From NCBI RefSeq assembly GCF_014524565.1, contig NZ_CP060139.1, forward strand, positions 1,123,501 to 1,187,500: a stretch of DNA of 64,000 nt, in the 5' to 3' direction. Origin of the DNA: Croceimicrobium hydrocarbonivorans (GTDB lineage: Bacteria; Bacteroidota; Bacteroidia; Flavobacteriales; Schleiferiaceae). This document shows, piece after piece, positions 1 to 64,000 of this stretch (position 1 is its first letter; every line of letters starts with the position of its first letter). A model generated the notes under the pieces. That model was not told the origin of the DNA. It ran no database searches and saw only the letters and a program-made list of their open reading frames with translations. The position numbers and the translations under genes are program-made.

Positions 1-90
1 GGTACAGTGATTATCGGATTTGCCTATTTGCTGTGGATCGGTTTCCCCTCATGGCTGCTCCTTCGAAAAGCGCAGCTCAAAGATTTTTAG
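1..90 (+). CDS. C-terminal end of a membrane protein (partial, cut by left edge)
   Basis: Frame 1 is open from the first base and stops with TAG at 88-90, giving 29 residues. They form one hydrophobic segment (residues about 3-21, Val-Ile-Ile-Gly-Phe-Ala-Tyr-Leu-Leu-Trp) followed by a short basic tail with Arg, Lys and Lys. This looks like the last transmembrane helix and cytoplasmic tail of a polytopic membrane protein. The family cannot be told from so little. It lies 83 nt before the next membrane protein gene in the same orientation and may share its transcript. Confidence 0.5.
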   Translation, partial: GTVIIGFAYLLWIGFPSWLLLRKAQLKDF

Positions 91-173
91 CCCCGATTTA
101 GGATGTGGATGGCAAATTCGAATGCCTACCTTGCCTTTAGAAACCGGTATTATACCCTCAAATAATTTAACGC

Positions 174-1349
174 TTGCCAGACTTGAAGTTCAAAATAAGA
201 TCATGGTCCCTAACGGTGTATCTGGGCATAATTGCTGCCTTGATTGGCCTTCTACTGCGTTCTTATTTTGTATGGCCTCAGGCATTTAACTTCCGCTTTA
301 TGCTGCATGCGCATTCCCATGCAATGCTGTTGGCCTGGCTCCTGGGGGCTTTAATTTTGATCATTTACCAACAATGGGAAATTAAGCTATCGCAAAGCAC
401 TAAGATTCTATTTTATGGATTAGCCCTAAGTGTGGTGGGCATGCTTTGTTCTTTTCCCTTTCAGGGATATGCTGCTATTTCCATTTCCTTTTCCACCTTA
501 CATCTCTGGCTAAGCTATGTGCTCTTTTACCGACTATTTCGAGCCTTAAAAAACCGAGGACCTTCCGCTAAGCTTCTCCGCACCGGCATAGTCTTGTTTT
601 ACCTCTCCTCTCTAGGCCCTTATTGTTTAGGTCCTTTAATGGCCAATGAAATGCAAAGTTCGCCCTGGTATGATCAGGCGATTTATTTTTACCTGCACTT
701 CCTTTATAATGGTAGTTTTTTCTTTTTCCTTCTGGCTATTATCGTGCATAAATTGAAGTTGTTTAGCGATGGAAAAGGGTTTCAACATTTCTATTTACCC
801 ATGCTTTGGGGCAGCATCTTTAGCTATGCCTTAAACCTCGAGTATTCCTTCGATCAATCTTGGATTTACCTGTTGGCTGCACTGGGATCAACCGCACAAC
901 TTTATGCGGGTATCCGCTTTATTAAAGCTGTTTTCCGAAAAAGGATCAGTAATCATCTTAAGCTCATCCTCTTCCTCCTTTTCTTTAAATGGATCTTTCA
1001 AATCCTGGGCTCCACTCCACTTATTGCAGAGCAAATCCAATTCAATCGCTTCCTACTTATTGCCTATCTGCACTTTATCTTCCTGGGGATTTACACGCCT
1101 TTTATTTGGGAGATGCTAAAAAAGCGCATCCCGGCCTTCAATAAATGGATGATTGCCTATTGGCTACTGTTTATTCTTAGCGAAATTGCCTTGATCGCGC
1201 CTTCCTTAAAACTCACACCGGGATTTCAATCCTGGCCGATCCTCACCTTTTATATCTATGCTGGCTTTGTTTCGATTTGGTTGATCCTCGCTTTTTCCTA
1301 TCTCAAAAACCTGCGTAAAAACACCTCCTACCATCTGGAATCAAACTGA
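174..1349 (+). CDS. Polytopic membrane protein, haem-copper-oxidase subunit I-like family
   Basis: The 391-residue product consists almost entirely of hydrophobic helices (roughly ten to twelve), with no signal peptide or soluble domain. A His-rich motif, His-Ala-His-Ser-His at residues 45-49, opens an early helix, and another His lies in the motif Tyr-Leu-His-Phe-Leu-Tyr-Asn-Gly further on. I recall this pattern from an uncharacterised Flavobacteriia family that resembles subunit I of haem-copper oxidases and NO reductases and is often found near nitrosative-stress or copper genes. Haem binding is an inference. The start is TTG at 174, directly after an in-frame stop at 168-170. A second in-frame TTG lies at 183, and the first in-frame ATG is about 40 codons further in, which would remove the first helix. 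Confidence 0.7.
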   Translation: MPDLKFKIRSWSLTVYLGIIAALIGLLLRSYFVWPQAFNFRFMLHAHSHAMLLAWLLGALILIIYQQWEIKLSQSTKILFYGLALSVVGMLCSFPFQGYAAISISFSTLHLWLSYVLFYRLFRALKNRGPSAKLLRTGIVLFYLSSLGPYCLGPLMANEMQSSPWYDQAIYFYLHFLYNGSFFFFLLAIIVHKLKLFSDGKGFQHFYLPMLWGSIFSYALNLEYSFDQSWIYLLAALGSTAQLYAGIRFIKAVFRKRISNHLKLILFLLFFKWIFQILGSTPLIAEQIQFNRFLLIAYLHFIFLGIYTPFIWEMLKKRIPAFNKWMIAYWLLFILSEIALIAPSLKLTPGFQSWPILTFYIYAGFVSIWLILAFSYLKNLRKNTSYHLESN

Positions 1350-1461
1350 TAAGAAAGCTTAAGTCTCGATGATAGTCAATGACAAGGCCACAAAATGAAA
1401 AAGCATCCCTATTTAAGATAAAAATGTCCTTTATTTTTCTACTTCCTGATATTTCTCATCC

Positions 1462-1489
1462 TTTGAGGCTCCAAGCCCCACTACATTTG
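1462..1489 (+). promoter_or_regulatory. Predicted promoter of the copper operon
   Basis: TTTG at 1462-1465 and TACATTTG at 1482-1489 match the Bacteroidota sigma factor pattern TTTG / TAnnTTTG with a 16-nt spacer, slightly short of the usual spacing. The -7 box ends 5 nt before the ATG at 1495, so the transcript would be leaderless or nearly so. No clear repressor palindrome was seen in 1350-1461. Confidence 0.45.
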
Positions 1490-1494
1490 AACTA

Positions 1495-1866
1495 ATGAAA
1501 GCTTTTTTAGCACATAGCATTTTAGGGTTTAGCCTGTTGTTCTCGCAGCTTTACAACAGTGTTATCACTGCTGTGTATGAGCTTAATTATCAGTATTACT
1601 CTACCGTGCTTTGCGAAAACGCTGATAGACCAGAACTTCATTGCGAAGGGAAATGCTATTTCGCTAAGCAATTGCAACTGCATGAGGATTCGGAGCCCAG
1701 CAGCCCTCCCAGACTCTTGCCCGAACTTTTACTGTTTAGTCAGGATTCTCTAAGCGAATTGAACTTAGGAGTTAGTCTTCCTACGGATGAAAGGCCTGCG
1801 TACTTTTTAAAGTCAAAAATTCAGTCCCCCTCTTTAACAGAGATAGACCATCCTCCCAAAGCTTAA
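1495..1866 (+). CDS. Small exported Cys-rich protein (CxxxC, metal-uptake associated)
   Basis: This 123-residue protein starts with a hydrophobic signal or anchor segment (residues about 4-28). A short conserved cysteine region follows: Cys40, then His49-Cys50-Glu-Gly-Lys-Cys54. The remainder is low-complexity and rich in Ser, Pro and Leu. Small proteins with a Cys-x-Gly-Lys-Cys motif near outer-membrane metal receptors are common in flavobacteria, but I know of no assigned function. It is the first gene of the predicted copper operon, 47 nt before a Met-rich lipoprotein. The motif could bind Cu(I) or another soft metal, or form a disulfide in the periplasm. Nothing in the sequence decides between these. 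Confidence 0.7.
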   Translation: MKAFLAHSILGFSLLFSQLYNSVITAVYELNYQYYSTVLCENADRPELHCEGKCYFAKQLQLHEDSEPSSPPRLLPELLLFSQDSLSELNLGVSLPTDERPAYFLKSKIQSPSLTEIDHPPKA

Positions 1867-1913
1867 AGCATTTCTCTCCTTCAACTATTGTTTTAAACTT
1901 TAAAGAAATCAAG

Positions 1914-2744
1914 ATGAATATCTCAAAAAAGTGGGGTACTAGGGCTTTTGCCTTAGGCCTGGCCCTGCTGTCTATTTCCTGCAAAAAAGAGCCGGATAAC
2001 AAAGGGCAAACAAGTCCCGACAGTCCTTTACAGAATTACGTTTATTATGGTGAAAAGTCCACAGCTTTCGCCGATGTGAAACTCTACTTTGCTGAAGATG
2101 CTTTTGTGGGTTACAATCGCGTGGCGGTGGAACTATTTGAAAGCGGCAGTCAACAAAGAATTGAAAACGCTTCCCTATCATTTCTCCCCCTCATGGATAT
2201 GGGCACCACCAAACATAGCTGCCCTTTCGACAACCCTGTTTACAGTGCAGAGCTTGAAGCTTATCAAGGTAGTGCCACCTTTATTATGCCCAGCAGTACT
2301 ATGGCCAGCTGGACCTTTGGCCTGATTGTCAATCACAATGGAAATATCGACACCCTCAGCTTTAATCTTGAAGTGAAAGCTAAGGCCAAAGCCAAAGTGA
2401 TCAGCTTTATTTCTGCTGCGGATAGCCTAAGTGCCATTTTCATTGCCCTAAAAGAGCCCAGCAGTCCGGAAATTGGTTTGAACACTCTGGAGCTGATGGT
2501 CTACGAAAAGGAAAGCATGATGTCATTTCCGCCTGTGAGCGATTTCAGTATCGAAGTAGAACCGGAAATGCCCTCCATGGGACATGGATCTCCCAACAAC
2601 GAAGATCCCATATCGATTGCCAAAGGTCTTTATAGGGGCAAGGTAAATTTTACCATGAGCGGATACTGGAAGTTGCACCTGAAAATAAAAGATGCCAATG
2701 GCCAAACGCTGAATGAAGATGCCGCTTTCGACATCAGCTTTTAA
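1914..2744 (+). CDS. Met-rich lipoprotein, YtkA/FixH-like domains
   Basis: The 276-residue product has a lipoprotein signal ending at Cys23 (Leu-Ser-Ile-Ser-Cys) followed by Lys-Lys. Two similar beta-sandwich-like halves are visible. The first carries Met94-Asp-Met96 with His101 and Cys103; the second carries Met219-Pro-Ser-Met222-Gly-His224. Paired Met-Pro-x-Met-x-His motifs are typical of YtkA-like/FixH-type domains linked to copper handling. I infer a periplasm-facing or outer-membrane lipoprotein that binds copper or passes it on. It lies between the small Cys-rich gene and the TonB receptor, fitting a copper uptake operon. The stem-loop behind it at 2773-2809 may set its level relative to the receptor. 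Confidence 0.75.
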   Translation: MNISKKWGTRAFALGLALLSISCKKEPDNKGQTSPDSPLQNYVYYGEKSTAFADVKLYFAEDAFVGYNRVAVELFESGSQQRIENASLSFLPLMDMGTTKHSCPFDNPVYSAELEAYQGSATFIMPSSTMASWTFGLIVNHNGNIDTLSFNLEVKAKAKAKVISFISAADSLSAIFIALKEPSSPEIGLNTLELMVYEKESMMSFPPVSDFSIEVEPEMPSMGHGSPNNEDPISIAKGLYRGKVNFTMSGYWKLHLKIKDANGQTLNEDAAFDISF

Positions 2745-2772
2745 GTAAACATGTGATTCCTAAACCGGATTT

Positions 2773-2809
2773 GGCTTAGGGCGCCGAGCAATTATCAGCG
2801 CCCTAAGTC
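2773..2809 (+). other. Strong intercistronic stem-loop without a T-run
   Basis: CTTAGGGCGC at 2775-2784 pairs perfectly with GCGCCCTAAG at 2798-2807 around a 13-nt loop; a G.T and a G-C pair extend the stem to 2773-2809. No poly-T follows, so it is not a typical intrinsic terminator. It may act as an mRNA processing or stability element, or partially attenuate transcription, between the lipoprotein and receptor genes. Confidence 0.6.
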
Positions 2810-2827
2810 CATCCAAAAGTCTAAACC

Positions 2828-4825
2828 ATGAAATGGATTTGCACAGGCTTTTTTATTCTGCTAGCCAGTCTTTCCCGAGGCCAATCAGATACCCAAACCA
2901 TCGATCTTAAGCACCTGAGCTTGGATGAAGTTCTGGTTTTGGATAATTGGGAAAATAAGGACGCCCTTAAAAAAACGGCCGATAATCATCAGTTGGAACT
3001 TCAACTCAAACAACTCAAAGGGGTAAATCTTATTTCGCGAGGCAGCTTTGCGCAAGAACTGATATACCGAGGTCAGGCCGATGGTCGAATTCAGGTGAAA
3101 CTCAATGGCATGCGAGTTTACCATGCCTGTACAGATCGCATGGACCCATCTACCTCCTATATTGTTGCTAACAATTTAAGTTCTGCTGAGCTAGCCTCAT
3201 CCTGCGAAAGCCAATGCAGTTCTAATGGCTTGGCCGGCAGCATTAATCTTAAAACCAAAGAAGCGAGCTTCGATAAGTCCAAGATCTGGCGTTTTGGCTT
3301 TAGCCAGCAATTTCAGACGAATACTCATGGTCTGAATTCTGCTTTTTTTGTGGAGAGTAATTCCGAAAAATTGGCTTGGCGACTGAATGGCACCTGGTTA
3401 AAAAATGCCAATTATCGAGACGGTCGCGGACAGGAAGTATTGTACTCACAAAACGAAAAGCAAAACTGGGCCCTGAATTCAGTTTACCGCCTATCTCCAA
3501 AACAGTTTTTAAAATTGGATTTCATTTTTGACCTGGCCACCAATGTAGGATATCCAGCCCTTCCGATGGATGTTGGCCTGGCCAGAGCATTTATTGGCGG
3601 ACTCAGCTATCACAGCTATCACCCTCTGGGGCCCTTTGCCAATTTCGAATTGAAACTATACCATAATGACATCTACCATGAAATGGATGACACACAGCGA
3701 GAGGAGGTATTTATGCATATGGATATGCCCGGATGGAGCCGCACCTCCGGTATAAGTTTGGAAGCCATGAATTGGAAGACGGGAGCACATCGCATCAACC
3801 TGTTTACGGAGTATTACAGCAATTTCAGAAGGGCTGAGATGACAATGTTCCCCAGCAACAGCAATGAATCCGCCATGTTTATGCTTAGTTGGCCTGATGG
3901 GCGCCTTAATGGTATGGCATTGGGAATAAGTGATCATTGGCATTTTGCTAAAAACAGTGTGCAGAGCACCATCCGATTTGATCATGAAAGCTCCTCAATC
4001 CTGTCTGAAATCGGCAAAGACCAATGGACCGGGATGGGCTACACCTTAAAATCCCCCAGAAACTTTTTACTGGCTCAAATCAAAACGGCATTCCGTCATC
4101 AACTCAATCCAAAAATCAGCCTAAACAGTGCAATAAGCATCGGATCCCGCGGTCCTACCACTTCAGAGCTTTATGGCTTTTACCTATTTAATGCACACGA
4201 TAACTATGATTATTTGGGGAATCCAGATTTGGAGGCCGAACAACTTTTAAGCTTGGAAATTGGTCAAAGCTATCGCTCGGAAAAATTACAATTTAGCACA
4301 AGCCTATTTAGCCAATTCTATCGCAATTACATCTTTGGTATAAACACGAACTATGATGCGATGACCTTCGGAGCCAAAGGACTTCGAGAATATCAAAACC
4401 TGGGCCATGCCACTTTCTGGGGCATGGAACTGGCAGGGGAATACGCATTTAACAAAAAGCTAGGCAGCCGGATCAAATTAGACTATTTACGAGGCTTTCA
4501 TCCCGATTTCGATCTACCCCTAATTCCACCACTACAAGCTCTAGTAGCCCTAAACTACCGCTATAAAAATTTCCGCTTATTAAGCCAAAGCCGGATGGCA
4601 GCAGAACAAAAGCATTTCAATACAGCCTATGGCGATCGCTATACACCGGCATATATGCTCTGGGATGCCGGAATAGAGTACCAGCTGGATATGGAAAAAT
4701 ACCAGGCTACATTTAGTCTTAATGCCAATAATCTATTCAATCAATATTACCGCGATCATCTAAACTGGGGGGCCTTCCCAAGTATGGGCCGGAATCTGAT
4801 TCTTAGCCTGTCCCTTAAATTTTAA
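2828..4825 (+). CDS. TonB-dependent outer-membrane receptor, OprC/NosA-like (copper)
   Basis: This 665-residue receptor has a signal peptide (cleavage near Gly18-Gln19), a plug domain (about 45-150) and a beta-barrel that ends in Phe. There is no carboxypeptidase-like N-terminal domain. The plug contains Tyr-His-Ala-Cys101-Thr-Asp-Arg-Met105-Asp-Pro, so it has a CxxxM motif. In Pseudomonas OprC, Cu(I) is held by a CxxxM plus a HxM motif. Candidate HxM elements here are His284-Glu-Met286 and the Met296-His297-Met298-Asp-Met300 cluster. A second Cys pair, Cys126 and Cys130, lies slightly further on in the plug. Neighbours (Met-rich lipoprotein, MbnP, MbnH) support copper as the substrate. The family assignment is strong; the metal is inferred from motif and context. 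Confidence 0.85.
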   Translation: MKWICTGFFILLASLSRGQSDTQTIDLKHLSLDEVLVLDNWENKDALKKTADNHQLELQLKQLKGVNLISRGSFAQELIYRGQADGRIQVKLNGMRVYHACTDRMDPSTSYIVANNLSSAELASSCESQCSSNGLAGSINLKTKEASFDKSKIWRFGFSQQFQTNTHGLNSAFFVESNSEKLAWRLNGTWLKNANYRDGRGQEVLYSQNEKQNWALNSVYRLSPKQFLKLDFIFDLATNVGYPALPMDVGLARAFIGGLSYHSYHPLGPFANFELKLYHNDIYHEMDDTQREEVFMHMDMPGWSRTSGISLEAMNWKTGAHRINLFTEYYSNFRRAEMTMFPSNSNESAMFMLSWPDGRLNGMALGISDHWHFAKNSVQSTIRFDHESSSILSEIGKDQWTGMGYTLKSPRNFLLAQIKTAFRHQLNPKISLNSAISIGSRGPTTSELYGFYLFNAHDNYDYLGNPDLEAEQLLSLEIGQSYRSEKLQFSTSLFSQFYRNYIFGINTNYDAMTFGAKGLREYQNLGHATFWGMELAGEYAFNKKLGSRIKLDYLRGFHPDFDLPLIPPLQALVALNYRYKNFRLLSQSRMAAEQKHFNTAYGDRYTPAYMLWDAGIEYQLDMEKYQATFSLNANNLFNQYYRDHLNWGAFPSMGRNLILSLSLKF

Positions 4826-4948
4826 GCTAGAAAGTAATGAAGCCTAATCCATTATTTAAGATCATGAACGCCTTCATAGTGATAAATATCATTTCCCTGC
4901 TCAGCCAGGCATTCTACTTTAGTTTGGGTAATTAAGCGCAATGGGCAT

Positions 4949-5686
4949 ATGCGACAGTTTTTAACTTTCTTCCTACTCTGTGGTTTTGTGTTTTCCTGCA
5001 GTAAAGATGAAACAGCCCCTTCGGAACCTCAGGGCAGGATTTCAATTGACTTTCGACATTTTGCGGGCACAGACTCCCTTTTAATTGGTAAAGAGTATTA
5101 CCCAAATGCAGCCGGAAATGAATACCGGGTCTCCTATTTAAAATACTTCATTAGCGGACTTAGTCTCTATAAAAACGGCCGAAAAATCTGGCAAACCAAG
5201 ACTCCTCCCATTTCCATCAATGCCAAATACCAGGATTGCTTACAAGCCGCTTTTGAGCAGGTTCCTGTCGGTAGCTATGATTCTTTATCCTTCGCCTTTG
5301 GTATTGTTCCCGAATACAACTACCATGGAGGATTTGAAATCAGCAATGATGACTATGATATGTACTGGCCCCTCAATTTGGGTGGAGGATATCACTTTAT
5401 GAAGTTTGAAGGTCATTGGCGAGATGGAGATGAATTCGGCACTTTCGCCTTTCATGTTGGGGCTAACGAAAATCTGATCATCCATGGTTTTAAGCTTCCG
5501 CTGGATGTGCAGGAAGCTCAGAGTACCTACATCATTATGACCATGGATACCCACGAATGGTTCGAAAATCCCTATTTATTTGACCTCAGCAAGGAAAACG
5601 GGTACACCATGGGTAACCAGGGGCAAATGAATAATTTGGTATTAAACGGCCAACATGTCTTTAAGGCTAAACTGCAGGACTTCTAA
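4949..5686 (+). CDS. mbnP: MbnP-like copper-binding lipoprotein
   Basis: The 245-residue product has a lipoprotein signal ending at Cys17. The rest matches the MbnP family: an N-terminal Ile-Asp-Phe strand, a Tyr-Leu-Lys-Tyr-Phe-Ile-Ser motif (63-69), then Asp-Met-Tyr-Trp140 and Met-Lys-Phe-Glu-Gly-His-Trp157 in the middle. In characterised MbnP proteins, a conserved tryptophan is oxidised to kynurenine by the partner MbnH, creating a copper site. Trp140, Trp157 and Trp204 are candidates here, with His149, His156 and His169 as possible ligands; I cannot choose among them without an alignment. The gene follows the TonB receptor after 123 nt and sits 12 nt before mbnH, so the pair is expected to be co-expressed. 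Confidence 0.8.
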   Translation: MRQFLTFFLLCGFVFSCSKDETAPSEPQGRISIDFRHFAGTDSLLIGKEYYPNAAGNEYRVSYLKYFISGLSLYKNGRKIWQTKTPPISINAKYQDCLQAAFEQVPVGSYDSLSFAFGIVPEYNYHGGFEISNDDYDMYWPLNLGGGYHFMKFEGHWRDGDEFGTFAFHVGANENLIIHGFKLPLDVQEAQSTYIIMTMDTHEWFENPYLFDLSKENGYTMGNQGQMNNLVLNGQHVFKAKLQDF

Positions 5687-5698
5687 ATAGCTCCAATC

Positions 5699-6739
5699 AT
5701 GAGACTCTTTCAAACCTCACAAAAAACCCTGCCCGCCTCTATTCTTGTAAGCATTCTCCTAGTTATGTTATTGAGCATGGCCCTGAGTTGCCAAAAAGAA
5801 AGTAACCAGACAACCAGGCTCAAGCCCTATATTATTGAGCTCCCAAACAGTTTTCCCAGGCTTGAAATCCCTGAAGATAACCAGCCCTATATGGAGCGCA
5901 TTGCCCTAGGGCGCAAACTGTATTACGACTCTACTCTGAGTAATGATGGCCGCGCCTGTGCCAGCTGCCACATTCAAGCACAAGGCTTTACCAAATCCAG
6001 TCAAAACGTAATGCCTGTACTACACCATGCAAATCTTGCTTGGAAAAACCGATATATGTGGGACGGTAGCAAGAGTGGAAGCCTGGAGGAGCTTATGTAC
6101 TTTGAGGTGACTGAGTTTTTTAATACCAATGTTTCCAAATTTAACAGTCACCCAGAATATCCCGAGCTTTTCGAGGAAGCCTATAATTCCTCAACCATTA
6201 CAGCTGAAGACCTTGCCAAGGCTCTGGCCCAATTTGTACGCACCTTAATTTCTGCCAATAGTAAATACGACCAAGTAATGAGTGGCGAGGCTACTTTCAC
6301 CGAATTAGAAGTCAAGGGGCATGCTATATTTACCGGCGAAAGAGGAAGCTGTTACCACTGCCATATTCCTCCGCTATTTACCGATAACAGAGTGCATAAT
6401 ATTGGACTGGACAGCACTTATGAAATCCCGGCAAATCAAGGCTATTTCCATAGCTCCGGCGATTCCAGTCATCTGGGACATATGCGCACGGCAAATCTTC
6501 GCAATATTGGTTTAAGGAGCAGCTTTATGCATGATGGTCGCTTCAATGACCTGAAGCAAGTATTGGAACATTATAGTAATGGTGTAAAACAGAGCCCCAG
6601 CTTAGATCCGGTAATGATTAAGTCAAATGGGTCTGCGAAACTTCATTTTACTACGGAAGAAATAGAAGCCCTGGAAGCTTTCCTCAATACTCTTACAGAC
6701 TCCACATTTATATCCAATCCCGAACTTAGTGAAGCCTAA
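5699..6739 (+). CDS. mbnH: MbnH-like di-haem cytochrome c peroxidase/MauG-family lipoprotein
   Basis: The 346-residue enzyme has a long signal with a lipobox ending at Cys31. Two haem c motifs are present: Cys87-Ala-Ser-Cys90-His91 and Cys218-Tyr-His-Cys221-His222. The layout matches bacterial di-haem cytochrome c peroxidase/MauG proteins, including the Phe-Val-Arg-Thr-Leu segment (179-183) before the second haem and the His-Asp-Gly-Arg-Phe motif near the C-terminus. Next to MbnP it is best called MbnH, which uses a high-valent di-haem state to convert a Trp of MbnP to kynurenine. A plain hydrogen peroxide-scavenging peroxidase is the alternative. Only 12 nt separate it from mbnP and 3 nt from the QueD-like gene. 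Confidence 0.85.
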   Translation: MRLFQTSQKTLPASILVSILLVMLLSMALSCQKESNQTTRLKPYIIELPNSFPRLEIPEDNQPYMERIALGRKLYYDSTLSNDGRACASCHIQAQGFTKSSQNVMPVLHHANLAWKNRYMWDGSKSGSLEELMYFEVTEFFNTNVSKFNSHPEYPELFEEAYNSSTITAEDLAKALAQFVRTLISANSKYDQVMSGEATFTELEVKGHAIFTGERGSCYHCHIPPLFTDNRVHNIGLDSTYEIPANQGYFHSSGDSSHLGHMRTANLRNIGLRSSFMHDGRFNDLKQVLEHYSNGVKQSPSLDPVMIKSNGSAKLHFTTEEIEALEAFLNTLTDSTFISNPELSEA

Positions 6740-6742
6740 ATC

Positions 6743-7195
6743 ATGAAAACCTTAGCCCGCTCGGGCCACTTAAGCATTAGTCGGATTTTCACTTTCGAAA
6801 TGGCGCATGTACTTAGCAACCATCACGGTCTTTGCAAAAACCTACATGGTCATTCTTATAAACTGCATATTAGCTTAAGTGGAAAAGTTATCGATGATCC
6901 TGACGCCGCAAATGACGGGATGATCCTAGATTTTGGTGAACTCAAGGAAATCGTTAATCAGCATATTCTTAGCAAGTTTGATCATGCATTAGTGGTATAC
7001 CAAAAGGCTGCCAATGCGCAAGACTTACTTAATTTACCCTTTGAACGAATTGAAGTATTAAACTTTCAGCCCACCTGCGAAAATCTGGTTTTGCACTTTG
7101 TCCATTTACTGGAATTAAATCTTCCAAAAAGGATTAAGCTTCACAAGCTAAGACTGTATGAGACAGCAAATTCCTACTCGGAATGGCAAGCTTAA
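6743..7195 (+). CDS. QueD/6-pyruvoyl-tetrahydropterin synthase-like enzyme
   Basis: This 150-residue tunnel-fold protein keeps the family's key residues. Zinc ligands are His22, His35 and His37; the QueD-type motif Cys31-x3-His-Gly-His is intact; Asp80-His81 and Glu140 complete the catalytic set; Pro-Thr-Cys-Glu-Asn lies at 110-114. The expected reaction is formation of 6-carboxy-tetrahydropterin from dihydroneopterin triphosphate, an early queuosine step, or a PTPS-like pterin reaction. No queC, queE or folE lies nearby. It starts 3 nt after the mbnH stop and so is probably translated with it. A role in the copper operon is unexplained; simple co-transcription of a housekeeping gene is possible. 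Confidence 0.85.
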   Translation: MKTLARSGHLSISRIFTFEMAHVLSNHHGLCKNLHGHSYKLHISLSGKVIDDPDAANDGMILDFGELKEIVNQHILSKFDHALVVYQKAANAQDLLNLPFERIEVLNFQPTCENLVLHFVHLLELNLPKRIKLHKLRLYETANSYSEWQA

Positions 7196-7442
7196 ACGGC
7201 ACATTTCCTAATCCTTTTCCAAGCCTCTTAATTTCCTCGTCCGCTATATTCTCCGCTCTAATTATCGGCAAAACGCTTCTGGATACAATTGCTGTTTTGG
7301 CTTTTCAGCCTGACCTATGCTGCTATTTGGCATGAATGATGATATCTTGTGGACGCTTAAATAGGTTTATTTAGATATTCCAATGTCAAAACAAATCTTA
7401 CCACTTAGCATTAGTATTAAAACTCTGATCAAATTACTCCCT

Positions 7443-8873
7443 ATGAAAAAAGCCCTACTCCTTTTATTTACATTCGGTACCTTCAGCATGAGCGCCCAAG
7501 GTTTAATTAGCAATCAGCTACATCACGGTCATCAAGCCGAAGCGGAAGGAGCCATTGGCCCTCAATGTGGCTCGCACTTCCTAATGGTGGATCAGGACCA
7601 AAAAAAACCTGGCTATCTGGATGCCTCCAATAAGGCTCTGCAAAATATTATTGAGAATCTTGAGCACAAGTCCAAGACCAGTACTACCGCTACCTTAACC
7701 ATCCCGGTCGTATTTCATGTTGTCTATAATAATGGGGATGAAAATTTACCGGACTCGGTTTTCCAAAATCAAATCCGAGTTTTAAATGACAATTACAGTC
7801 GCCAAAATGCGGACACCAGTTCCCTGCGTCCCGAATTCCAACCTTATGTTGGAAATCCCAATATTCAATTCGTTTTAGCGAGCCAAGACCCGGATGGCAA
7901 TCCTACTAATGGCATTGCCCGAACCAGCACCAATGTGGAGCATTTTGGTGGTATCTTACCCTATGGCCCTAATCAATCCGCGCAAATTCAGCAATGGGTA
8001 GCCGATAGCTTATTCTATAATTTATTTCGGATCACCGAAGACAGTCTGGGTGGAGCCAGCGCCTGGGACACCGAGCGCTATCTTAATATCTGGGTTGGTG
8101 ACCTGCGCATTTTCGAACCGCAATTCAACAATTTTGAAGAGTTGGTTTTCTTAGGCTTAGCTCAGCCACCCGGTAATCATCCCAATTTTGCAGGTACGGG
8201 TTTCGACACCCTCCAATACAGTGACGGCGTATTGATGCACTATGTTGCAATCGGGCCTAATAACCCAATCGATTACCCTGCTGCCTATGCCAATTTAAAC
8301 AGCACTCTAGACGAAGGAGACCTGGTAAGTCATGAGGTGGGCCACTACCTTGGATTGCGTCATATTTGGGGAGATGGTGGCTGTTCCGCCGATGACTATA
8401 TCGATGACACCCCGCTTTCGAACAATTCCAATCAGTTTAGCTGCAACAAGCAAAGAAATTCCTGTGTGGACAGCATTGGCGGTGCCGATTTACCAGATAT
8501 GATTGAAAACTTCATGGACTACAGCGCAGATGCCTGCCTAAACTCCTTTACGGTCGATCAAGCGGCAGTGATGCGCGCAACCCTATTTACTTATCGTCCG
8601 AATGTATTTACCATCGGACAGGAAGAAATCGCCCTGGCTAGTAGCATTCAGTGCTTCCCTAATCCAAGCTCCGGAAAAATTAACATCGTTTCAAATGCCG
8701 ATCCACAAGATCTTCAAGTTAAGATTTTCAATAGCGCGGGAACATTGATTTCCGAAAACCACTTTCATTCTGAAACCAAAATTGAACTGAATTTGGAAGG
8801 ACCATCAGGACTGTATATCGTTCAAGTGAGCAGTGCTCAAGATCAGGTTAGTTTTAGAGTTTTGAAGCACTAA
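7443..8873 (+). CDS. Secreted pappalysin-type (M43) zinc metalloprotease with T9SS signal
   Basis: Counted from the ATG at 7443, the protein has 476 residues with a clear signal peptide (Met-Lys-Lys-Ala-Leu, cleavage after Ser-Ala-Gln at about 19). An in-frame ATG at 7383 would put 20 extra residues before the signal and is less likely. The catalytic motif His297-Glu-Val-Gly-His301-x5-His307 is the metzincin site of M43 pappalysins, followed by Asp-Asp-Thr-Pro and the Met-turn Asn-Phe-Met-Asp-Tyr. The last about 80 residues (Cys-Phe-Pro-Asn-Pro-Ser-Ser-Gly through Gly-Leu-Tyr-Ile-Val-Gln-Val) form a T9SS type A sorting domain. It is therefore exported and attached to the surface or released, probably for protein degradation. 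A terminator follows. Confidence 0.88.
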   Translation: MKKALLLLFTFGTFSMSAQGLISNQLHHGHQAEAEGAIGPQCGSHFLMVDQDQKKPGYLDASNKALQNIIENLEHKSKTSTTATLTIPVVFHVVYNNGDENLPDSVFQNQIRVLNDNYSRQNADTSSLRPEFQPYVGNPNIQFVLASQDPDGNPTNGIARTSTNVEHFGGILPYGPNQSAQIQQWVADSLFYNLFRITEDSLGGASAWDTERYLNIWVGDLRIFEPQFNNFEELVFLGLAQPPGNHPNFAGTGFDTLQYSDGVLMHYVAIGPNNPIDYPAAYANLNSTLDEGDLVSHEVGHYLGLRHIWGDGGCSADDYIDDTPLSNNSNQFSCNKQRNSCVDSIGGADLPDMIENFMDYSADACLNSFTVDQAAVMRATLFTYRPNVFTIGQEEIALASSIQCFPNPSSGKINIVSNADPQDLQVKIFNSAGTLISENHFHSETKIELNLEGPSGLYIVQVSSAQDQVSFRVLKH

Positions 8874-8902
8874 AAGAAAACCTTTTAAACCCATCAAAAA
8901 GC

Positions 8903-8940
8903 AAAAGGGCCTGGAATTAAGTTTTCAGGCCCTTTTGTTT
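8903..8940. terminator. Bidirectional intrinsic terminator
   Basis: AAAAGGGCCTG (8903-8913) pairs with CAGGCCCTTTT (8926-8936), with T-rich sequence on both sides. It lies between convergent genes, so it can end both the protease transcript (+) and the yifB/unknown-gene transcript (-). Confidence 0.85.
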
Positions 8941-9017
8941 AATAAATAATATAAGCTAGCAAGCTTCATAAATGAAGATCTTTAAAAAACATAAACACTT
9001 GAATCAAAGTCTATTGA

Positions 9018-9713
9018 CTACTCAACCTCCTTAATTAAAACTTGATAAACACCCTTATTAGCATAGCCATCAGCTTGCACCAAACCGGGCTTCAATTCAG
9101 ACAGGACCCAAGTCAAGCTTCTCAAATTCGTAACCTCTATTAAACGCGCCTCATCATTAGCTAAGAAGCATAAGGTCATCCCCTCACTTTTAGGGTTGAA
9201 ACGTATAAGGTAAATCCCTTGTTCCGTTTTCAAATCCACTTCATCAAAGTGCGCCTCCGAAAGAGCCGGTATCTCAGGAAAAGCTCTAAACTTCATTACA
9301 TCCCTAAAAGGATCATCCCAATCTAGCCAATCCGGGTGATCTAGTTGATTCCCTTCCAATAAAGCTTCCACCTCCTCATTCTTTAAAACCCTTGATTCAA
9401 GTGAGTAAGAGCCGCACACAGCATAAGACTTCCAAGTATTTAGTTCCGATCCCATAGCCTCATTGGAGCCTTTGATTTTAGCAAAAAGATGGCGTACATA
9501 GAAAAATGGAAATATGAAGATCAGTAGAATGCCCTCAAGGACCTCCTTAAACTTTGTTAATCTACTATAAGCAGAATAATATTCACTAAGCTCAAATTTC
9601 ACCTTAAGAATCTTTAATTCCTTGTTAGTTCTTAGAAACGGAAATCTAATATACCGCTGAGTACAATACCAAATAGTTCCGTAGCGGTATTTCCCTTTTA
9701 AAGTGAGCTGCAT
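9018..9713 (-). CDS. Hypothetical protein with one membrane segment
   Basis: I do not recognise this 231-residue protein. A basic N-terminal region (1-40) precedes one strongly hydrophobic segment (about 60-75, Ile-Leu-Leu-Ile-Phe-Ile-Phe). The rest is a soluble, acidic C-terminal domain containing Asp-His-Pro-Asp-Trp-Leu-Asp-Trp-Asp-Asp-Pro. The ATG begins 1 nt after the yifB stop codon, so the two are almost certainly co-transcribed and perhaps translationally coupled. Base composition is more A/T-rich than that of yifB. A shared function with yifB is not established, and proximity alone does not prove it. Confidence 0.6.
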   Translation of the reverse strand: MQLTLKGKYRYGTIWYCTQRYIRFPFLRTNKELKILKVKFELSEYYSAYSRLTKFKEVLEGILLIFIFPFFYVRHLFAKIKGSNEAMGSELNTWKSYAVCGSYSLESRVLKNEEVEALLEGNQLDHPDWLDWDDPFRDVMKFRAFPEIPALSEAHFDEVDLKTEQGIYLIRFNPKSEGMTLCFLANDEARLIEVTNLRSLTWVLSELKPGLVQADGYANKGVYQVLIKEVE

Positions 9714-9714
9714 C

Positions 9715-11253
9715 TTATGACACCCAAGCCTCCCGATCCAAGCTCCGATACTGTACCGCCTCCGCTACATGGTCGGCTTTAATCGATGAGGAACCTTCCA
9801 AATCCGCAATGGTGCGTGCCACCTTTAAAATGCGATCATAAGCCCGACCGCTAAGGTTTAGTCTTTCAATGGCCAATTTCAATAAATCCCGACTGCTTTT
9901 GTCCAAGGCACATACTTCTCTTAATTGCCGACTGTGCATTTGTGCATTGGCATAAATTCCTTGGCTTTTTTCAAAGCGATGATTTTGGAGTTCCCGAGCC
10001 TTTACTACTCTTTCACGTATGGCTTCACTGCTTTCCGCCATTTCGGTCTTTGCAATTTCGTCAAAGGATACGGGACTTACCTCTACATGGAGGTCAATTC
10101 GATCCAAAAGGGGCCCTGATATTCGATTGAGGTATTTCTGTACCGCCCCCGGCGCACATACGCAATCTTTGCTGGGATGATTAAAATAGCCACAGGGGCA
10201 GGGATTCATTGAAGCTACCAACATAAAAGAGGCCGGGAAGTCAACACTAAAACGAGCTCGGGAAATGGTTACTTTACGATCTTCCATGGGTTGCCGCATT
10301 ACCTCCAATACTGTTCTTTTAAATTCGGGCAATTCATCCAAGAAGAGAATCCCATTATGAGCCAAGCTGATCTCACCCGGCTGCGGGTATCCTCCGCCGC
10401 CTACCAGAGCGACATCAGAAATAGAATGATGTGGACTGCGATAAGGCCGCTCTGCCACCAAACTTTGCCCCTTCTCCAATCGTCCGGCCACGGAGTGTAT
10501 CTTGGTAGTTTCCAGAGCTTCCTGCATACTCATGGGAGGCAAAATTCCAGACATCCTCTTGGCTAACATGGTTTTACCTGCTCCTGGTGGACCAATTAAG
10601 AGCACATTATGGGCTCCAGCTGCGGCTATTTCCAATGCGCGTTTCACATTAGATTGACCCTTAACTTCCGAAAAATCAAAACTGGGTTCAATAGCCTTTT
10701 TCCGAAACTCATCTTCAATATTTATTCGCAAAGCCTCCATAGGCTTTTCACCACTTAAATGCTCGACTGTTTGCAAAATATTGGCGGCTCCAAATACTTT
10801 TATCCCCGAAACCATTGCCGCTTCTCGTGCATTTTCTTCCGGTAAAATAACGGACTTAAAGCCTTCCTTTCGCGCTTGTAATACCGATGCCAAAACTCCT
10901 TTCACCGGCACCAGACCACCATCAAGAGACAGCTCTCCAAGTATTAAATACTGCTGTAAATCAGGAAAATCCCTTTGCTGCGAGGCCGCCAGCACCCCTA
11001 TTGCAATGGGCAAGTCATAAGCAGAACCCTCCTTTCGAATATCAGCCGGAGCAAGGTTTACCGTAATTCGAAATCCGGGCCATTTCAAAGCATTATTTCG
11101 CAAGGCTGCCACAATTCTATGTTGACTTTCCTTTACCGCCGAATCGGGTAAACCCACTAAATAAAAATTAACTCCTTGATCCGTATGAGTCTCTACGGTT
11201 ATGGTTGTAGCAGTCACACCGAGCACGGCACTGCTATATGTTTTTACGAGCAT
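9715..11253 (-). CDS. yifB: YifB/ComM-family Mg-chelatase-like AAA+ ATPase
   Basis: The 512-residue protein has the complete YifB/ComM layout: an N-terminal Lon-protease-like (ChlI) domain (about 1-170), an AAA+ domain with Walker A Gly221-Pro-Pro-Gly-Ala-Gly-Lys-Thr228 and Walker B Ile-Leu-Phe-Leu-Asp-Glu-Leu, a Cys-containing insert (Asn-Pro-Cys-Pro-Cys-Gly-Tyr), and a C-terminal ComM helical domain. ComM in naturally competent bacteria is a branch-migration helicase that helps integrate imported DNA. Whether this organism is competent cannot be read here. It heads a two-gene unit with the unknown gene at 9018-9713. Confidence 0.93.
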   Translation of the reverse strand: MLVKTYSSAVLGVTATTITVETHTDQGVNFYLVGLPDSAVKESQHRIVAALRNNALKWPGFRITVNLAPADIRKEGSAYDLPIAIGVLAASQQRDFPDLQQYLILGELSLDGGLVPVKGVLASVLQARKEGFKSVILPEENAREAAMVSGIKVFGAANILQTVEHLSGEKPMEALRINIEDEFRKKAIEPSFDFSEVKGQSNVKRALEIAAAGAHNVLLIGPPGAGKTMLAKRMSGILPPMSMQEALETTKIHSVAGRLEKGQSLVAERPYRSPHHSISDVALVGGGGYPQPGEISLAHNGILFLDELPEFKRTVLEVMRQPMEDRKVTISRARFSVDFPASFMLVASMNPCPCGYFNHPSKDCVCAPGAVQKYLNRISGPLLDRIDLHVEVSPVSFDEIAKTEMAESSEAIRERVVKARELQNHRFEKSQGIYANAQMHSRQLREVCALDKSSRDLLKLAIERLNLSGRAYDRILKVARTIADLEGSSSIKADHVAEAVQYRSLDREAWVS

Positions 11254-11364
11254 ATTCAGGTTTTGGGTTAATCAAGAATCAGGTATAATTAATAGGCATT
11301 AGTTATCAAGCCCATCTAAGCATAAAAAATCATTCATCCGTCACTAAAGAACATTGATTAATAG

Positions 11365-11392
11365 TTGGTCGAATCAAAAATATTTACTTTTG
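11365..11392 (+). promoter_or_regulatory. Predicted promoter of the small gene before recA
   Basis: TTG at 11365-11367, a 17-nt spacer, and TACTTTTG at 11385-11392 match the Bacteroidota -33/-7 consensus. The start codon is at 11445, giving a leader of about 45 nt. Confidence 0.65.
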
Positions 11393-11444
11393 TATTTACC
11401 TTTTTTTAAAAGGATTTATTAAACGTTTAAAAACTCACAACAAC

Positions 11445-11702
11445 ATGTCTAGAGTACCAAAATCCGCACACACACCGAAACAAGTTGCCGAATACCTGAA
11501 GAGTCAAATTGCTGTTCGCGGAGAACGTGGTTTAAAAAATGCTTTCGCCGTTCAATTCTTCTCTCATTTTAGTGGAGAAGAACTGGAAGATATCATCGCT
11601 TCTTTCCAGCGTGAACTCAGCAAGCGTTCCGACGCCGAAATCGAGCGTTTACGCGGGATGTTGGAAGCAAAGAGCGGTAAAACTGTAGAACTGAAAGACT
11701 AG
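11445..11702 (+). CDS. Small conserved hypothetical protein
   Basis: This 85-residue charged, mainly helical protein has no signal peptide, membrane segment or cysteine. Its N-terminal half contains Val-Ala-Glu-Tyr-Leu-Lys-Ser and Arg-Gly-Glu-Arg-Gly-Leu; the C-terminal half looks like a helix rich in Glu, Arg and Leu (about 45-75). I recall no named family. It has its own promoter and a strong terminator, so it forms a single-gene transcript ahead of recA. A cytoplasmic regulatory or nucleic-acid-binding role is possible, but nothing in the sequence proves it. Confidence 0.7.
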   Translation: MSRVPKSAHTPKQVAEYLKSQIAVRGERGLKNAFAVQFFSHFSGEELEDIIASFQRELSKRSDAEIERLRGMLEAKSGKTVELKD

Positions 11703-11733
11703 TTCAACAGCTTCTAACCGTTTTAAAACGTTT

Positions 11734-11769
11734 AAGGCTCACTTCTGTGAAGAAGTGGGCCTTTTTTAT
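11734..11769 (+). terminator. Intrinsic terminator after the small gene
   Basis: AAGGCTCACTTC (11734-11745) pairs with GAAGTGGGCCTT (11752-11763) with one G.T pair, followed by a run of T. It separates the small gene from recA. Confidence 0.88.
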
Positions 11770-11793
11770 TGCCAAGCCAAGGCCTAAGCACCC

Positions 11794-11801
11794 TATATTT
11801 G
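11794..11801 (+). promoter_or_regulatory. Predicted -7 element of the recA promoter
   Basis: TATATTTG matches TAnnTTTG and lies 27 nt before the recA ATG. No well-spaced -33 TTG is visible; the nearest, at 11769-11771, is 22 nt away. No obvious SOS-type palindrome was seen. Confidence 0.45.
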
Positions 11802-11828
11802 CTATGAATAGATTTTAATACTGAGCAG

Positions 11829-12827
11829 ATGAGCGATGATAAAAGCGCCAAATTAAAGGCCCTAAAACTGACCCTCGATAAATTAGATAAAACATACGGT
11901 AAAGGTGCAGTGATGCGCATGGGTGATGCCGCGATTGAACAAATTGCCACCATCCCTTCCGGTTCTTTAGGTTTAGATTTAGCCCTGGGTGTTTCCGGAT
12001 ATCCACGTGGTAGGATTGTAGAAATTTACGGTCCTGAAAGCTCAGGTAAAACCACACTTACCTTACATGCCATTGCCGAAGTGCAAAAGCAAGGAGGTAT
12101 CGCTGCTTTTATTGATGCGGAGCATGCCTTTGACCGGGTCTATGCAGAAAACTTAGGAATCGATACCGAAGAACTGATTATCTCCCAGCCCGATAATGGT
12201 GAGCAAGCTTTAGAAATTGCAGATAACCTTATCCGCTCCGGAGCCATTGATCTAATCATCATCGACTCAGTTGCCGCCTTAACCCCTAAAAGCGAAATTG
12301 AAGGTGAAATGGGTGACAGCAAAATGGGACTTCAAGCCCGATTAATGTCACAAGCCCTGCGTAAATTAACCGGTACCATTAGCAAGACCAATTGCTGCTG
12401 CATCTTCATTAACCAATTGCGCGAAAAGATCGGTGTGATGTTCGGTAACCCCGAAACCACTACCGGTGGTAATGCCCTTAAATTCTACTCTTCAGTACGT
12501 TTGGATATCCGTCGTATCTCTCAAATCAAAGATTCGGAAGGGGTAACCGGAAACCGCGCTCGTGTGAAAGTGGTAAAAAACAAAGTGGCACCTCCTTTCC
12601 GTCAGGCAGAGTTCGACATCCTTTACGGAAAAGGTATTTCCAAAGTGGGTGAAATCATCGACCTCGGAGTAGATCATGAAATCGTGAAAAAATCCGGAAG
12701 TTGGTTTAGCTATGGCGACACCAAATTAGGACAAGGTCGCGATGCTGTTCGTCAATTATTGGAAGACAATCCTGAGTTGGCAGATGAAATTGAAAACAAA
12801 ATCAAAGAGAGCCTGGCCGCTAAATAA
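11829..12827 (+). CDS. recA: Recombinase RecA
   Basis: The 332-residue protein is a standard RecA. Walker A is Gly68-Pro-Glu-Ser-Ser-Gly-Lys-Thr75; the motif Leu-Ile-Ile-Ile-Asp-Ser-Val (Walker B), the Phe-Ile-Asn-Gln-Leu-Arg segment with loop L1/L2 regions, and the Gly-Asn-Ala-Leu-Lys-Phe-Tyr-Ser motif are all present. It forms filaments on single-stranded DNA for strand exchange and co-protease activity. The C-terminal tail is short and Lys/Glu-rich. It is a single gene bounded by terminators on both sides. No intein or frameshift is present. Confidence 0.98.
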
Positions 12828-12847
12828 GCCAGCCCTCTAAAACATTT

Positions 12848-12880
12848 TGCCGTCTTGATTTTATCAGGACGGCATTTTTA
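12848..12880 (+). terminator. Intrinsic terminator of recA
   Basis: TGCCGTCTTGAT (12848-12859) pairs with ATCAGGACGGCA (12863-12874) with one G.T pair and is followed by TTTTTATTTT. Confidence 0.88.
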
Positions 12881-12958
12881 TTTTGAGCATAGGCAGCCCT
12901 TTAGACTTTCTGCATCTAATCATTGCCTGAGCTGATGTAATAATTCAGTCGGCCTCCT

Positions 12959-12966
12959 TACTTTCG
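12959..12966 (+). promoter_or_regulatory. Predicted -7 element 4 nt before the TPR lipoprotein start
   Basis: TACTTTCG differs from TAnnTTTG by one base. It ends 4 nt before the ATG at 12971, the same spacing as several other genes here. A -33 element is not evident. Confidence 0.35.
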
Positions 12967-12970
12967 TATT

Positions 12971-14017
12971 ATGAGATTTTCGAGAAGCATTCTCCTTCTG
13001 GCCAGCCTTAGTTTGCTTGCCTGCAACAATGAGAACCCTAGCCCTAATAACAATCCTGGCACCCCTGCCGACAGTAGCCAGGCTTCGACCTCAAGCCCAA
13101 AGCCAAAATCAAGCTTAGATAGCCTGGATGCTATAATTGCCGCTGAACCCAATAATCTGGAAGCACTATCAGAAAGGGGCTTTGAAAAATTACAGCGCAA
13201 TGATCAGCAAGGCGCTTGGCTCGACTTCCAAAGAGCATTTAATGTAGACTCTACCTATCCGCCCTTATTACTTCATTTGGGCGAATTAAATATGCTTCGC
13301 AATCAAAGTAGAGAGGCCCGGAACCGATGGACCCAATGTGCAAACGTGGACCCGGAGAATATTGATTGCCGCTTAAATCTGGTTAAGCTGCATGCCAGTA
13401 TCCAAAACTTTGAACCTGCCCTGAAATACGCTAATGAGCTTATTGAGATTGACGAATATTTCGCTCCTGCCTATCTCTACAAAGGCATTATTGCGCGCGA
13501 CTCTCGCCATGACACAGACCTGGCCCTGCAGTTTTTCCAAAAAGCCACTGATTTAGATCAAGAAAATGTTGAAGCTCTCGATCTTCTAGGCGTAACCCTA
13601 GCATCCAGAGGGGATACCCTGGCACAGTACTACTACAAGCGCATTCTTGCCATTGAACCTAACAATGCAAAGATCTATTACAAATTAGGTGTTCATTACA
13701 TGAATATCGATGAGCTTAATCGCGCTATTGAAGCTTATACCAAAGCCACCCAATTGAACCCTAATGACGCCGATAGCTTCTACAACCTTGGCTATATCTT
13801 TACGGTAAAGGTGAAAGATTACCACGAAGCTCTGGATTATTACAGCAAAAGCATCCAGGCCAATCCTAATCAAAATTACAAGGCCCATTATGGCAAAGGC
13901 TACGCCTATGAAATGTTGGGTGATGTAATTAATGCTAAGAAAGAATACCTCAAAACCCTGGAATTACTCCCTGTTCATCAACCTGCCAAGGAAGGCCTCC
14001 AAAGGATTAGAAACTAA
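12971..14017 (+). CDS. TPR-repeat lipoprotein
   Basis: The 348-residue product starts with a lipoprotein signal ending in Leu-Leu-Ala-Cys18. A Ser/Pro/Asn-rich linker (about 20-50) follows, then at least six tandem tetratricopeptide repeats to the C-terminus, recognisable by repeated Ala-Leu-x-Tyr and Pro-x-Asn spacing such as Leu-Asn-Pro-Asn-Asp-Ala. It is a membrane-anchored protein-binding scaffold in the periplasm; the partner is unknown. The next short gene starts 1 nt after its stop, suggesting coupled translation. Confidence 0.85.
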   Translation: MRFSRSILLLASLSLLACNNENPSPNNNPGTPADSSQASTSSPKPKSSLDSLDAIIAAEPNNLEALSERGFEKLQRNDQQGAWLDFQRAFNVDSTYPPLLLHLGELNMLRNQSREARNRWTQCANVDPENIDCRLNLVKLHASIQNFEPALKYANELIEIDEYFAPAYLYKGIIARDSRHDTDLALQFFQKATDLDQENVEALDLLGVTLASRGDTLAQYYYKRILAIEPNNAKIYYKLGVHYMNIDELNRAIEAYTKATQLNPNDADSFYNLGYIFTVKVKDYHEALDYYSKSIQANPNQNYKAHYGKGYAYEMLGDVINAKKEYLKTLELLPVHQPAKEGLQRIRN

Positions 14018-14018
14018 G

Positions 14019-14339
14019 ATGAGCGATTGGTACCTGCACCTTAATTGGGACGATGAGGCCCATCAGAATTTTTACCAACATTACCGCAAGGCAGATCGCC
14101 AGGAGCAGGAATTAGCGCTTTTACATCAAGCTGAATTACTCAGCAAACATTTGGACAATACCACCCTAAAAGCCGCTGAGTCTCTATTGATTCTATGGAT
14201 GTCCCAACACTTCAATCAGGGAAATGCCGCCCAGGTTTATGAATTAATGCAAGCTATTTGCTCCCGAATTGGCGATCATGATCGGGCTAAAGATTTTAAG
14301 GAAAAGCTGGATAAGATTAATGCGTCCCTAAAGCGCTAA
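14019..14339 (+). CDS. Small hypothetical cytoplasmic protein
   Basis: The ATG at 14019 immediately follows the stop of the TPR gene and gives 106 residues; a longer in-frame reading from 13932 would overlap the TPR gene by 86 nt and is not needed. The protein is rich in helices and charge, with Trp-Tyr-Leu-His-Leu-Asn-Trp near the N-terminus, and has no signal peptide. It resembles a short TPR-like helical repeat protein, but I recognise no named family. Its 3' end overlaps the convergent phosphodiesterase gene by 23 nt. Confidence 0.65.
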   Translation: MSDWYLHLNWDDEAHQNFYQHYRKADRQEQELALLHQAELLSKHLDNTTLKAAESLLILWMSQHFNQGNAAQVYELMQAICSRIGDHDRAKDFKEKLDKINASLKR

Positions 14340-15249
14340 TCATGCGGGCTGGGTAATCCGTTATAATCCCATCCACAGCCCAAGCTTTTAATCTTTCCGC
14401 ATCCGTAATTTCATTGACCGTCCACGGAACCACTCTCATCCCTGAGGCCTGCAATTGCTTCACGGTAGCTTCACTTAAAAGTGAGAACTCACAGCTGTAA
14501 ATAGCCGGCACAAAACCCAAATCCTTAATTTGCTCCGCCGGACTGCGTTCCCCGTCTTCACTCAGATAAGCCAAAGATACTTGAGGGTATTTTTCATGCA
14601 TATAGCGCAAGGCCCGGGGATCAAAACTTTGGATGACTAAGCGATCTTCCAAACTGGCTTTAGCCAAGGTTTCCATTAGCCGATCGCAGTAAAACTCCAA
14701 GCTGGGATAATGCACTCCATCCCATTCGGGTTTCGACTTAATCTCAATATTGTAAAAAGGCTCTTCCCGGTTTACCATCAAAGCCGCTTCTTCCGCCTCC
14801 AGAATCACATCTAATAATCGAGGCTTAACCGCTTTAAGATGCTCCTGAGCCGGAAAACGATCATAGACCTTCGATCCACAATCACAGGCGGCGATTTCAG
14901 CATAAGTATAATGGAATAAATTACGATCGGCGAAATCGGACCATTCCTGGCCATTGGCATCCAAGCAGATGTCGCTATTAAACCAAGGTTCATGGGAAAG
15001 CAAGACTACCGAATCTTTACTGAGGACCACATCCATTTCCAGAGTTTTCACTCCTTCTTGCAAAGCCCTAAGCATAGCGGGAATAGTATTTTCTGGCGCT
15101 TCACCCCGTGCTCCGCGATGCCCTTGCCAATCAAAGGCTTCAGGTTCGCGAGTACCCGTTTTACAGGCAGCCAAGAGCCCGCAAAGTAAAATGATGAAAA
15201 GTTTATTTCCCCTTACGGGTTGCTTCACCAATCCAATCCCACATTTCAT
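14317..15249 (-). CDS. Glycerophosphodiester phosphodiesterase (lipoprotein)
   Basis: The 310-residue protein carries the GDPD signature Trp-Gln-Gly-His-Arg-Gly-Ala-Arg-Gly, Pro-Glu-Asn-Thr, then Glu-Met-Asp-Val and the late Gly-Ile-Ile-Thr-Asp-Tyr-Pro, so the TIM-barrel catalytic His-Arg, Glu and Asp set is complete. A lipobox (Leu-Leu-Ala-Ala-Cys29) anchors it in the periplasm, where it would split glycerophosphodiesters into glycerol-3-phosphate and an alcohol. With the ATG at 15249 it overlaps the upstream SDR gene by 47 nt. TTG at 15231 or GTG at 15228 would give a shorter, more typical signal peptide. Confidence 0.9.
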   Translation of the reverse strand: MKCGIGLVKQPVRGNKLFIILLCGLLAACKTGTREPEAFDWQGHRGARGEAPENTIPAMLRALQEGVKTLEMDVVLSKDSVVLLSHEPWFNSDICLDANGQEWSDFADRNLFHYTYAEIAACDCGSKVYDRFPAQEHLKAVKPRLLDVILEAEEAALMVNREEPFYNIEIKSKPEWDGVHYPSLEFYCDRLMETLAKASLEDRLVIQSFDPRALRYMHEKYPQVSLAYLSEDGERSPAEQIKDLGFVPAIYSCEFSLLSEATVKQLQASGMRVVPWTVNEITDAERLKAWAVDGIITDYPARMISALGTH

Positions 15250-16060
15250 CTGGAACAGCTTCTAAAAAGTTTAATTCTCCGGCACCTAATAACCATTCAC
15301 CACCGTCAATGGTAACAATCTCACCATTCATATAGCCCGCAAAATCACTTACCAAATAGGCCGCCAAATTGGCCAATTCCTGAAGATTACCAGCCCGCTT
15401 TAATGGTACCTGATTTTCCAATTTCAGCATATCCGGAATATCACCCGGCAATAATCGACTCCAGGCTCCTTCAGTTGGGAAGGGCCCTGGGGCAATGGCA
15501 TTAAATCGAATTCCATGACGAGCCCACTCTACAGCCAAGGAACGAGTCATAGCAGACACGCCCGCTTTAGCCATGGCGGAAGGCACTACAAAGGCAGATC
15601 CCGTTGCTGCATAGGTAGTGGTAATACTAAGTACCACCTTATTCTGCTCTTTTTTCTCAATCCATTTTTTACCGAAAGCCAAGGTGCAATTCTTGGTTCC
15701 TTTAAGTACAATATCGATTACCGCATCAAAGGCTCCAGGCGAAAGGCGCTCCGTAGGACTAATGAAGTTGCCAGCCGCATTATTAAGCAAAACATCAACT
15801 TTACCGTAATGGCTAATTACCCTATCGCGGAAAGCTTCTACCTCATCGTATTTACGCACATCACAGGAATAGGTAATAACCTCACTGCCTTTCTCAGCCA
15901 TCATTTCTTGAGCGGCCTTTTCGAGAACTTCAGCTCGTCGACCGCAAATAGCCAATTTAGCGCCAAGCTCGAGAAAGTACTCTCCCATCGCCCGACCTAA
16001 TCCGGTTCCTCCACCGGTAATTACGATCACTTTATCCTTTAAAGCTCCCTCGCGAAGCAT
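15203..16060 (-). CDS. SDR oxidoreductase, 2,4-dienoyl-CoA reductase-like
   Basis: From the ATG at 16060 the protein has 285 residues; in-frame ATGs at 16075 and 16084 are alternatives. The NAD(P) motif Thr-Gly-Gly-Gly-Thr-Gly-Leu-Gly is near the N-terminus, Asn-Asn-Ala-Ala-Gly follows, and the active site reads Thr-Tyr-Ala-Ala-Thr-Gly-Ser...Ser-Ala-Met-Ala-Lys-Ala-Gly. Instead of the usual Tyr-x3-Lys, the Tyr lies further upstream of the Lys, as in 2,4-dienoyl-CoA reductases. This points to reduction of unsaturated acyl-CoA in beta-oxidation. It overlaps the phosphodiesterase gene downstream. Confidence 0.85.
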   Translation of the reverse strand: MLREGALKDKVIVITGGGTGLGRAMGEYFLELGAKLAICGRRAEVLEKAAQEMMAEKGSEVITYSCDVRKYDEVEAFRDRVISHYGKVDVLLNNAAGNFISPTERLSPGAFDAVIDIVLKGTKNCTLAFGKKWIEKKEQNKVVLSITTTYAATGSAFVVPSAMAKAGVSAMTRSLAVEWARHGIRFNAIAPGPFPTEGAWSRLLPGDIPDMLKLENQVPLKRAGNLQELANLAAYLVSDFAGYMNGEIVTIDGGEWLLGAGELNFLEAVPDEMWDWIGEATRKGK

Positions 16061-16178
16061 TCCCTTGTGGGTCATGGTATGCATTTTTGTGAATGCGCAA
16101 GATAATTAAATATGCGCCGGAGGACTGCTTCTCCGAGCCAAGAAAAAATTAGCAACTTAGCCCCAAATTTAAAGACGA

Positions 16179-18233
16179 ATGTCAAAAGGCCCTACTCCTC
16201 CGAAAGCTCCTAAAAAGAAGGAAATTTTAGAGATTCACTCCGATATCCGAGAAGATAATTATTACTGGCTTAGGGAACGTGAAAACCCTGAAACCCTGGA
16301 TTATTTAAATGCAGAAAACGACTATCGCTCAGAAGTAATGGCTCCTTTGCAAGCTTTGGAGGAAAAGCTCTTTTTAGAATTAAAAGGTCGAATTAAAGAA
16401 GACGACAGCTCCGTTCCCTATTTCAAAAATGGTTATTGGATTTATGTACGCTATGACCAAGGGAAAGACCACCCCATTTATTGTCGCCGCAAAGGAAGCA
16501 TGGATGCGGAGGAAGAAATTATGCTGGATGTAAATATTGAAGCCAGTGGTAAAGATTATTTCCAGGTGGGTGGCATGAGTTTAAGTCCCGATCGAAATTG
16601 GTTGGCTTATGGTTATGATGATCAAAGTCGACGTATTTATAAAATCCGCTTCCGCAATTTAGAAAGCGGCGAGGAGCTTAATTATGAGCTCCCTCAATGT
16701 ACAGGCTCTGCCTCCTGGAGCAGTGATGGTAAATTCGTTTTCTACACTCGCAAAGATGAAACCCTGCGTCCTAACCAAATCTACCGACATCAATTTGGCA
16801 GCTCCCCCGAGACGGACCAATTGGTATATGAAGAAGAAGACAGCAGCTTTATTTGCTCTGTATACCGCAGTAAGAGCGAACGCTTTTTAATGATCGGTTG
16901 CCATAGCACCGTTTCCAATGAATATCACTATTTAGAAGCCAATCAGCCGGAAGGCGAATTTGCCTTAATCCAGCCTCGGGAGCGCGATCTGGAATACTCA
17001 GTGGCTCATTTTGGCGAGCATTGGTACATCCGCACCAATTATCAGAATGCCCTCAACTTTAAACTGATGCGCAGTGCACTTGATCAGGGCTTAAAGGAAA
17101 ATTGGGAGGATATTATCCCTCATCGCGAAGAGGTTTACCTCGAAGGCTTGGAGATTTTTGAAAAATACCTGGTTTTAGAAGAACGCTCTCAAGGTCTGAA
17201 CCGCTTACGCGTGATGTCTTGGGATGGCGAGCAAGATCATTATATTCAATTCGATAGCGAAACCTATACCGCTGGAATTGGTACCAACCCCAGCTTTGAA
17301 AGCAATTTACTTCGCTATGGCTATTCCAGTTTGATCCAACCGAATTCGGTAATGGAGTACAATATGGATACCGGCGAACAAAAAACTCTTAAGCAACAAG
17401 AGGTACTGGGAGACTTCGACGCTTCGGTTTACCGCGAAGAAAGACGCTGGTACCAGGCTGAGGATGGCGAGAAAATTCCCGTTTCCATAGTATGGCGCCC
17501 GGATCGCCAAAAGGAAGGGAGTAACCCGCTATTACTTTATGGCTATGGTTCTTATGGGATTACGGTAGAACCTGGCTTTTCGAGCAATCGCCTGAGTCTT
17601 GTAGACCGTGGATTCACCTTTGTAATTGCTCATATTAGAGGTGGCCAATACATGGGTCGACCCTGGTATGAAGAGGGAAAAATGCTGAAGAAGAAAAACA
17701 GCTTCCAGGACTTCATTTCGGTAGCTGAAGGGCTTATCGCCGAAGGTCGCACCCAGCCGGAGCAACTCTTCGCCATGGGAGGCAGTGCCGGCGGACTCTT
17801 AATGGGCACCGTAATTAACTGGCGTCCAGAACTCTTTAAAGCCGTTATTGCCGCCGTTCCATTTGTTGATGTGGTAAGCACCATGTTGGATGAAAGCATC
17901 CCCCTCACCACCGGTGAGTTTGACGAATGGGGTAATCCAAAAAATGAGGAATATTACCATTATATCAAGTCCTACTCCCCCTACGATAATGTGAAGGAAC
18001 AGGCATATCCCAATTTACTCATCACCACTGGCCTGCATGATTCGCAGGTGCAATACTGGGAGCCAGCCAAATGGTGTGCTAAATTGCGGGATTACCATCA
18101 AGGTGAAAATCATATTTTGATGTACTGCAATATGAGCACCGGTCATGGTGGTGCCAGCGGTCGCTTTGAAGCCCTGAAAGAAACGGCAATGGAATTTAGC
18201 TTCTTACTTTGGCAGGCGGGAATCGAAAAATAA
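16179..18233 (+). CDS. ptrB: Oligopeptidase B (prolyl oligopeptidase family S9A)
   Basis: The 684-residue enzyme has no signal peptide and is presumably cytoplasmic. The N-terminal part (about 70-400) is the beta-propeller gate. The C-terminal alpha/beta hydrolase domain holds the triad: Ser536 in Gly-Gly-Ser-Ala-Gly-Gly, Asp621 in Leu-His-Asp-Ser-Gln-Val, and His656 in Thr-Gly-His-Gly-Gly-Ala-Ser-Gly. Gly-Gly-Ser-Ala-Gly-Gly and the Tyr-Trp-Glu-Pro context favour oligopeptidase B, which cleaves small peptides after basic residues, over true prolyl oligopeptidase. The next gene begins inside its 3' end. Confidence 0.92.
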   Translation: MSKGPTPPKAPKKKEILEIHSDIREDNYYWLRERENPETLDYLNAENDYRSEVMAPLQALEEKLFLELKGRIKEDDSSVPYFKNGYWIYVRYDQGKDHPIYCRRKGSMDAEEEIMLDVNIEASGKDYFQVGGMSLSPDRNWLAYGYDDQSRRIYKIRFRNLESGEELNYELPQCTGSASWSSDGKFVFYTRKDETLRPNQIYRHQFGSSPETDQLVYEEEDSSFICSVYRSKSERFLMIGCHSTVSNEYHYLEANQPEGEFALIQPRERDLEYSVAHFGEHWYIRTNYQNALNFKLMRSALDQGLKENWEDIIPHREEVYLEGLEIFEKYLVLEERSQGLNRLRVMSWDGEQDHYIQFDSETYTAGIGTNPSFESNLLRYGYSSLIQPNSVMEYNMDTGEQKTLKQQEVLGDFDASVYREERRWYQAEDGEKIPVSIVWRPDRQKEGSNPLLLYGYGSYGITVEPGFSSNRLSLVDRGFTFVIAHIRGGQYMGRPWYEEGKMLKKKNSFQDFISVAEGLIAEGRTQPEQLFAMGGSAGGLLMGTVINWRPELFKAVIAAVPFVDVVSTMLDESIPLTTGEFDEWGNPKNEEYYHYIKSYSPYDNVKEQAYPNLLITTGLHDSQVQYWEPAKWCAKLRDYHQGENHILMYCNMSTGHGGASGRFEALKETAMEFSFLLWQAGIEK

Positions 18234-19972
18234 CACAGCTTATAAAGGAGCATTGGCTCTTCGGCCTGATCTTTTTGATGGCAGCATTCCTGCGCTTTTG
18301 GCATCTGGGCGATTTTGATTTTTCACATGATGAGTTAAGCGCTTTATATCGCACCCAATTTGATAGCTTTTCGGAGCTGATTGAAAAAGCCGTCCGGATA
18401 GATGGGCATCCCGCCTTAGTACAGGTATTCCTCTACTATTGGGCACCCCTGGTAGATTATTCGGAATTTTGGATAAAGCTACCTTCGGTTCTATTAGGAT
18501 TAGGGACAATTACCTTCATCTATTTAGCTGGGCGGCGACTCCAAACCGGAATATGGGCTGCCTTCCCAGTGCTGATCCTTTCTTTCTCGGAGTTTTTCCT
18601 CTATTACCAAACGGTAGCAAGACCCTATGCTTGGGGAGGCTTTTTTGTGGCTTGGGCCGGATACGCCTATATCAGCTATTTCTTTTACATGCCCAAGGCT
18701 AAGTACCTAATCGCTTTTGGCCTTGCAGCAACTTTAGCCGCTTACAGTCATTACCTGGCCTTACTTTCCGTTTTATTAATGGGTATTACGGCCCTAATCC
18801 GAACTCGTAAAAAACCATGGCCCTGGTTACTTACGGGTTTAGGAGTTTTAGTGCTCTTCGCTCCGCATTTGGGAATTTTCCAAGATCAATTAGCGATGGG
18901 TGGTGTGGGGCAATGGTTAGGAAAACCAGACTATGATTGGCTGCTCAATTTCTTTTCCTATCAGTTAAACTACCTGCCTTTATGGGGACCATTTTTAATG
19001 CTTGCCCTAGCCTGGCTTGCATTTAAAAGCCCCTTTCCAGATGCTTGGATTTGGTTTCTAGCTTGCTTTGGCATTGCTTTCCTGTACTCCCATCTTCGCA
19101 ATCCAGTGCTGCAATTTTCAAGTTTAATTTTCCTAAGTCCTTTCATATTCTTCATCCCCTTAAAGCAGACAAAGCTGCAAAAGGGAATTCCCCTGCTTTA
19201 CTTGGTGCTGGCCATCTTACTTAGTTTTCCCCTGTTTAAAACACGACGCTATTATCAAGAAGCCCATCTGAGTCCACCCAAAGAAGCCGGTCGATATCTT
19301 GCTAGCATCCAAAGAAATGACCTCCCGGTATTCTATCATTGGAGTGCCGAAAAATGGGAATTTTATCGTCAGATCAGTAAGGGAATCCCCAAAGGCACAG
19401 CCATCGATCAATTGAATTTGGAGGATCTACCCAATGACTTTGTACTAATTATGGATCATGCCAGCCCGGGTTTTTGGCCCTTAGCGCTTATCGACGCGGG
19501 CTATGAAATGAAGGAGAGAGCCAACCACTTCGGCTTTAGCCTGCATCATTATCAGCGTACAGGAAATAATACCGAAAGCCAGAAATTAGGCATCAGCTTA
19601 TTGAAAAAACAAGCAATTAAAGCGCAGGCCAAACCCTACCTTTTTATCGATAGCCTAAGCTCTTATACCCTCTTAGCCGATGAAGCTCAAAGCCAGGTGG
19701 TGGCGCATATCGATAATTTCCAAGGGCCAAAAAATGCTCATCTGGTATTCCATATTATGGACGGCGATCAGTCCATCCAATGGATTGCCCATCCTTTAAA
19801 GCAAGGAAGTAATTATATCAGCAGTCCGATCGGGGAATACGGTGTCAATAACTTCAACTGGAAGGTATTAATCGACCAAGGGTCTGATACGGCCACTTGC
19901 TCTGGTTCTATTGATGTGCGATTATGGACCGGCAACCCAATCGTATATGGATTGGTGCAGGATATTAAATGA
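18209..19972 (+). CDS. GT39/ArnT-like membrane glycosyltransferase
   Basis: This 587-residue protein has about ten N-terminal transmembrane helices (to about 340) and a soluble periplasmic C-terminal domain. The first loop carries Asp-Phe-Ser-His-Asp-Glu-Leu-Ser-Ala-Leu-Tyr, the Asp-Glu motif of GT-C enzymes that use polyprenyl-phosphate sugars, followed by Asp-Gly-His-Pro-Ala-Leu. It likely transfers a sugar from a lipid carrier to a periplasmic or envelope acceptor. The only reasonable start is TTG at 18209, 25 nt inside the preceding gene, implying coupling; the next ATG (18281 region) would delete the first helix. Its 3' end overlaps the convergent arsC-like gene by 8 nt. Confidence 0.82.
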   Translation: MAGGNRKITQLIKEHWLFGLIFLMAAFLRFWHLGDFDFSHDELSALYRTQFDSFSELIEKAVRIDGHPALVQVFLYYWAPLVDYSEFWIKLPSVLLGLGTITFIYLAGRRLQTGIWAAFPVLILSFSEFFLYYQTVARPYAWGGFFVAWAGYAYISYFFYMPKAKYLIAFGLAATLAAYSHYLALLSVLLMGITALIRTRKKPWPWLLTGLGVLVLFAPHLGIFQDQLAMGGVGQWLGKPDYDWLLNFFSYQLNYLPLWGPFLMLALAWLAFKSPFPDAWIWFLACFGIAFLYSHLRNPVLQFSSLIFLSPFIFFIPLKQTKLQKGIPLLYLVLAILLSFPLFKTRRYYQEAHLSPPKEAGRYLASIQRNDLPVFYHWSAEKWEFYRQISKGIPKGTAIDQLNLEDLPNDFVLIMDHASPGFWPLALIDAGYEMKERANHFGFSLHHYQRTGNNTESQKLGISLLKKQAIKAQAKPYLFIDSLSSYTLLADEAQSQVVAHIDNFQGPKNAHLVFHIMDGDQSIQWIAHPLKQGSNYISSPIGEYGVNNFNWKVLIDQGSDTATCSGSIDVRLWTGNPIVYGLVQDIK

Positions 19973-20303
19973 TAGAATCGAAATTTTCTTTGGGGCGGCC
20001 AATGGCAGCTTTATCACCATTAATTAAGATGGGGCGCTCCATTAGCTGAGGGTACTCAATCATGGCCAGGATCAGCTCATTCTCATCCAATTCCTTGTCG
20101 GCAAACTCTTCTTTCCAAACCGCTTCCTTAGTGCGAACAAGCTCAATGGCTTCAATGTCCAGTTTATCGATAATCTCTTCCAAATCATTAGGACTTAAAG
20201 GCTCCTTTTGGTAGAGGATTACTTCAGGCTTTAAGCCTTTTTCTTCTAAATAAGCTAAGCCCTCACGGCTTTTAGTACAACGGGGATTATGGAAATATCG
20301 CAT
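19965..20303 (-). CDS. ArsC-family arsenate reductase-like protein
   Basis: The 112-residue thioredoxin-fold protein has Asn-Pro-Arg-Cys9-Thr-Lys-Ser-Arg at the N-terminus, the active-site region of glutaredoxin-linked ArsC, and the Pro-Ile-Leu-Ile-Asn-Gly-Asp-Lys-Ala-Ala-Ile-Gly-Arg-Pro motif near the C-terminus. Family members reduce arsenate or, in Spx-like relatives, act as regulators. No ars genes are adjacent, so the role in arsenic resistance is unproven. It starts 1 nt after the stop of the long minus-strand gene's reading direction boundary (its own 5' end at 20303 faces that gene's 3' end at 20305). Confidence 0.85.
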   Translation of the reverse strand: MRYFHNPRCTKSREGLAYLEEKGLKPEVILYQKEPLSPNDLEEIIDKLDIEAIELVRTKEAVWKEEFADKELDENELILAMIEYPQLMERPILINGDKAAIGRPKENFDSII

Positions 20304-20304
20304 C

Positions 20305-23300
20305 TTATCGTTCTAAATGGAAGAAGCCATTTTGCTCCTTAGTTTGACCACAAATATCCTCATAATTGAAGATATAGAAGTAGACTGCATCCGGAACTTC
20401 CTGCCCCTGACTTTTTCCATTCCAGGAAGCTTGTAAAAGGTCGCCAGCATAGATCCGTAAACCATTGCGATTGTAGACTTCCAAAGTCGCACGTTCTAAG
20501 AAAGGCGCCACCGACTCTAAATCCAAAACGGTAAATTCATCATTCATCCCATCACCATTAGGCGTGAAAATATTAGGGAATTTCAGCTCAAAGCTCTCAT
20601 CGTAATAATAGAGATTGTAGGTTTCGGATTTGGAGCGATTACAGAGGGTATCTAAGAAGCGAAGCTCCAGTTCATAACTGCCGCCCGTCAGAAACTGATA
20701 ATTGAGGCTATCTCCCTGACCTATCAATTGACCATCTACATACCATTCAAAAGCATGGAAGTCGCCCGGGTTTGTTGTTCCTAAATCTGCCCTGGCCTTC
20801 AGTTTTCGTTCGGGATCACAAGCATCGCTTTCCACCAGCATTTCACCTTTATTAGAGCGGTAATGCACCTCCAATTCCTGCTCTAAGGTGTCGAGCTGAT
20901 TACAGATCGGATCTTCCACTATTAATTGAATGGTATAATTACCGGGCAGGAAAGTATGGCTGGGTTCAGAAGCATTACTATTGTTTCCATCACCAAAATC
21001 CCATTGATAGGAACCCGCACCTATACTGAGGTTTTTAAACTGAACAATACCACTGGCATCACAGCTATCGTATTCAAAATTAAAGTCGGCTTCCAGAGGA
21101 TTATTAAAGCCATATATCAATACCTGACTACTATCCACCAGATTACAATTTGTATCCAGGGCTACAAAGCGAAAAACGGATAAGCCACTATCTTGAACCG
21201 TGAATATTTGATTAGTGAGAGTATCTACATTACCCTGCGGGTCAATCACCAATACTACATCCGCATTAAAGCTGCGATCCACAAATTTCACCTCCGCCGG
21301 AAGGCAGGTACTATCGGGCACTCCCTTGGCTAAATCCACCTCACAACGCACAGTATCCGCTTCCATATCAAATCGGAATACCGCCATATTACAATTTCCA
21401 CTGCGCACGGTATCCTCAAAAGCATTAGGCGTAATTGGGAAACCATAAGGAATACTGCCGCATGAACATACGGCCTGGAAAATACTACCATCCCTGCGAA
21501 AGCGAGAACTGCCGCCATCCACATGATCTGCACCATTTTGCCATTGCCCAAAGAAGGTGGCGTATTCCAATTCTTGCCAGGAGGCATCCAATCGCATAAA
21601 ATAGAAATCTCCCCGATTATCGGCCGTATCACGGTAAGCATCCGGGGTAACCGGTAAACCACGGGTATCCCCCATCACTCCCCTTAAACTTGAATTATAG
21701 GGAGCTCCCCATCCGGAAAGGAAAACGTCTCCGCAATCGGAAACCATTAAAGCAGTGGGACTGATATCCGTAACCCCTAAAAGGCCATCACCAAAGGTGG
21801 TAGAATGCCGAACCTGTTGCAGATCAGGGCTCAATTCCTGAATAAACTGTGAGCTATTGGGAATACCCCAAACATTGTTACCTATCCAGGGCCAGGGACC
21901 AGCAGTTTGCCCAAATATCACCAAATTTCCATCTGGAGTATAGTCTACAAAATAGGCGCGATCATCTTCAGCGGTACCACTAAATGTCCACTTGAGCACA
22001 TCTCCATTTTGTGGATTTAACTCCGCTAAAAAAGCATCCACCTTACCCGCTCGCATAGGCTGATAAACCCCGCTTGTATCGAAAGCTAGGGTATCACTTT
22101 CCGATGAACCCGCTACAAATAATCTCCCGGTATTGGTATAGCGCAAGGAGAAACTAGCATCATTGTCTTCACCACCTAAATAGCGAGCCCAATTCAACTG
22201 GCTAAGGTCCGGATTGAATGACACGATTAATCCATCCTGCTCCCCACGGTAATGGGAATCCGAGGCTGAGCCCGTTGCTAAACCCGAAGAAAAAGTATAG
22301 GAGCTAATGATAATATTACCCTGAGAATCCAATGTAATATCGCCTCTGGCCGGATCTCCATAGTTAAACATCATCCTTTTGTTGTTGCCGTCACTAAGTG
22401 TATCGCCGAAAAAAGTGGAGCCTAGTAATGCGCCACCGCTACTATCTAAAACTGTAACGAAAATATCGGAGCCTACGGGAAAGGGCAAACTGCCACCTAT
22501 GCGTATCATATCGGCAGGCCCTTGAGCAAAGCTGGTATCGAATGAATTGGGATGGGTTGGGAAATTCACGGAGCCAGTTACCCCCATCACAATCAGGCTT
22601 TTATCAGGACCTTCCAGCAGACTAAATGGTAAATCATTTCCATCGCCGCCTAGGTAGGTGGCATAGATTTGGGCCGTTCCCTGCGGATTGTATTTAGCGA
22701 TACTAATATCAACTATACCTCCCTGTGAAGAATCTTGAAAGGCCCCCAGAGTGGTAGGAAAACCCCTGTGGATTACACTATGACCGTAATTGATACCAGC
22801 TCCATAAGCGGAACCATCAATACCATAGGTGGCTGAGAAACCAAAATTATCGTCGGTACTGCCACTGTAGGTACTAAAAACCAAAGTGGGGTCAATTAGT
22901 AATTCCTTACGGTGATCGTATTTCGCCAGATCAAAACCATAGCTTCCATCTTCGAATCGCTTAAAATCGGAGGCTATTTCTTCCTTTTCCTGATAAGATC
23001 GCGGAGCAGTGTAAATGGCCGAACCCACCGATGTGATTAGAGCGAGATCAGAACCAGCGATACCATGTTTATCTGCCCCTTCAATTTCCCAACGAATAAG
23101 TTCTGGGTCGGCGCCAGGGTGCAAGATGAAATCAAATCGGCAATAACCCGAACCATCCGCTACATAACGCAGGTCAATTTGCGGATAAACGTTGTGGTAG
23201 GTAACAATTTGATATTGATTTAATCCGGATTTCCATCGTGCCCGATTACTGCCAAAAAGAAAATTGAGACGGGTGTGATTAGGGTATAGTTCGGAGCTGA

Positions 23301-23598
23301 CACGGGCATTGGTATCGGCCCCCAGCCAGTGAATGCGGTATACATGACCTTTAGTCTGAGTATGACTTTGATGATGCCATTGATGGTCGTGATGCTGCCT
23401 TTGCACGAGCATCACTCTTTGTTCGCCGGCTTTCAGAAAAACATATCCTTGACTGCCGTGAAATCGAAAATCAAAATTGCCTTCCCACTGCCCGGCATTC
23501 GGCACGAAGCCTACCTCCTGAGCAGAGAGCCCAAAAACCAGAAAGATGGAAAGTATAAGGCAGCGCAAGATTTCAATTTCCAGCAAATTACTAAGCAT
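20305..23598 (-). CDS. Giant surface protein: SBBP-type repeats, PKD domain, gliding-type C-terminal domain
   Basis: From the ATG at 23598 this is a 1097-residue exported protein; a TTG at 23619 adds seven residues. The signal peptide ends at Leu-Ser-Ala-Gln. Next comes an N-terminal domain beginning Phe-Val-Pro-Asn-Ala-Gly-Gln-Trp, typical of the DUF7948 domain, then SBBP-like beta-propeller repeats with Tyr-Leu-Gly-Gly-x-x-x-Asp motifs. A PKD domain follows (Tyr-Gln-Trp-Asp-Phe-Gly-Asp-Gly). The C-terminus is a CHU_C/T9SS type B domain (Phe-Thr-Pro-Asn-Gly-Asp-Gly-x-Asn-Asp). This architecture belongs to T9SS-secreted surface proteins, often adhesins linked to gliding. It lies 53 nt downstream of prfB. 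Confidence 0.88.
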   Translation of the reverse strand: MLSNLLEIEILRCLILSIFLVFGLSAQEVGFVPNAGQWEGNFDFRFHGSQGYVFLKAGEQRVMLVQRQHHDHQWHHQSHTQTKGHVYRIHWLGADTNARVSSELYPNHTRLNFLFGSNRARWKSGLNQYQIVTYHNVYPQIDLRYVADGSGYCRFDFILHPGADPELIRWEIEGADKHGIAGSDLALITSVGSAIYTAPRSYQEKEEIASDFKRFEDGSYGFDLAKYDHRKELLIDPTLVFSTYSGSTDDNFGFSATYGIDGSAYGAGINYGHSVIHRGFPTTLGAFQDSSQGGIVDISIAKYNPQGTAQIYATYLGGDGNDLPFSLLEGPDKSLIVMGVTGSVNFPTHPNSFDTSFAQGPADMIRIGGSLPFPVGSDIFVTVLDSSGGALLGSTFFGDTLSDGNNKRMMFNYGDPARGDITLDSQGNIIISSYTFSSGLATGSASDSHYRGEQDGLIVSFNPDLSQLNWARYLGGEDNDASFSLRYTNTGRLFVAGSSESDTLAFDTSGVYQPMRAGKVDAFLAELNPQNGDVLKWTFSGTAEDDRAYFVDYTPDGNLVIFGQTAGPWPWIGNNVWGIPNSSQFIQELSPDLQQVRHSTTFGDGLLGVTDISPTALMVSDCGDVFLSGWGAPYNSSLRGVMGDTRGLPVTPDAYRDTADNRGDFYFMRLDASWQELEYATFFGQWQNGADHVDGGSSRFRRDGSIFQAVCSCGSIPYGFPITPNAFEDTVRSGNCNMAVFRFDMEADTVRCEVDLAKGVPDSTCLPAEVKFVDRSFNADVVLVIDPQGNVDTLTNQIFTVQDSGLSVFRFVALDTNCNLVDSSQVLIYGFNNPLEADFNFEYDSCDASGIVQFKNLSIGAGSYQWDFGDGNNSNASEPSHTFLPGNYTIQLIVEDPICNQLDTLEQELEVHYRSNKGEMLVESDACDPERKLKARADLGTTNPGDFHAFEWYVDGQLIGQGDSLNYQFLTGGSYELELRFLDTLCNRSKSETYNLYYYDESFELKFPNIFTPNGDGMNDEFTVLDLESVAPFLERATLEVYNRNGLRIYAGDLLQASWNGKSQGQEVPDAVYFYIFNYEDICGQTKEQNGFFHLER

Positions 23599-23651
23599 TT
23601 GCGAGATATCCGCAGCCAATGAGAGAGCTATCGATATTCCTTATTCTCCGA

Positions 23652-24758
23652 TCAGGCCTCCTCCACTTCTGCGCCTTGGCCCTGGCTCATCAGGTAAGAT
23701 TTTATGAAGGCATCCAAATCGCCATCTAATACCTGATCCACATTGGAAGTTTCTTCGGCTGTACGCACGTCCTTAATCAGTTTATAAGGATGCAATACAT
23801 AGTTTCGGATTTGAGATCCCCACTCAATTTTCTTCTTACCAGCCTCAATTTCAGCTCGCTTCTGGTTCTTCGCTTCCAGTTCAATTTCGAATAATTGAGA
23901 TTTCAGCAATTGCATGGCTTTCTCCTTATTCTGCAATTGGGAACGACTTTCGGTGTTCTCAATGATAATTCCAGATGGCGCATGTCGTAAACGCACCCCG
24001 GTTTCCACCTTGTTTACGTTCTGTCCACCGGCTCCACCCGAACGGAAGGTATCCCACTCGATATCCGAAGGATTAATTTCAATCTCAATAGAATCATCTA
24101 CCAAAGGATACACATAAACCGAAGCAAAGCTGGTATGGCGTTTGGCATTGCTATCAAAGGGAGAAATGCGCACCAAGCGATGCACGCCATTTTCACCCTT
24201 CAGGTAACCAAAGGCAAAATCACCTTCAATCTCGAGGGTTACGGTTTTAATACCGGCTACATCTCCATCTTGATAATTGAGTTCGCGAACCTTAAAATTC
24301 TGGCGCTCCGCATAGCGAATGTACATCCGCATTAACATGGAAGCCCAATCGCAAGATTCGGTACCCCCAGCACCGGCCGTAATTTGAAGCACGGCACTCA
24401 ATTGATCTTCTTCACCGGAAAGCATATTACGGAACTCGAGGTCCTCTAAAACTTGAACGGCCTTTTGGTACATGGCATCCAGCTCTTCTTCATCGAGCTC
24501 ACCTAATTCCATAAACTCCAATCCCAAGGCTACTTCCTCAACTGCGGCAGCCAAATCATCAAAGGACTCGGTCCAAAACTTCATCCCGCGAATCTTCTTC
24601 ATTACCTGTTGAGCGGTTTTCTGATCTTCCCAGAAACCAGCATCGGCGGTTTTCTCTTCTTCGTTAATGATTTGGATTCGCTTTTCCTCGATCTGCAAAT
24701 AAGCATTTAAGGATTTTAAGCGCGACTGCAATTCCTGCAATTGATCTTTGCTTACCAT
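23652..24758 (-). CDS. prfB: Peptide chain release factor 2
   Basis: The 368-residue protein has the RF2 stop-codon recognition tripeptide Ser-Pro-Phe (in Arg-Ile-Ser-Pro-Phe-Asp-Ser) and the catalytic Gly-Gly-Gln in Gly-Gly-Ala-Gly-Gly-Gln-Asn-Val-Asn. It ends translation at UGA and UAA. The frame is continuous through the region around codon 25 where many bacterial prfB genes carry an in-frame UGA and programmed +1 frameshift (here Asn-Ala-Tyr-Leu-Gln-Ile-Glu), so autoregulation by frameshifting is absent. A TAnnTTTG element ends 4 nt before the ATG. Confidence 0.97.
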
Positions 24759-24762
24759 TTGG

Positions 24763-24770
24763 CAAAATTA
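24763..24770 (-). promoter_or_regulatory. Predicted -7 element of prfB, 4 nt before the ATG
   Basis: On the minus strand TAATTTTG matches TAnnTTTG exactly, with only 4 nt to the ATG at 24758. This predicts a leaderless or nearly leaderless prfB mRNA. No convincing -33 element was seen. Confidence 0.45.
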
Positions 24771-24800
24771 AGTAATGGGACTTTAGTCCTAAGGCTTTAA

Positions 24801-24846
24801 AAAGCCAAAGCTTTGCTTCGATTCGAAAATCAAGGCAAAGCTTTGG
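24801..24846 (-). terminator. Intrinsic terminator of the tilS-dsbD unit
   Basis: A perfect 12-bp inverted repeat, CCAAAGCTTTGC (24805-24816) and GCAAAGCTTTGG (24835-24846), is followed on the minus strand by CTTTTT. It lies 18 nt after the dsbD stop. Confidence 0.82.
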
Positions 24847-24864
24847 ATAAAATATTTAGCGAAT

Positions 24865-26988
24865 TTACTTCTGCTCGAATTTGGAAATTCCTTCTTCCAA
24901 CCAATCCACGTACAATTGGATGTCGGGATCATAGGCAGTGGTTCCATTTAAGGGACTCATACTCTCGTGGTTGATCAGTACATATTGAGGTTGAGAATTA
25001 GATTTATAATGTTCGCGTTGGAACTCACTCCATTTCTTACCTACGGTGCGTACCTCATCCCCGGTCAATTCACTTACATATTGCTCTTCTTTAGGCAATT
25101 TGGCGCGCTCGTCAACATAAAGAGAAATGAGGACTACATCATTGCGAAGAATCTCCAATACTTTGGGATCACTCCATACCTGCTCTTCCATCTTACGACA
25201 GTTTACACAACCCCAACCGGTAAAGTCGAGCAGAATTGGCTTGCCTACTTTTTCAGCATAGGCTTTACCTGTTTCAAAGTCGTGGAAGCAATTTAATTGA
25301 TGCGGACAATGATCGGGATCGGCACCTTCGGGAATATGCGTTTCTGAAGCTGCACTAGAAAGCACTGCTGGTGCCGCTGCTGCCCCAACTCCTTGTGGTG
25401 ACTCGCTATAGAACATGGGTGGAGGGAATCCTGAAATAGCTTTCAAAGGCGCTCCCCATAATCCGGGAATTAAATAAATGGTAAAGCTGATGGTGATCAC
25501 CGCTAAGATTAAACGGAATACCGAAACCTTATCCGAAGGACTATCATGGGGCATGCGGTATTTACCCAGAAGGTAAGCGGTTAAAAGAATTCCGATACCG
25601 ATCCAAATAGCGATAAACCATTCGCGAGGTAAAATATGGGCTTGCCAAACAAGGTCGGCTGTGCTTAAGAATTTAAAGGCAAAGGCTAATTCAACAAAAC
25701 CTAAAACCACCTTCACCGAGTTTAACCAACCTCCACTCTTAGGTAATGAGTTTAACCAGCCTGGGAAGGCTGCGAACAAGGCAAAAGGTAAGGCCAGAGC
25801 TAAGCTAAAGCCGAACATCCCGATTAGGGGACCTTGCACACCACCACTGGCGGCTTCTACCAATAAGGTTCCAATGATAGGACCCGTACAAGAGAAGGAA
25901 ACCAAAGCCAAGGTAAAGGCCATGAAGAATATACCGATGCCCCCCCCTTTATCTGCGGCACGATCACTACGATTTACCCAGGAACTGGGTAGCGTTATCT
26001 CAAATGCTCCGAAGAAGCTAATGGCAAATACTACTAATAGAACAAAGAAGGCCAGGTTCATCCAAGGGTTGGTAGACAGGGCATTCAGGGCATCACTACC
26101 GAATACTTTTACGATAAAAAAACCTAATAAGGTGTAGATTACAATAATGGAGGCTCCATAAGTTAAGGCATTGGCAATTCCCTTGGCTCGGTTTTTACTT
26201 TGCTTGGTAAAGAAGCTTACGGTTAGCGGAATCATTGGGAACACGCAAGGAGTTAGTAGCGCTAAAAAGCCTCCTAGAAATGCAAGGATAAAGGTACCCC
26301 ACATACTCCGTCCTTGATCCTTTGTCTCCGTTTCCATTTCGGAAGCCTGATCAGACTCGGTACTTTCGGCCTCAGCTTGGGCTAGTTCTTCACCTTGAGT
26401 ATAATCGATTTCTATTTTCTCGCCAGGTACCGAACTTGCGCCAGTATCCTGACTTTCTTCAGTGCTTGAAGTATTGGCTGCAGCGGTTTTAGAATCCTCC
26501 ACTTTGGGCTCCTCCTTTGCAGCACCTTGATAGCCTTTAATCTTGTAAGTATGAGGCTCATACTCGGGTGCCAAACAAGTTTCGGCATTACAAGTTTGAT
26601 AGGAAAACTCTGCTTCCAAATTAAAATCCTTGGCGCTAAGCACTTGGATTCTCTGACGGATACGCACCACATCTTCATGAGAACAGAGGTCCTCCATGTA
26701 CAGTGAATCGTAATAACAATGAGGATCGGGCTCAATGAGATCGCCAATAAGTTTATAGGAAGGATTAGGGGTGAAAACAAAATCAGCCCCAATAATCATG
26801 GAGGTTTCGGGCGTTTTAACGGAGTAAATATGCCACTCGCGCTCCATGGTCACCTTGGCGATTAATTCCATTTGGCCATTTCCCAGGTCTTTGGTTTCAA
26901 ACTTTACATCAACCGGATCTAAAATTTGAGCAGAAGCAAAAAATACACTCAGGCAGAGGGTCAAAAGGGTGCTTAGTAATCTCATCAA
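24865..26988 (-). CDS. dsbD: Thiol:disulfide interchange protein DsbD
   Basis: The 707-residue protein has a signal peptide (ending Ala-Ser-Ala-Gln), an N-terminal periplasmic domain of DsbD type (about 20-150), an acidic linker rich in Glu, Ser and Ala (about 155-235), eight or more transmembrane helices with the CcdA-like Pro-Cys-Val-Phe-Pro-Met-Ile-Pro and Phe-Ser-Cys-Thr-Gly-Pro motifs, and a C-terminal thioredoxin-like domain with Cys594-Val-Asn-Cys597. It carries electrons from cytoplasmic thioredoxin to periplasmic disulfide and cytochrome c maturation pathways. It starts 17 nt after tilS in the same direction and is closed by a strong terminator. Confidence 0.93.
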   Translation of the reverse strand: MMRLLSTLLTLCLSVFFASAQILDPVDVKFETKDLGNGQMELIAKVTMEREWHIYSVKTPETSMIIGADFVFTPNPSYKLIGDLIEPDPHCYYDSLYMEDLCSHEDVVRIRQRIQVLSAKDFNLEAEFSYQTCNAETCLAPEYEPHTYKIKGYQGAAKEEPKVEDSKTAAANTSSTEESQDTGASSVPGEKIEIDYTQGEELAQAEAESTESDQASEMETETKDQGRSMWGTFILAFLGGFLALLTPCVFPMIPLTVSFFTKQSKNRAKGIANALTYGASIIVIYTLLGFFIVKVFGSDALNALSTNPWMNLAFFVLLVVFAISFFGAFEITLPSSWVNRSDRAADKGGGIGIFFMAFTLALVSFSCTGPIIGTLLVEAASGGVQGPLIGMFGFSLALALPFALFAAFPGWLNSLPKSGGWLNSVKVVLGFVELAFAFKFLSTADLVWQAHILPREWFIAIWIGIGILLTAYLLGKYRMPHDSPSDKVSVFRLILAVITISFTIYLIPGLWGAPLKAISGFPPPMFYSESPQGVGAAAAPAVLSSAASETHIPEGADPDHCPHQLNCFHDFETGKAYAEKVGKPILLDFTGWGCVNCRKMEEQVWSDPKVLEILRNDVVLISLYVDERAKLPKEEQYVSELTGDEVRTVGKKWSEFQREHYKSNSQPQYVLINHESMSPLNGTTAYDPDIQLYVDWLEEGISKFEQK

Positions 26989-27005
26989 TGATGGCTTAGA
27001 GAAAT

Positions 27006-28316
27006 TTATTTAAGTCGAACAAAGTAAATGGTTTTCGTCGAATTCTGGACCCGAAAACGATGGTCGATACGATGGCCAATCAGGGCTACTATCTCTCCTG
27101 CGCTTTCCAATACCAATTGACCGTCCTTTTCGGCCATGGGCATCTTCTGGTCAATCCAATAGTCGCTAAGCTTTTTGGTTCCTGACATACCCAAGGGCTG
27201 AAATCGATCTCCATCGCGCCAAGTACGCAAGGTGAGTGGAAATTCTAAGGCCTTATAATCAAGAAAATGATGTTCTCTTAGGCCGTCCAACTTCACTTTT
27301 TCGCGCGGCAATATCTGCATATCCATGCGGATGGGCTTTTCAATTTCCGAATCGCCCTCCAAGAGTTCCAAGCTCACGCTGGGGCTAGAACTTTGTTTGC
27401 GAAGCTCATAGCAGACCTCACCATGATAGAGGCGATAGTCTTCATTTTCGGTATAGCGCCCCTTACGGCTTTGCCATAAATGATGGACCGCCGGCCAATC
27501 CCATTTGCCTTTCGGCGAAAGCCATTTATAAAGTAATTGCCCAAACCAGGCTTTATCTACAATGGAACTATAATTCAAACGCTCCCAGCCTTCTTCCTGG
27601 ATTAGAGCCTCAGACAGTTTTTCCTCCAAGAGTTCATCCAAAGCATCACTTTGCTCCCTTAACAATCGAGAGCTCAGCAACATTTTGCTTTTCAAATCAG
27701 GCTGAATTTCTTCCCAAAGAGGAATCAGTCGATGACGATAGGCATTGCGCAGATATTTGGTTTCAGCATTCGAAGCATCTTCACGCCAAGCCAAATTACG
27801 TTCTTGGGCAAAGGCCTCAATTTCATTGCGCAGAATACCCAACATGGGACGTATATATTTCTGGCGTTTTTCCCGAATTCCGGCCACTGCCTCCAAAGCA
27901 CTGCCACGGGCCAATTTAAAGATCATAGTCTCCAATTGATCGTCTCCGTGATGAGCAGTAAGAATAGCGCGATAATTCCCCAAAAGGTCTAATTCTTCGA
28001 AATAAGCATAGCGCAAGTCTCGTGCCGCCATCTGGATAGAGAGACCCTTTTCTTGGGCATAGGTCTCAGTTTCACATTTCTTTATGTGAATAGTCAGACC
28101 ATGCTGTCGGGCCAAACGCTGGCAGAAGTCTGCATCCGCCTCAGACTCTTCGCCCCTTAAACCAAAATTACAGTGGGCCAATTCCGGCTGAAAGCCTAAG
28201 TCTAAAAGGGCCTGCAAAAGCACCACACTATCCAGACCTCCACTGATAGCCAGTAAAAGCTTATCGCGCGAATCAATATCATATTTGGCTAATGCCGCCT
28301 GTAAAGTATCCAGCAT
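27006..28316 (-). CDS. tilS: tRNA(Ile)-lysidine synthase
   Basis: The 436-residue protein has the ATP-pyrophosphatase PP-loop Ser25-Gly-Gly-Leu-Asp-Ser30 near the N-terminus, the His-His-Gly-Asp-Asp-Gln-Leu-Glu-Thr motif typical of TilS, and a C-terminal TilS domain containing Trp-Arg-Asp-Gly-Asp-Arg-Phe-Gln-Pro-Leu-Gly. It changes C34 of the CAU anticodon of tRNA-Ile to lysidine so that AUA is read as isoleucine. It follows pabB after 13 nt but also has its own candidate -7 element in that gap. Confidence 0.95.
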   Translation of the reverse strand: MLDTLQAALAKYDIDSRDKLLLAISGGLDSVVLLQALLDLGFQPELAHCNFGLRGEESEADADFCQRLARQHGLTIHIKKCETETYAQEKGLSIQMAARDLRYAYFEELDLLGNYRAILTAHHGDDQLETMIFKLARGSALEAVAGIREKRQKYIRPMLGILRNEIEAFAQERNLAWREDASNAETKYLRNAYRHRLIPLWEEIQPDLKSKMLLSSRLLREQSDALDELLEEKLSEALIQEEGWERLNYSSIVDKAWFGQLLYKWLSPKGKWDWPAVHHLWQSRKGRYTENEDYRLYHGEVCYELRKQSSSPSVSLELLEGDSEIEKPIRMDMQILPREKVKLDGLREHHFLDYKALEFPLTLRTWRDGDRFQPLGMSGTKKLSDYWIDQKMPMAEKDGQLVLESAGEIVALIGHRIDHRFRVQNSTKTIYFVRLK

Positions 28317-28320
28317 GATG

Positions 28321-28328
28321 CAAAGGTA
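28321..28328 (-). promoter_or_regulatory. Predicted -7 element of tilS, 4 nt before the ATG
   Basis: TACCTTTG on the minus strand matches TAnnTTTG and ends 4 nt before the tilS ATG at 28316. It lies in the 13-nt gap behind pabB, so it could start a separate tilS-dsbD transcript. Confidence 0.4.
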
Positions 28329-28329
28329 A

Positions 28330-29583
28330 TTAGCGAATGAGCTTCTCCGCCTTTAACAAGCATTCGGCATATTCAGCCTCCGCGTCACAATGAATGGTAA
28401 TAGCGCTACCTACCGCCACTTGGGCATACTTTTGCTCGGCATCGTAGGCAATGCTGCGTATCACCACATTGAAATCGAAGTTCCCATCGGGATCAATATA
28501 ACCGAGGGCACCGGAATACAATCCACGGCGAAAATGCTCATGCCGATCGATTAATTGCATGGCCGATACTTTGGGCGCGCCGGTCATGCTGCCCATGGGA
28601 AATGAATAATGCAGGGCATCCTCCAAAGTGTAGCGAGCGCTATCCAATTCACTGCGCACCGTGCTTATCATTTGATGCACGGCATTAAAGCTATATAAGC
28701 CGAATAATTCGGGTACACTGACGGAATTTCGACGGGCGGTGCGGGATAGATCATTCCGTACTAGATCTACAATCATCACATTTTCGGCGCGCTCTTTCTC
28801 GGAGCTCAATAAATGCGCCTTTTGCTCCTGATCTCGCACCGGATCTTGTGCCCGAGCCGCAGTCCCTTTGATGGGCTGCGAAATCAATTCATCTCCTTTC
28901 TTCCGCAAATATCGCTCGGGTGAAAAGCATAGTAAATGACGCTGTTTATCGCGATAATAGGCGCTAAAAGGTGCCTGATGCTTTTCATTCAATTCCTGAA
29001 ATCGCTGCAAAGGACACATCGGCCCCCGAGCCTCGAAGAGCGTACAGTAATTGATTTCGTAAATATTGCCGTATTGCAATTCCTGCTTCAGGGATTGAAT
29101 ATCTTGGAGGTAGACTTCCCGTGAAGTTTGTGCTTCGAAATTCAACTTTGGAAAAGATTCCCTGCTTGACTCCAAGTTGAGATTTGTTTCTAAAGCTTCT
29201 TGATTGGCATAATGCCAGGATAGCACTTCACATTGCCCCTCCTTACACAGTAGGATAGTTTCGGGCACAAAAAATTGCAGGTCGGCCCATGCTATTTTTT
29301 GAGGATGCCGCGTATCTAAATCCTCCAATTGATTTTTAAGATCATAGGCCAGATGCCCAAATAACCAATCTTTATGCTCTTGTCGAAAGGTCTTTAAGCC
29401 TTCAAAATCGCCTTGATAAATGGCTCTTGCCCCCCAGGCTAAAATCTTATCCCAGCTACCATAGAGATCCTTATGCTGATGTGAATCGAGCAAGATGCAG
29501 TGCTCAGAGCTGGCCGCCAAACTTTCTAGCTGCTGCCACTTTTGGACCGCTTCTGGCCATGCAAAGCGATAGCCTTGACTCAT
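28330..29583 (-). CDS. pabB: Aminodeoxychorismate synthase component I
   Basis: The 417-residue protein belongs to the chorismate-binding family. Conserved blocks include Phe-Ser-Pro-Glu-Arg-Tyr-Leu, Pro-Ile-Lys-Gly-Thr-Ala-Ala-Arg, Val-Asp-Leu-Val-Arg-Asn-Asp-Leu-Ser and Gly-Ser-Met-Thr-Gly-Ala-Pro-Lys. The Lys in Pro-Ile-Lys-Gly-Thr is the hallmark of aminodeoxychorismate synthase (anthranilate synthase has Ala there), so folate p-aminobenzoate synthesis is the likely role. No glutamine amidotransferase or lyase partner is next to it. Its ATG overlaps the stop of the upstream histidine kinase gene (ATGA). Confidence 0.9.
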
Positions 29584-32500
29584 TCCTGAGAATACTCTTT
29601 GAGATAAACCTTGCGCAACATATTCTGAATTACGCGCAGGTTGATAGGTTTAGTAACATAATCATCCATGCCCACATCGAGGAATTTCTCGCGATCGCCT
29701 TCCATGGCATTGGCAGTCATGGCTATAATTACCGGACGCTCATCACCATATTTCGCAATGATCTCATGGGTAGCTTTCATGCCATCCATCTCCGGCATTT
29801 GAATATCCATAAATATCAGATCGTACTGCTGGCGTTCCAGGGCCTGGAGCACTTCAAGACCATTGCCCGCAATGTCGGTACTGTAGCCCATTTTTTTCAG
29901 GGTAAGCACCGCCAGTTTTTGATTCACGGCATTATCCTCTGCCAATAAAATACGCAAGGGGAAACGATTGCCTAAGTCCTCTAATAGCTCCTCGGTACTC
30001 AACTCTTTCTGAATCTTCACTTCCTGAGGCGCTGAACTATCCTTAAAGATCTCACCCATGCAAGTCATTAACTGCGAATGCTTTACGGGCTTAGATAAAT
30101 AGTATTTAAAGAGTGCATGCTTTTCCTTTTCCGGAAGTTCGAGATAAGCCGAACTCAACATGATAATCGGCAAATCTGGCTTGGCTTCTTTAATCTTCTT
30201 ACTGAGATCCAAACCATTCATCATAGGCATTTCGAAATCCGTAATCAAGAGATCGAATTTCTCTTTGATCAGGGTTTCCAGACCAATACGGGAATCAGAC
30301 TCGGAAAAAGCCTGCATACCCCAAATTCGCAATTGCTTGATAAACACACGGAGGTTGGTATGATTATCATCAATCACCATCACCTTGCGGTTTTTCAGCA
30401 AGCTCAGGATGCGTTCCTCATTTTTATCAATCTGATCTTCGGCTTGCTCCACTTTGATCGTGAAGTGGAAACTGGAACCTTGACCTGGCTTACTTTCCAC
30501 CCAAATATCACCTTTCATCAGGCGCGTAAGTCTTTGGGAGATCGCTAAGCCCAGTCCGGTACCTCCATATTTTCGGGTAGTGGAGCTATCAGCTTGACTA
30601 AAGGCCTTGAACAGCTTTTCCTGCTGGGCCTTGGACATTCCAATTCCGGTATCACGAACCATGAAATGTACCTCGTACTCCTGCTTGGAATAATTCTGTA
30701 ATTCGGCTCTAATTTCAATTTCACCGGCCTCGGTAAACTTCACTGCATTATTGAGGAGATTTATTAAGATCTGACGCAAGCGAGTGATATCACCAATGAT
30801 ATAATTCGGAATCTTGGGATCAATGCTGTAAATCAGCTCTAGGTTTTTCTCACTGATTTTATTGGCCAGTAATTCCACCGACTCTTCCACACATTGTTTG
30901 ATGGAGAATGGGTATTCTTCCAAATCCATATTACCCGCCTCAATTTTACTGAAGTCGAGGATATCGTTAATGATACTTAATAAGGTATCTCCACTAAGGC
31001 GGATGGTATTTACATAGTCTTTTTGCTCATCGTCGAGCTTGGTTTGCAGGAGCAAGGAGGTCATACCTATTACCCCATTCATAGGAGTACGGATCTCGTG
31101 GCTCATGGTGGCTAAGAACTCACTTTTAGCGGTGGCCGCTAATTCTGCTTTTTCCTTGGCCTCCACCAATTGACGACGTGATTGCTCAGCGGAAATCTCC
31201 GCACCCAGCCAGCGTGCAATCAATTTTAAAAGGTCGGTATCATTATCGGTAAAGGAGGAACGTACCGGCTTGGGGCTGTTAAAATTCAGGGTGCCATAAA
31301 AACCACTGTCTGTTTCAATGGGGGCGCCCAAATAGGCCTTAATGGGGAAATTCTCGGCCTGGTTCACAAAATCCGGCGCGGTTGCCTCATTATGGAAAGA
31401 CACGGCATTATGGGTTTCACGAATCAAGGCACTTAAAGTTCCTTTCAGCGGAAGCTTGCGATTAATTTCAACGGTGCCATGAATACTATGGGCATATTCC
31501 GCTTCGTAGGTTTTCCCTTCCGAATCAAATCGGGTAACCACTCCAGAAGGCATGCGAAAGCGTTCGGTGCCCAACTCCAGAATTTGCTGCACCTTTTCTT
31601 CAAAATTCAAATTGGCATCGGCCGAAATGGAGTAGAGTTTTCGAATCGCCTCTTCATTCCGTTTTAAAGTGCGCTCGGCACTGCGCTTATCTGTGATGTC
31701 ATTGAGAGTCCAAACTACACCTCGATTAAACTTATAGCCTCCAAATTCAATAACCCGCTTTTCTCCATCCTTACGATAAATAGGGAACAAAAATGGATCG
31801 ATCCCTCCTTGTTCTAAGACTTCGCGGTATTGATTTACAATGTCCATGGACTTTTCCCGATAGACCTTTTCGAAATATTTTTCCGGAGAATCAATTTCAT
31901 CCGGGCTAAAGCCCAAGATTTCACTGGCTTGTTTATTCACCAATAAATCTTCGCCTTGCACCAAAATGGCACCGACGGGTAAATTATCAATAACACCCAA
32001 TAATTCACTTTCACTGTCTTTGAGCTTCATGCGTGCCATCTCAATTTCCTTCACATAGGATTTGAGTTCTTCCTGACTTGTGGCCAGAGCATTGCGCTGC
32101 CTTTGAAGTTCAAGATTGTAATCCTTCTCCGCCTCTAATAAACGACCTAATTCTTTTCCGGTTTCCCGACTAGTTTCGAGGTTCTTTAAACGAGCGGCAT
32201 ATTCTCTTTTATGCTGACGAAAGATGGGTAAGAAAAATAATATAGAAAGGAGGATAAAGGTGAAGGCCACCACCAAAAAGGCAAAAGTATTGAGGCGATG
32301 TTCTTCTTCATTCTTGATGCGAGCATCCAAGGAGTACTCCCGTACCACCTGCTCCAAATAGGAAAGCATGGCATCACTATCCGCCAGCATCTCCAAGGCT
32401 AGGCTGCGCGCTTCATTGGCGGTCATCCCACCATGACAATAAGCAGTAACCTTTTGGGCCGTGGCTAAATATCGGTTGCGTAATCCCAGATATCGCTCAT

Positions 32501-32831
32501 GCAGTGAATCTACCGTTAAGCGCGATTCCTTTTCTACCTTCCAATACAGAGGACCATTGGCTAGAGCCTCTTCCTGCTCCCGGTAATTTTTAATGGTTTG
32601 CTCCAGATCAGAACAACTCTTCTGCACCTCCCTAACCTGGGTAAACTCGGTAATATGGAGGGCTTCCTTTACCAATCGCTGGGATAGCATTCTCTGTCGA
32701 CCCGCCAGATTAATTCGCTGGGCATCAAGGAGCTGCATGTCATGCGTACTATTCAAAAATAGGTACAGAAGGAAGCTGATAAAGACTATCAGCAGGATAT
32801 AACTTATGTAAGCCCATTTAATATTACGCAT
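29580..32831 (-). CDS. Hybrid sensor histidine kinase with PilJ-type sensor, PAS, GAF and two receiver domains
   Basis: The 1083-residue protein has a first membrane helix (about 7-27), a periplasmic PilJ/NarX-type domain with [11 protein letters not shown], a second helix (about 178-200), a coiled coil, a PAS domain (about 275-385), a GAF domain (about 400-550), a HisKA/HATPase core with phosphoacceptor His578 in Met-Ser-His-Glu-Ile-Arg-Thr-Pro, and two receiver domains with Asp865 and Asp1009. There is no DNA-binding output, so phosphotransfer or partner binding must carry the signal. The sensed ligand is unknown; the PilJ-like motif resembles the nitrate sensor P-box region. It overlaps pabB by 4 nt. 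Confidence 0.92.
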
Positions 32832-32850
32832 CCCGGCAGTGGATATAGCA

Positions 32851-32858
32851 CAAAGCTA
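32851..32858 (-). promoter_or_regulatory. Possible -7 element of the histidine kinase-pabB unit
   Basis: TAGCTTTG on the minus strand matches TAnnTTTG and lies 19 nt before the ATG at 32831. The -33 region is weak. Confidence 0.35.
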
Positions 32859-32873
32859 GTTCAAAAGATAAAA

Positions 32874-32901
32874 CAAAAGAGGCCCCAAACTAGGGCCTCT
32901 T
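32874..32901 (-). terminator. Intrinsic terminator of lpdA
   Basis: AAGAGGCCC (32877-32885) pairs with GGGCCTCTT (32893-32901), and on the minus strand is followed by TTGTTTT. It separates lpdA from the histidine kinase gene. Confidence 0.82.
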
Positions 32902-32926
32902 CTAATAATCTATGTCAAATATAAAC

Positions 32927-34324
32927 TTATACGTGTAATGCACGATTGTCGGTTGCAGCTAAGGCAGCTTCCTTCACTGCTTCTGCAAAAGTGGGGTGTG
33001 CATGACTGGAACGAGCAATGTCTTCGGCGGAAGCGCGGAACTCCATTGCGATAACTCCTTCAGCCACCAAATCAGCAGCACGTGGTCCTATTACGTGAAA
33101 GCCTAATACTTCATCGGTTTCTTTATCAGAAAGGATTTTCACCAAACCTTCCACATCACCACTGGCGCGAGCTCTACCTAAGGCACGGAAGGGGAAGGAA
33201 CCTGATTTATAGGATACGCCAGCTTCTTTTAATTGCTCTTCGGTTTTACCTACCGCCGCAACTTCAGGCCAGGTATATACTACACCGGGGATCAAGTCAT
33301 AGTTGATATGAGGCTTTTGACCCGCTAGGCTTTCAGCTACAAATACACCTTCTTCCTCGGCCTTATGTGCTAACATGGCACCTTTAATTACATCACCAAT
33401 AGCATAGATATGAGACTTGGCAGTTTGTAAATGATCGTTCACTTCAATTTTACCACGCTCACCAGCACTTAAGCCTGCAGCTTCCAAATTCAAACCAGCG
33501 GTGTATGCACTACGACCTACTGCTACCAAACAGTAATCTGCTTCGAAAGTCACTTCCTCATCTTTCTTATTAGAGGCAGTTACCACAACGGTATCACCCT
33601 TACGGCTTACATCACTCACTTTATGACTGAAGTTAAACTTCAAGCCTAATTTTTTGAGGGACTTGGTGATCTCTTTACTCAAGGCACCATCGAAGGTTGG
33701 GATGGCACGATCTAAATATTCCACCACCGTTACCTCAGCTCCCAAACGAGCGTAAACGCTACCTAATTCAAGGCCAATAATACCAGCCCCGATAACGATC
33801 ATCTTTTTAGGCACCTCCTTTAATTTCAAAGCTTCGGTACTGCTGATGATGCGCTCCTTATCGAATTTAGCAAAAGGTAATTCCGTAGGCTTGGAACCAG
33901 TAGCGATGATAATATTTTTCGCTTCAATTTTGGTTTCCTCTTCTCCCTTAATGGCAATGGTATGCTCATCTACAAAAGAGCCCATTCCCTGGAATACGGT
34001 AATCTTATTTTTATCCATAAGGAATTTCACCCCGTCGCAAGTTTGATCAACTACAGACTGCTTACGCGCCACCATTTGCTCAAAGTTCACCTTTGGGCTG
34101 TTGATCTCAATTCCGTGATCAGCAAAGCTTTTTTCTGCATTATGAAAATGCTCACTGCTATCGAGCAGGGCTTTGGAGGGAATACAACCTACATTAAGAC
34201 AGGTTCCACCCAAGGTGGCGTACTTTTCGATGATGGCAGTTTTCATTCCTAACTGAGCACAACGAATGGCGGCCACATAACCTCCAGGTCCGGAGCCTAT
34301 AATGGCTACGTCGAATTTATCCAT
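32927..34324 (-). CDS. lpdA: Dihydrolipoyl dehydrogenase
   Basis: The 465-residue flavoprotein has the FAD motif Gly-Ser-Gly-Pro-Gly-Gly (10-15), redox disulfide Cys42-x4-Cys47 in Gly-Gly-Thr-Cys-Leu-Asn-Val-Gly-Cys-Ile-Pro-Ser-Lys, the NAD motif Gly-Ala-Gly-Ile-Ile-Gly, and the C-terminal His443...Glu448 dyad in His-Ala-His-Pro-Thr-Phe-Ala-Glu. It reoxidises dihydrolipoamide as E3 of 2-oxoacid dehydrogenases and as the L-protein of the glycine cleavage system. gcvP lies about 23 kb away. It is a single-gene transcript with its own promoter and terminator. Confidence 0.97.
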   Translation of the reverse strand: MDKFDVAIIGSGPGGYVAAIRCAQLGMKTAIIEKYATLGGTCLNVGCIPSKALLDSSEHFHNAEKSFADHGIEINSPKVNFEQMVARKQSVVDQTCDGVKFLMDKNKITVFQGMGSFVDEHTIAIKGEEETKIEAKNIIIATGSKPTELPFAKFDKERIISSTEALKLKEVPKKMIVIGAGIIGLELGSVYARLGAEVTVVEYLDRAIPTFDGALSKEITKSLKKLGLKFNFSHKVSDVSRKGDTVVVTASNKKDEEVTFEADYCLVAVGRSAYTAGLNLEAAGLSAGERGKIEVNDHLQTAKSHIYAIGDVIKGAMLAHKAEEEGVFVAESLAGQKPHINYDLIPGVVYTWPEVAAVGKTEEQLKEAGVSYKSGSFPFRALGRARASGDVEGLVKILSDKETDEVLGFHVIGPRAADLVAEGVIAMEFRASAEDIARSSHAHPTFAEAVKEAALAATDNRALHV

Positions 34325-34349
34325 GGATCTTTGATTAGATTTTGAAGAG

Positions 34350-34357
34350 CAAAATTA
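34350..34357 (-). promoter_or_regulatory. Predicted -7 element of lpdA
   Basis: TAATTTTG on the minus strand matches TAnnTTTG and lies 25 nt before the lpdA ATG at 34324. A -33 TTG at good spacing was not found. Confidence 0.4.
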
Positions 34358-34574
34358 GGGAATCTTGGGGGCTAAGCACCTGATTTTAGCGAAAAAGGGA
34401 CCCTGACTAAAGTTCCAGCCCTAAATGTTCATTTCCTCGCTATAATCCCATCCCTTAATCTTCCCATTATGCTTGTGAAATCATTTTAACTACCTAAAGT
34501 AACCGTCTGCCGACTCGATGGTTCGACTGATCCGTTTTAGGCTTTTTATAAGATAAAGCTGGGAATCAGTGATC

Positions 34575-34582
34575 TATATTTG
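34575..34582 (+). promoter_or_regulatory. Predicted -7 element 4 nt before the receptor ATG
   Basis: TATATTTG matches TAnnTTTG exactly and ends 4 nt before the ATG at 34587. This is the same close spacing seen at prfB, tilS and glyS. Confidence 0.45.
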
Positions 34583-34586
34583 GCCC

Positions 34587-36983
34587 ATGAAAAAACTAGT
34601 ACTCTTCCTATTTCTTCTTAGTAGTACTCTAAGCTTTGGGCAAGCCTCTATCCGAGGCACCATCCTAGATAGCAAGGGCGATGGGCTCCCCTTTGTGAAT
34701 GTCATTCTTTTTAATTCTGCTGATTCCAGTTTAATTAAAGGGGAAATCTCTAACCTGGAAGGTCAGTTTACAATGCGTCCTCCATCCACTGGGAATTTCT
34801 ATTTAAAGCTACAGCTGATTGGCATGAAAACCCAATTTATCTACGATCTGAATTATCAAGGTAAGATTTTAGATCTGGGTAAAATTGTAATGCAGGAAGA
34901 CAATAGTGTTTTGGAAGAGGTTCAGGTTCAAGCCGAGAAGCCGATGATACAAGCCGAAGCCGGCAAGACCATATTTAATATTGATGCCAACCTGAGTGCC
35001 GGTAGTGGATCGGCGCAAGAACTACTGCGAGCCGCCCCTGGTTTATTTGTAGATCAAAACGACAATCTTATTCTGGAAGGCCGCAGTGGGGTGCAGGTTT
35101 TTGTGGATGGCCGCCCTTTAAATTTACAAGGGGATGATTTAAATGCTTATCTGAAAAACCTCCAGAGTGATCAAATTGAGAAAGTAGAAATCATCTCCCA
35201 ACCCGGCTCTCAATACGATGCCGCTGGCAATGCCGGTATCATCAACATTGTTTTAAAGCGCGATAAAAGCTTAGGAACTACTGGCTCCTACTCGCATCGC
35301 TATACTCAGGGCTATTACCCGCGTAATAATGGGAATCTCAACCTATACCATAACCGTAAGGCGGTGCGCTTACTCGCTTCGGTGGGTTATGGACTAAACC
35401 AGAGTCGAAACTTCATGGATTTGTATCGCAGGCAGAATAATATCGACTTCGATCAACGCTCCTTCGTGCATAGCGATCGTAAGGCTTACAACACACGTCT
35501 GGGTGCCGATTGGCGGATTAGCAAAGAGCATAGCCTTGGCTTTTCGGTAAAGGGCGATCTCAGCAATAACGATGAACTAAGCAGTAGTCGCACCCCCATT
35601 ATCCCGGACAGCAGCAGCACTAGCACACAAGTACTTTTATCAAAAGGCTCTACGGAAAACGAAAGTTATAGCCTTTTTAGCAATGTGTATTACCGCTGGA
35701 AGAACGATAAGAACCAATTCGGCATTGACCTCGATCAAGGTCGATTCTCGGCACAAAGTGCAACCGATCAACCCAATCGCTATGTTAATGACAGCGAAGA
35801 ATTATTACTTTCTTCCCGCCATTACCAAATGGCTACCGATCGCGAATTTGATCTCTATAGTGCTAAAGCTGATTACAGTCGCAATCTTGGAGCCTGGAAT
35901 ATTAACAGCGGATTTAAATGGTCGGAAGTAAGAACCGCCAATGATTTCAACTTTTACCTATTGGATAGTGTTCGCATACAAGACCCCAATCGCAGTAATT
36001 TATTTGATTACCGCGAAGCCATTTCGGCGGGCTATATCGAGACTTCTCGCGACTGGCAAAACTGGGGCCTACAGGCAGGTTTACGCTATGAACACACCAC
36101 TTCCAAAGGACAGCTCTATACTTTAGACGCATCCGGCGACAGCCTGGTTCAAAGAGATTATGGAAATTGGTTTCCCAGCCTTTCTTTGAGTTATAAAAAG
36201 AATCCTCTGAGCCAATGGACGCTGAGTTATAGCCGTCGCATTCAAAGACCCAATTACCAAAATTTAAACCCCTTCCTTTACCAAAGAGATGAGCTCACTT
36301 TTTATCAGGGTAATCCCTTTTTGATCCCCCAAATCAGTGATAATATTCGCATCGGGCACTTATACCGCTACTCCACAAGTACTTCTGTTTCTTACTCTTA
36401 TACCCAAAATTTCTTTGCCCAGATTACCGATACCGTTGGTGAAAAACGCAGTTCACTAACCACTCGAAATGTGGCAGATACTCGCAGCTTAAGCCTAAGT
36501 TTTGGCAGTCCCTTTAAACATTCGAAATGGTGGAACAGCTATGTAAGTGTTAATACCTTCCAAACCTGGTATATCCCGCGCGACATTAGCTTTCAGGCGG
36601 TTGACTTACTTACCGTTTCCCTCTATGGACAAACGAATTTCAATTTGGGGGATAATTGGCAATGGCAGATTTCAGGTTGGTGGAGTTCACCCAGCTTATG
36701 GGGCGGAACCTATCGCACTAAAAGCCTGGGTGCTGTAAACACCTCCATCAGTAAAAGCTTTATGAATGATAAGCTTAAGGTTTTTGTCAATTTCAATGAT
36801 GTCTTCTTTAGCTCTCCCTGGTATGGTCGCATGTCTTATGGTGGTTTATCCATTAGCGGAACCGGTGGGCATGATAGTCGTCAAATTGAAGTGGGCATCA
36901 GCTATCGCTTTGGCAATGAGCAAGTGAAAAAGCTTAAGCTGGATGAAGGCGGTTTAGAAGATGAAAGTAAGCGAGTAAACTAA
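34587..36983 (+). CDS. Outer-membrane beta-barrel receptor with carboxypeptidase-like N-terminal domain
   Basis: Counted from the ATG at 34587 the protein has 798 residues with a signal peptide (Met-Lys-Lys-Leu-Val, ending Ser-Phe-Gly-Gln). A GTG at 34569 is less likely because it lies upstream of the -7 box. A carboxypeptidase regulatory-like domain (about 20-105) is followed by a plug (about 110-215) with Val-Phe-Val-Asp-Gly-Arg-Pro and Ala-Gly-Asn-Ala-Gly-Ile-Ile-Asn-Ile, then a beta-barrel. This is the TonB-receptor-like outer-membrane beta-barrel family of Bacteroidota. The C-terminus runs past the last strand with a charged tail (Lys-Lys-Leu-Lys-Leu-Asp). The substrate is unknown and no partner gene is adjacent. 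Confidence 0.87.
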   Translation: MKKLVLFLFLLSSTLSFGQASIRGTILDSKGDGLPFVNVILFNSADSSLIKGEISNLEGQFTMRPPSTGNFYLKLQLIGMKTQFIYDLNYQGKILDLGKIVMQEDNSVLEEVQVQAEKPMIQAEAGKTIFNIDANLSAGSGSAQELLRAAPGLFVDQNDNLILEGRSGVQVFVDGRPLNLQGDDLNAYLKNLQSDQIEKVEIISQPGSQYDAAGNAGIINIVLKRDKSLGTTGSYSHRYTQGYYPRNNGNLNLYHNRKAVRLLASVGYGLNQSRNFMDLYRRQNNIDFDQRSFVHSDRKAYNTRLGADWRISKEHSLGFSVKGDLSNNDELSSSRTPIIPDSSSTSTQVLLSKGSTENESYSLFSNVYYRWKNDKNQFGIDLDQGRFSAQSATDQPNRYVNDSEELLLSSRHYQMATDREFDLYSAKADYSRNLGAWNINSGFKWSEVRTANDFNFYLLDSVRIQDPNRSNLFDYREAISAGYIETSRDWQNWGLQAGLRYEHTTSKGQLYTLDASGDSLVQRDYGNWFPSLSLSYKKNPLSQWTLSYSRRIQRPNYQNLNPFLYQRDELTFYQGNPFLIPQISDNIRIGHLYRYSTSTSVSYSYTQNFFAQITDTVGEKRSSLTTRNVADTRSLSLSFGSPFKHSKWWNSYVSVNTFQTWYIPRDISFQAVDLLTVSLYGQTNFNLGDNWQWQISGWWSSPSLWGGTYRTKSLGAVNTSISKSFMNDKLKVFVNFNDVFFSSPWYGRMSYGGLSISGTGGHDSRQIEVGISYRFGNEQVKKLKLDEGGLEDESKRVN

Positions 36984-37050
36984 TTTTTGAATCTAAGAGC
37001 TTCTTTATTTTTCCATCTTTGGGAAGATAAAAACCCCTTAAATTCCTATT

Positions 37051-37398
37051 ATGAATATTAGCTCTGCCCAACAAGAATTGCTGGATCGCATTAAAGACAG
37101 CATGTTGGATTATATCGCTGATGAAGAGGCGGCTTACAGCGCCGAAGAGGTAAAACAATGCCTCAGCTTACTAAAGAATTTCCTGAATGAAATGGATGCA
37201 GCTGGCGACCGCGAGGCCGGCATGAAAGCGGTGGAGAAAACTGTTTTGGCCCTGAATGATCTCAATGCTAAATGCGATTACGAATTGATTGAGACTGACC
37301 AACGCGAGGATGTTTGTGAACTAATCATTAAAGCCGGTGAAGCCAAAGGTTTTAATGATGAGCACGAAGACATCACCGAAGAGTGGCGCGAATGGTAA
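37051..37398 (+). CDS. Small acidic protein, DUF5713-like
   Basis: The 115-residue soluble protein is helical and acidic, with no signal peptide. The core Leu-Asn-Asp-Leu-Asn-Ala-Lys-Cys...Glu-Leu-Ile-Glu-Thr-Asp-Gln-Arg-Glu-Asp followed by Glu-Leu-Ile-Ile-Lys-Ala-Gly resembles DUF5713 as I remember it; this is from memory, not a search. Function is unknown. It may be co-transcribed with nth, 57 nt downstream, although a stem-loop lies between them. Confidence 0.65.
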   Translation: MNISSAQQELLDRIKDSMLDYIADEEAAYSAEEVKQCLSLLKNFLNEMDAAGDREAGMKAVEKTVLALNDLNAKCDYELIETDQREDVCELIIKAGEAKGFNDEHEDITEEWREW

Positions 37399-37406
37399 AA
37401 GCTTTC

Positions 37407-37441
37407 AGGTTTCGGTGGGATGCCTAATTTCGCCGAAACCT
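37407..37441 (+). other. Stem-loop between the DUF5713-like gene and nth
   Basis: AGGTTTCGG (37407-37415) pairs perfectly with CCGAAACCT (37433-37441) around a 17-nt loop. No poly-T run follows. The loop holds TAATTTCG, one base from the -7 consensus. It supports the nth start at 37456 over an in-frame ATG at 37420 lying inside the hairpin. Confidence 0.5.
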
Positions 37442-37455
37442 TGTTTCAACAAGCT

Positions 37456-38127
37456 ATGACCAAATCTGAAAAAGTTGATTTTGTGATTCAATCTCTAGAG
37501 GAACTCTATCCAGAGACACCTATTCCCTTGGATCATAAAGACCCCTATACCTTGCTTATTGCTGTGCTCCTCTCGGCCCAGTGCACTGATGAAAGAGTAA
37601 ATCAAATCACCCCGCTACTTTTTGAAAAAGCAGACAATCCCTGGGATATGGTGAAGATGAGTCAGGAGCAAATTCAGGATATCATCCGTCCTTGCGGCTT
37701 AAGCCCGATGAAGTCTAAAGGAATTTATGGCTTATCTCATATTCTTTTGGATAAATATGAAGGTCAGGTGCCCGCCGAATTCGAAGCCCTGGAAGCCTTA
37801 CCAGCGGTTGGACATAAAACGGCATCGGTAGTGATGAGCCAGGGTTTTGGCTATCCGGCCTTTCCGGTAGATACGCATATCCACCGCCTGATGTATCGCT
37901 GGAACTTGAGCAATGGCAAATCAGTTGAGCAAACGGAAAAGGATGCCAAACGACTTTTCCCTGAGGATAAATGGAATAAGCTGCATTTGCAGATCATTTA
38001 TTACGGACGTCAATACAGTCCGGCTCGAGGCTGGTCACTGGACAAGGATTTTATTTCGCGCAAGATTGGACGCAAGAGCCTAATTCGTGAAAATTTCGGG
38101 GAGGAAGGATTGAAATTGATGGCTTGA
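37456..38127 (+). CDS. nth: Endonuclease III-like DNA glycosylase without Fe-S cysteines
   Basis: From the ATG at 37456 the protein has 223 residues and aligns by eye with the whole of E. coli Nth. The helix-hairpin-helix reads Leu-Pro-Ala-Val-Gly-His-Lys121-Thr-Ala, with catalytic Lys121, and Asp139 lies in Phe-Pro-Val-Asp-Thr-His. It should cut oxidised pyrimidines by glycosylase/lyase action. The C-terminal region, where the family normally holds a Cys-x6-Cys-x2-Cys-x5-Cys cluster, contains no cysteine (Tyr-Ser-Pro-Ala-Arg-Gly-Trp-Ser-Leu-Asp-Lys-Asp), so the iron-sulfur cluster is lost. Confidence 0.9.
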   Translation: MTKSEKVDFVIQSLEELYPETPIPLDHKDPYTLLIAVLLSAQCTDERVNQITPLLFEKADNPWDMVKMSQEQIQDIIRPCGLSPMKSKGIYGLSHILLDKYEGQVPAEFEALEALPAVGHKTASVVMSQGFGYPAFPVDTHIHRLMYRWNLSNGKSVEQTEKDAKRLFPEDKWNKLHLQIIYYGRQYSPARGWSLDKDFISRKIGRKSLIRENFGEEGLKLMA

Positions 38128-38140
38128 GATTAAATCCACA

Positions 38141-38422
38141 CTATTGTAATGGCTTTCGACTAGTATGAAGTATAGCTAAAACGTAAACCTTGGAACCATC
38201 AAAAATGTAATGGACTCCGAAGTTAAACCGTTTGGTAAATCTGACACGAACAGTTCGATATTTCTTCTGAAAGTACTCGGGATATAAGGCAATCTGCTCC
38301 AATACTTCTGAAATCTCATGGTATAAGCTGAGCCCCAATCCCGGCCGTCTTTCTTCATACCAATCAATAGCATAAATTAGATCCTTCTCCGCTGATGGTT
38401 TTATAAATAGATCATAAGCCAT
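38141..38422 (-). CDS. RelE/ParE-family toxin
   Basis: The 93-residue protein has the ParE/RelE fold pattern: an N-terminal strand, a helix with Ala-Glu-Lys-Asp-Leu-Ile-Tyr-Ala-Ile-Asp-Trp-Tyr-Glu, a Glu-Ile-Ser-Glu-Val-Leu-Glu-Gln-Ile helix, then C-terminal strands with Arg-Arg/Lys residues and Tyr-Ile-Phe-Asp-Gly-Ser-Lys-Val-Tyr-Val-Leu-Ala-Ile-Leu-His. Toxins of this family act on gyrase or cleave mRNA at the ribosome; the target cannot be read here. It overlaps the antitoxin gene by 11 nt, the usual arrangement with the antitoxin first. Confidence 0.85.
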   Translation of the reverse strand: MAYDLFIKPSAEKDLIYAIDWYEERRPGLGLSLYHEISEVLEQIALYPEYFQKKYRTVRVRFTKRFNFGVHYIFDGSKVYVLAILHTSRKPLQ

Positions 38423-38669
38423 ACTTGGAGTTCAGCTCTGATTTAAGAGCACTCCAAGGTTTACCTGAGTTTGGATCTAAATGGTGTTCCTCCAATCTTT
38501 GGTCAAGAATGCGCTTATGATCATTATTATGGGGGAACTGCGGACCTATAACTTTAGAAGAACCGTCATTTCTAAGCTTCACCAATTCAGATAGCCAAGC
38601 AATTACGGATTCATCATCCTGCTTTGAAATCCAATTTATAAGCTTAAGTTTTTCGGCTTGAAGGTCCAT
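38412..38669 (-). CDS. Cognate antitoxin (addiction-module component)
   Basis: The 85-residue protein is the first gene of the pair. Its N-terminus (Asp-Leu-Gln-Ala-Glu-Lys-Leu-Lys-Leu-Ile-Asn-Trp-Ile-Ser) matches a common Bacteroidota addiction-module antitoxin type, and the C-terminus holds Asn-Ser-Gly-Lys-Pro-Trp-Ser-Ala-Leu-Lys. It should bind and neutralise the toxin encoded directly downstream and may autoregulate the pair. No clear DNA-binding domain can be recognised by eye. Confidence 0.75.
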   Translation of the reverse strand: MDLQAEKLKLINWISKQDDESVIAWLSELVKLRNDGSSKVIGPQFPHNNDHKRILDQRLEEHHLDPNSGKPWSALKSELNSKYGL

Positions 38670-38727
38670 CTACCAAATTTAGGGTATTCTCAAGCAAAGT
38701 GAAAAATCCTTAATCGCTTTTAGCGAT

Positions 38728-41700
38728 TTAAAAATCCGTACTCAAGGAAACGTAGAATATATTGGGAAGAACAATGCCATCCTCTATTCCCCAAGCCCAA
38801 TCGGCACGAACATAGTAGCCAAATAATCGACTGCGCAAGCCGAAGCCGGTACCTACTACCACCGGTTCTTTTTGAGAATCCAATACAATCTGCCCACCAC
38901 TACCCAAAGGTACCGTGCGGGTATTAATGGCATTTTCAGGATCCCAAGGGTTTGGACCATTCCAAGCGGTACCTACATCAGCAAAACCAATTACCATCAG
39001 ATTATTAAGGAAATCATTGCGGATGGGTCGATTCGCTAAATAGCTCACAATGGGCCAACGCAATTCGGAGTTAATCACCGTAAAGCTATTACCATTACGC
39101 ACGTTTTGGAAGAAGCCCCGCATATTGGTTACCAGAGTTTGGAACACATAATTATTATCCGTGGCAATGGGTGTTGACTGATCCAAGCGTGGTGAAAATT
39201 CATTATCCACTCCGCCCATAATATGGATTAGTTTTTCCGGACCAAAGGAAGTTCCTGCTGCTAAGCGATTGGCCCAAATCATATTGCGGTGAATAATCAA
39301 ATAATGACGCGCATCTACCCCTGCCGTATACAAGCCACTATTGGATTTCGACAAATTGCGATAGTACTCTGCAAAGACCTTGTAACGCAGTCCTGCATAG
39401 AGGTTCAAGCCAATCTTGCGTGAATTATCATAGACATAAGAGGAACGTGCAATGGCATAGTCGGTATAGCTAATCGGTTCATCCAAATTATTGAAATCAC
39501 TGGCCAATCGAATATTTTCATCCAGGCGATAGCCAATTGACATATGCACCGCCGAAACCGGATTAAAAGGATAAACCACCTTATAATTTACCTCATTATT
39601 AATGAGGCGACGGAAATTATTCAAGGCTAAAAACTGCACCTGCGAACGACGGGTATAGGTATAGTACTTATCCCAACGAGTTTTATAATCTGCCACCCCT
39701 ATTACAAACTCCGCATTGGGAGTTAAAGACGTTCCGGGTAAGGGCTGGAAAGTGGTGCGCATGCCGGCTACAATGCGATAGTCGTGCATGAGATCCATCA
39801 CCCCTACTTTGAAATTCATATTGAAACCCTGATTCAGGATATCACCACTCACAAAGCCTGTGAAAGGTTGATACTGAGGGTTATCAAACATATTATCGAA
39901 GCGTACGGTAAAATTATCCTGGAAGAAGGAAAGGAAATAATTTCGAACCGGCGGAATATCTAATTTATCATCGGCATTGGCCTCTACCTCTGCTAAGCTA
40001 GCAGGTAATAAAGGTACTGTCTGTGGACTGGGTTGTTGTTCTTCGGGGCTGGGTTCGGGCTTTTCTTCGTAGAACTTATAATTGAGAATATCTACTTCCA
40101 GTTGGGAGCGCGGTATGGCTCCATAGTATTCCGATTCAGGGACAAATTCTTCGCCCTTCTCTGTACTATCCTGCGCTTCCTCCTGCGCTTGCATGGCTAA
40201 GCTCTCCACTTTTACCGGTCGCAATCCCATGCCCTGCGGATCTTCGTATTCCTCCAGGTATATGCGGTAGCGTCTATCTTGAAGATAGACTGAAGCCTTA
40301 AGGTTTTCAGCAGGAGCTAAATCCATATCCACCAGTGAAAAGCTATTCTCACTATAAGGGTATTCTGAAAAGAAATAATCGTAATGGGTAGTGGTATCTA
40401 CATAGGCAATCGCCGAATCGATCTTCACTAAATTTTGGCGACGAATACCATCGCGATCAGTAGTAAAGCTGAGGATGCCCGGTTTAATTTCTTCCACCTG
40501 ACGCTCATCTACACTAGGGGTGCGGGTTAGGCGCCAAATCTTAATGGAGTCCTCACGCAGCTCCTCCGCCTCGGTAGCATAGAGATCCAATTTTTGAGTT
40601 CTTAAACTGCGTTGATCATCCGGCAATATACTGTCTACCGGACGGTTAGAACTCCAAGCAATGCGCTTGCCATTTGAGATAAAAGTAGGATCTACATCAT
40701 CGTAAATATCGCGGGTGATGGGAGTAATCTTGGTATTTAGAATGGTGTAGATATACACATCCGACTGACCATCTTTAACGGCCGAGAACAAAAATTTCTT
40801 TCCATCCGGGGAATACTCCAAGGAAACAATTTTATCAAATCGGTAAAAGGGTTTGGTAGTTACTTCATCCTTCTCCAAATCATAAATGCTGAATTGGGTA
40901 ATTCCTTTCTCCTCAGTAAAAAAGCTTAGGGACTTTCCTTCGGGATGCCAGGCTAGTAAGGGATAGCTATAATCTGTATTCTGAGCGATGCGATAACCGC
41001 CGGTATAGATGCGCTTCTTCTTGCCGGTTTCACGATCGTAAACGTAAATCTTGTAGCGACTAAAGCGGCGATCGACATAGGCGAAATACTGACCATCCTC
41101 ACTGAGTTTCACTTTGGTAATCTCGTGGTGCTTACGACCCTTTACCAGCACCGAAGGGTCCTTAAAATCTTGATCTTCGTCGCTTAAGCCATAGCGATCT
41201 TTATAGAATGCCCGCCAATCGCGAGTCATTTCATCCATATCCTTACCCAGGATATACACAAAGCCGCTTTCGATATCACGGTTTACCACCGACATATAGA
41301 CGATGTTCCGTATTACCTTCTCTCCGTAAGTTTCCTTCACAAAATGCCAAAAGGAATGCCCGGCATAACGTGCATCTAACTGGGTGAGGGTATTAATGCG
41401 TTTGTATTTATTGCTGTAAAAACCATCGCGAACCTGCACATCCACTTCGGAGCTCCAATCTTCCCCTACGAAGGAAATGAGTCCCTCTACATACCAAGCC
41501 GGTAAATTGAGCAAGGCCGAATTAGTGATACTTTGCGTAAAACTGCCATAGATCAAATTGCTTAGCACCACCTCGGTAAGCCCCATTCGCAGGGTATTTT
41601 CGAGATGGGCGTAATTACCATCGAAGTACACAAAAAGCCGACGACCGCTAATGCGCGTTACCCCGCCGGTGTTGTAATCATCTTCACTGGAACTATTGAC

Positions 41701-42024
41701 ATTACTTTGTTTGAGGTCGGAAAGATTATTGAAGACCAAAATCTGAATCCGCTCATCCAAAGGAGCATCCAGATAGTTCTCAATTTGAGGGAGGTTCTTA
41801 TGGGTTAGTCGAGCAACATTTTCAGCCAGGGCTTCATTGCCACGGTAGAAGTACACATCAAAAGCTTCGAAGCGAAGGAAAACCCAGTCGAAATCATTAA
41901 ACTGCACTCGGTTTTTACCATACTCCTGGCGAATACCATAATAGAATTGTCCATCAGCCGGAAGGCTATAGAAAATAAAGAGGCCCAGAAGCAGACCCAA
42001 AACGGAAGGCCGATAGTTTTGTTT
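38728..42024 (-). CDS. Exported beta-propeller plus outer-membrane barrel protein with degenerate peptidase-like domain
   Basis: No ATG is available at the 5' end. TTG at 42024 gives 1098 residues with a good signal peptide (ending Asp-Gly-Gln); TTG at 42060 adds 12. The N-terminal region (about 40-280) looks like a gluzincin peptidase fold with Leu-Pro-Ala-Trp-Tyr-Val-Glu-Gly-Leu, but the expected His-Glu-x2-His is replaced by Leu-Thr-Glu-Val-Val-Leu, so it is likely inactive. TolB/PD40-type propeller repeats follow (about 290-580, for example Ser-Pro-Asp-Gly-Lys-Lys-Phe-Leu), then an acidic Pro/Glu linker and a C-terminal barrel resembling the BamA/surface-antigen family. Similar proteins are common in Bacteroidota; function is unknown. 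Confidence 0.78.
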   Translation of the reverse strand, partial: KQNYRPSVLGLLLGLFIFYSLPADGQFYYGIRQEYGKNRVQFNDFDWVFLRFEAFDVYFYRGNEALAENVARLTHKNLPQIENYLDAPLDERIQILVFNNLSDLKQSNVNSSSEDDYNTGGVTRISGRRLFVYFDGNYAHLENTLRMGLTEVVLSNLIYGSFTQSITNSALLNLPAWYVEGLISFVGEDWSSEVDVQVRDGFYSNKYKRINTLTQLDARYAGHSFWHFVKETYGEKVIRNIVYMSVVNRDIESGFVYILGKDMDEMTRDWRAFYKDRYGLSDEDQDFKDPSVLVKGRKHHEITKVKLSEDGQYFAYVDRRFSRYKIYVYDRETGKKKRIYTGGYRIAQNTDYSYPLLAWHPEGKSLSFFTEEKGITQFSIYDLEKDEVTTKPFYRFDKIVSLEYSPDGKKFLFSAVKDGQSDVYIYTILNTKITPITRDIYDDVDPTFISNGKRIAWSSNRPVDSILPDDQRSLRTQKLDLYATEAEELREDSIKIWRLTRTPSVDERQVEEIKPGILSFTTDRDGIRRQNLVKIDSAIAYVDTTTHYDYFFSEYPYSENSFSLVDMDLAPAENLKASVYLQDRRYRIYLEEYEDPQGMGLRPVKVESLAMQAQEEAQDSTEKGEEFVPESEYYGAIPRSQLEVDILNYKFYEEKPEPSPEEQQPSPQTVPLLPASLAEVEANADDKLDIPPVRNYFLSFFQDNFTVRFDNMFDNPQYQPFTGFVSGDILNQGFNMNFKVGVMDLMHDYRIVAGMRTTFQPLPGTSLTPNAEFVIGVADYKTRWDKYYTYTRRSQVQFLALNNFRRLINNEVNYKVVYPFNPVSAVHMSIGYRLDENIRLASDFNNLDEPISYTDYAIARSSYVYDNSRKIGLNLYAGLRYKVFAEYYRNLSKSNSGLYTAGVDARHYLIIHRNMIWANRLAAGTSFGPEKLIHIMGGVDNEFSPRLDQSTPIATDNNYVFQTLVTNMRGFFQNVRNGNSFTVINSELRWPIVSYLANRPIRNDFLNNLMVIGFADVGTAWNGPNPWDPENAINTRTVPLGSGGQIVLDSQKEPVVVGTGFGLRSRLFGYYVRADWAWGIEDGIVLPNIFYVSLSTDF

Positions 42025-42083
42025 CAACTTAAAAAATGTACTCGCTATATTTAACGCCAATTGAGCGAATTATTTCCCTTTGT

Positions 42084-43970
42084 ATGACGAATATACTTAC
42101 TCTACGCCGAATGGGCACTTTTTGTTTGGTCTTGCTATTAAGCTTTAACATTCAAGCCCAATTTAGCTTTCAAAAGCACAGCTTTATCCTTGAGCCAGTT
42201 GGCGAATTTAAGGCCCAGGAAACCGAGCGCATTTTTGCTCCCAGCCTTACGCCACAGGAAATGCATCATCCGGATGGAGAGTTAGATCGTCAATGGTCTC
42301 GCTCAGCTCTTAGAGCCCAAAGATTTAATAAGGTTGCCAATGATGTGGTGATAAATCCCAATACTCCACGCCCCGAAGTTTTGGACAGCCTGGCTGGAAA
42401 TGCCTACAGCGGATCCGTGCCCAATGATAATGATTTTGCCATCGGTATTAACCAACAAATGGTGCGAGTACGCAACAGCACCATTGGGGTTTACGATTAC
42501 AGCAAAGACAGCCTGCTTTTTGAAACTACCCTCTTCCGTTTTTACCGACCCACCGCCATCTTACCCGGAAGCAAATACGATCCCCGGGCCTTATACGACC
42601 CCGTTGCGGATCGCTTTATCGTGCTTTACCTGAGTGGCAATACCTGGGAAAATTCGAAAATTATTGTGGCCTTCTCGAAGTCGAATGATCTGGCAGATGG
42701 CTTTAATATCTACCAAATTGACGGTAATCCACTTAATGATTCTACCTGGAGTGATTATCCGCATATCAGCATTAATCGCGATGATTTATTCATCACCATG
42801 AACACCTTTTACAATGGCTCAAGCAATAACAGCGGCTATGTGCAGTCGACAATTCGTCAGCTCGACAAACAAGCAGGGTATGACAGCCTTCCTATGATTG
42901 AGCATTACTATTCGAACCTAAAAATGGGGAACCGTAATCTCTTCAATTTTACGGGTATGGATCGTGGTACCGATTATCCAGGAGCTCCGGCTTATATCCT
43001 TTCTAACCGAAATTTGGACACCATTAATGACAGCATTTTCGTGGTGAAGATCGATGGTCCCGCCAGTGGCAATCCTCAGCTTTCACTGGAAGTATACCAA
43101 ACAGAAACTCCATATGGGCTTCCGCCTGAAGCACGCCAGGCCAATGACCATACCTTCGATTGTAATGACAGTCGTATTCAAGGTGGATTTGTGGCCCATG
43201 GTACCATTCAGTATGTAGGAAATACGATTACCTCCTTAGGCAATTCGGGCATCTACCACGGCATGATCAAATTGGATGGACCTAAGACCAATAGCTATTT
43301 CAAGATTATCAATTTTGATCCTATTGATATTGGCTATCCCCAAATCACTTACACCGGAAAATCCTATGCAGAGATGGAAGCCATTATTAGCTTTAACCAT
43401 ACGGGGGACAGCCTCAATGCCGGTTTCTCTTGCATGTTCTTCGATAATGACTCCAGCTACAGCCCACGCAAGCAAATTGTAGAAGGCGGTGATTATATCG
43501 ACATCATTTCTAGTAATGGTAATCGTAAATATGAGCGCTGGGGCGACTATACCGGAAACCAACAAGCCTATGGCGAAACAGGTACGGCTTGGGCATCAGG
43601 TTATGAAGCTACTGCCAATGGCCAACCTCTTACTGCCATTGCAAAATTGCGCAGCCCCAATTGGCAGGACACACCCATAAATATTGGACTCAAAGAAAAC
43701 AGTCTTCAAAGTACGGTAGCACCAAATCCGGCCATCGATTGGTTCGAATTAAAACTGAATCAGGAGAAAGAAGAAGTTTTGAGCTTCCGCTTGATGAGTT
43801 TGGATGGCAAGCAAAATCAGGCTTTGTTTGAGGTGCAAGAATTGGCTCTAGCCGGACAAAACAGCTTCCGCTTTAAAACGAACAGCCTTAAAACCGGAGT
43901 TTACCTTTTGGTGGTGCAAGGTGCCGACGGCAGAAGAATTACAGATGAAAAAATACTGATTACTAAATAA
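42084..43970 (+). CDS. T9SS-secreted protein of unknown function
   Basis: From the ATG at 42084 the protein has 628 residues; an ATG at 42111 also gives a good signal peptide, whereas 42036 would overlap the divergent gene. The signal ends near Ile-Gln-Ala-Gln. The long central part resembles beta-propeller-like exoproteins (Asn-Asp-Phe-Ala-Ile-Gly-Ile-Asn; Trp-Gly-Asp-Tyr-Thr-Gly) with no catalytic motif that I recognise. The last about 80 residues (Val-Ala-Pro-Asn-Pro-Ala-Ile-Asp-Trp-Phe through Gly-Val-Tyr-Leu-Leu-Val-Val) form a T9SS type A sorting domain, so it is exported to the cell surface or medium. Confidence 0.83.
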   Translation: MTNILTLRRMGTFCLVLLLSFNIQAQFSFQKHSFILEPVGEFKAQETERIFAPSLTPQEMHHPDGELDRQWSRSALRAQRFNKVANDVVINPNTPRPEVLDSLAGNAYSGSVPNDNDFAIGINQQMVRVRNSTIGVYDYSKDSLLFETTLFRFYRPTAILPGSKYDPRALYDPVADRFIVLYLSGNTWENSKIIVAFSKSNDLADGFNIYQIDGNPLNDSTWSDYPHISINRDDLFITMNTFYNGSSNNSGYVQSTIRQLDKQAGYDSLPMIEHYYSNLKMGNRNLFNFTGMDRGTDYPGAPAYILSNRNLDTINDSIFVVKIDGPASGNPQLSLEVYQTETPYGLPPEARQANDHTFDCNDSRIQGGFVAHGTIQYVGNTITSLGNSGIYHGMIKLDGPKTNSYFKIINFDPIDIGYPQITYTGKSYAEMEAIISFNHTGDSLNAGFSCMFFDNDSSYSPRKQIVEGGDYIDIISSNGNRKYERWGDYTGNQQAYGETGTAWASGYEATANGQPLTAIAKLRSPNWQDTPINIGLKENSLQSTVAPNPAIDWFELKLNQEKEEVLSFRLMSLDGKQNQALFEVQELALAGQNSFRFKTNSLKTGVYLLVVQGADGRRITDEKILITK

Positions 43971-43971
43971 A

Positions 43972-44577
43972 TTGGAAAACCTGGACCTTAACCACATTCG
44001 CGAGTATTACGCCGGCTTTGATTCGGATAAACTCGAAGATTTAGCCTTGAACGAAATTAGTCGCTTAGATCAAAAAGCCTTACCCTTGTTAGAGGCTGAG
44101 ATTCAGAAGCGAAATTTAGATCCAAAACTAATTGAAGTAGTTCGTTCATATCAAGACAGTCGAAGACCGGAAATAATTAAAAAATGGTTGGACAAGCTAC
44201 AGTCGCAACCCTGCCCATATTGCGACAGGAACAATGGACCTTTAGTGGGTACTTGGCGGCGAACCATAAAAAGCTTCATTTTTGTTACAACCACCTCAAA
44301 GAGCCCGGTAATTGCTTGTAAAAACTGCGCAGCTGATATTCAAAGAAAGGCCTTTCAAAGTTCAGCACTATTGGGTTGGTGGGGCCTTCCTAATGGACTA
44401 TTACGCACTCCTTTTGTACTTTATAATATTTCTAAAGATCGCCGTGAAAGTGAAAAACTAAGCAAGGAACAGTTACAAGAGTTCACTTTAATCAATATGG
44501 GACATCTTATATACTCTTCAGATGACAGCAGTTTCTTGAATCAAATTTTAAAAGCTTACAACGGTATTGATACTTAG
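43972..44577 (+). CDS. Hypothetical protein with a CPYC/CKNC zinc ribbon
   Basis: The 201-residue protein begins at TTG 43972, 1 nt after the stop of the T9SS gene; no ATG is available near the 5' end. It has an N-terminal helical region (about 1-78) and a Cys81-Pro-Tyr-Cys84...Cys116-Lys-Asn-Cys119 pair that should bind zinc, followed by a hydrophobic stretch with Trp-Trp-Gly-Leu-Pro-Asn-Gly-Leu-Leu (about 134-145), perhaps a membrane-associated segment. I recognise no named family. Translation is probably coupled to the preceding gene, but a shared function is not clear. Confidence 0.62.
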   Translation: MENLDLNHIREYYAGFDSDKLEDLALNEISRLDQKALPLLEAEIQKRNLDPKLIEVVRSYQDSRRPEIIKKWLDKLQSQPCPYCDRNNGPLVGTWRRTIKSFIFVTTTSKSPVIACKNCAADIQRKAFQSSALLGWWGLPNGLLRTPFVLYNISKDRRESEKLSKEQLQEFTLINMGHLIYSSDDSSFLNQILKAYNGIDT

Positions 44578-44658
44578 CCTACTGAAATTTAATACATCTT
44601 CATTTTAACTTTTCCCTTTAAAGTCCCTTTCTGGCAAGGTGTAAATTAGGACTCCTAA

Positions 44659-45633
44659 ATGATCAGGATGACCAAATTAAGCCGACTTGCCCTGGGTTTA
44701 CTCTGCCTGGGCTTGAGCCCTCTTATTGCTCAAGAATTTGAAAAAATTCCATGCCCCCAAAAAGATAGCACCTATCTCTACATCAATGATGGAGAATCGG
44801 ATAGTCTTTTCTATTACCAGCTTATTCCCGAGCAAAAACCTCAAGCTTGTATAATTATCATCCCTGCTTCGGGTGAAAAAGTTGAGGGCGTAATTCCCCA
44901 ATTGAAGATTCCTCAGGCAGCAGCAAAAAAGGGCATCATGACCCTAGTTCCTTCCATCAATTGGGGATCGGTAGATCGCCTTTCGGAAGCCGCCTTTCTG
45001 GATACCTTGATTACTAATTGCATGGAGGAGTATGATATTCCTGCCGATAAATTTGTTTTAGGCGGTTTATCCAATGGAGGAGTTATTGCCCTGCGCTATC
45101 CCCAACTGGCCGCCATGGATAGCAGTCAAACCTTGATAAAGCCTGCTGCCGTTTTTGGAGTAGACCCTCCTTTGGATTTGGCTCGCTTATATAATTATTG
45201 CGATCGAGAATTGGAGCGAGGTATTAGCGAGGTAGGTATCGCCGAAGCACGTTGGATCAAAAACTATTACGGCACCAATTTCGGAGGCAGCCCTGCAGAA
45301 GTACCCCAAACCTATCAGTATTTTTCGATCTACAGCTATGGAGCCGAAAAAGGTGGCAATGCGGAATTACTTCTGGAAACTCCTCTGCGCTTTTATACCG
45401 ATTTGGATCTTGACTATCTGCTTAACAAAAGACATCGCGACCTCTACGACTGGAACGGCTCCGATATTGTAGCAATGGTAAACGAGCTCAAAATGCAGGG
45501 CCACCCCAATGTGGAAGTAAAAATCAGCATGGGTAAAGGACTAAGACCCAATGGCGAGCGACACCCCCACTCCTGGTCCATTATTGATAATGATGATCTG
45601 CTGAACTGGCTTATCAGCACCCTACAACTTTAG
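44659..45633 (+). CDS. Secreted alpha/beta hydrolase (esterase-like)
   Basis: The 324-residue protein has a signal peptide (ending Ile-Ala-Gln25); an ATG at 44668 is an alternative start. The nucleophile elbow is Gly136-Leu-Ser138-Asn-Gly140-Gly, and a late His-Pro-His304-Ser-Trp offers the catalytic His. The strand Ala-Cys-Ile-Ile-Ile-Ile-Pro-Ala-Ser-Gly (63-72) gives the oxyanion region. It most resembles periplasmic esterase/feruloyl-esterase-like hydrolases. The substrate is not evident. No sorting domain is present, so it probably stays in the periplasm. Confidence 0.75.
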   Translation: MIRMTKLSRLALGLLCLGLSPLIAQEFEKIPCPQKDSTYLYINDGESDSLFYYQLIPEQKPQACIIIIPASGEKVEGVIPQLKIPQAAAKKGIMTLVPSINWGSVDRLSEAAFLDTLITNCMEEYDIPADKFVLGGLSNGGVIALRYPQLAAMDSSQTLIKPAAVFGVDPPLDLARLYNYCDRELERGISEVGIAEARWIKNYYGTNFGGSPAEVPQTYQYFSIYSYGAEKGGNAELLLETPLRFYTDLDLDYLLNKRHRDLYDWNGSDIVAMVNELKMQGHPNVEVKISMGKGLRPNGERHPHSWSIIDNDDLLNWLISTLQL

Positions 45634-45651
45634 CCAATACTTTTATATTCA

Positions 45652-45679
45652 ATTAATTACAATACTATCTGTAATTAAT
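45652..45679 (+). promoter_or_regulatory. Palindromic operator candidate before the siderophore operon
   Basis: ATTAATTACA (45652-45661) and TGTAATTAAT (45670-45679) form a perfect 10-bp inverted repeat with an 8-nt spacer, AT-rich like Fur- or DtxR-type metal boxes. It lies just before the predicted promoter of an iron-uptake-type operon. The identity of the regulator is an inference. Confidence 0.5.
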
Positions 45680-45689
45680 CTAAATAAAC

Positions 45690-45721
45690 TTTGTATTTTC
45701 CTTAAGTCACCCTTACTTTCG
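45690..45721 (+). promoter_or_regulatory. Predicted promoter of the siderophore operon
   Basis: TTTG at 45690-45693 and TACTTTCG at 45714-45721 (one mismatch to TAnnTTTG) with a 20-nt spacer. The leader to the ATG at 45755 is about 30 nt. Confidence 0.45.
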
Positions 45722-45754
45722 CGGCCAATTATTTAGACCAAATCTTAATAAGCC

Positions 45755-48109
45755 ATGAGAGCCAGGTGGTGCTTTGTTATAAGCCTCCTTTTAACCTTAG
45801 GGATTAGTCCCTTAATAGGTCAGCAATCATTGGGCTCCATCGAAGGTCAGATTAGCGACATGCAGGGTCAAAAACTACCTGCGGTAGCGATCTTTATTGA
45901 TAGTTTGCATTTAGGCACGGCTTCAGATGTAGAGGGACATTTTCGACTCAATGCTATCCCTGCCGGTTGGCATCTTCTCGAAGTACAAGCGATTGGCTAT
46001 AAATCCATTCAGCGAAAGCTACAGATCACCAGGGGTCAAAAGCTAAACCTGAACTTTCAATTGGTAGAAACAGCCAATCTTCTGGAAGAAATTACCATTC
46101 TGCGAAAATCTCAAGCCGAAGAAAAAAGACAAAGTACCTTCACGGTAAATGTCTTGGAGACCAAAGGCCTGCAAAACCTCAGCAGCGACCTCAACCAGGT
46201 ACTTCGTCAAAGTAGCGGAATAACCATTCGTGAAGCCGGAGGATTAGGATCAGGTTTCAAGCTTTCCTTAAATGGCCTTTCCGGCAATCAGATTCGCATT
46301 TTCCGGGACGGCATTCCCATGGAGAACTTCGGCTCAGCCTTAAGCCTCAACAACTTCCCGGTTAACTTAATTGAATCCATTGAAGTATATAAAGGTGTGG
46401 TACCCATTGGCTTGGCAGCCGATGCTTTGGGTGGCGCCATAAACATCAATAGTTCCCAAAACCAACAGAGCTTCTTGGATGCTGCTTATAGTATAGGATC
46501 CTTCAATACCCATCGGCTTTCCATTAGCAGTCAGTACGCTCCAGAAAATCGCAAGTTCTTCCTTCGCTTAAATGCCTTCGGTAATTATTCCGAAAACAAC
46601 TACCGCATGAAGTCGGTACCCATTTATGATCTCGAATTAGGCAATTATCTGGGAGACCAAGAGGTGCAGCGCTTTCACAGCGAATATCAATCCGCAATGC
46701 TGCAATTCGAAGCAGGATACCGAAATTTAAAATGGGCCGATCAAATTGCCCTGAGCACCAGTCAGGCTTATAATTTCAAGCACTATCAGCATCCTGATAA
46801 TAATATCAAGCGCAGCTTTGGAGCCTTCCACAGTCATAATCATAGTCAACTTCTCAGCCTCAATTATCAAAAGAAATGGAACAAACTCAATATTAGCGCC
46901 TATGCTTTAGGCGGAATCAGCACCGAAAGCATTGTTGACACTTCATCCTACAAATACAATTGGTTAGGCGAAAAAATTAAACGGGCCAATGATGATCCCA
47001 AAGGCGAATTATTTGAACGTAAGAGCCTCCTCGAACTTAAGGATCAACTGTGGCGATCCAATATTCTGGCAAGCTATCAGCTGCATCCCAGTCATCAAGT
47101 GCAACTAAGTGCCAGCCAGTCCTACCTTCGCCGTCAAGGCAAGGATGAAGTAAATAGATTCAGCACCAGCTTTAAGGTTCCCAGCCATATCCAAAAGAGC
47201 ATTTTAGCCGCCAGCTATCATTTAAAAGCGCCTTCCGGCCGATGGAATTTCAGCCTGCTTGCCAAAGAATATTGGTACAGTGGCGAGATTAACAGTCCAG
47301 ACGAACAAGATCAAAATCAAAGTACTGCTCTGGCCTTCGAACGCTTTGGAGCAGGTGCCACCTTCAGCTATTACCTCACTCCCAGATGGCAAATCAAAAC
47401 TTCTTACGAGAAAGCCTACCGTTTACCGGAAGCTTATGAAATCTTAGGTGATGGTATCTATGTAAATGCAAATCCCGGCTTGGCACCGGAACAAAGTGAT
47501 AATTACAATTTAGGATTGCGCCTAAATCCTAATGCAGGGAGCTGGAAATACAGCGCAGAATTCAATGCATTCCTGCGTAATTCGGCCGATTTCATTCGTT
47601 TCAAGCCCTTAGGTCCCTTTGGTCAGTACGAAAACTTGCATGAGGTAAGAAGTCTGGGAACAGAATTATCCCTCAACCTGGCTTATCAAGATCGTATTCA
47701 AATCACCGTGAATGGCACCTATCAAGATTTACGCGATCGCAATCTATTGGATGAGGGTCTGGAAAATATCAATTACAATAGTCGCATTCCCAATGTTCCT
47801 TACTTATTCAGCAATGCTCGTTTGGCAGTAAAACCGCTGCGAAAGCAAAGCCTAAAACTGTATTGGAGCACCCATTATGTACATGAGTTCTTCCTCAACT
47901 GGGAGAATTTAGGTCATAGTGATAGCAAGCATATTATTCCGAGTCAATTAAACCATGATCTGGAATGCGAATACAGCTTTAAGGAAGGACGCTACAATCT
48001 CAGCCTCAGCCTGAACAACCTTTTTGACGCGGAGCTCTACGATAATTTCCGTATTCAAAAGCCAGGTAGGGCCTTCTACCTCAAATTCAGATATCTATTC
48101 AAATCTTAA
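45755..48109 (+). CDS. TonB-dependent receptor, probable siderophore receptor
   Basis: The 784-residue receptor has a signal peptide (ending Ile-Gly-Gln), a carboxypeptidase regulatory-like domain (about 28-110), a plug (about 120-235) with Ile-Arg-Ile-Phe-Arg-Asp-Gly-Ile-Pro-Met and Asp-Ala-Leu-Gly-Gly-Ala-Ile-Asn-Ile, and a C-terminal barrel. Followed by a DUF4374 lipoprotein and a PepSY membrane protein, it fits the siderophore uptake arrangement of Bacteroidota, with energy from TonB-ExbBD encoded elsewhere. The palindrome upstream suggests metal-dependent repression. The exact ligand is unknown. Confidence 0.88.
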   Translation: MRARWCFVISLLLTLGISPLIGQQSLGSIEGQISDMQGQKLPAVAIFIDSLHLGTASDVEGHFRLNAIPAGWHLLEVQAIGYKSIQRKLQITRGQKLNLNFQLVETANLLEEITILRKSQAEEKRQSTFTVNVLETKGLQNLSSDLNQVLRQSSGITIREAGGLGSGFKLSLNGLSGNQIRIFRDGIPMENFGSALSLNNFPVNLIESIEVYKGVVPIGLAADALGGAININSSQNQQSFLDAAYSIGSFNTHRLSISSQYAPENRKFFLRLNAFGNYSENNYRMKSVPIYDLELGNYLGDQEVQRFHSEYQSAMLQFEAGYRNLKWADQIALSTSQAYNFKHYQHPDNNIKRSFGAFHSHNHSQLLSLNYQKKWNKLNISAYALGGISTESIVDTSSYKYNWLGEKIKRANDDPKGELFERKSLLELKDQLWRSNILASYQLHPSHQVQLSASQSYLRRQGKDEVNRFSTSFKVPSHIQKSILAASYHLKAPSGRWNFSLLAKEYWYSGEINSPDEQDQNQSTALAFERFGAGATFSYYLTPRWQIKTSYEKAYRLPEAYEILGDGIYVNANPGLAPEQSDNYNLGLRLNPNAGSWKYSAEFNAFLRNSADFIRFKPLGPFGQYENLHEVRSLGTELSLNLAYQDRIQITVNGTYQDLRDRNLLDEGLENINYNSRIPNVPYLFSNARLAVKPLRKQSLKLYWSTHYVHEFFLNWENLGHSDSKHIIPSQLNHDLECEYSFKEGRYNLSLSLNNLFDAELYDNFRIQKPGRAFYLKFRYLFKS

Positions 48110-48126
48110 ATATCAATACCTATATC

Positions 48127-49362
48127 ATGTTAAATACCCAAAATAAATGGCAAGCCTACTTACTGATCGGAAGTTTAGCTTTAGGCACTGCCGCTTGTGA
48201 AAAGGAAGAAGACAAAACCAATACCGCCGCTTCTTCGGCTGGTATCACCATGTCTTTAAAAACCACCGGAAATGATGAAGCTGAATTCATTGTTAGCCAA
48301 GAAAACATCATGGAAGGGGTAATCTCTGCCGAAGGAACCGGGATTGAGCAAACCGGATGGCGTTTTTATTACCCGGTTGGAAACACCCTTTTCGCCTCGG
48401 GTTACAGCGATGATAATCAATGTGCCGGATATGCTGCTAATAGCAAAGGTGAAATCGTGAAAAGTGGCGAGTTCATCTTCGAAAATGCTTTGGAAATGTT
48501 CGGTCATTCCGATGATGAGCAAACTTTCCTGGCCATGGAAATTCCTCGCGCTGGCTTTGCAAATCGTCGTTTGCACTTTATTGATGTGAATACCGTACAA
48601 GTAAAGAAAATTGTTGGTACCCGCATTTTTGAGAACACCAACGATTCATTGGTAGCTTGGCCTACAGCCCTCGAGGTACGCGGCGATAAAATTTTTATTC
48701 CCTTCCATAAATTGGATGCCAAGGGATACTTCAGCACTCCAAGTGCCGACAGTGCTTTTATAGCCGTATACTCCTATCCTGACATGGGTTCTGAGCCCGA
48801 AAAAATTATCGCTGATCCACGTACCAGCAATATTGGTGTAAATGGAGCCACCACGGGTCTAATTGAAACGGAAAGTGGTGATCTATACAGCTTTTCTTGC
48901 GGTGCTGAAATGGCTGGCTTTGCTCCTGCCTCCAGCAAGCCTTCCGGAATTTTACGCATTAAAGCCAATGAAACAGAGTTCGATGCCAATTACTTCTTCG
49001 ACATCGAAGCGGCCAGCAATGGTGGCAAACTCTTTTGGTTCGATTACCTCGGAAACGGCAAAGCTATTGGCCGCATCCTTACCCACGATAATGGTGGTGC
49101 TTGGGGTGCTTTCGGTCGTGCGGAGTTCAACCAAAAATTGGTAATCATAGACTTAGAAGCCCAAACTCTTACCGATGTAGCTAATGTTCCTTTACACGCA
49201 AAACGCTATTCTTCTCCAGTATATGTAGAAGGGAATACAGCCTATGTAAGTATTGAAACTGCCAGTGAAGCCTATGTTTATGCGGTTGACATTGCCAATG
49301 CCAGTGCTACTCGTGGTGCTAAAATTGAAGGTAAAGCCATCAAAGGTTTCTACAAACTCTAA
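48127..49362 (+). CDS. DUF4374 lipoprotein (siderophore operon)
   Basis: The 411-residue product has a lipobox ending in Gly-Thr-Ala-Ala-Cys24. The rest reads as a beta-propeller with repeated strands (Asp-Val-Asn-Thr-Val-Gln-Val; Asp-Leu-Glu-Ala-Gln-Thr-Leu) and corresponds to DUF4374. Such proteins recur between TonB receptors and PepSY proteins and may bind the iron-siderophore complex at the outer membrane; this is inferred from context. It starts 17 nt after the receptor gene. A strong terminator-like hairpin follows it. Confidence 0.82.
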   Translation: MLNTQNKWQAYLLIGSLALGTAACEKEEDKTNTAASSAGITMSLKTTGNDEAEFIVSQENIMEGVISAEGTGIEQTGWRFYYPVGNTLFASGYSDDNQCAGYAANSKGEIVKSGEFIFENALEMFGHSDDEQTFLAMEIPRAGFANRRLHFIDVNTVQVKKIVGTRIFENTNDSLVAWPTALEVRGDKIFIPFHKLDAKGYFSTPSADSAFIAVYSYPDMGSEPEKIIADPRTSNIGVNGATTGLIETESGDLYSFSCGAEMAGFAPASSKPSGILRIKANETEFDANYFFDIEAASNGGKLFWFDYLGNGKAIGRILTHDNGGAWGAFGRAEFNQKLVIIDLEAQTLTDVANVPLHAKRYSSPVYVEGNTAYVSIETASEAYVYAVDIANASATRGAKIEGKAIKGFYKL

Positions 49363-49369
49363 ATAGAAT

Positions 49370-49400
49370 GGGGCACCCATAGTTGGTGCCCCTTTATTTT
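49370..49400 (+). terminator. Terminator/attenuator inside the siderophore operon
   Basis: GGGGCACC (49370-49377) pairs with GGTGCCCC (49385-49392) and is followed by TTTATTTT. It lies before the PepSY gene's ATG at 49409, so it should reduce read-through and lower PepSY expression relative to the receptor and lipoprotein. Confidence 0.8.
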
Positions 49401-49408
49401 CCTCCCGA

Positions 49409-50551
49409 ATGAGCCTCAACAGAAAATCCCTGCGAAAAAAACTGCGTTTAATCCATCTCTACCTGGGACTTGGAACAGGTTTAGTGGTTTTCATCGTGGC
49501 CCTAACTGGCTGTCTTTGGGTTTTTCAGGAGGAGTTTAAAAACTTCAGCGATCCCTTTGCTGAGAAGGAGGCTTCTGCCGCCTATCACATTTCACCCACA
49601 GAAGCTCGAGTTATAGCGGAAAGTGTATTCCCGGGAAAAACGGTACACGGGACCTTATATCAAAGCGAGCGTAAGAAGGTAGAAGTGATCTTTTACGAAG
49701 CCCAACCTGAGTTCTATCGCTCTGTTTACCTCGATCCTCAAGACGGTGAAATTTTGGGAACCGAAAATCATTTAAAAGGCTTCTTCCCCTTTGTACTGGA
49801 GGGCCATATGCATATTTGGTTACCCGAAAAAATTGGCAGTCAGATTGTTGCCTGGAGCACGGTGATCTTCACCTTTATGCTCATTAGTGGAATTATCCTC
49901 TGGTGGCCTCGCAACAAAACGGTTCGCAAGCAAAGACTATGGTTCCGCTGGAAGAAAAGCAGTCGTTGGAAACGCAAAAATTACGACCTGCATCAAATCA
50001 TTGGCTTTTACATCAGCTTTTTGGCCATGGCCTTAGCCTTTACTGGCTTGGTGATGACTTTCGACTCCTTTGAAAAATGGTTTTACCGAGGAATAGGAGG
50101 CGATAAAGAATTGCATTTTATCATCCCGGAATTATCCAATCCCGCCAATAAGGCTTTGGCGCAAAATGGAATGGATCAATTACTCCCTTTATTGGAGAAG
50201 CGCTTCCCCAATGCTGAAAGTCTGGAATTCCATTATCCCCATTCGGAGCAAAGCAGTATTTATGTTGAAATTAGTTGGCAAGAAGGAGTTTATTATAATT
50301 CCGACTATCTCTTTTTCGATCCGAAGACTTTAGAGGAAGTAGCTACCGAAAGTATTTACGGCCCTTATGCCGAGGCCCAATTTTCCGACCTGGCGCTGCG
50401 CATGAACTACGATATTCATGTAGGAGCCATCGGCGGACTAGCTGGCAAAATCTTAGCCTTTTTCATTAGTCTGAGCATAGCCAGCCTTCCGGTTACCGGG
50501 TTTTTAATCTGGTGGGGACGTCGTTCTAAAAAAGCCAATTCACAAACTTAG
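49409..50551 (+). CDS. PepSY-domain membrane protein (FoxB/PiuB-like)
   Basis: The 380-residue protein has four main transmembrane segments, including about 20-40, 145-165, 195-218 and 345-368. The motif Leu-Arg-Leu-Ile-His-Leu-Tyr-Leu-Gly-Leu opens the first helix, and His-Met-His-Ile-Trp-Leu and Tyr-Asp-Leu-His-Gln-Ile-Ile-Gly occur later, matching the PepSY-associated TM family. These inner-membrane proteins reduce or release iron from siderophores in some systems (FoxB, PiuB). It is the third gene of the operon, but a terminator lies before it. The conserved His residues are possible haem ligands. Confidence 0.87.
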   Translation: MSLNRKSLRKKLRLIHLYLGLGTGLVVFIVALTGCLWVFQEEFKNFSDPFAEKEASAAYHISPTEARVIAESVFPGKTVHGTLYQSERKKVEVIFYEAQPEFYRSVYLDPQDGEILGTENHLKGFFPFVLEGHMHIWLPEKIGSQIVAWSTVIFTFMLISGIILWWPRNKTVRKQRLWFRWKKSSRWKRKNYDLHQIIGFYISFLAMALAFTGLVMTFDSFEKWFYRGIGGDKELHFIIPELSNPANKALAQNGMDQLLPLLEKRFPNAESLEFHYPHSEQSSIYVEISWQEGVYYNSDYLFFDPKTLEEVATESIYGPYAEAQFSDLALRMNYDIHVGAIGGLAGKILAFFISLSIASLPVTGFLIWWGRRSKKANSQT

Positions 50552-50602
50552 AACCTCGTTTGCCTAGTCGGCATTCTGTATTTTGCAGCTAGATTTTCTA
50601 GC

Positions 50603-51340
50603 ATGCGCCTAGTCCTCCACTTCCTGATTTTTTACCTTCTTATGGCTTGCTCTACGAGGCCGGAGCCAGAGACGGTCTATCAATCAAAGTCTCTGCAAAT
50701 TTTAAAGCTGCAGAGTGGCCTTTATCAGCATATCAGCTATATCCAAATCCCGGATTATGGCCCCTTTCCTTGCAATGGTGCCATCTTGCTAGATCAGGGT
50801 GAGGCGCTGGTTTTCGATAGCCCGGTGGATGACTTCGTAGCTCTGGAGCTCATTCAATGGATTGAAAGCCAAGAGCTGCAGATCAAAGGCATTGTAATCA
50901 ATCATTTTCATGAGGATTGTCTGGGTGGACTCCAGGCCTTTCATCAACATAAGATTCCTTCTTATGCCCATCAAAAAACCATAGAACTTGCTGCGGCCGA
51001 TAGGATACCGCTACCCCAAAATGGCTTTGTAGATAGCCTGATTATCAGCGTAGGTCAATATCATTCCATTAATCGCTTTGTAGGGCCTGGACATACTCAG
51101 GACAATATCGTTTCCTATTTTCCGGAGCATAAAACTCTATTTGGTGGTTGCTTAATCAAAAGCCTGGGTGCCAAAAAAGGAAACCTAGCTAATGCCGATA
51201 CTTTGCAATGGGCCAGGAGCGTTGAACTAATCAAAGAGCAAATTCCGGAAGTTGAATTTGTAATTCCAGGACATGGCCCGGCGGGCAACTCGGAACTGCT
51301 GGATTATACCATTAAACTATTCACTGCCCCCCAAACCTAA
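50603..51340 (+). CDS. Subclass B1 metallo-beta-lactamase (lipoprotein)
   Basis: The 245-residue protein has a lipobox ending at Cys16, as NDM-type enzymes do. All B1 zinc ligands are present: His101-Phe-His103-Glu-Asp105, His164 in Gly-Pro-Gly-His-Thr-Gln-Asp-Asn, Cys183 in Phe-Gly-Gly-Cys-Leu-Ile-Lys-Ser, and His224 in Pro-Gly-His-Gly. Lys186 and Asn194 (Gly-Asn-Leu-Ala-Asn-Ala-Asp) match substrate-binding positions of B1 enzymes. It should hydrolyse penicillins, cephalosporins and carbapenems in the periplasm. It differs clearly from NDM and is probably an intrinsic enzyme. It lies 2 nt before a CHAP amidase gene. Confidence 0.9.
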   Translation: MRLVLHFLIFYLLMACSTRPEPETVYQSKSLQILKLQSGLYQHISYIQIPDYGPFPCNGAILLDQGEALVFDSPVDDFVALELIQWIESQELQIKGIVINHFHEDCLGGLQAFHQHKIPSYAHQKTIELAAADRIPLPQNGFVDSLIISVGQYHSINRFVGPGHTQDNIVSYFPEHKTLFGGCLIKSLGAKKGNLANADTLQWARSVELIKEQIPEVEFVIPGHGPAGNSELLDYTIKLFTAPQT

Positions 51341-51342
51341 GC

Positions 51343-51945
51343 ATGAAGAAGAAACATCTGCTTTACGCCATCCTCATCATTGTGGTACCCTTAGGCCTTT
51401 TTGGCTTCTGGATGAAAACTGGTCAACCTAATTTGAATGATCATGAGATTGGTGATGAAATTGATCGTCTCAATGGGGTTGCAGTTTATTATAATGGTGC
51501 GGTAAGTCATGTAGATGGTCGCAACCTGACTGCCGATGGATACAACCTGGGTTTAAAATGGCAATGCGTGGAGTTCGTAAAGCGCTATTATTATGAGCAT
51601 TTAAATCATAAGATGCCCGACTCCTATGGTCATGCGAAAAGCTTTTACAGTGCACAAATTGGCGATGGTCAAAAAAATGCTCAACGCAATCTCATTCAAT
51701 ACCGCAATCCCAGTCAATGGAAACCAGCCGTAAATGATTTATTGGTCTATGATGGCACCCTATGGAATCCTTATGGCCATGTAGCCATCGTTTCGGCGGT
51801 ATTTGAGGATGAAATTGAAATCATTCAACAAAATCCCGGACCCACGGCTCTCTCTCGACTGCGCATCGGCCTAAGCCAGATGGAGAATAAATATCATTTA
51901 GAAGGCAGCACAATTCTGGGATGGCTTCGAAAAAAGGCTCCATAA
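51343..51945 (+). CDS. CHAP-domain amidase/peptidase, membrane-anchored
   Basis: The 200-residue protein has one N-terminal hydrophobic anchor (about 6-23) and a CHAP domain. The catalytic Cys75 sits in Leu-Lys-Trp-Gln-Cys-Val-Glu-Phe-Val, His146 in Tyr-Gly-His-Val-Ala-Ile-Val, and Asn164 in Ile-Gln-Gln-Asn-Pro-Gly. CHAP enzymes are amidases that cut peptidoglycan cross-links or glutathionylspermidine-like amides. The 2-nt spacing to the beta-lactamase gene suggests an operon acting on the cell wall; the substrate is not proven. Confidence 0.85.
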   Translation: MKKKHLLYAILIIVVPLGLFGFWMKTGQPNLNDHEIGDEIDRLNGVAVYYNGAVSHVDGRNLTADGYNLGLKWQCVEFVKRYYYEHLNHKMPDSYGHAKSFYSAQIGDGQKNAQRNLIQYRNPSQWKPAVNDLLVYDGTLWNPYGHVAIVSAVFEDEIEIIQQNPGPTALSRLRIGLSQMENKYHLEGSTILGWLRKKAP

Positions 51946-51996
51946 ATCAGGGGCAAGATTAATTCGGCATTTAGAGTCCATAATTCTGTCAAATCC

Positions 51997-52004
51997 TATT
52001 TTTG
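51997..52004 (+). promoter_or_regulatory. Predicted -7 element of glyS, 4 nt before the ATG
   Basis: TATTTTTG matches TAnnTTTG and is followed by CGGC and the ATG at 52009. The glyS start is well conserved, so the close spacing is not an artefact of a wrong start codon. Confidence 0.5.
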
Positions 52005-52008
52005 CGGC

Positions 52009-53544
52009 ATGAATCAGGACGATCTTTTTAAAAAGGTAATCGCCCATGCGAAAGAATACGGATTTATCTTTCCATCGAGCGAAATTTATGATGGCTTATC
52101 AGCTGTTTACGACTATGGTCAGAATGGCGTTGAACTGAAGAAAAATCTGCGCGAATATTGGTGGAAAGCCATGGTACAGATGCACGAAAATATTGTTGGC
52201 TTGGATGCCGCAATTTTCATGCACCCCACCACCTGGAAAGCCAGTGGCCACGTAGATGCCTTTAATGATCCCTTGATCGATAATAAAGACAGTAAAAAAC
52301 GCTATCGCGCGGATGTTCTCATTGAGGACTATGCCGAAAAACAACGTCAGAAAGCAGAAAAAGAAATCGAAAAGGCCAAGAAGCGTTTTGGTGAAGATTT
52401 CGATGAAGCGCTTTATCGCGAAACCAATCCGCGGGTAAAGAAATACCTCGACGAAGCGAATGATACCGTTAAGCGCATGGCAGCCAGCCTCGATGCCGGA
52501 GATTTAGCCGATGTTAAATCCTTGATCGAGGAGAAAGGAATTGTTTGCCCCATTAGTGGTTCTAAAAATTGGACCGAAGTACGTCAGTTTAACTTGATGT
52601 TTGGTACGCAAATGGGATCAGTGGCTGAAGGGGCTTCAACCCTTTATCTGCGTCCAGAAACCGCCCAAGGAATCTTCGTAAACTTCCTGAATGTACAGAA
52701 GACCGGTCGGATGAAAATTCCATTTGGAATTGCCCAAACCGGAAAGGCCTTCCGTAATGAGATTGTAGCCCGTCAATTCATCTTCCGGATGCGCGAATTC
52801 GAGCAAATGGAAATGCAATATTTCGTTCGTCCCGGCGAGGAAATGAAATGGTACAAATACTGGAAAGAAGAGCGCATGAAATGGCACCGTGCCCTGGGTA
52901 TGGATGATAGCTATTACCGTTTCCACGATCATGAAAAGCTCGCTCACTACGCTAATGCGGCCGCGGATATTGAATTCAATTTCCCCTTCGGATTTAAGGA
53001 ATTGGAAGGTATTCACTCCCGCACCGACTTCGACCTAAAAGCCCATGAAGAGCACAGTGGCAAGAAGCTGCAATTCTTCGATCCCGAGTTAGGTCAAAAT
53101 TATGTGCCTTATGTAGTTGAAACCTCCATTGGTTTGGATCGCTTATTCCTGGCGGTATTATCCTATGCTTACCGCGAAGAAAGCCTAGAGGATGGCAGTA
53201 GCAGAACCGTATTGCGCATTCCGGCTCCTCTAGCCCCAGTTAAGGCGGCCATCTTGCCTCTGATTAAGAGAGACGGCCTTCCAGAGATTTCACGCGAAAT
53301 TCTGGATGAACTACGCTACGACTTTAATATTCAGTACGATGAGAAGGATGCCATTGGCAAACGTTACCGTCGCCATGATGCCATTGGAACCCCTTATTGT
53401 ATCACCGTAGATCATGAAACAAAAGAAGATAAATGTGTGACCTTACGGGATAGAGATAGTATGACTCAAGAAAGAGTACCTATTCAAAATTTAAAAGCAA
53501 AACTTTCCGAAAGCCTGAGCTTGAGCAGTTTACTAAAAAAATAA
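52009..53544 (+). CDS. glyS: Glycyl-tRNA synthetase (single-chain, alpha2 type)
   Basis: The 511-residue enzyme is of the eukaryote/archaea-like dimeric type, with N-terminal Phe-Ile-Phe-Pro-Ser-Ser-Glu-Ile-Tyr-Asp-Gly and class II motifs such as Phe-Arg-Asn-Glu-Ile and Gly-Leu-Asp-Arg. A C-terminal anticodon-binding domain (about 400-495) is present. It charges tRNA-Gly. No insertion, frameshift or T-box leader was seen. It begins a new transcript after the CHAP gene. Confidence 0.96.
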   Translation: MNQDDLFKKVIAHAKEYGFIFPSSEIYDGLSAVYDYGQNGVELKKNLREYWWKAMVQMHENIVGLDAAIFMHPTTWKASGHVDAFNDPLIDNKDSKKRYRADVLIEDYAEKQRQKAEKEIEKAKKRFGEDFDEALYRETNPRVKKYLDEANDTVKRMAASLDAGDLADVKSLIEEKGIVCPISGSKNWTEVRQFNLMFGTQMGSVAEGASTLYLRPETAQGIFVNFLNVQKTGRMKIPFGIAQTGKAFRNEIVARQFIFRMREFEQMEMQYFVRPGEEMKWYKYWKEERMKWHRALGMDDSYYRFHDHEKLAHYANAAADIEFNFPFGFKELEGIHSRTDFDLKAHEEHSGKKLQFFDPELGQNYVPYVVETSIGLDRLFLAVLSYAYREESLEDGSSRTVLRIPAPLAPVKAAILPLIKRDGLPEISREILDELRYDFNIQYDEKDAIGKRYRRHDAIGTPYCITVDHETKEDKCVTLRDRDSMTQERVPIQNLKAKLSESLSLSSLLKK

Positions 53545-53583
53545 TTTTGAAGCCTATTGAATAACAGAGCTTTAAAATTAATA

Positions 53584-53591
53584 TATATTTG
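53584..53591 (+). promoter_or_regulatory. Predicted -7 element of the acidic lipoprotein gene
   Basis: TATATTTG matches TAnnTTTG and lies 36 nt before the ATG at 53628. A well-spaced -33 element is not clear; TTG at 53557-53559 is 24 nt away. Confidence 0.5.
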
Positions 53592-53627
53592 TGCGAAATT
53601 GTTTAACAACCAAATCTCGAGAGAAGG

Positions 53628-53930
53628 ATGAAAAAAGTAAGTTTTTTTGCATTTGCACTGATCTTTGCTGGTGCCGTAGCATGTAACAACCCACAAGCTG
53701 AAGACAAAGCTGAAGAAGCTGGTGACGCCGTAGAAAACGCTGTTGAAGAAGCAGGTGACGCTATGGACGAAGCTGCTGAAGAAGCTGGCGATATGGCTGA
53801 GGATGCTGCTGAAGCAGTAGAAGAAATGGCTGACACCACTATGGAAGCTGCTGAAGAAGCTGCTGACGACATGGAAGGTGAAGTAGAAGAAGCCATGCAC
53901 GAAGGTGAAGACCACAGCGAGCACATGTAA
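53628..53930 (+). CDS. Very acidic Ala/Glu-repeat small lipoprotein
   Basis: The 100-residue product has a lipoprotein signal (Ala-Gly-Ala-Val-Ala-Cys19). The mature chain is almost wholly Ala, Glu, Asp, Met, Val and Gly in imperfect repeats of the type Glu-Glu-Ala-Gly-Asp-Ala, suggesting one long amphipathic acidic helix. The C-terminus ends with His-Glu-Gly-Glu-Asp-His-Ser-Glu-His-Met, which could bind metal. GAA and GCT codons dominate, consistent with strong expression. It has its own promoter and terminator. Function is unknown; a periplasmic spacer, a calcium or metal buffer, or a stress lipoprotein are possibilities. Confidence 0.8.
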   Translation: MKKVSFFAFALIFAGAVACNNPQAEDKAEEAGDAVENAVEEAGDAMDEAAEEAGDMAEDAAEAVEEMADTTMEAAEEAADDMEGEVEEAMHEGEDHSEHM

Positions 53931-53948
53931 GCCACGCTGAACAAAATA

Positions 53949-53987
53949 AAAAATCCTGATCAGGCTCTGCCGGTCAGGATTTTTTTA
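53949..53987 (+). terminator. Intrinsic terminator of the acidic lipoprotein gene
   Basis: AAATCCTGA (53951-53959) pairs with TCAGGATTT (53974-53982), followed by TTTTT. Confidence 0.85.
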
Positions 53988-53992
53988 TGCCT

Positions 53993-54026
53993 AAAAAACC
54001 GGCCCTCTTTCGAAAACCGGCTTTTT
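53993..54026 (-). terminator. Intrinsic terminator of the kynurenine pathway genes
   Basis: On the minus strand AAAAAGCCGG (from 54026 to 54017) pairs with CCGGTTTTTT (54002 to 53993), with one G.U pair, followed by T. It lies 24 nt after the kmo stop. The same stem on the plus strand has an A.C mismatch, so the minus direction is favoured. Confidence 0.65.
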
Positions 54027-54049
54027 CTATTTCTCTTCTTTCTCTTCGC

Positions 54050-55399
54050 TTAAAGCTTTTCGGCTAAAGCTAACATTCGTTCTTCCACTTCTGGACTATC
54101 CCAATTTTCATGAATATTGGGCATGCTCATAATTTCGGCCATTAACTCATCCTGACGCTTACCCAGAGCTATTGCATCCGAATAGCGAACCTCGGGTGAG
54201 AAAGTTACCAGGCTGTAAAGTGGACTCCACTTCTCCGGATATTTCTCCGAAAAGCGCACTTCAATTTTCTTGCGCAGTAAAAACTCAGGATCTCCGGTTA
54301 AATCACGCATCTCTACAAAATTGCGCATCGCCAAATCAGCAATCGCATCAGCATCCGGTTTACGCTCTACTTCATAAGCCTTTAAAAGCCCTTCCCAATC
54401 ATCGCCGTATTCGTCCATCAAGCGATCTAAAACAAAGCAATCTTCAAAACCGGCATTCATTCCCTGTCCGTAGAAAGGTACAATGGCATGACTGGCATCT
54501 CCAATCAAAGCGACTTTCGCATTGCGAGTCCAGGGGAAACAGCGAATAATCACCAAAGATGAATCCGGGTTTTCCTGCCAATCGCGATCAAAATTGGGCA
54601 TCATATCCAAGGCATCGGCAAATTCCTTTTCAAAGAATGAACGAGCTTTGTCAACCGTATCCAAACTAGCAAAGGAAACCTCACCATCCATAGGAAAGAA
54701 TAAAGTACAGGTAAAGCTAGCATCCGGATTAGGCAAGGCTATCAACATATAACTACCTCGTGGCCAGATGTGCAGAGCATTCTTCTCTAATAAGAACTCA
54801 CCATTAGGTCCGGCCGGAATCTCTAATTCTTTGTAACCATGCTCAATGTATTCCTGCGAATAACTGAAGCGATCGGTTTTTTGCATGATACTACGCACAG
54901 CGCTAAAGGCACCATCCGCACCAAAGAGTAAATCACTCTCCACCTTGCGCTCTTCGCCTTCACGATTGCGGTAAACCGCACTGGCATTCTCCAAATCCAC
55001 ATCGGCGCAAGCCTGAGAAAAATGAATCTTCACTCCACGCTTTTCCGCCTCATCCATCATCAGCATATTGAGGCCGGCTCGTGAAACGGAATTAATGGCC
55101 TGCCCTTCCTTACCATAAGGTTGATAGGTCAATTTTCCTTCTCGGCTGTGCATCACGCGACCATACATAGGAATGGCCATTTCTTTAAGCACCTTTTCTT
55201 CCAGACCCACCTTGGCCAAGGCTTGCAAACCGCGATCACTCAAAGCCAGGTTAATGGAGCGACCACCATCCAGCAGATTCTTTCGCGCATCCGGGCGACG
55301 TTCAAAAATCTCCACCTTATGACCGCGCTTTGCTAAATAGAGGCTCAATAAAGAACCAACTAAGCCGGCACCGGCAATGCTAATATTCTTCTCTTGCAT
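54050..55399 (-). CDS. kmo: Kynurenine 3-monooxygenase
   Basis: The 449-residue flavoprotein has the N-terminal dinucleotide motif Gly10-Ala-Gly12-Leu-Val-Gly15, a Glu at the end of the second strand (Glu-Ile-Phe-Glu-Arg-Arg), and the Gly-Asp-Ala-Ser-His-Ala motif with Pro-Phe-Tyr-Gly-Gln-Gly-Met-Asn-Ala-Gly. The His-Gly-Tyr-Lys-Glu-Leu block and the Asn-Leu-Leu-Asp-Gly-Gly-Arg-Ser-Ile-Asn-Leu substrate loop are those of KMO. It hydroxylates L-kynurenine to 3-hydroxykynurenine using NADPH and O2. It starts 2 nt after the kynureninase gene ends. Confidence 0.95.
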   Translation of the reverse strand: MQEKNISIAGAGLVGSLLSLYLAKRGHKVEIFERRPDARKNLLDGGRSINLALSDRGLQALAKVGLEEKVLKEMAIPMYGRVMHSREGKLTYQPYGKEGQAINSVSRAGLNMLMMDEAEKRGVKIHFSQACADVDLENASAVYRNREGEERKVESDLLFGADGAFSAVRSIMQKTDRFSYSQEYIEHGYKELEIPAGPNGEFLLEKNALHIWPRGSYMLIALPNPDASFTCTLFFPMDGEVSFASLDTVDKARSFFEKEFADALDMMPNFDRDWQENPDSSLVIIRCFPWTRNAKVALIGDASHAIVPFYGQGMNAGFEDCFVLDRLMDEYGDDWEGLLKAYEVERKPDADAIADLAMRNFVEMRDLTGDPEFLLRKKIEVRFSEKYPEKWSPLYSLVTFSPEVRYSDAIALGKRQDELMAEIMSMPNIHENWDSPEVEERMLALAEKL

Positions 55400-55401
55400 G
55401 A

Positions 55402-56676
55402 TTAGTCTCTTAAATGTTCTTTCAACAATTGGCCAAAGCGATACACATCCTCAAAGGAGTTATACAGGGGCACCGGCGCCAATCGAATTACATCAGGCTC
55501 GCGCCAGTCGGCAATTACGCCAGCTTCGCTCAATTTCTTAAAGGCTGCTTTTCCTTTTCCGGGTACCGAAATAGAAATCTGACATCCTCTACGCTTGGCA
55601 TCCTTGGGAGTAATAATGCGTATGTTTTGGCCGCTTTCGCGGGATGCGTCTTCAATAACGGCTTGTAGGTAAGCCGTAAGTTTCAAGCTCTTTTCACGGA
55701 GGGCTGTCATACCCACCTCCTCATAAAGTTCTAAGGAAGCCAATAAAGGAGCCATTGCCATTACCGGGGCATTGCTTAATTGCCAGGCCTCAGCGGTGGA
55801 AATAGGCACAAAACGATCCGGCATCTGAAAACGATCTTCCTTATTATGACCCCACCAGCCCTCAAATCGAGGAATATCGGCTTTCCCATGATGCTTCTCA
55901 TGCACAAAAACACCCGAAACACCTCCAGGACCAGAGTTTAAATATTTATAACCACACCAAGCGGCAAAGTCTACATTCCACTTATGCAGTTCGAGTGGCA
56001 CATTCCCAGCTGCATGCGCTAAGTCCCAGCCCACCATGGCTCCGGCACGCTTACCAGCATCGGTAATGCGCTCCATATCGAACCACTGGCCAGTATAATA
56101 ATTAACCCCACCAATCATCACCAAAGCCAATTCATCGCGATGGGCATCAATGGCCTCTATAATGCGATCTTCTTCAATCAGCTCCGTTTCCGGATCGGGC
56201 ATAATTTCAATTAGATGCTCCGCTGGATCTAATCCATGGAAACGCAATTGGCTATGTAAGGCATATTGATCACTCGGAAAAGCCTTGCCCTCGCATAAAA
56301 TCTTGGTGCGTTTACCTTGCGGGCGATAAAAGCTCACCATCATCAAATGCAGGTTAGTAGTAAGGCCGTTCATGGCCACCACTTCACTTTCTTTGGCACC
56401 CACAATTCGCGCTAAAGCAGCACTAAAATTTTCGTGATAAGCTAACCAGGGACGTTCCGCTTCCAGGTGACCATCTACACCCCAACGTGCCCAGTCATCC
56501 AGTTCTTCCATTAAAATGGTGCGGGCTCTACGTGCCTGTAAACCCAGAGAGTTACCCGTAAAGTATAAAACCTTTTCCGCATCATTTTGCGGGAATAAAA
56601 ACTGCTCGCGATAGGAGGCTAAAGGATCCGCTGCATCGGCCTGCCGTGCGCCTTCCATAGTATTGGGGATTGTCAT
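55402..56676 (-). CDS. kynU: Kynureninase
   Basis: The 424-residue PLP enzyme has the binding motif Trp-Cys-Gly-Tyr-Lys244-Tyr-Leu-Asn-Ser-Gly-Pro-Gly-Gly and the Asp-Leu-Ala-His-Ala-Ala-Gly-Asn-Val segment. It cleaves 3-hydroxykynurenine or kynurenine to (3-hydroxy)anthranilate and alanine. With kmo it forms the middle of the tryptophan-to-quinolinate (NAD) route; the dioxygenases and 3-hydroxyanthranilate steps are not in this window. The UbiA-like gene lies 23 nt upstream on the same strand. Confidence 0.95.
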   Translation of the reverse strand: MTIPNTMEGARQADAADPLASYREQFLFPQNDAEKVLYFTGNSLGLQARRARTILMEELDDWARWGVDGHLEAERPWLAYHENFSAALARIVGAKESEVVAMNGLTTNLHLMMVSFYRPQGKRTKILCEGKAFPSDQYALHSQLRFHGLDPAEHLIEIMPDPETELIEEDRIIEAIDAHRDELALVMIGGVNYYTGQWFDMERITDAGKRAGAMVGWDLAHAAGNVPLELHKWNVDFAAWCGYKYLNSGPGGVSGVFVHEKHHGKADIPRFEGWWGHNKEDRFQMPDRFVPISTAEAWQLSNAPVMAMAPLLASLELYEEVGMTALREKSLKLTAYLQAVIEDASRESGQNIRIITPKDAKRRGCQISISVPGKGKAAFKKLSEAGVIADWREPDVIRLAPVPLYNSFEDVYRFGQLLKEHLRD

Positions 56677-56699
56677 AGTTCTTTTTTAGCGGCTCAAAG

Positions 56700-57557
56700 T
56701 TAATAAATGCCCCAAGCCCATTGGGCTAAGAGCAGTAAAATGAAAACGATTATCGGAATGGCTTCCACCCAAAATCCAATGTAGATTTCGGAGCGATTAT
56801 GCCGAACTTTTCGAATGAGATAAGCACCAATCTCTAGACCTACTAACCAAGCCACTGCCTGCGCCAGAGAAAGGTCCCAAATAAAGTAGGCGGCGATGGT
56901 CCATAGTTGATACAAAAGCAAGAAGAAATTTGCCAATTGCAAGGAGGCCTCTACCCCCATTAATTGCGGAATGGTTTTCATCTGAGACAGATCGTAGTCC
57001 ATATCCCGAATATCGAAGGGAATGGTAAGACCGGCAACTAAGAAGGTGCGAAAAAGTAGTTCAAGGTAAAAATAGAAAGTCCAAATCTGATCCATATGCA
57101 AGATTGGCAAAGCAAAACTCAGCCAGGCCCAGGTACCGGATATCAGCAGCAGCTTTAACATGGGAATAGTGCGCAGGGAGGTAAAATGCCGATTGGGATG
57201 CGGAAAGGCTAAGGGATAAAGTACGGCTACCACTACGGCTGGCGCCAAAGCAATTAATAAATCCCAGCTGTAAAACCAGCGTAAAACATAGAGCGAGGCA
57301 AGGCCCATGAACAGGCTATAAATTAAGGCCGCGAGTGGCTGCTTAAATCCCGCCACATTAGAGGGCTGCCCACCGGTATTTTGCTGGGCAATTTTCACCC
57401 AGCGCATATAGCTGTAAGCCGAAGAAGTTGCTAACAATAAGAAGAGCGCATAGAGATAAGCCTCCGTGCTCCAAGGGGTAGGAAAACTCATCAAGCTTAA
57501 AAGCCCTACTGCTAGGCCCACCCAGAGATTTGAAGAAATTAAAAATCCCCGCATCAC
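56700..57557 (-). CDS. UbiA-like polytopic membrane protein with degenerate first Asp motif
   Basis: The 285-residue protein has about eight transmembrane helices. Residues 182-189 read Asp-Ile-Arg-Asp-Met-Asp-Tyr-Asp, fitting the second Asp-rich motif of UbiA prenyltransferases. The first motif, expected near residues 45-53 as Asn-Asp-x2-Asp-x3-Asp, is replaced by Ser-Ala-Tyr-Ser-Tyr-Met-Arg-Trp-Val, so catalysis of the usual kind is doubtful. It lies directly upstream of kynU-kmo in the same orientation, so it probably starts that unit. ATG at 57557 or 57554 are equally possible starts. Confidence 0.7.
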
Positions 57558-57627
57558 TTTTGATCATCGATCACGAGAGGGTTAAAAGATTGTTATTATC
57601 CCTAACCAAGAAGCGACCGTCTATTCT

Positions 57628-57635
57628 TACTTTTG
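57628..57635 (+). promoter_or_regulatory. Predicted -7 element of gcvP
   Basis: TACTTTTG matches TAnnTTTG and lies 32 nt before the ATG at 57668. It argues against the upstream in-frame ATG at 57530, which would lie before the promoter and overlap the divergent gene. A -33 element was not found. Confidence 0.5.
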
Positions 57636-57667
57636 CTGCGAATATTGACATTTATTTTCACATTGTT

Positions 57668-60541
57668 ATGAATACGGACACTTTTGCCTATCGCCACATA
57701 GGACCACGTGAGGAGGATCTGTTAGAAATGCTGAAAGTGGTAGGGGTAAAAAACCTGGAGGAATTAATTTCTCAAACCATTCCCGATGACATTCGCCTGG
57801 AAGAAGATTTGAATCTGAGTACAGCGATGACCGAAAATGAATTCCTGAATCACATCCGTGATTTAGCGAGAAAAAATAAGGTCTTTAAGTCTTATATCGG
57901 TTTGGGATACCACCCAACAATTTTGCCGGGTGTTATTCAACGCAATATTTTGGAAAACCCAGGTTGGTATACCGCTTACACTCCCTATCAGGCTGAAATC
58001 GCTCAGGGACGTTTGGAGGCTTTGTTGAATTACCAGACCATGATAAGCGACCTAACCGGATTGCCTATTGCGAATGCCAGTCTTTTAGATGAAGCCACTG
58101 CCGCCGCCGAGGCGATGTCGATGTTCTACGGAGCACGCAGCCGCGACAAAAAGAAAGCCGGTGCTTCTAAATTCTTTGTATCTATTCACTGTTTGCACCA
58201 AAACATAGAACTCATCAAAACCCGTTCAGAACCTTTAGGTATTGAATTGGTAATTGGTGATCACCGTGAAGTTAATCTGAGCGAGGATTATTTTGGTGCC
58301 TTATTACAGTATCCAGCTGCCGATGGAGAAATTTTCGAGTACGATGCCTTTATGGCGGATGCTGAAAAATTCGACGTACAAGTAGCGGTTGCTGCTGATA
58401 TTATGTCTTTGGTATTATTGAGCCCTCCCGGAGAGTGGGGTGCTAAAGCAGTAGTGGGAACTACCCAACGCTTTGGTATTCCTTTAGGATTCGGTGGCCC
58501 CCATGCGGCCTACTTCTCTACTACCGAAGATTATAAGCGCTTTATCCCCGGTCGTATTATCGGTCAAACCGTAGACCGCGATGGCAATAAAGCCTTGCGT
58601 ATGGCCTTGCAAACCCGCGAACAACATATTAAACGCGACAAGGCAACTTCCAATATTTGTACCGCTCAAGTACTTTTAGCCGTGATGGCAGGTGCCTATG
58701 GTGCTTATCATGGTCCTATTGGATTAAAGCATATTGCACAAAAAATTCACTTCCATACAGTAAGCCTTAGCGAAGGTTTAAATCGCTTGGGCTATACCCA
58801 GGTTAACCAAAACTTCTACGATACTCTGCGTATTGAATTAGGTCAGGTTGATAAGGAAGAAATTCGTAGCCGCGCCATTGCCAAGGAGATCAACCTTCGT
58901 TATATCTCCGCCCATGAGGTAGGTATCAGCATTAATGAAACCACCAATATGGAGGCCATCGAAGAACTACTCGAAATCTTCGCTGAGGCTAAGGAGGCCA
59001 GTGCCCCAAAAATTAAATTGCTGGAGGTAAGCGTAATCCCAGAATCACTCAAGCGTACCAGCAGCTTTATGGAGCAGTCGGTATTCAATCGCTATCACAG
59101 TGAAACCGAAATGATGCGCTATTTAAAGGCTTTGGAGCGCAAGGACCTTTCTTTAAATCACAGCATGATTTCTTTAGGTAGCTGCACCATGAAGCTGAAT
59201 GCCGCTACTGAAATGTTGCCACTAAGCTGGCCATTATGGGCAAACATTCACCCCTTTGCACCTACCAATCAAACTTTAGGTTACCGCGAATTAATCGCCA
59301 ACCTGGAGCGTGACCTGGCTGAAATCACCGGATTCCACGCCATGAGCATGCAGCCAAATAGCGGCGCTCAGGGCGAATATGCAGGCTTGATGGTGATTCG
59401 TGCCTATCATCAATCTCGTGGCGACAGTCAGCGTGATATTGCTTTGATTCCAAGTTCTGCCCACGGCACCAACCCCGCATCTGCGGTTATGGCCGGCATG
59501 AAGGTAGTAGTGGTGAAATCAGATGAGGCCGGTAAAATTGATGTAGAAGATTTACGCGCTAAAGCTGAAAAGTACAGCGCAAATCTGGCCGCTTTAATGA
59601 TTACCTACCCTTCTACTCACGGAGTATTTGAAGAGCGGGTACGTGAGATTACCCAGATCATTCACGATAATGGTGGTCAGGTGTATATGGATGGAGCCAA
59701 TATGAATGCTCAGGTAGGGCTAACCAGCCCTGGAGCTATTGGCGCCGACGTTTGCCACTTAAATTTACACAAGACCTTTGCCATCCCTCACGGTGGCGGT
59801 GGTCCAGGCATGGGACCTATCGGGGTTGCAGAGCATTTGGCTTCTTTCTTACCCGGACACCCTTTGGTAAAAACCGGTGGTAAGAATCCTATTTCACCCG
59901 TATCAGCCGCACCTTATGGCAGTGGATTGATCTTATTAATCAGCTATGGCTATATCAAGATGTTAGGCATGCGCGGCTTAAAGGCCAGTACCCAATACGC
60001 CATCTTGAATGCCAATTACTTGAAAGAAAGATTGCACGGTGCCTATGAGGTATTGTACTCGAATGAGAACAACCGCGTAGCTCATGAGATGATTATCGAT
60101 TGTCGTCCTTTCAAAAAGGAAAGTGGCATTGAGGTTACCGATATCGCCAAGCGATTAATGGACTACGGCTATCACGCCCCAACTGTAAGCTTCCCTGTAG
60201 CCGGCACAGTTATGATCGAGCCTACCGAAAGTGAAAGCATGCAAGAATTGGATCGTTTCATTGAGGCGATGCTTAGCATTCGACGTGAAATGGCGGAGAT
60301 TCACAATGGAAACTTCGATACCGAAAACAATCCATTAAAAAACTCCCCTCACACCATGCAGCAATTAACCAGCGATCAGTGGGATTTCCCTTATGATCGC
60401 AAAACCGCTGCTTTCCCATTGGATTACTTGTATCAAAATAAGTTTTGGCCCAGTGTTCGTCGTGTAGATGATGCCTATGGCGATCGTAATTTGATTTGTA
60501 CCTGTGAGCCTATCGAATCCTATATGGAAGAGGAAGCTTAA
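57668..60541 (+). CDS. gcvP: Glycine dehydrogenase (aminomethyl-transferring), P-protein
   Basis: The 957-residue P-protein of the glycine cleavage system is full length in one chain, not split into two subunits. It begins [13 protein letters not shown], the usual N-terminus. The PLP lysine is Lys702 in [16 protein letters not shown]. It decarboxylates glycine and passes the aminomethyl group to H-protein lipoamide. No gcvT or gcvH is adjacent; no glycine riboswitch was seen in the short leader. Confidence 0.96.
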
Positions 60542-60573
60542 AAAAAGCAGAGAAAATCTGTCTAAATAATAGT

Positions 60574-60600
60574 AAGGGAGCTCAATGGGCTCCCTTTTTT
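60574..60600 (+). terminator. Intrinsic terminator of gcvP
   Basis: AAGGGAGC (60574-60581) pairs with GCTCCCTT (60589-60596), followed by more T. Confidence 0.88.
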
Positions 60601-60601
60601 C

Positions 60602-60631
60602 TTGCTGTAAACCATTTGTTTGTTATTTTTG
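60602..60631 (+). promoter_or_regulatory. Predicted promoter of the first tandem T9SS cargo gene
   Basis: TTG at 60602-60604, a 19-nt spacer, and TATTTTTG at 60624-60631 match the Bacteroidota consensus well. The leader to the ATG at 60673 is about 40 nt. The -33 begins directly behind the gcvP terminator's T-run. Confidence 0.6.
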
Positions 60632-60672
60632 TTACCCTAGTGTTAATACGTTATAACCCTTAATTCAAGAAC

Positions 60673-62676
60673 ATGAAGAAAACAGCTATCCTATTTCTTA
60701 GCTTAACTGCTGCTATGGCTGTAAATGCTCAAGGGGTTCCTCAAGTTGAACCTACTATTGAGCCAAACGAAGCTCCAGTTAAGCATGTAAAACGCGCTAC
60801 TCAGAATATCGAGTCCAGTGCCTCCACTACCGTATGGAGTGAAGATTTTGCCAATGGCATTCCAGCCGACTGGAGCCAAAATGGTACGCCAACCACTGCT
60901 CAGTGGGAATACCGCGGCCCAAGTACTACTCCAAGTAATGCTTCCGGATCTCGTGGTTATTATTCAGGCATCAACAATGCCACTCCATCTAACAGCCCAA
61001 TCGCTTCTACAACTGCGGCTAATGGGTTCATGATTTTCGATTCCGATTATCTGGACAATGGAAACACTGCCAATGCTGGTTCAGGATTAGCTCCTGCTCC
61101 TCACGTTGGTCGTTTGATTACCGACACCATTGATTGTACTAACTACAGCAACCTCGAATTAAAATTCGAAATGTATGCTCGTCGTTTTTACGCCGATTGG
61201 TTAGTAGCTTTCTCAATCGACGGTGGAGCTACTTACACTGATACTATTGAATTCTACAGCGATGCTACAGTTCCTGTAAATGGTGCTACCGCTGACAATG
61301 CCATTGCTCAAGCTAATGTATCTTCTATCATTGGTGGTCAATCTCAAGTAGTAATGCAATTCATTTTCGACGGAACTCCTGGTAACACCAACGGTAACGG
61401 TTACTACTTCTGGATGATCGACGATATCGAATTACGTACGCCTCCAGCAAACCAGTTCACTTTCACCGCTTGGAACGGTGCTCCACCCCAAGACATGATC
61501 TACAATAACAATGGTGGCGAGTATCCTAAGTATGGTATCATGAACGTGAACCAAATTGTTCCTGTTAACTTCGACGGTAACTTCATTAACTACGGTACTC
61601 AAACTCAAACCAATGCTACTTTAGAAGTAGAAATTTGGGACGTAACCGGTACTCCTAGCTTAGTTACCACTATTTCAGCTCCTGGTTGCGCCAACTTAGC
61701 TTCAGGTGACACTTGTGACTACACTAATTTAACTACTCCTACCTGGACTCCTCCAGCACAAGAAGCTAGCTACTTATTAGTGTGGAAAGCTGTATCTGAC
61801 AGCATCAGCAGCGCTACCACTACTGCTACTGATACTTTCGCTTTCTACGTAAACAACACCCTTTACTCTCCAGACCGTAATGTGGTAGACAACTACGTAG
61901 GTACTAACTCAGCTAACCCAGAGATCATTGCTATGGGTGCGATGTACGACTTGACCAATGAAGATCCTAACAACCCAGGATCAGGTTTAATCTACATCGA
62001 TGGTTTAGATATTATGTTGAGCTCATTAACTGACTCAACTGCTGATATCGAGATTGCATTCTACGATACCACTGGTTTTGCTTTCAACGCTGGATTCCCA
62101 GCTGGAGCTACTGCTGCTTTCCGTAAATCATTCACCTTGAATGGTTCTTTAATCGGAACTAATGCTTATTTCGACTTGAACGATGCTAACGGTAACCCAT
62201 TAGTATTACCAGCTCAGCCTTACTTGATGATCATCAACTTCTTCCCGAATGCAAGTGGTGGTGTGATTCGTATCGCGAATGACGCATCTTTCGATCAGCC
62301 AGGATACGCTACTGTAATGCAGTTAGCTGACGGTAACTGGTATGGTGGATTTACTTCTGATGTACACGAAGGAACCTTCTTACGTTTGAACGTAGCTGAG
62401 TACCAGCCCGGACAAGGTTTAGAAGAAGAAAACTTTGATGCCTTCACTATGTATCCTAACCCAACTGCAGGTGCTACCAAAATGGAATTTGCAGAAGGTG
62501 GAAACTATACCATTGAAGTATTAGACATGACTGGCAGCCGCGTTATCTCTATCGAAGAGAGCGTAAATGCTAACGAAACCATCGAATTCGACATGAGCCA
62601 ATACCCAATGGGTGTTTACATGGTAAATGTTAAAGGCGATCGTTTGAATAAAACTGTGAAGCTCACTGTGAAGTAA
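60673..62676 (+). CDS. T9SS-secreted cargo protein, first of two tandem paralogues
   Basis: The 667-residue protein has a signal peptide (ending Val-Asn-Ala-Gln), an N-terminal beta-sandwich that opens Trp-Ser-Glu-Asp-Phe-Ala-Asn-Gly-Ile-Pro, resembling choice-of-anchor/MAM-like lectin domains, then further beta domains, and a T9SS type A C-terminal domain (Met-Tyr-Pro-Asn-Pro-Thr-Ala-Gly to Gly-Val-Tyr-Met-Val-Asn-Val). No catalytic site was recognised. Codons are strongly biased to GCT, ACT and TCT types compared with most genes here, suggesting high expression. Its N-terminal half is clearly similar to the next gene. Confidence 0.85.
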   Translation: MKKTAILFLSLTAAMAVNAQGVPQVEPTIEPNEAPVKHVKRATQNIESSASTTVWSEDFANGIPADWSQNGTPTTAQWEYRGPSTTPSNASGSRGYYSGINNATPSNSPIASTTAANGFMIFDSDYLDNGNTANAGSGLAPAPHVGRLITDTIDCTNYSNLELKFEMYARRFYADWLVAFSIDGGATYTDTIEFYSDATVPVNGATADNAIAQANVSSIIGGQSQVVMQFIFDGTPGNTNGNGYYFWMIDDIELRTPPANQFTFTAWNGAPPQDMIYNNNGGEYPKYGIMNVNQIVPVNFDGNFINYGTQTQTNATLEVEIWDVTGTPSLVTTISAPGCANLASGDTCDYTNLTTPTWTPPAQEASYLLVWKAVSDSISSATTTATDTFAFYVNNTLYSPDRNVVDNYVGTNSANPEIIAMGAMYDLTNEDPNNPGSGLIYIDGLDIMLSSLTDSTADIEIAFYDTTGFAFNAGFPAGATAAFRKSFTLNGSLIGTNAYFDLNDANGNPLVLPAQPYLMIINFFPNASGGVIRIANDASFDQPGYATVMQLADGNWYGGFTSDVHEGTFLRLNVAEYQPGQGLEEENFDAFTMYPNPTAGATKMEFAEGGNYTIEVLDMTGSRVISIEESVNANETIEFDMSQYPMGVYMVNVKGDRLNKTVKLTVK

Positions 62677-62696
62677 GAACGCAAGTCTTTAGATTT

Positions 62697-62734
62697 AAAA
62701 TCCCGGTTTGCATCCTGCAGATCGGGATTTTTTA
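62697..62734 (+). terminator. Intrinsic terminator between the tandem cargo genes
   Basis: AAAATCCCG (62697-62705) pairs with CGGGATTTT (62723-62731), followed by TTT. The second cargo gene is therefore probably transcribed separately. Confidence 0.82.
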
Positions 62735-62825
62735 TTGCCCCCTATTGTGATAAAGGGCAATTAATGACAAGCAAAGGCTAGCACTTCCCGCTAATATTGT
62801 GGTTTAAATCCCTATAAACTATAGT

Positions 62826-64000
62826 ATGAAAAAAGCAGCTATCCTTTTGGGCTCCGTTCTTATCGGCTCAGGTAGCCTTCTGGCTCAGAGTCAAGGAAAC
62901 AAAGCCCCAATGGCAATTAAGCCGGCTCTCATTGAAAAACAAGAGCTTAACCGAGAGTACCGCGGGTACAACCAAAACTCTCAAATCGAGAGTGCAGCTA
63001 CGACTACTACTTTCTGGAGCGAAGACTTCTCTAACGGCATTCCATCTACTTGGCAACAAAACGGAAGCACTGCGCTTTCTGCTTGGGAATACCGCGGACC
63101 CAATACTGTTCCTACTAACGCAACAGGTTCTCAAGGAGCTTGGGCCCAAGGTACTGGTCCCATCGTAAGCCCTACAGCTAGTAACGGATTTGTGATTTTC
63201 GATTCTGATTTCTTGGATAACGCAGGTAGCCAAACCAATCCTGGTAGTGGCGTTGCTCCTGCTCCTCACATTGGTCGTTTGTTAACGGATACCATCGACC
63301 TTAGTGGTGAGACTGCAGTAGAATTAAGAATCAATTCTTACGCTCGTCAGTTCTTCAGCCGTTACTTCATCGCTTTCAGTAAAGACGCTGGTCAAACCTG
63401 GAACGATACCATCGAATTATACGATGCCCTCGAAGTAAATGAAGATTCTGAAGTTGATGGCGTAGAAACCTTCAACGTTTCTGGCTACATCGGTGGTGAG
63501 GCTCAAGCTATGATTCAGTTTATCTACGCTGGAAACAAGCCAGGTAACGTTAATGGAACTGGATACTACTACTGGATGTTAGACGATATCGAATTACGTT
63601 CACTTCCAGAAAATGCTTTCCGTTTCACCGAATTTAATGGTGCTCCTCCTCAAGATATCACCTTTAACGGAAATCCATTATACACCAAATACGGTGTAAT
63701 GAACGATGATCAAATTGTTCCTATCAATTTCGACGCTAACGTATACAACTACGGTTCTGTAACTCAAACTAACATCAAGTTAGAAGTAGAGATTTACGAC
63801 GGAACTGGTGGTCTTGTAACTACTGTGAGCTCTCCAGCTGGTGCTTCTTTACCAATGTTGGACACCTTAGACTTCAACACTTTAACTACTCCATCTTGGA
63901 CTCCTCCTGCTGTTGATGAGTATACTTTCATTTACAAAATTACTTCTGACAGCCTTTCTGTTTCTACTACCAATGCTACCGACACTGTTAACTTCAGCGT
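62826..64000 (+). CDS. T9SS-type secreted cargo paralogue (partial, cut by right edge)
   Basis: An open frame runs from the ATG at 62826 to the right edge with no stop, giving 391 complete codons. The signal peptide is Met-Lys-Lys-Ala-Ala-Ile to Leu-Leu-Ala-Gln. The rest parallels the preceding gene block by block: Trp-Ser-Glu-Asp-Phe-Ser-Asn-Gly-Ile-Pro, Phe-Asp-Ser-Asp-Phe-Leu-Asp-Asn, Gly-Arg-Leu-Leu-Thr-Asp-Thr-Ile-Asp, and Phe-Asn-Gly-Ala-Pro-Pro-Gln-Asp-Ile. A T9SS C-terminal domain is expected beyond the window. The 149-nt upstream gap holds the terminator and only a weak -7 candidate (TAATATTG at 62792-62799). Confidence 0.85.
   Translation, partial: MKKAAILLGSVLIGSGSLLAQSQGNKAPMAIKPALIEKQELNREYRGYNQNSQIESAATTTTFWSEDFSNGIPSTWQQNGSTALSAWEYRGPNTVPTNATGSQGAWAQGTGPIVSPTASNGFVIFDSDFLDNAGSQTNPGSGVAPAPHIGRLLTDTIDLSGETAVELRINSYARQFFSRYFIAFSKDAGQTWNDTIELYDALEVNEDSEVDGVETFNVSGYIGGEAQAMIQFIYAGNKPGNVNGTGYYYWMLDDIELRSLPENAFRFTEFNGAPPQDITFNGNPLYTKYGVMNDDQIVPINFDANVYNYGSVTQTNIKLEVEIYDGTGGLVTTVSSPAGASLPMLDTLDFNTLTTPSWTPPAVDEYTFIYKITSDSLSVSTTNATDTVNFS

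Follow-up and report, generated by a model that had tools for sequence, protein, structure and literature searches.

A TonB receptor module and an MbnP/MbnH pair behind the clade II nos operon of Croceimicrobium hydrocarbonivorans: putative copper uptake for N2O reductase

Introduction

N2O reductase is a copper enzyme with a high copper need, N2O is a greenhouse gas, and no biological sink for it other than this enzyme is known. A 64,000-nucleotide stretch of the Croceimicrobium hydrocarbonivorans genome (the window) carries six genes that an original prediction read as a copper-acquisition operon combining an OprC-like receptor with an MbnP/MbnH pair. The locus raises the question of which metal these genes handle, whether they belong together, and which enzyme would be served.

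Results

Layout of the cluster

ORF calling confirms the predicted six genes in succession at 1495-7195, all on the + strand and closely spaced, with gaps of, in order, 47, 83, 123, 12 and 3 bases. The genes are real, but they make up only the 3' portion of a larger cluster that extends directly upstream, on the same strand, to a nos operon. Only the end of that operon falls in the window; the remainder occupies C1:1117168-1123500 of the genome. The features are:

1..90, + strand: 3' end of a NosY-like permease gene (from the ORFs of the organism's own nos locus, L008)
174..1349, + strand: MP391 (our own label), a 391-aa polytopic membrane protein with a predicted haem-copper-oxidase/NO-reductase catalytic-subunit fold
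1495..1866, + strand: CxGKC (our own label for a small three-Cys protein), exported or anchored, with C-x9-C-x-G-K-C; named from recurrence and motif
1914..2744, + strand: YtkA-domain Met-rich lipoprotein (PF13115), putative periplasmic copper carrier
2773..2809, + strand: intercistronic RNA stem-loop at the lipoprotein/receptor junction (MFE z -5.0)
2828..4825, + strand: OprC/NosA-like TonB-dependent receptor, putative copper importer (PF00593, OprC alignment)
4949..5686, + strand: MbnP-family lipoprotein (PF20243), retaining Trp140 and His169 but not the second Trp of WxW
5699..6739, + strand: MbnH/MauG-type di-haem protein (PF03150), two CxxCH
6743..7195, + strand: PTPS/QueD-like enzyme (PF01242, 101 bits), 3 bases behind MbnH

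The upstream operon is of the clade II type, with a Sec-type NosZ (TIGR04246, 956 bits; cut-off 625), NosD (TIGR04247, 397 bits; cut-off 300) and NosL (PF05573, 49 bits; cut-off 24). NosY, NosB, NosF and a cytochrome are named from position and recurrence, and neither NosY nor NosB matches any named model. MP391 matches no Pfam or NCBIfam family; its AlphaFold2 model (pLDDT 93) resembles a cbb3 oxidase subunit in Foldseek (E 2.8e-6, TM 0.72), which suggests the fold given above, and homologues recur beside nos, in 43 of 113 nosZ loci. This nos operon, overlooked in the original prediction, points to a likely consumer of the copper. The genes of the cluster may be regulated together; a count of 8-mers upstream of 104 CxGKC genes gave AT-rich words, some promoter-like ones (e.g. 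AGTTGACA) and no clear operator.

The receptor

The third product was predicted to be a TonB receptor with a CxxxM motif, and this holds: the motif reads CTDRM, and the barrel scores 94.8 bits against PF00593 (cut-off 27). The Plug domain reaches 17.1 bits, under its cut-off of 23.9, but the plug region nonetheless aligns with OprC, and we judge barrel and plug together to make the protein a TonB-dependent receptor. Against the OprC/NosA equivalog TIGR01778 it scores 107.5 bits, short of the cut-off of 472.45, and we therefore call it a receptor that would work like OprC and not an orthologue. It aligns with OprC (6fok) over residues 60-649 at 31 bits, with CxxxM and HxM in register. The CxxxM Cys and Met are present in 18 of 18 aligned receptors and HxM in all 17 that reach that region, while among 12 nos-linked receptors C101, M105, H284, M286, M298, M300, M338 and M340 are invariant; the OprC copper site is thus retained in its two parts (CxxxM in the plug, HxM in the barrel), along with additional invariant methionines.

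It could be argued that another metal (zinc, iron) or haem is imported and that the copper-like motifs mislead, since the highest NCBIfam score of the receptor is to the haem receptor model TIGR01785 (122 bits) and a ZnuD model also scores, both far under their cut-offs. All six PDB sequence matches of the receptor are OprC, however, and the MbnP and YtkA profiles match solved copper proteins, so that this reading is highly improbable; a haem receptor identity in particular was set aside on the OprC alignment. Copper, the metal originally proposed, is the one best supported by sequence comparison, through the OprC-aligned receptor, the YtkA profile match and the MbnP fold.

Like the window receptor, OprC of Pseudomonas aeruginosa and NosA of P. 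stutzeri are TonB receptors with CxxxM-HxM and extra methionines; the window receptor is distant from them (31 bits to 6fok, under the TIGR01778 cut-off) and differs in lying in one gene row with nos, YtkA, CxGKC, MbnP and MbnH. In the available portions of the literature NosA is linked to N2O reductase copper (PMC8610252, PMC7558416), yet NosZ was subsequently reported to be free of defects when nosA is mutated in P. stutzeri, and even in Pseudomonas it is disputed whether NosA serves NosZ (PMC8610252). A described case from Bizionia argentinensis is likewise a flavobacterial OprC-like receptor with CxxxM-HxM, with NosL listed three transcription units away; unlike in the window, the YtkA/CxGKC module, MbnP/MbnH and nos linkage are not described in the part of that paper available (PMC11213822).

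The CxGKC protein and the YtkA lipoprotein

The first gene had been called a Cys-rich exported protein. Exported or anchored it does appear to be, but "Cys-rich" is generous for a protein with only three Cys, all within C-x9-C-x-G-K-C. Nothing in Pfam or NCBIfam matches it over cut-off. C-x(6-12)-C-x-G-x-C is retained by 108 of 108 aligned homologues, and C-x-G-K-C by 86. The second gene encodes a Met-rich lipoprotein, as predicted, with a YtkA domain (PF13115) at 42 bits, over the gathering score of 25.9. In a 14-row alignment C23, M94, M96, H101, M219, M222, H224 and M248 are invariant, and the profile matches PDB 9ll2, a "Copper resistance protein" (E 9.5e-9). In the window protein the YtkA model matches the second half (177-256); in a relative the match falls on the first half (47-124).

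CtaK (YtkA) of Bacillus subtilis is also a membrane-anchored YtkA-domain lipoprotein, implicated, in the text available, in assembly of the CuA copper centre (PMC13344008), a centre that NosZ also contains (PMC7558416, in part). The window lipoprotein is longer than CtaK, has two conserved Met/His stretches, and its gene neighbours that of an outer membrane receptor.

CxGKC, the YtkA lipoprotein and the receptor form a recurrent unit of the Bacteroidota. Across the 80 top-ranking loci, drawn from at least 561 relatives and biased to close ones, the YtkA gene is present at 80 of 80 and CxGKC at 77; the latter, first taken for an unusual extension, is rather a constant partner of the receptor. 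The proposed gene set recurs in both related and distant Bacteroidota, which is the co-occurrence that the original prediction called for, and because of this recurrence the grouping is more than chance. At the RNA level, folding z is under -2 at 31 of 37 YtkA-to-receptor junctions, at 20 of 55 CxGKC-to-YtkA and at 8 of 28 CxGKC-to-receptor junctions, counting junctions of at least 35 bases.

Linkage to nos

Receptors of the window's type (D-type, with an ACxD..MDP motif) were sought in 408 genomes by a 23-base pattern, which demands Asp or Asn at one position and overlooks variant forms; L031 and L073, two nos-linked receptors reading ACPSRMDP, came up by protein search alone. Of 44 D-type receptors, 16 have nosZ within 15 kb, and three more are surrounded by other nos genes, nosZ itself being cut off or missing there. 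Thirteen of the 44 are at most 6 kb from MbnP; the window receptor is both nosZ-linked and MbnP-linked. In genomes with nosZ, 16 of 27 D-type receptors are less than 15 kb away (p about 1e-25, where the linkage p-values assume uniform placement, a 3 Mb genome and independent genomes). The reversed pattern has no match in any genome listed and placement is far from uniform; on these grounds we set aside chance as the source of the receptor matches near nos.

Seen from nosZ, the linkage is confined to a minority. A D-type receptor is present in 15 of 113 nosZ loci, with a YtkA gene adjacent on the same strand in all 15, and YtkA is found in none of the remaining loci. Within the stretch covered, where some contigs end early, 98 of 113 have no D-type receptor, and the module is therefore not required for nos. 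MbnP and MbnH occur together in only 5 of the 113. For 28 of the 44 D-type receptors no over-cut-off nosZ lies inside 15 kb. By genome, co-occurrence of D-type receptors with nosZ is modest (17/99 vs. 16/197, p 0.018), and that of the unlinked N-type receptors is stronger (16/99 vs. 6/197).

These figures bear on the view that the module serves general copper-starvation uptake, feeding cytochrome oxidases and other enzymes alike, and that its place behind nos is incidental. In its favour, 60 of the 80 top-ranking named loci have no NosZ within the stretch covered, and 17 of the 44 D-type receptors come from genomes lacking an over-cut-off nosZ (three of them beside other nos genes); OprC also occurs in non-denitrifiers (PMC8610252) and YtkA/CtaK serves cytochrome oxidase (PMC13344008), as far as the available text of these papers goes. 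Against it, the linkage to nos is close and comes in five arrangements; in one the receptor gene sits within the operon, flanked by nosL and nosD. The receptor tree, which leaves out rows whose core is identical, whose length is below 560 residues or that lack the motif, has 24 changes of nos linkage, gain and loss being indistinguishable; so many would be hard to explain without a functional tie, though the count is inflated by cut contigs, which can hide nos genes, and by nos-centred sampling. We consider this general reading rather unlikely. Two published accounts of flavobacterial nos clusters, in the portions available, list only Z, (B), L, D, F and Y, and none of the paper titles and abstract openings listed, with subscription journals mostly uncovered, describes a TonB receptor in Bacteroidota nos clusters.

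MbnP and MbnH

The MbnP assignment stands on domain and fold: PF20243 at 84.1 bits (cut-off 27), and for PDB 7l6g a profile match of E 7e-7 and a fold Z of 16.3 over 203 residues. It does not extend to the equivalog TIGR04052 (22.5 bits; cut-off 140) or to the full WxW motif. The first Trp, W140, is invariant in a 16-row alignment, and the second is absent in the window as well as in L108/L121, L111, L167 and both L007 paralogues (of 28 profile rows, L168 and L191 are YtkA proteins and were unused). The structure model has low confidence at residues 126-147, around Trp140. MbnH, similarly, is a di-haem protein of the CCP/MauG type; among NCBIfam models the MbnH model TIGR04039 scores best, at 175.3 bits, under the cut-off of 362.85. 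Its best PDB match is 6e1c ("Di-heme enzyme", E 2.8e-36), which we take to be MbnH. The haem motifs are CASCH and CYHCH, and the Tyr of EHYSNG aligns with a Tyr of 6e1c and MauG, presumably the axial Tyr of the MauG type.

The first Trp of the MbnP WxW is reportedly, from a 2021 PNAS paper, the kynurenine precursor. By analogy, kynurenine formation in the window MbnP is plausible and no stronger than that, because the second Trp is missing and the score is far under the MbnP equivalog cut-off.

The pairing of a TonB receptor with MbnP/MbnH is not new, as it was noted in methanotrophs, where the same MbnP fold and MauG-like partner lie near MbnT-like receptors (PMC3621798, in the part available). 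The window differs in having an OprC-like receptor, an adjacent nos operon, no second WxW Trp and scores under the NCBIfam cut-offs. The methanotroph pairs, together with the import of chelated copper by CrtA (PMC12914433, in part), would favour uptake of copper as a complex, with a chalkophore or peptide, in the manner of MbnT, over uptake of copper ions; but the OprC ion site is intact in the receptor and no methanobactin-like gene was noticed in the ORF listing around the cluster, and we regard such import as improbable.

The QueD-like gene

The last gene encodes a PTPS-domain protein, as predicted, which misses the TIGR03367 cut-off (84.8 bits; 89.25). The genome holds three PTPS loci, this gene and two more, on which we set aside the idea of plain housekeeping by a sole QueD. 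PTPS lies beside MbnP/MbnH in 3 of 113 nosZ loci (L008, L108 and L111, the last two also having MbnP-MbnH-PTPS in a row), a fourth locus with a PTPS gene, L086, having it elsewhere, and in 1 of the best 80 receptor loci. The pterin-type extension is accordingly a local extra and not a core part. That a pterin might act in the modification of MbnP is no more than speculation, since MbnH looks exported and, by eye, the PTPS protein shows no export signal.

Discussion

The copper-acquisition reading of the original prediction is partly supported. We propose that the cluster is a module for copper uptake from the outer membrane to the periplasm and that in this genome it is coupled to NosZ metalation (probability roughly 0.6). 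By comparison with OprC, the receptor would bind copper at CxxxM-HxM and import it with TonB energy; the invariant Met, His and Cys residues suggest that the YtkA lipoprotein and anchored CxGKC would take up the metal in the periplasm. As in MbnP/MbnH pairs elsewhere, MbnH may modify MbnP, probably converting Trp140 to kynurenine, and the modified MbnP would be a further periplasmic copper site. Final insertion into N2O reductase would fall to NosL and NosDFY. Because the module follows the nos operon in the same direction, supplying N2O reductase is probably one main job here; in other genomes the module probably supplies other copper enzymes.

Speaking against the MbnP/MbnH step, kynurenine formation would require an oxidant, which is odd with an anoxic enzyme such as NosZ. 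A bolder and less likely reading is that a kynurenine-type MbnP made by MbnH might, with the OprC-like receptor, YtkA and CxGKC, form a dedicated copper line for clade II NosZ, loaded while some oxidant is present for metalation once oxygen is gone.

In some Bacteroidota the receptor-lipoprotein-CxGKC module is thus linked to nos, in a few together with MbnP/MbnH, and it provides named genes open to deletion and assay. MbnP and MbnH gain a candidate copper enzyme beyond the methanotrophs, and the recurring pairing suggests how some Bacteroidota may feed their N2O reductase with copper.

The six-gene cluster and its nos operon

The six same-strand genes that the original prediction placed at window 1495-7195, and read as a copper-acquisition operon, were all confirmed on the + strand; gaps of 47, 83, 123, 12 and 3 bases separate them. 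Genes 2 to 6 were identified in Pfam/NCBIfam searches. The names CxGKC, MP391, D-type and N-type used below were coined for this analysis.

Features of the cluster and the gene before it
Window 174-1349, +, MP391, a 391-residue membrane protein between the NosY-like permease and the six genes
Gene 1, +, anchored or exported protein with C-x9-C-x-G-K-C (CxGKC protein), no Pfam or NCBIfam family
Gene 2, +, YtkA-domain lipoprotein
Gene 3, +, TonB-dependent receptor
Gene 4, +, MbnP-family lipoprotein
Gene 5, +, MbnH/MauG-type di-haem protein
Gene 6, +, PTPS/QueD-like protein

The window opens within a nos (N2O-reductase) operon, inside its final core gene, which codes for a NosY-like permease and ends at window 90; the same-strand order in this locus (L008) is cytochrome c, NosZ, NosB-like, NosL, NosD, NosF-like ATPase, NosY-like permease, MP391 and the six genes. 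The NosZ belongs to clade II (TIGR04246, 956 bits), while NosB, NosF and NosY owe their names to gene position and to recurrence; for the NosF-like ATPase, 189 models matched and the best 25 are general ABC models. Ahead of the operon, and divergent from it, are genes for an Rrf2 regulator and for iron-sulfur repair (RIC). The nos operon and the six genes could possibly form a single transcript, though the CxGKC gene is preceded by a gap of 145 bases and MbnP by one of 123. An M43-type metallopeptidase with a type IX secretion tail (window 7383-8873), 187 bases past the cluster, is probably unrelated.

MP391 is polytopic and has no Pfam/NCBIfam match; its fold is that of the catalytic subunits of haem-copper oxidases and NO reductases, with a Foldseek match to a chain of a cbb3 oxidase (E 2.8e-6), and all 22 rows compared keep H47, H49 and H300. 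Its homologues occur in 43 of 113 nosZ loci, some near RIC, and it is possibly an unrecognised NO-related family.

The receptor and its neighbors

In a phmmer search of PDB sequences, OprC was the sole match to the receptor (six distinct sequences, best E 8.8e-7), aligning with receptor residues 60-649. HACTDRMD of the receptor lies over GACPNRMD of OprC and HEMDD over HIMDN, so that both motifs, CxxxM and HxM, line up. Among 12 aligned nos-linked receptors, C101, M105, H284, M286, M298, M300, M338 and M340 are invariant, and the invariant methionines recall the methionine track of OprC described in PMC8610252. A wider set of nos-linked rows keeps the Cys and Met in 18 of 18 and HxM in all 17 that reach the second site, L053 ending before it. 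We call the receptor OprC-like because it falls under the TIGR01778 equivalog cut-off and the NCBIfam haem receptor model scores slightly above TIGR01778 on it.

M94, M96, H101, M219, M222, H224 and M248 are invariant in 14 YtkA lipoproteins, whose profile matches structure 9ll2, listed in the PDB as 'Copper resistance protein' (E 9.5e-9); CtaK, a YtkA lipoprotein of B. subtilis, is implicated in CuA assembly (PMC13344008). The three cysteines of the CxGKC protein are kept, as C-x(6-12)-C-x-G-x-C, in 108 of 108 aligned homologues. An RNA stem-loop lies between the lipoprotein and receptor genes (window 2773-2809); varying in sequence, it recurs as structure (z < -2 at 31 of the 37 junctions of this kind) and may set unequal expression of the two genes.

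MbnP, MbnH and the PTPS protein

The window MbnP passes the Pfam model (84 bits) and falls under the TIGR04052 cut-off (22.5 of 140 bits); its predicted fold (mean pLDDT 81) matches MbnP structure 7l6g at Z 16.3 over 203 residues (rmsd 3.0), with the runner-up at Z 8.1. W140, Y148 and H169 do not vary among 16 relatives. Of the WxW motif, however, the second Trp is missing from the window protein, L108/L121, L111, L167 and both L007 paralogues. In MbnP, the first Trp of WxW is the residue converted to kynurenine. MbnH carries two CxxCH motifs, and the tyrosine in its EHYSNG stretch lines up with the one in 6e1c and in MauG. Kynurenine in the window MbnP is plausible from the conservation of W140, the role of the first Trp, and the MbnH motifs and aligned tyrosine. 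An MbnP-MbnH-PTPS triple also occurs in L111, about 14 kb from that locus's own receptor and across nos, which ties PTPS to MbnP/MbnH and not to the receptor.

Elsewhere in the genome of the window, L006:5572-9216 holds a further MbnP with two tandem MbnH genes and an HYC_CC_PP protein; this MbnP bears a type IX secretion tail and is probably exported to the cell surface or medium. Among the other loci read, L007:7916-9507 has two adjacent MbnP-like genes, the second under the Pfam cut-off, with no MbnH adjoining, and in L005:7441-9698 a CxGKC-like gene, MbnP and MbnH follow one another with no receptor adjoining.

Recurrence and linkage

Scanning genome contigs with the receptor alignment confirmed at least 561 relatives among 596 stretches; the best 80 of these have YtkA in 80, CxGKC in 77, NosZ in 20, MbnH in 8, MbnP in 6 and PTPS in 1. 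The gene order across Bacteroidota, which the original prediction proposed as a check, is found again for five genes (CxGKC-YtkA-receptor-MbnP-MbnH) in Mesonia (L175), Myroides (L189) and Chishuiella (L198), in stretches read that hold no nos gene; in Chryseobacterium (L196) the contig stops short of where CxGKC would show.

Our sample of 408 distinct genomes (296 from a phylum draw and 146 from an order draw, 34 shared), which is less biased than the best 80 loci, gave 113 nosZ above cut-off. Sixty-nine receptors there matched a 23-base pattern built on the motif ACx[DN]xMDP, 44 of them D-type (ACxD..MDP, as in the window) and 25 N-type (ACPNR); the reversed pattern, as control, had zero matches in the genomes listed. 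Sixteen of the 44 D-type receptors lie within 15 kb of nosZ and 13 within 6 kb of MbnP, the three near both being those of the window genome, its near twin G394, and G242 (nosZ at 12.7 kb). Of the 25 N-type receptors, 2 are near nosZ (within 15 kb) and none is near MbnP. Three additional D-type receptors (G212, G109, G232) sit among nos genes on short contigs with nosZ cut or absent. Genome G025 (loci L076 and L211) has two D-type modules, one beside nos with no MbnP in the stretch read and one on another contig with MbnP/MbnH. In G296 (C136:1869-5987) there are two neighboring nosZ-like matches, of 647 and 428 bits.

Around the 113 nosZ loci, read to 20 kb where contigs allowed, a D-type receptor was present in 15, with a same-strand YtkA adjoining in all 15 and CxGKC in 6; YtkA was in none of the remaining 98. 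MbnP and MbnH were in 5 of the 113 and PTPS in 4, and three further loci (L023, L031, L073), which lack YtkA, have a CxxxM-HxM receptor that belongs to another type. The 39 nos-linked D-type loci, which include at least two loci entered twice, each time from one genome (L108/L121, L119/L123), place the receptor on the same strand downstream in 15 and upstream in 15, on the opposite strand upstream in 3 and downstream in 3, and inside the operon in 3.

A tree of 111 receptors built with FastTree (36 rows nos-linked, 17 MbnP-linked) requires 24 changes for nos linkage and 5 for MbnP linkage, gain and loss being indistinguishable on this unrooted tree. In a well-supported clade, separate from the other MbnP-linked clades, just two rows are MbnP-linked, those of the window and its twin; the clade's other members are L110, L111 and L119, all nos-linked, and L122, on a short contig. 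The simpler reading is that MbnP/MbnH joined this receptor type repeatedly.

A candidate copper route

Several observations count against a role in supplying copper to NosZ: the module is absent from most nosZ loci, many copies of it sit apart from nos, and when genomes are counted the unlinked N-type receptor tracks nosZ more closely. Among the genomes drawn from the phylum, D-type receptors occur in 17 of 99 genomes with nosZ vs. 16 of 197 without (p 0.018, a modest association), and N-type in 16 of 99 vs. 6 of 197 (p 1e-4), a stronger one; with MbnP, the D-type figures are 21 of 78 vs. 12 of 218 (p 2e-6). The N-type (ACPNRMDP, e.g. L023) is a second OprC-like receptor type, co-occurring with nosZ yet seldom near it. 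The NosA-NosZ connection is also contested in Pseudomonas (PMC8610252).

Published work already describes OprC/NosA receptors (PMC8610252, PMC7558416), MbnP/MbnH near TonB receptors (PMC3621798) and one flavobacterial CxxxM-HxM receptor (PMC11213822); in what was available of the literature searched, we found no description of the YtkA-CxGKC-receptor unit, of its tie to nos, or of MbnP/MbnH adjoining nos. Supply of copper to NosZ is still the reading we prefer: what the analysis shows is gene content, motifs and linkage, from which the metal, the transfer steps and the regulation are inferred, and the route would most likely run from the receptor, through YtkA, CxGKC and MbnP, to NosL and NosDFY and finally to NosZ.
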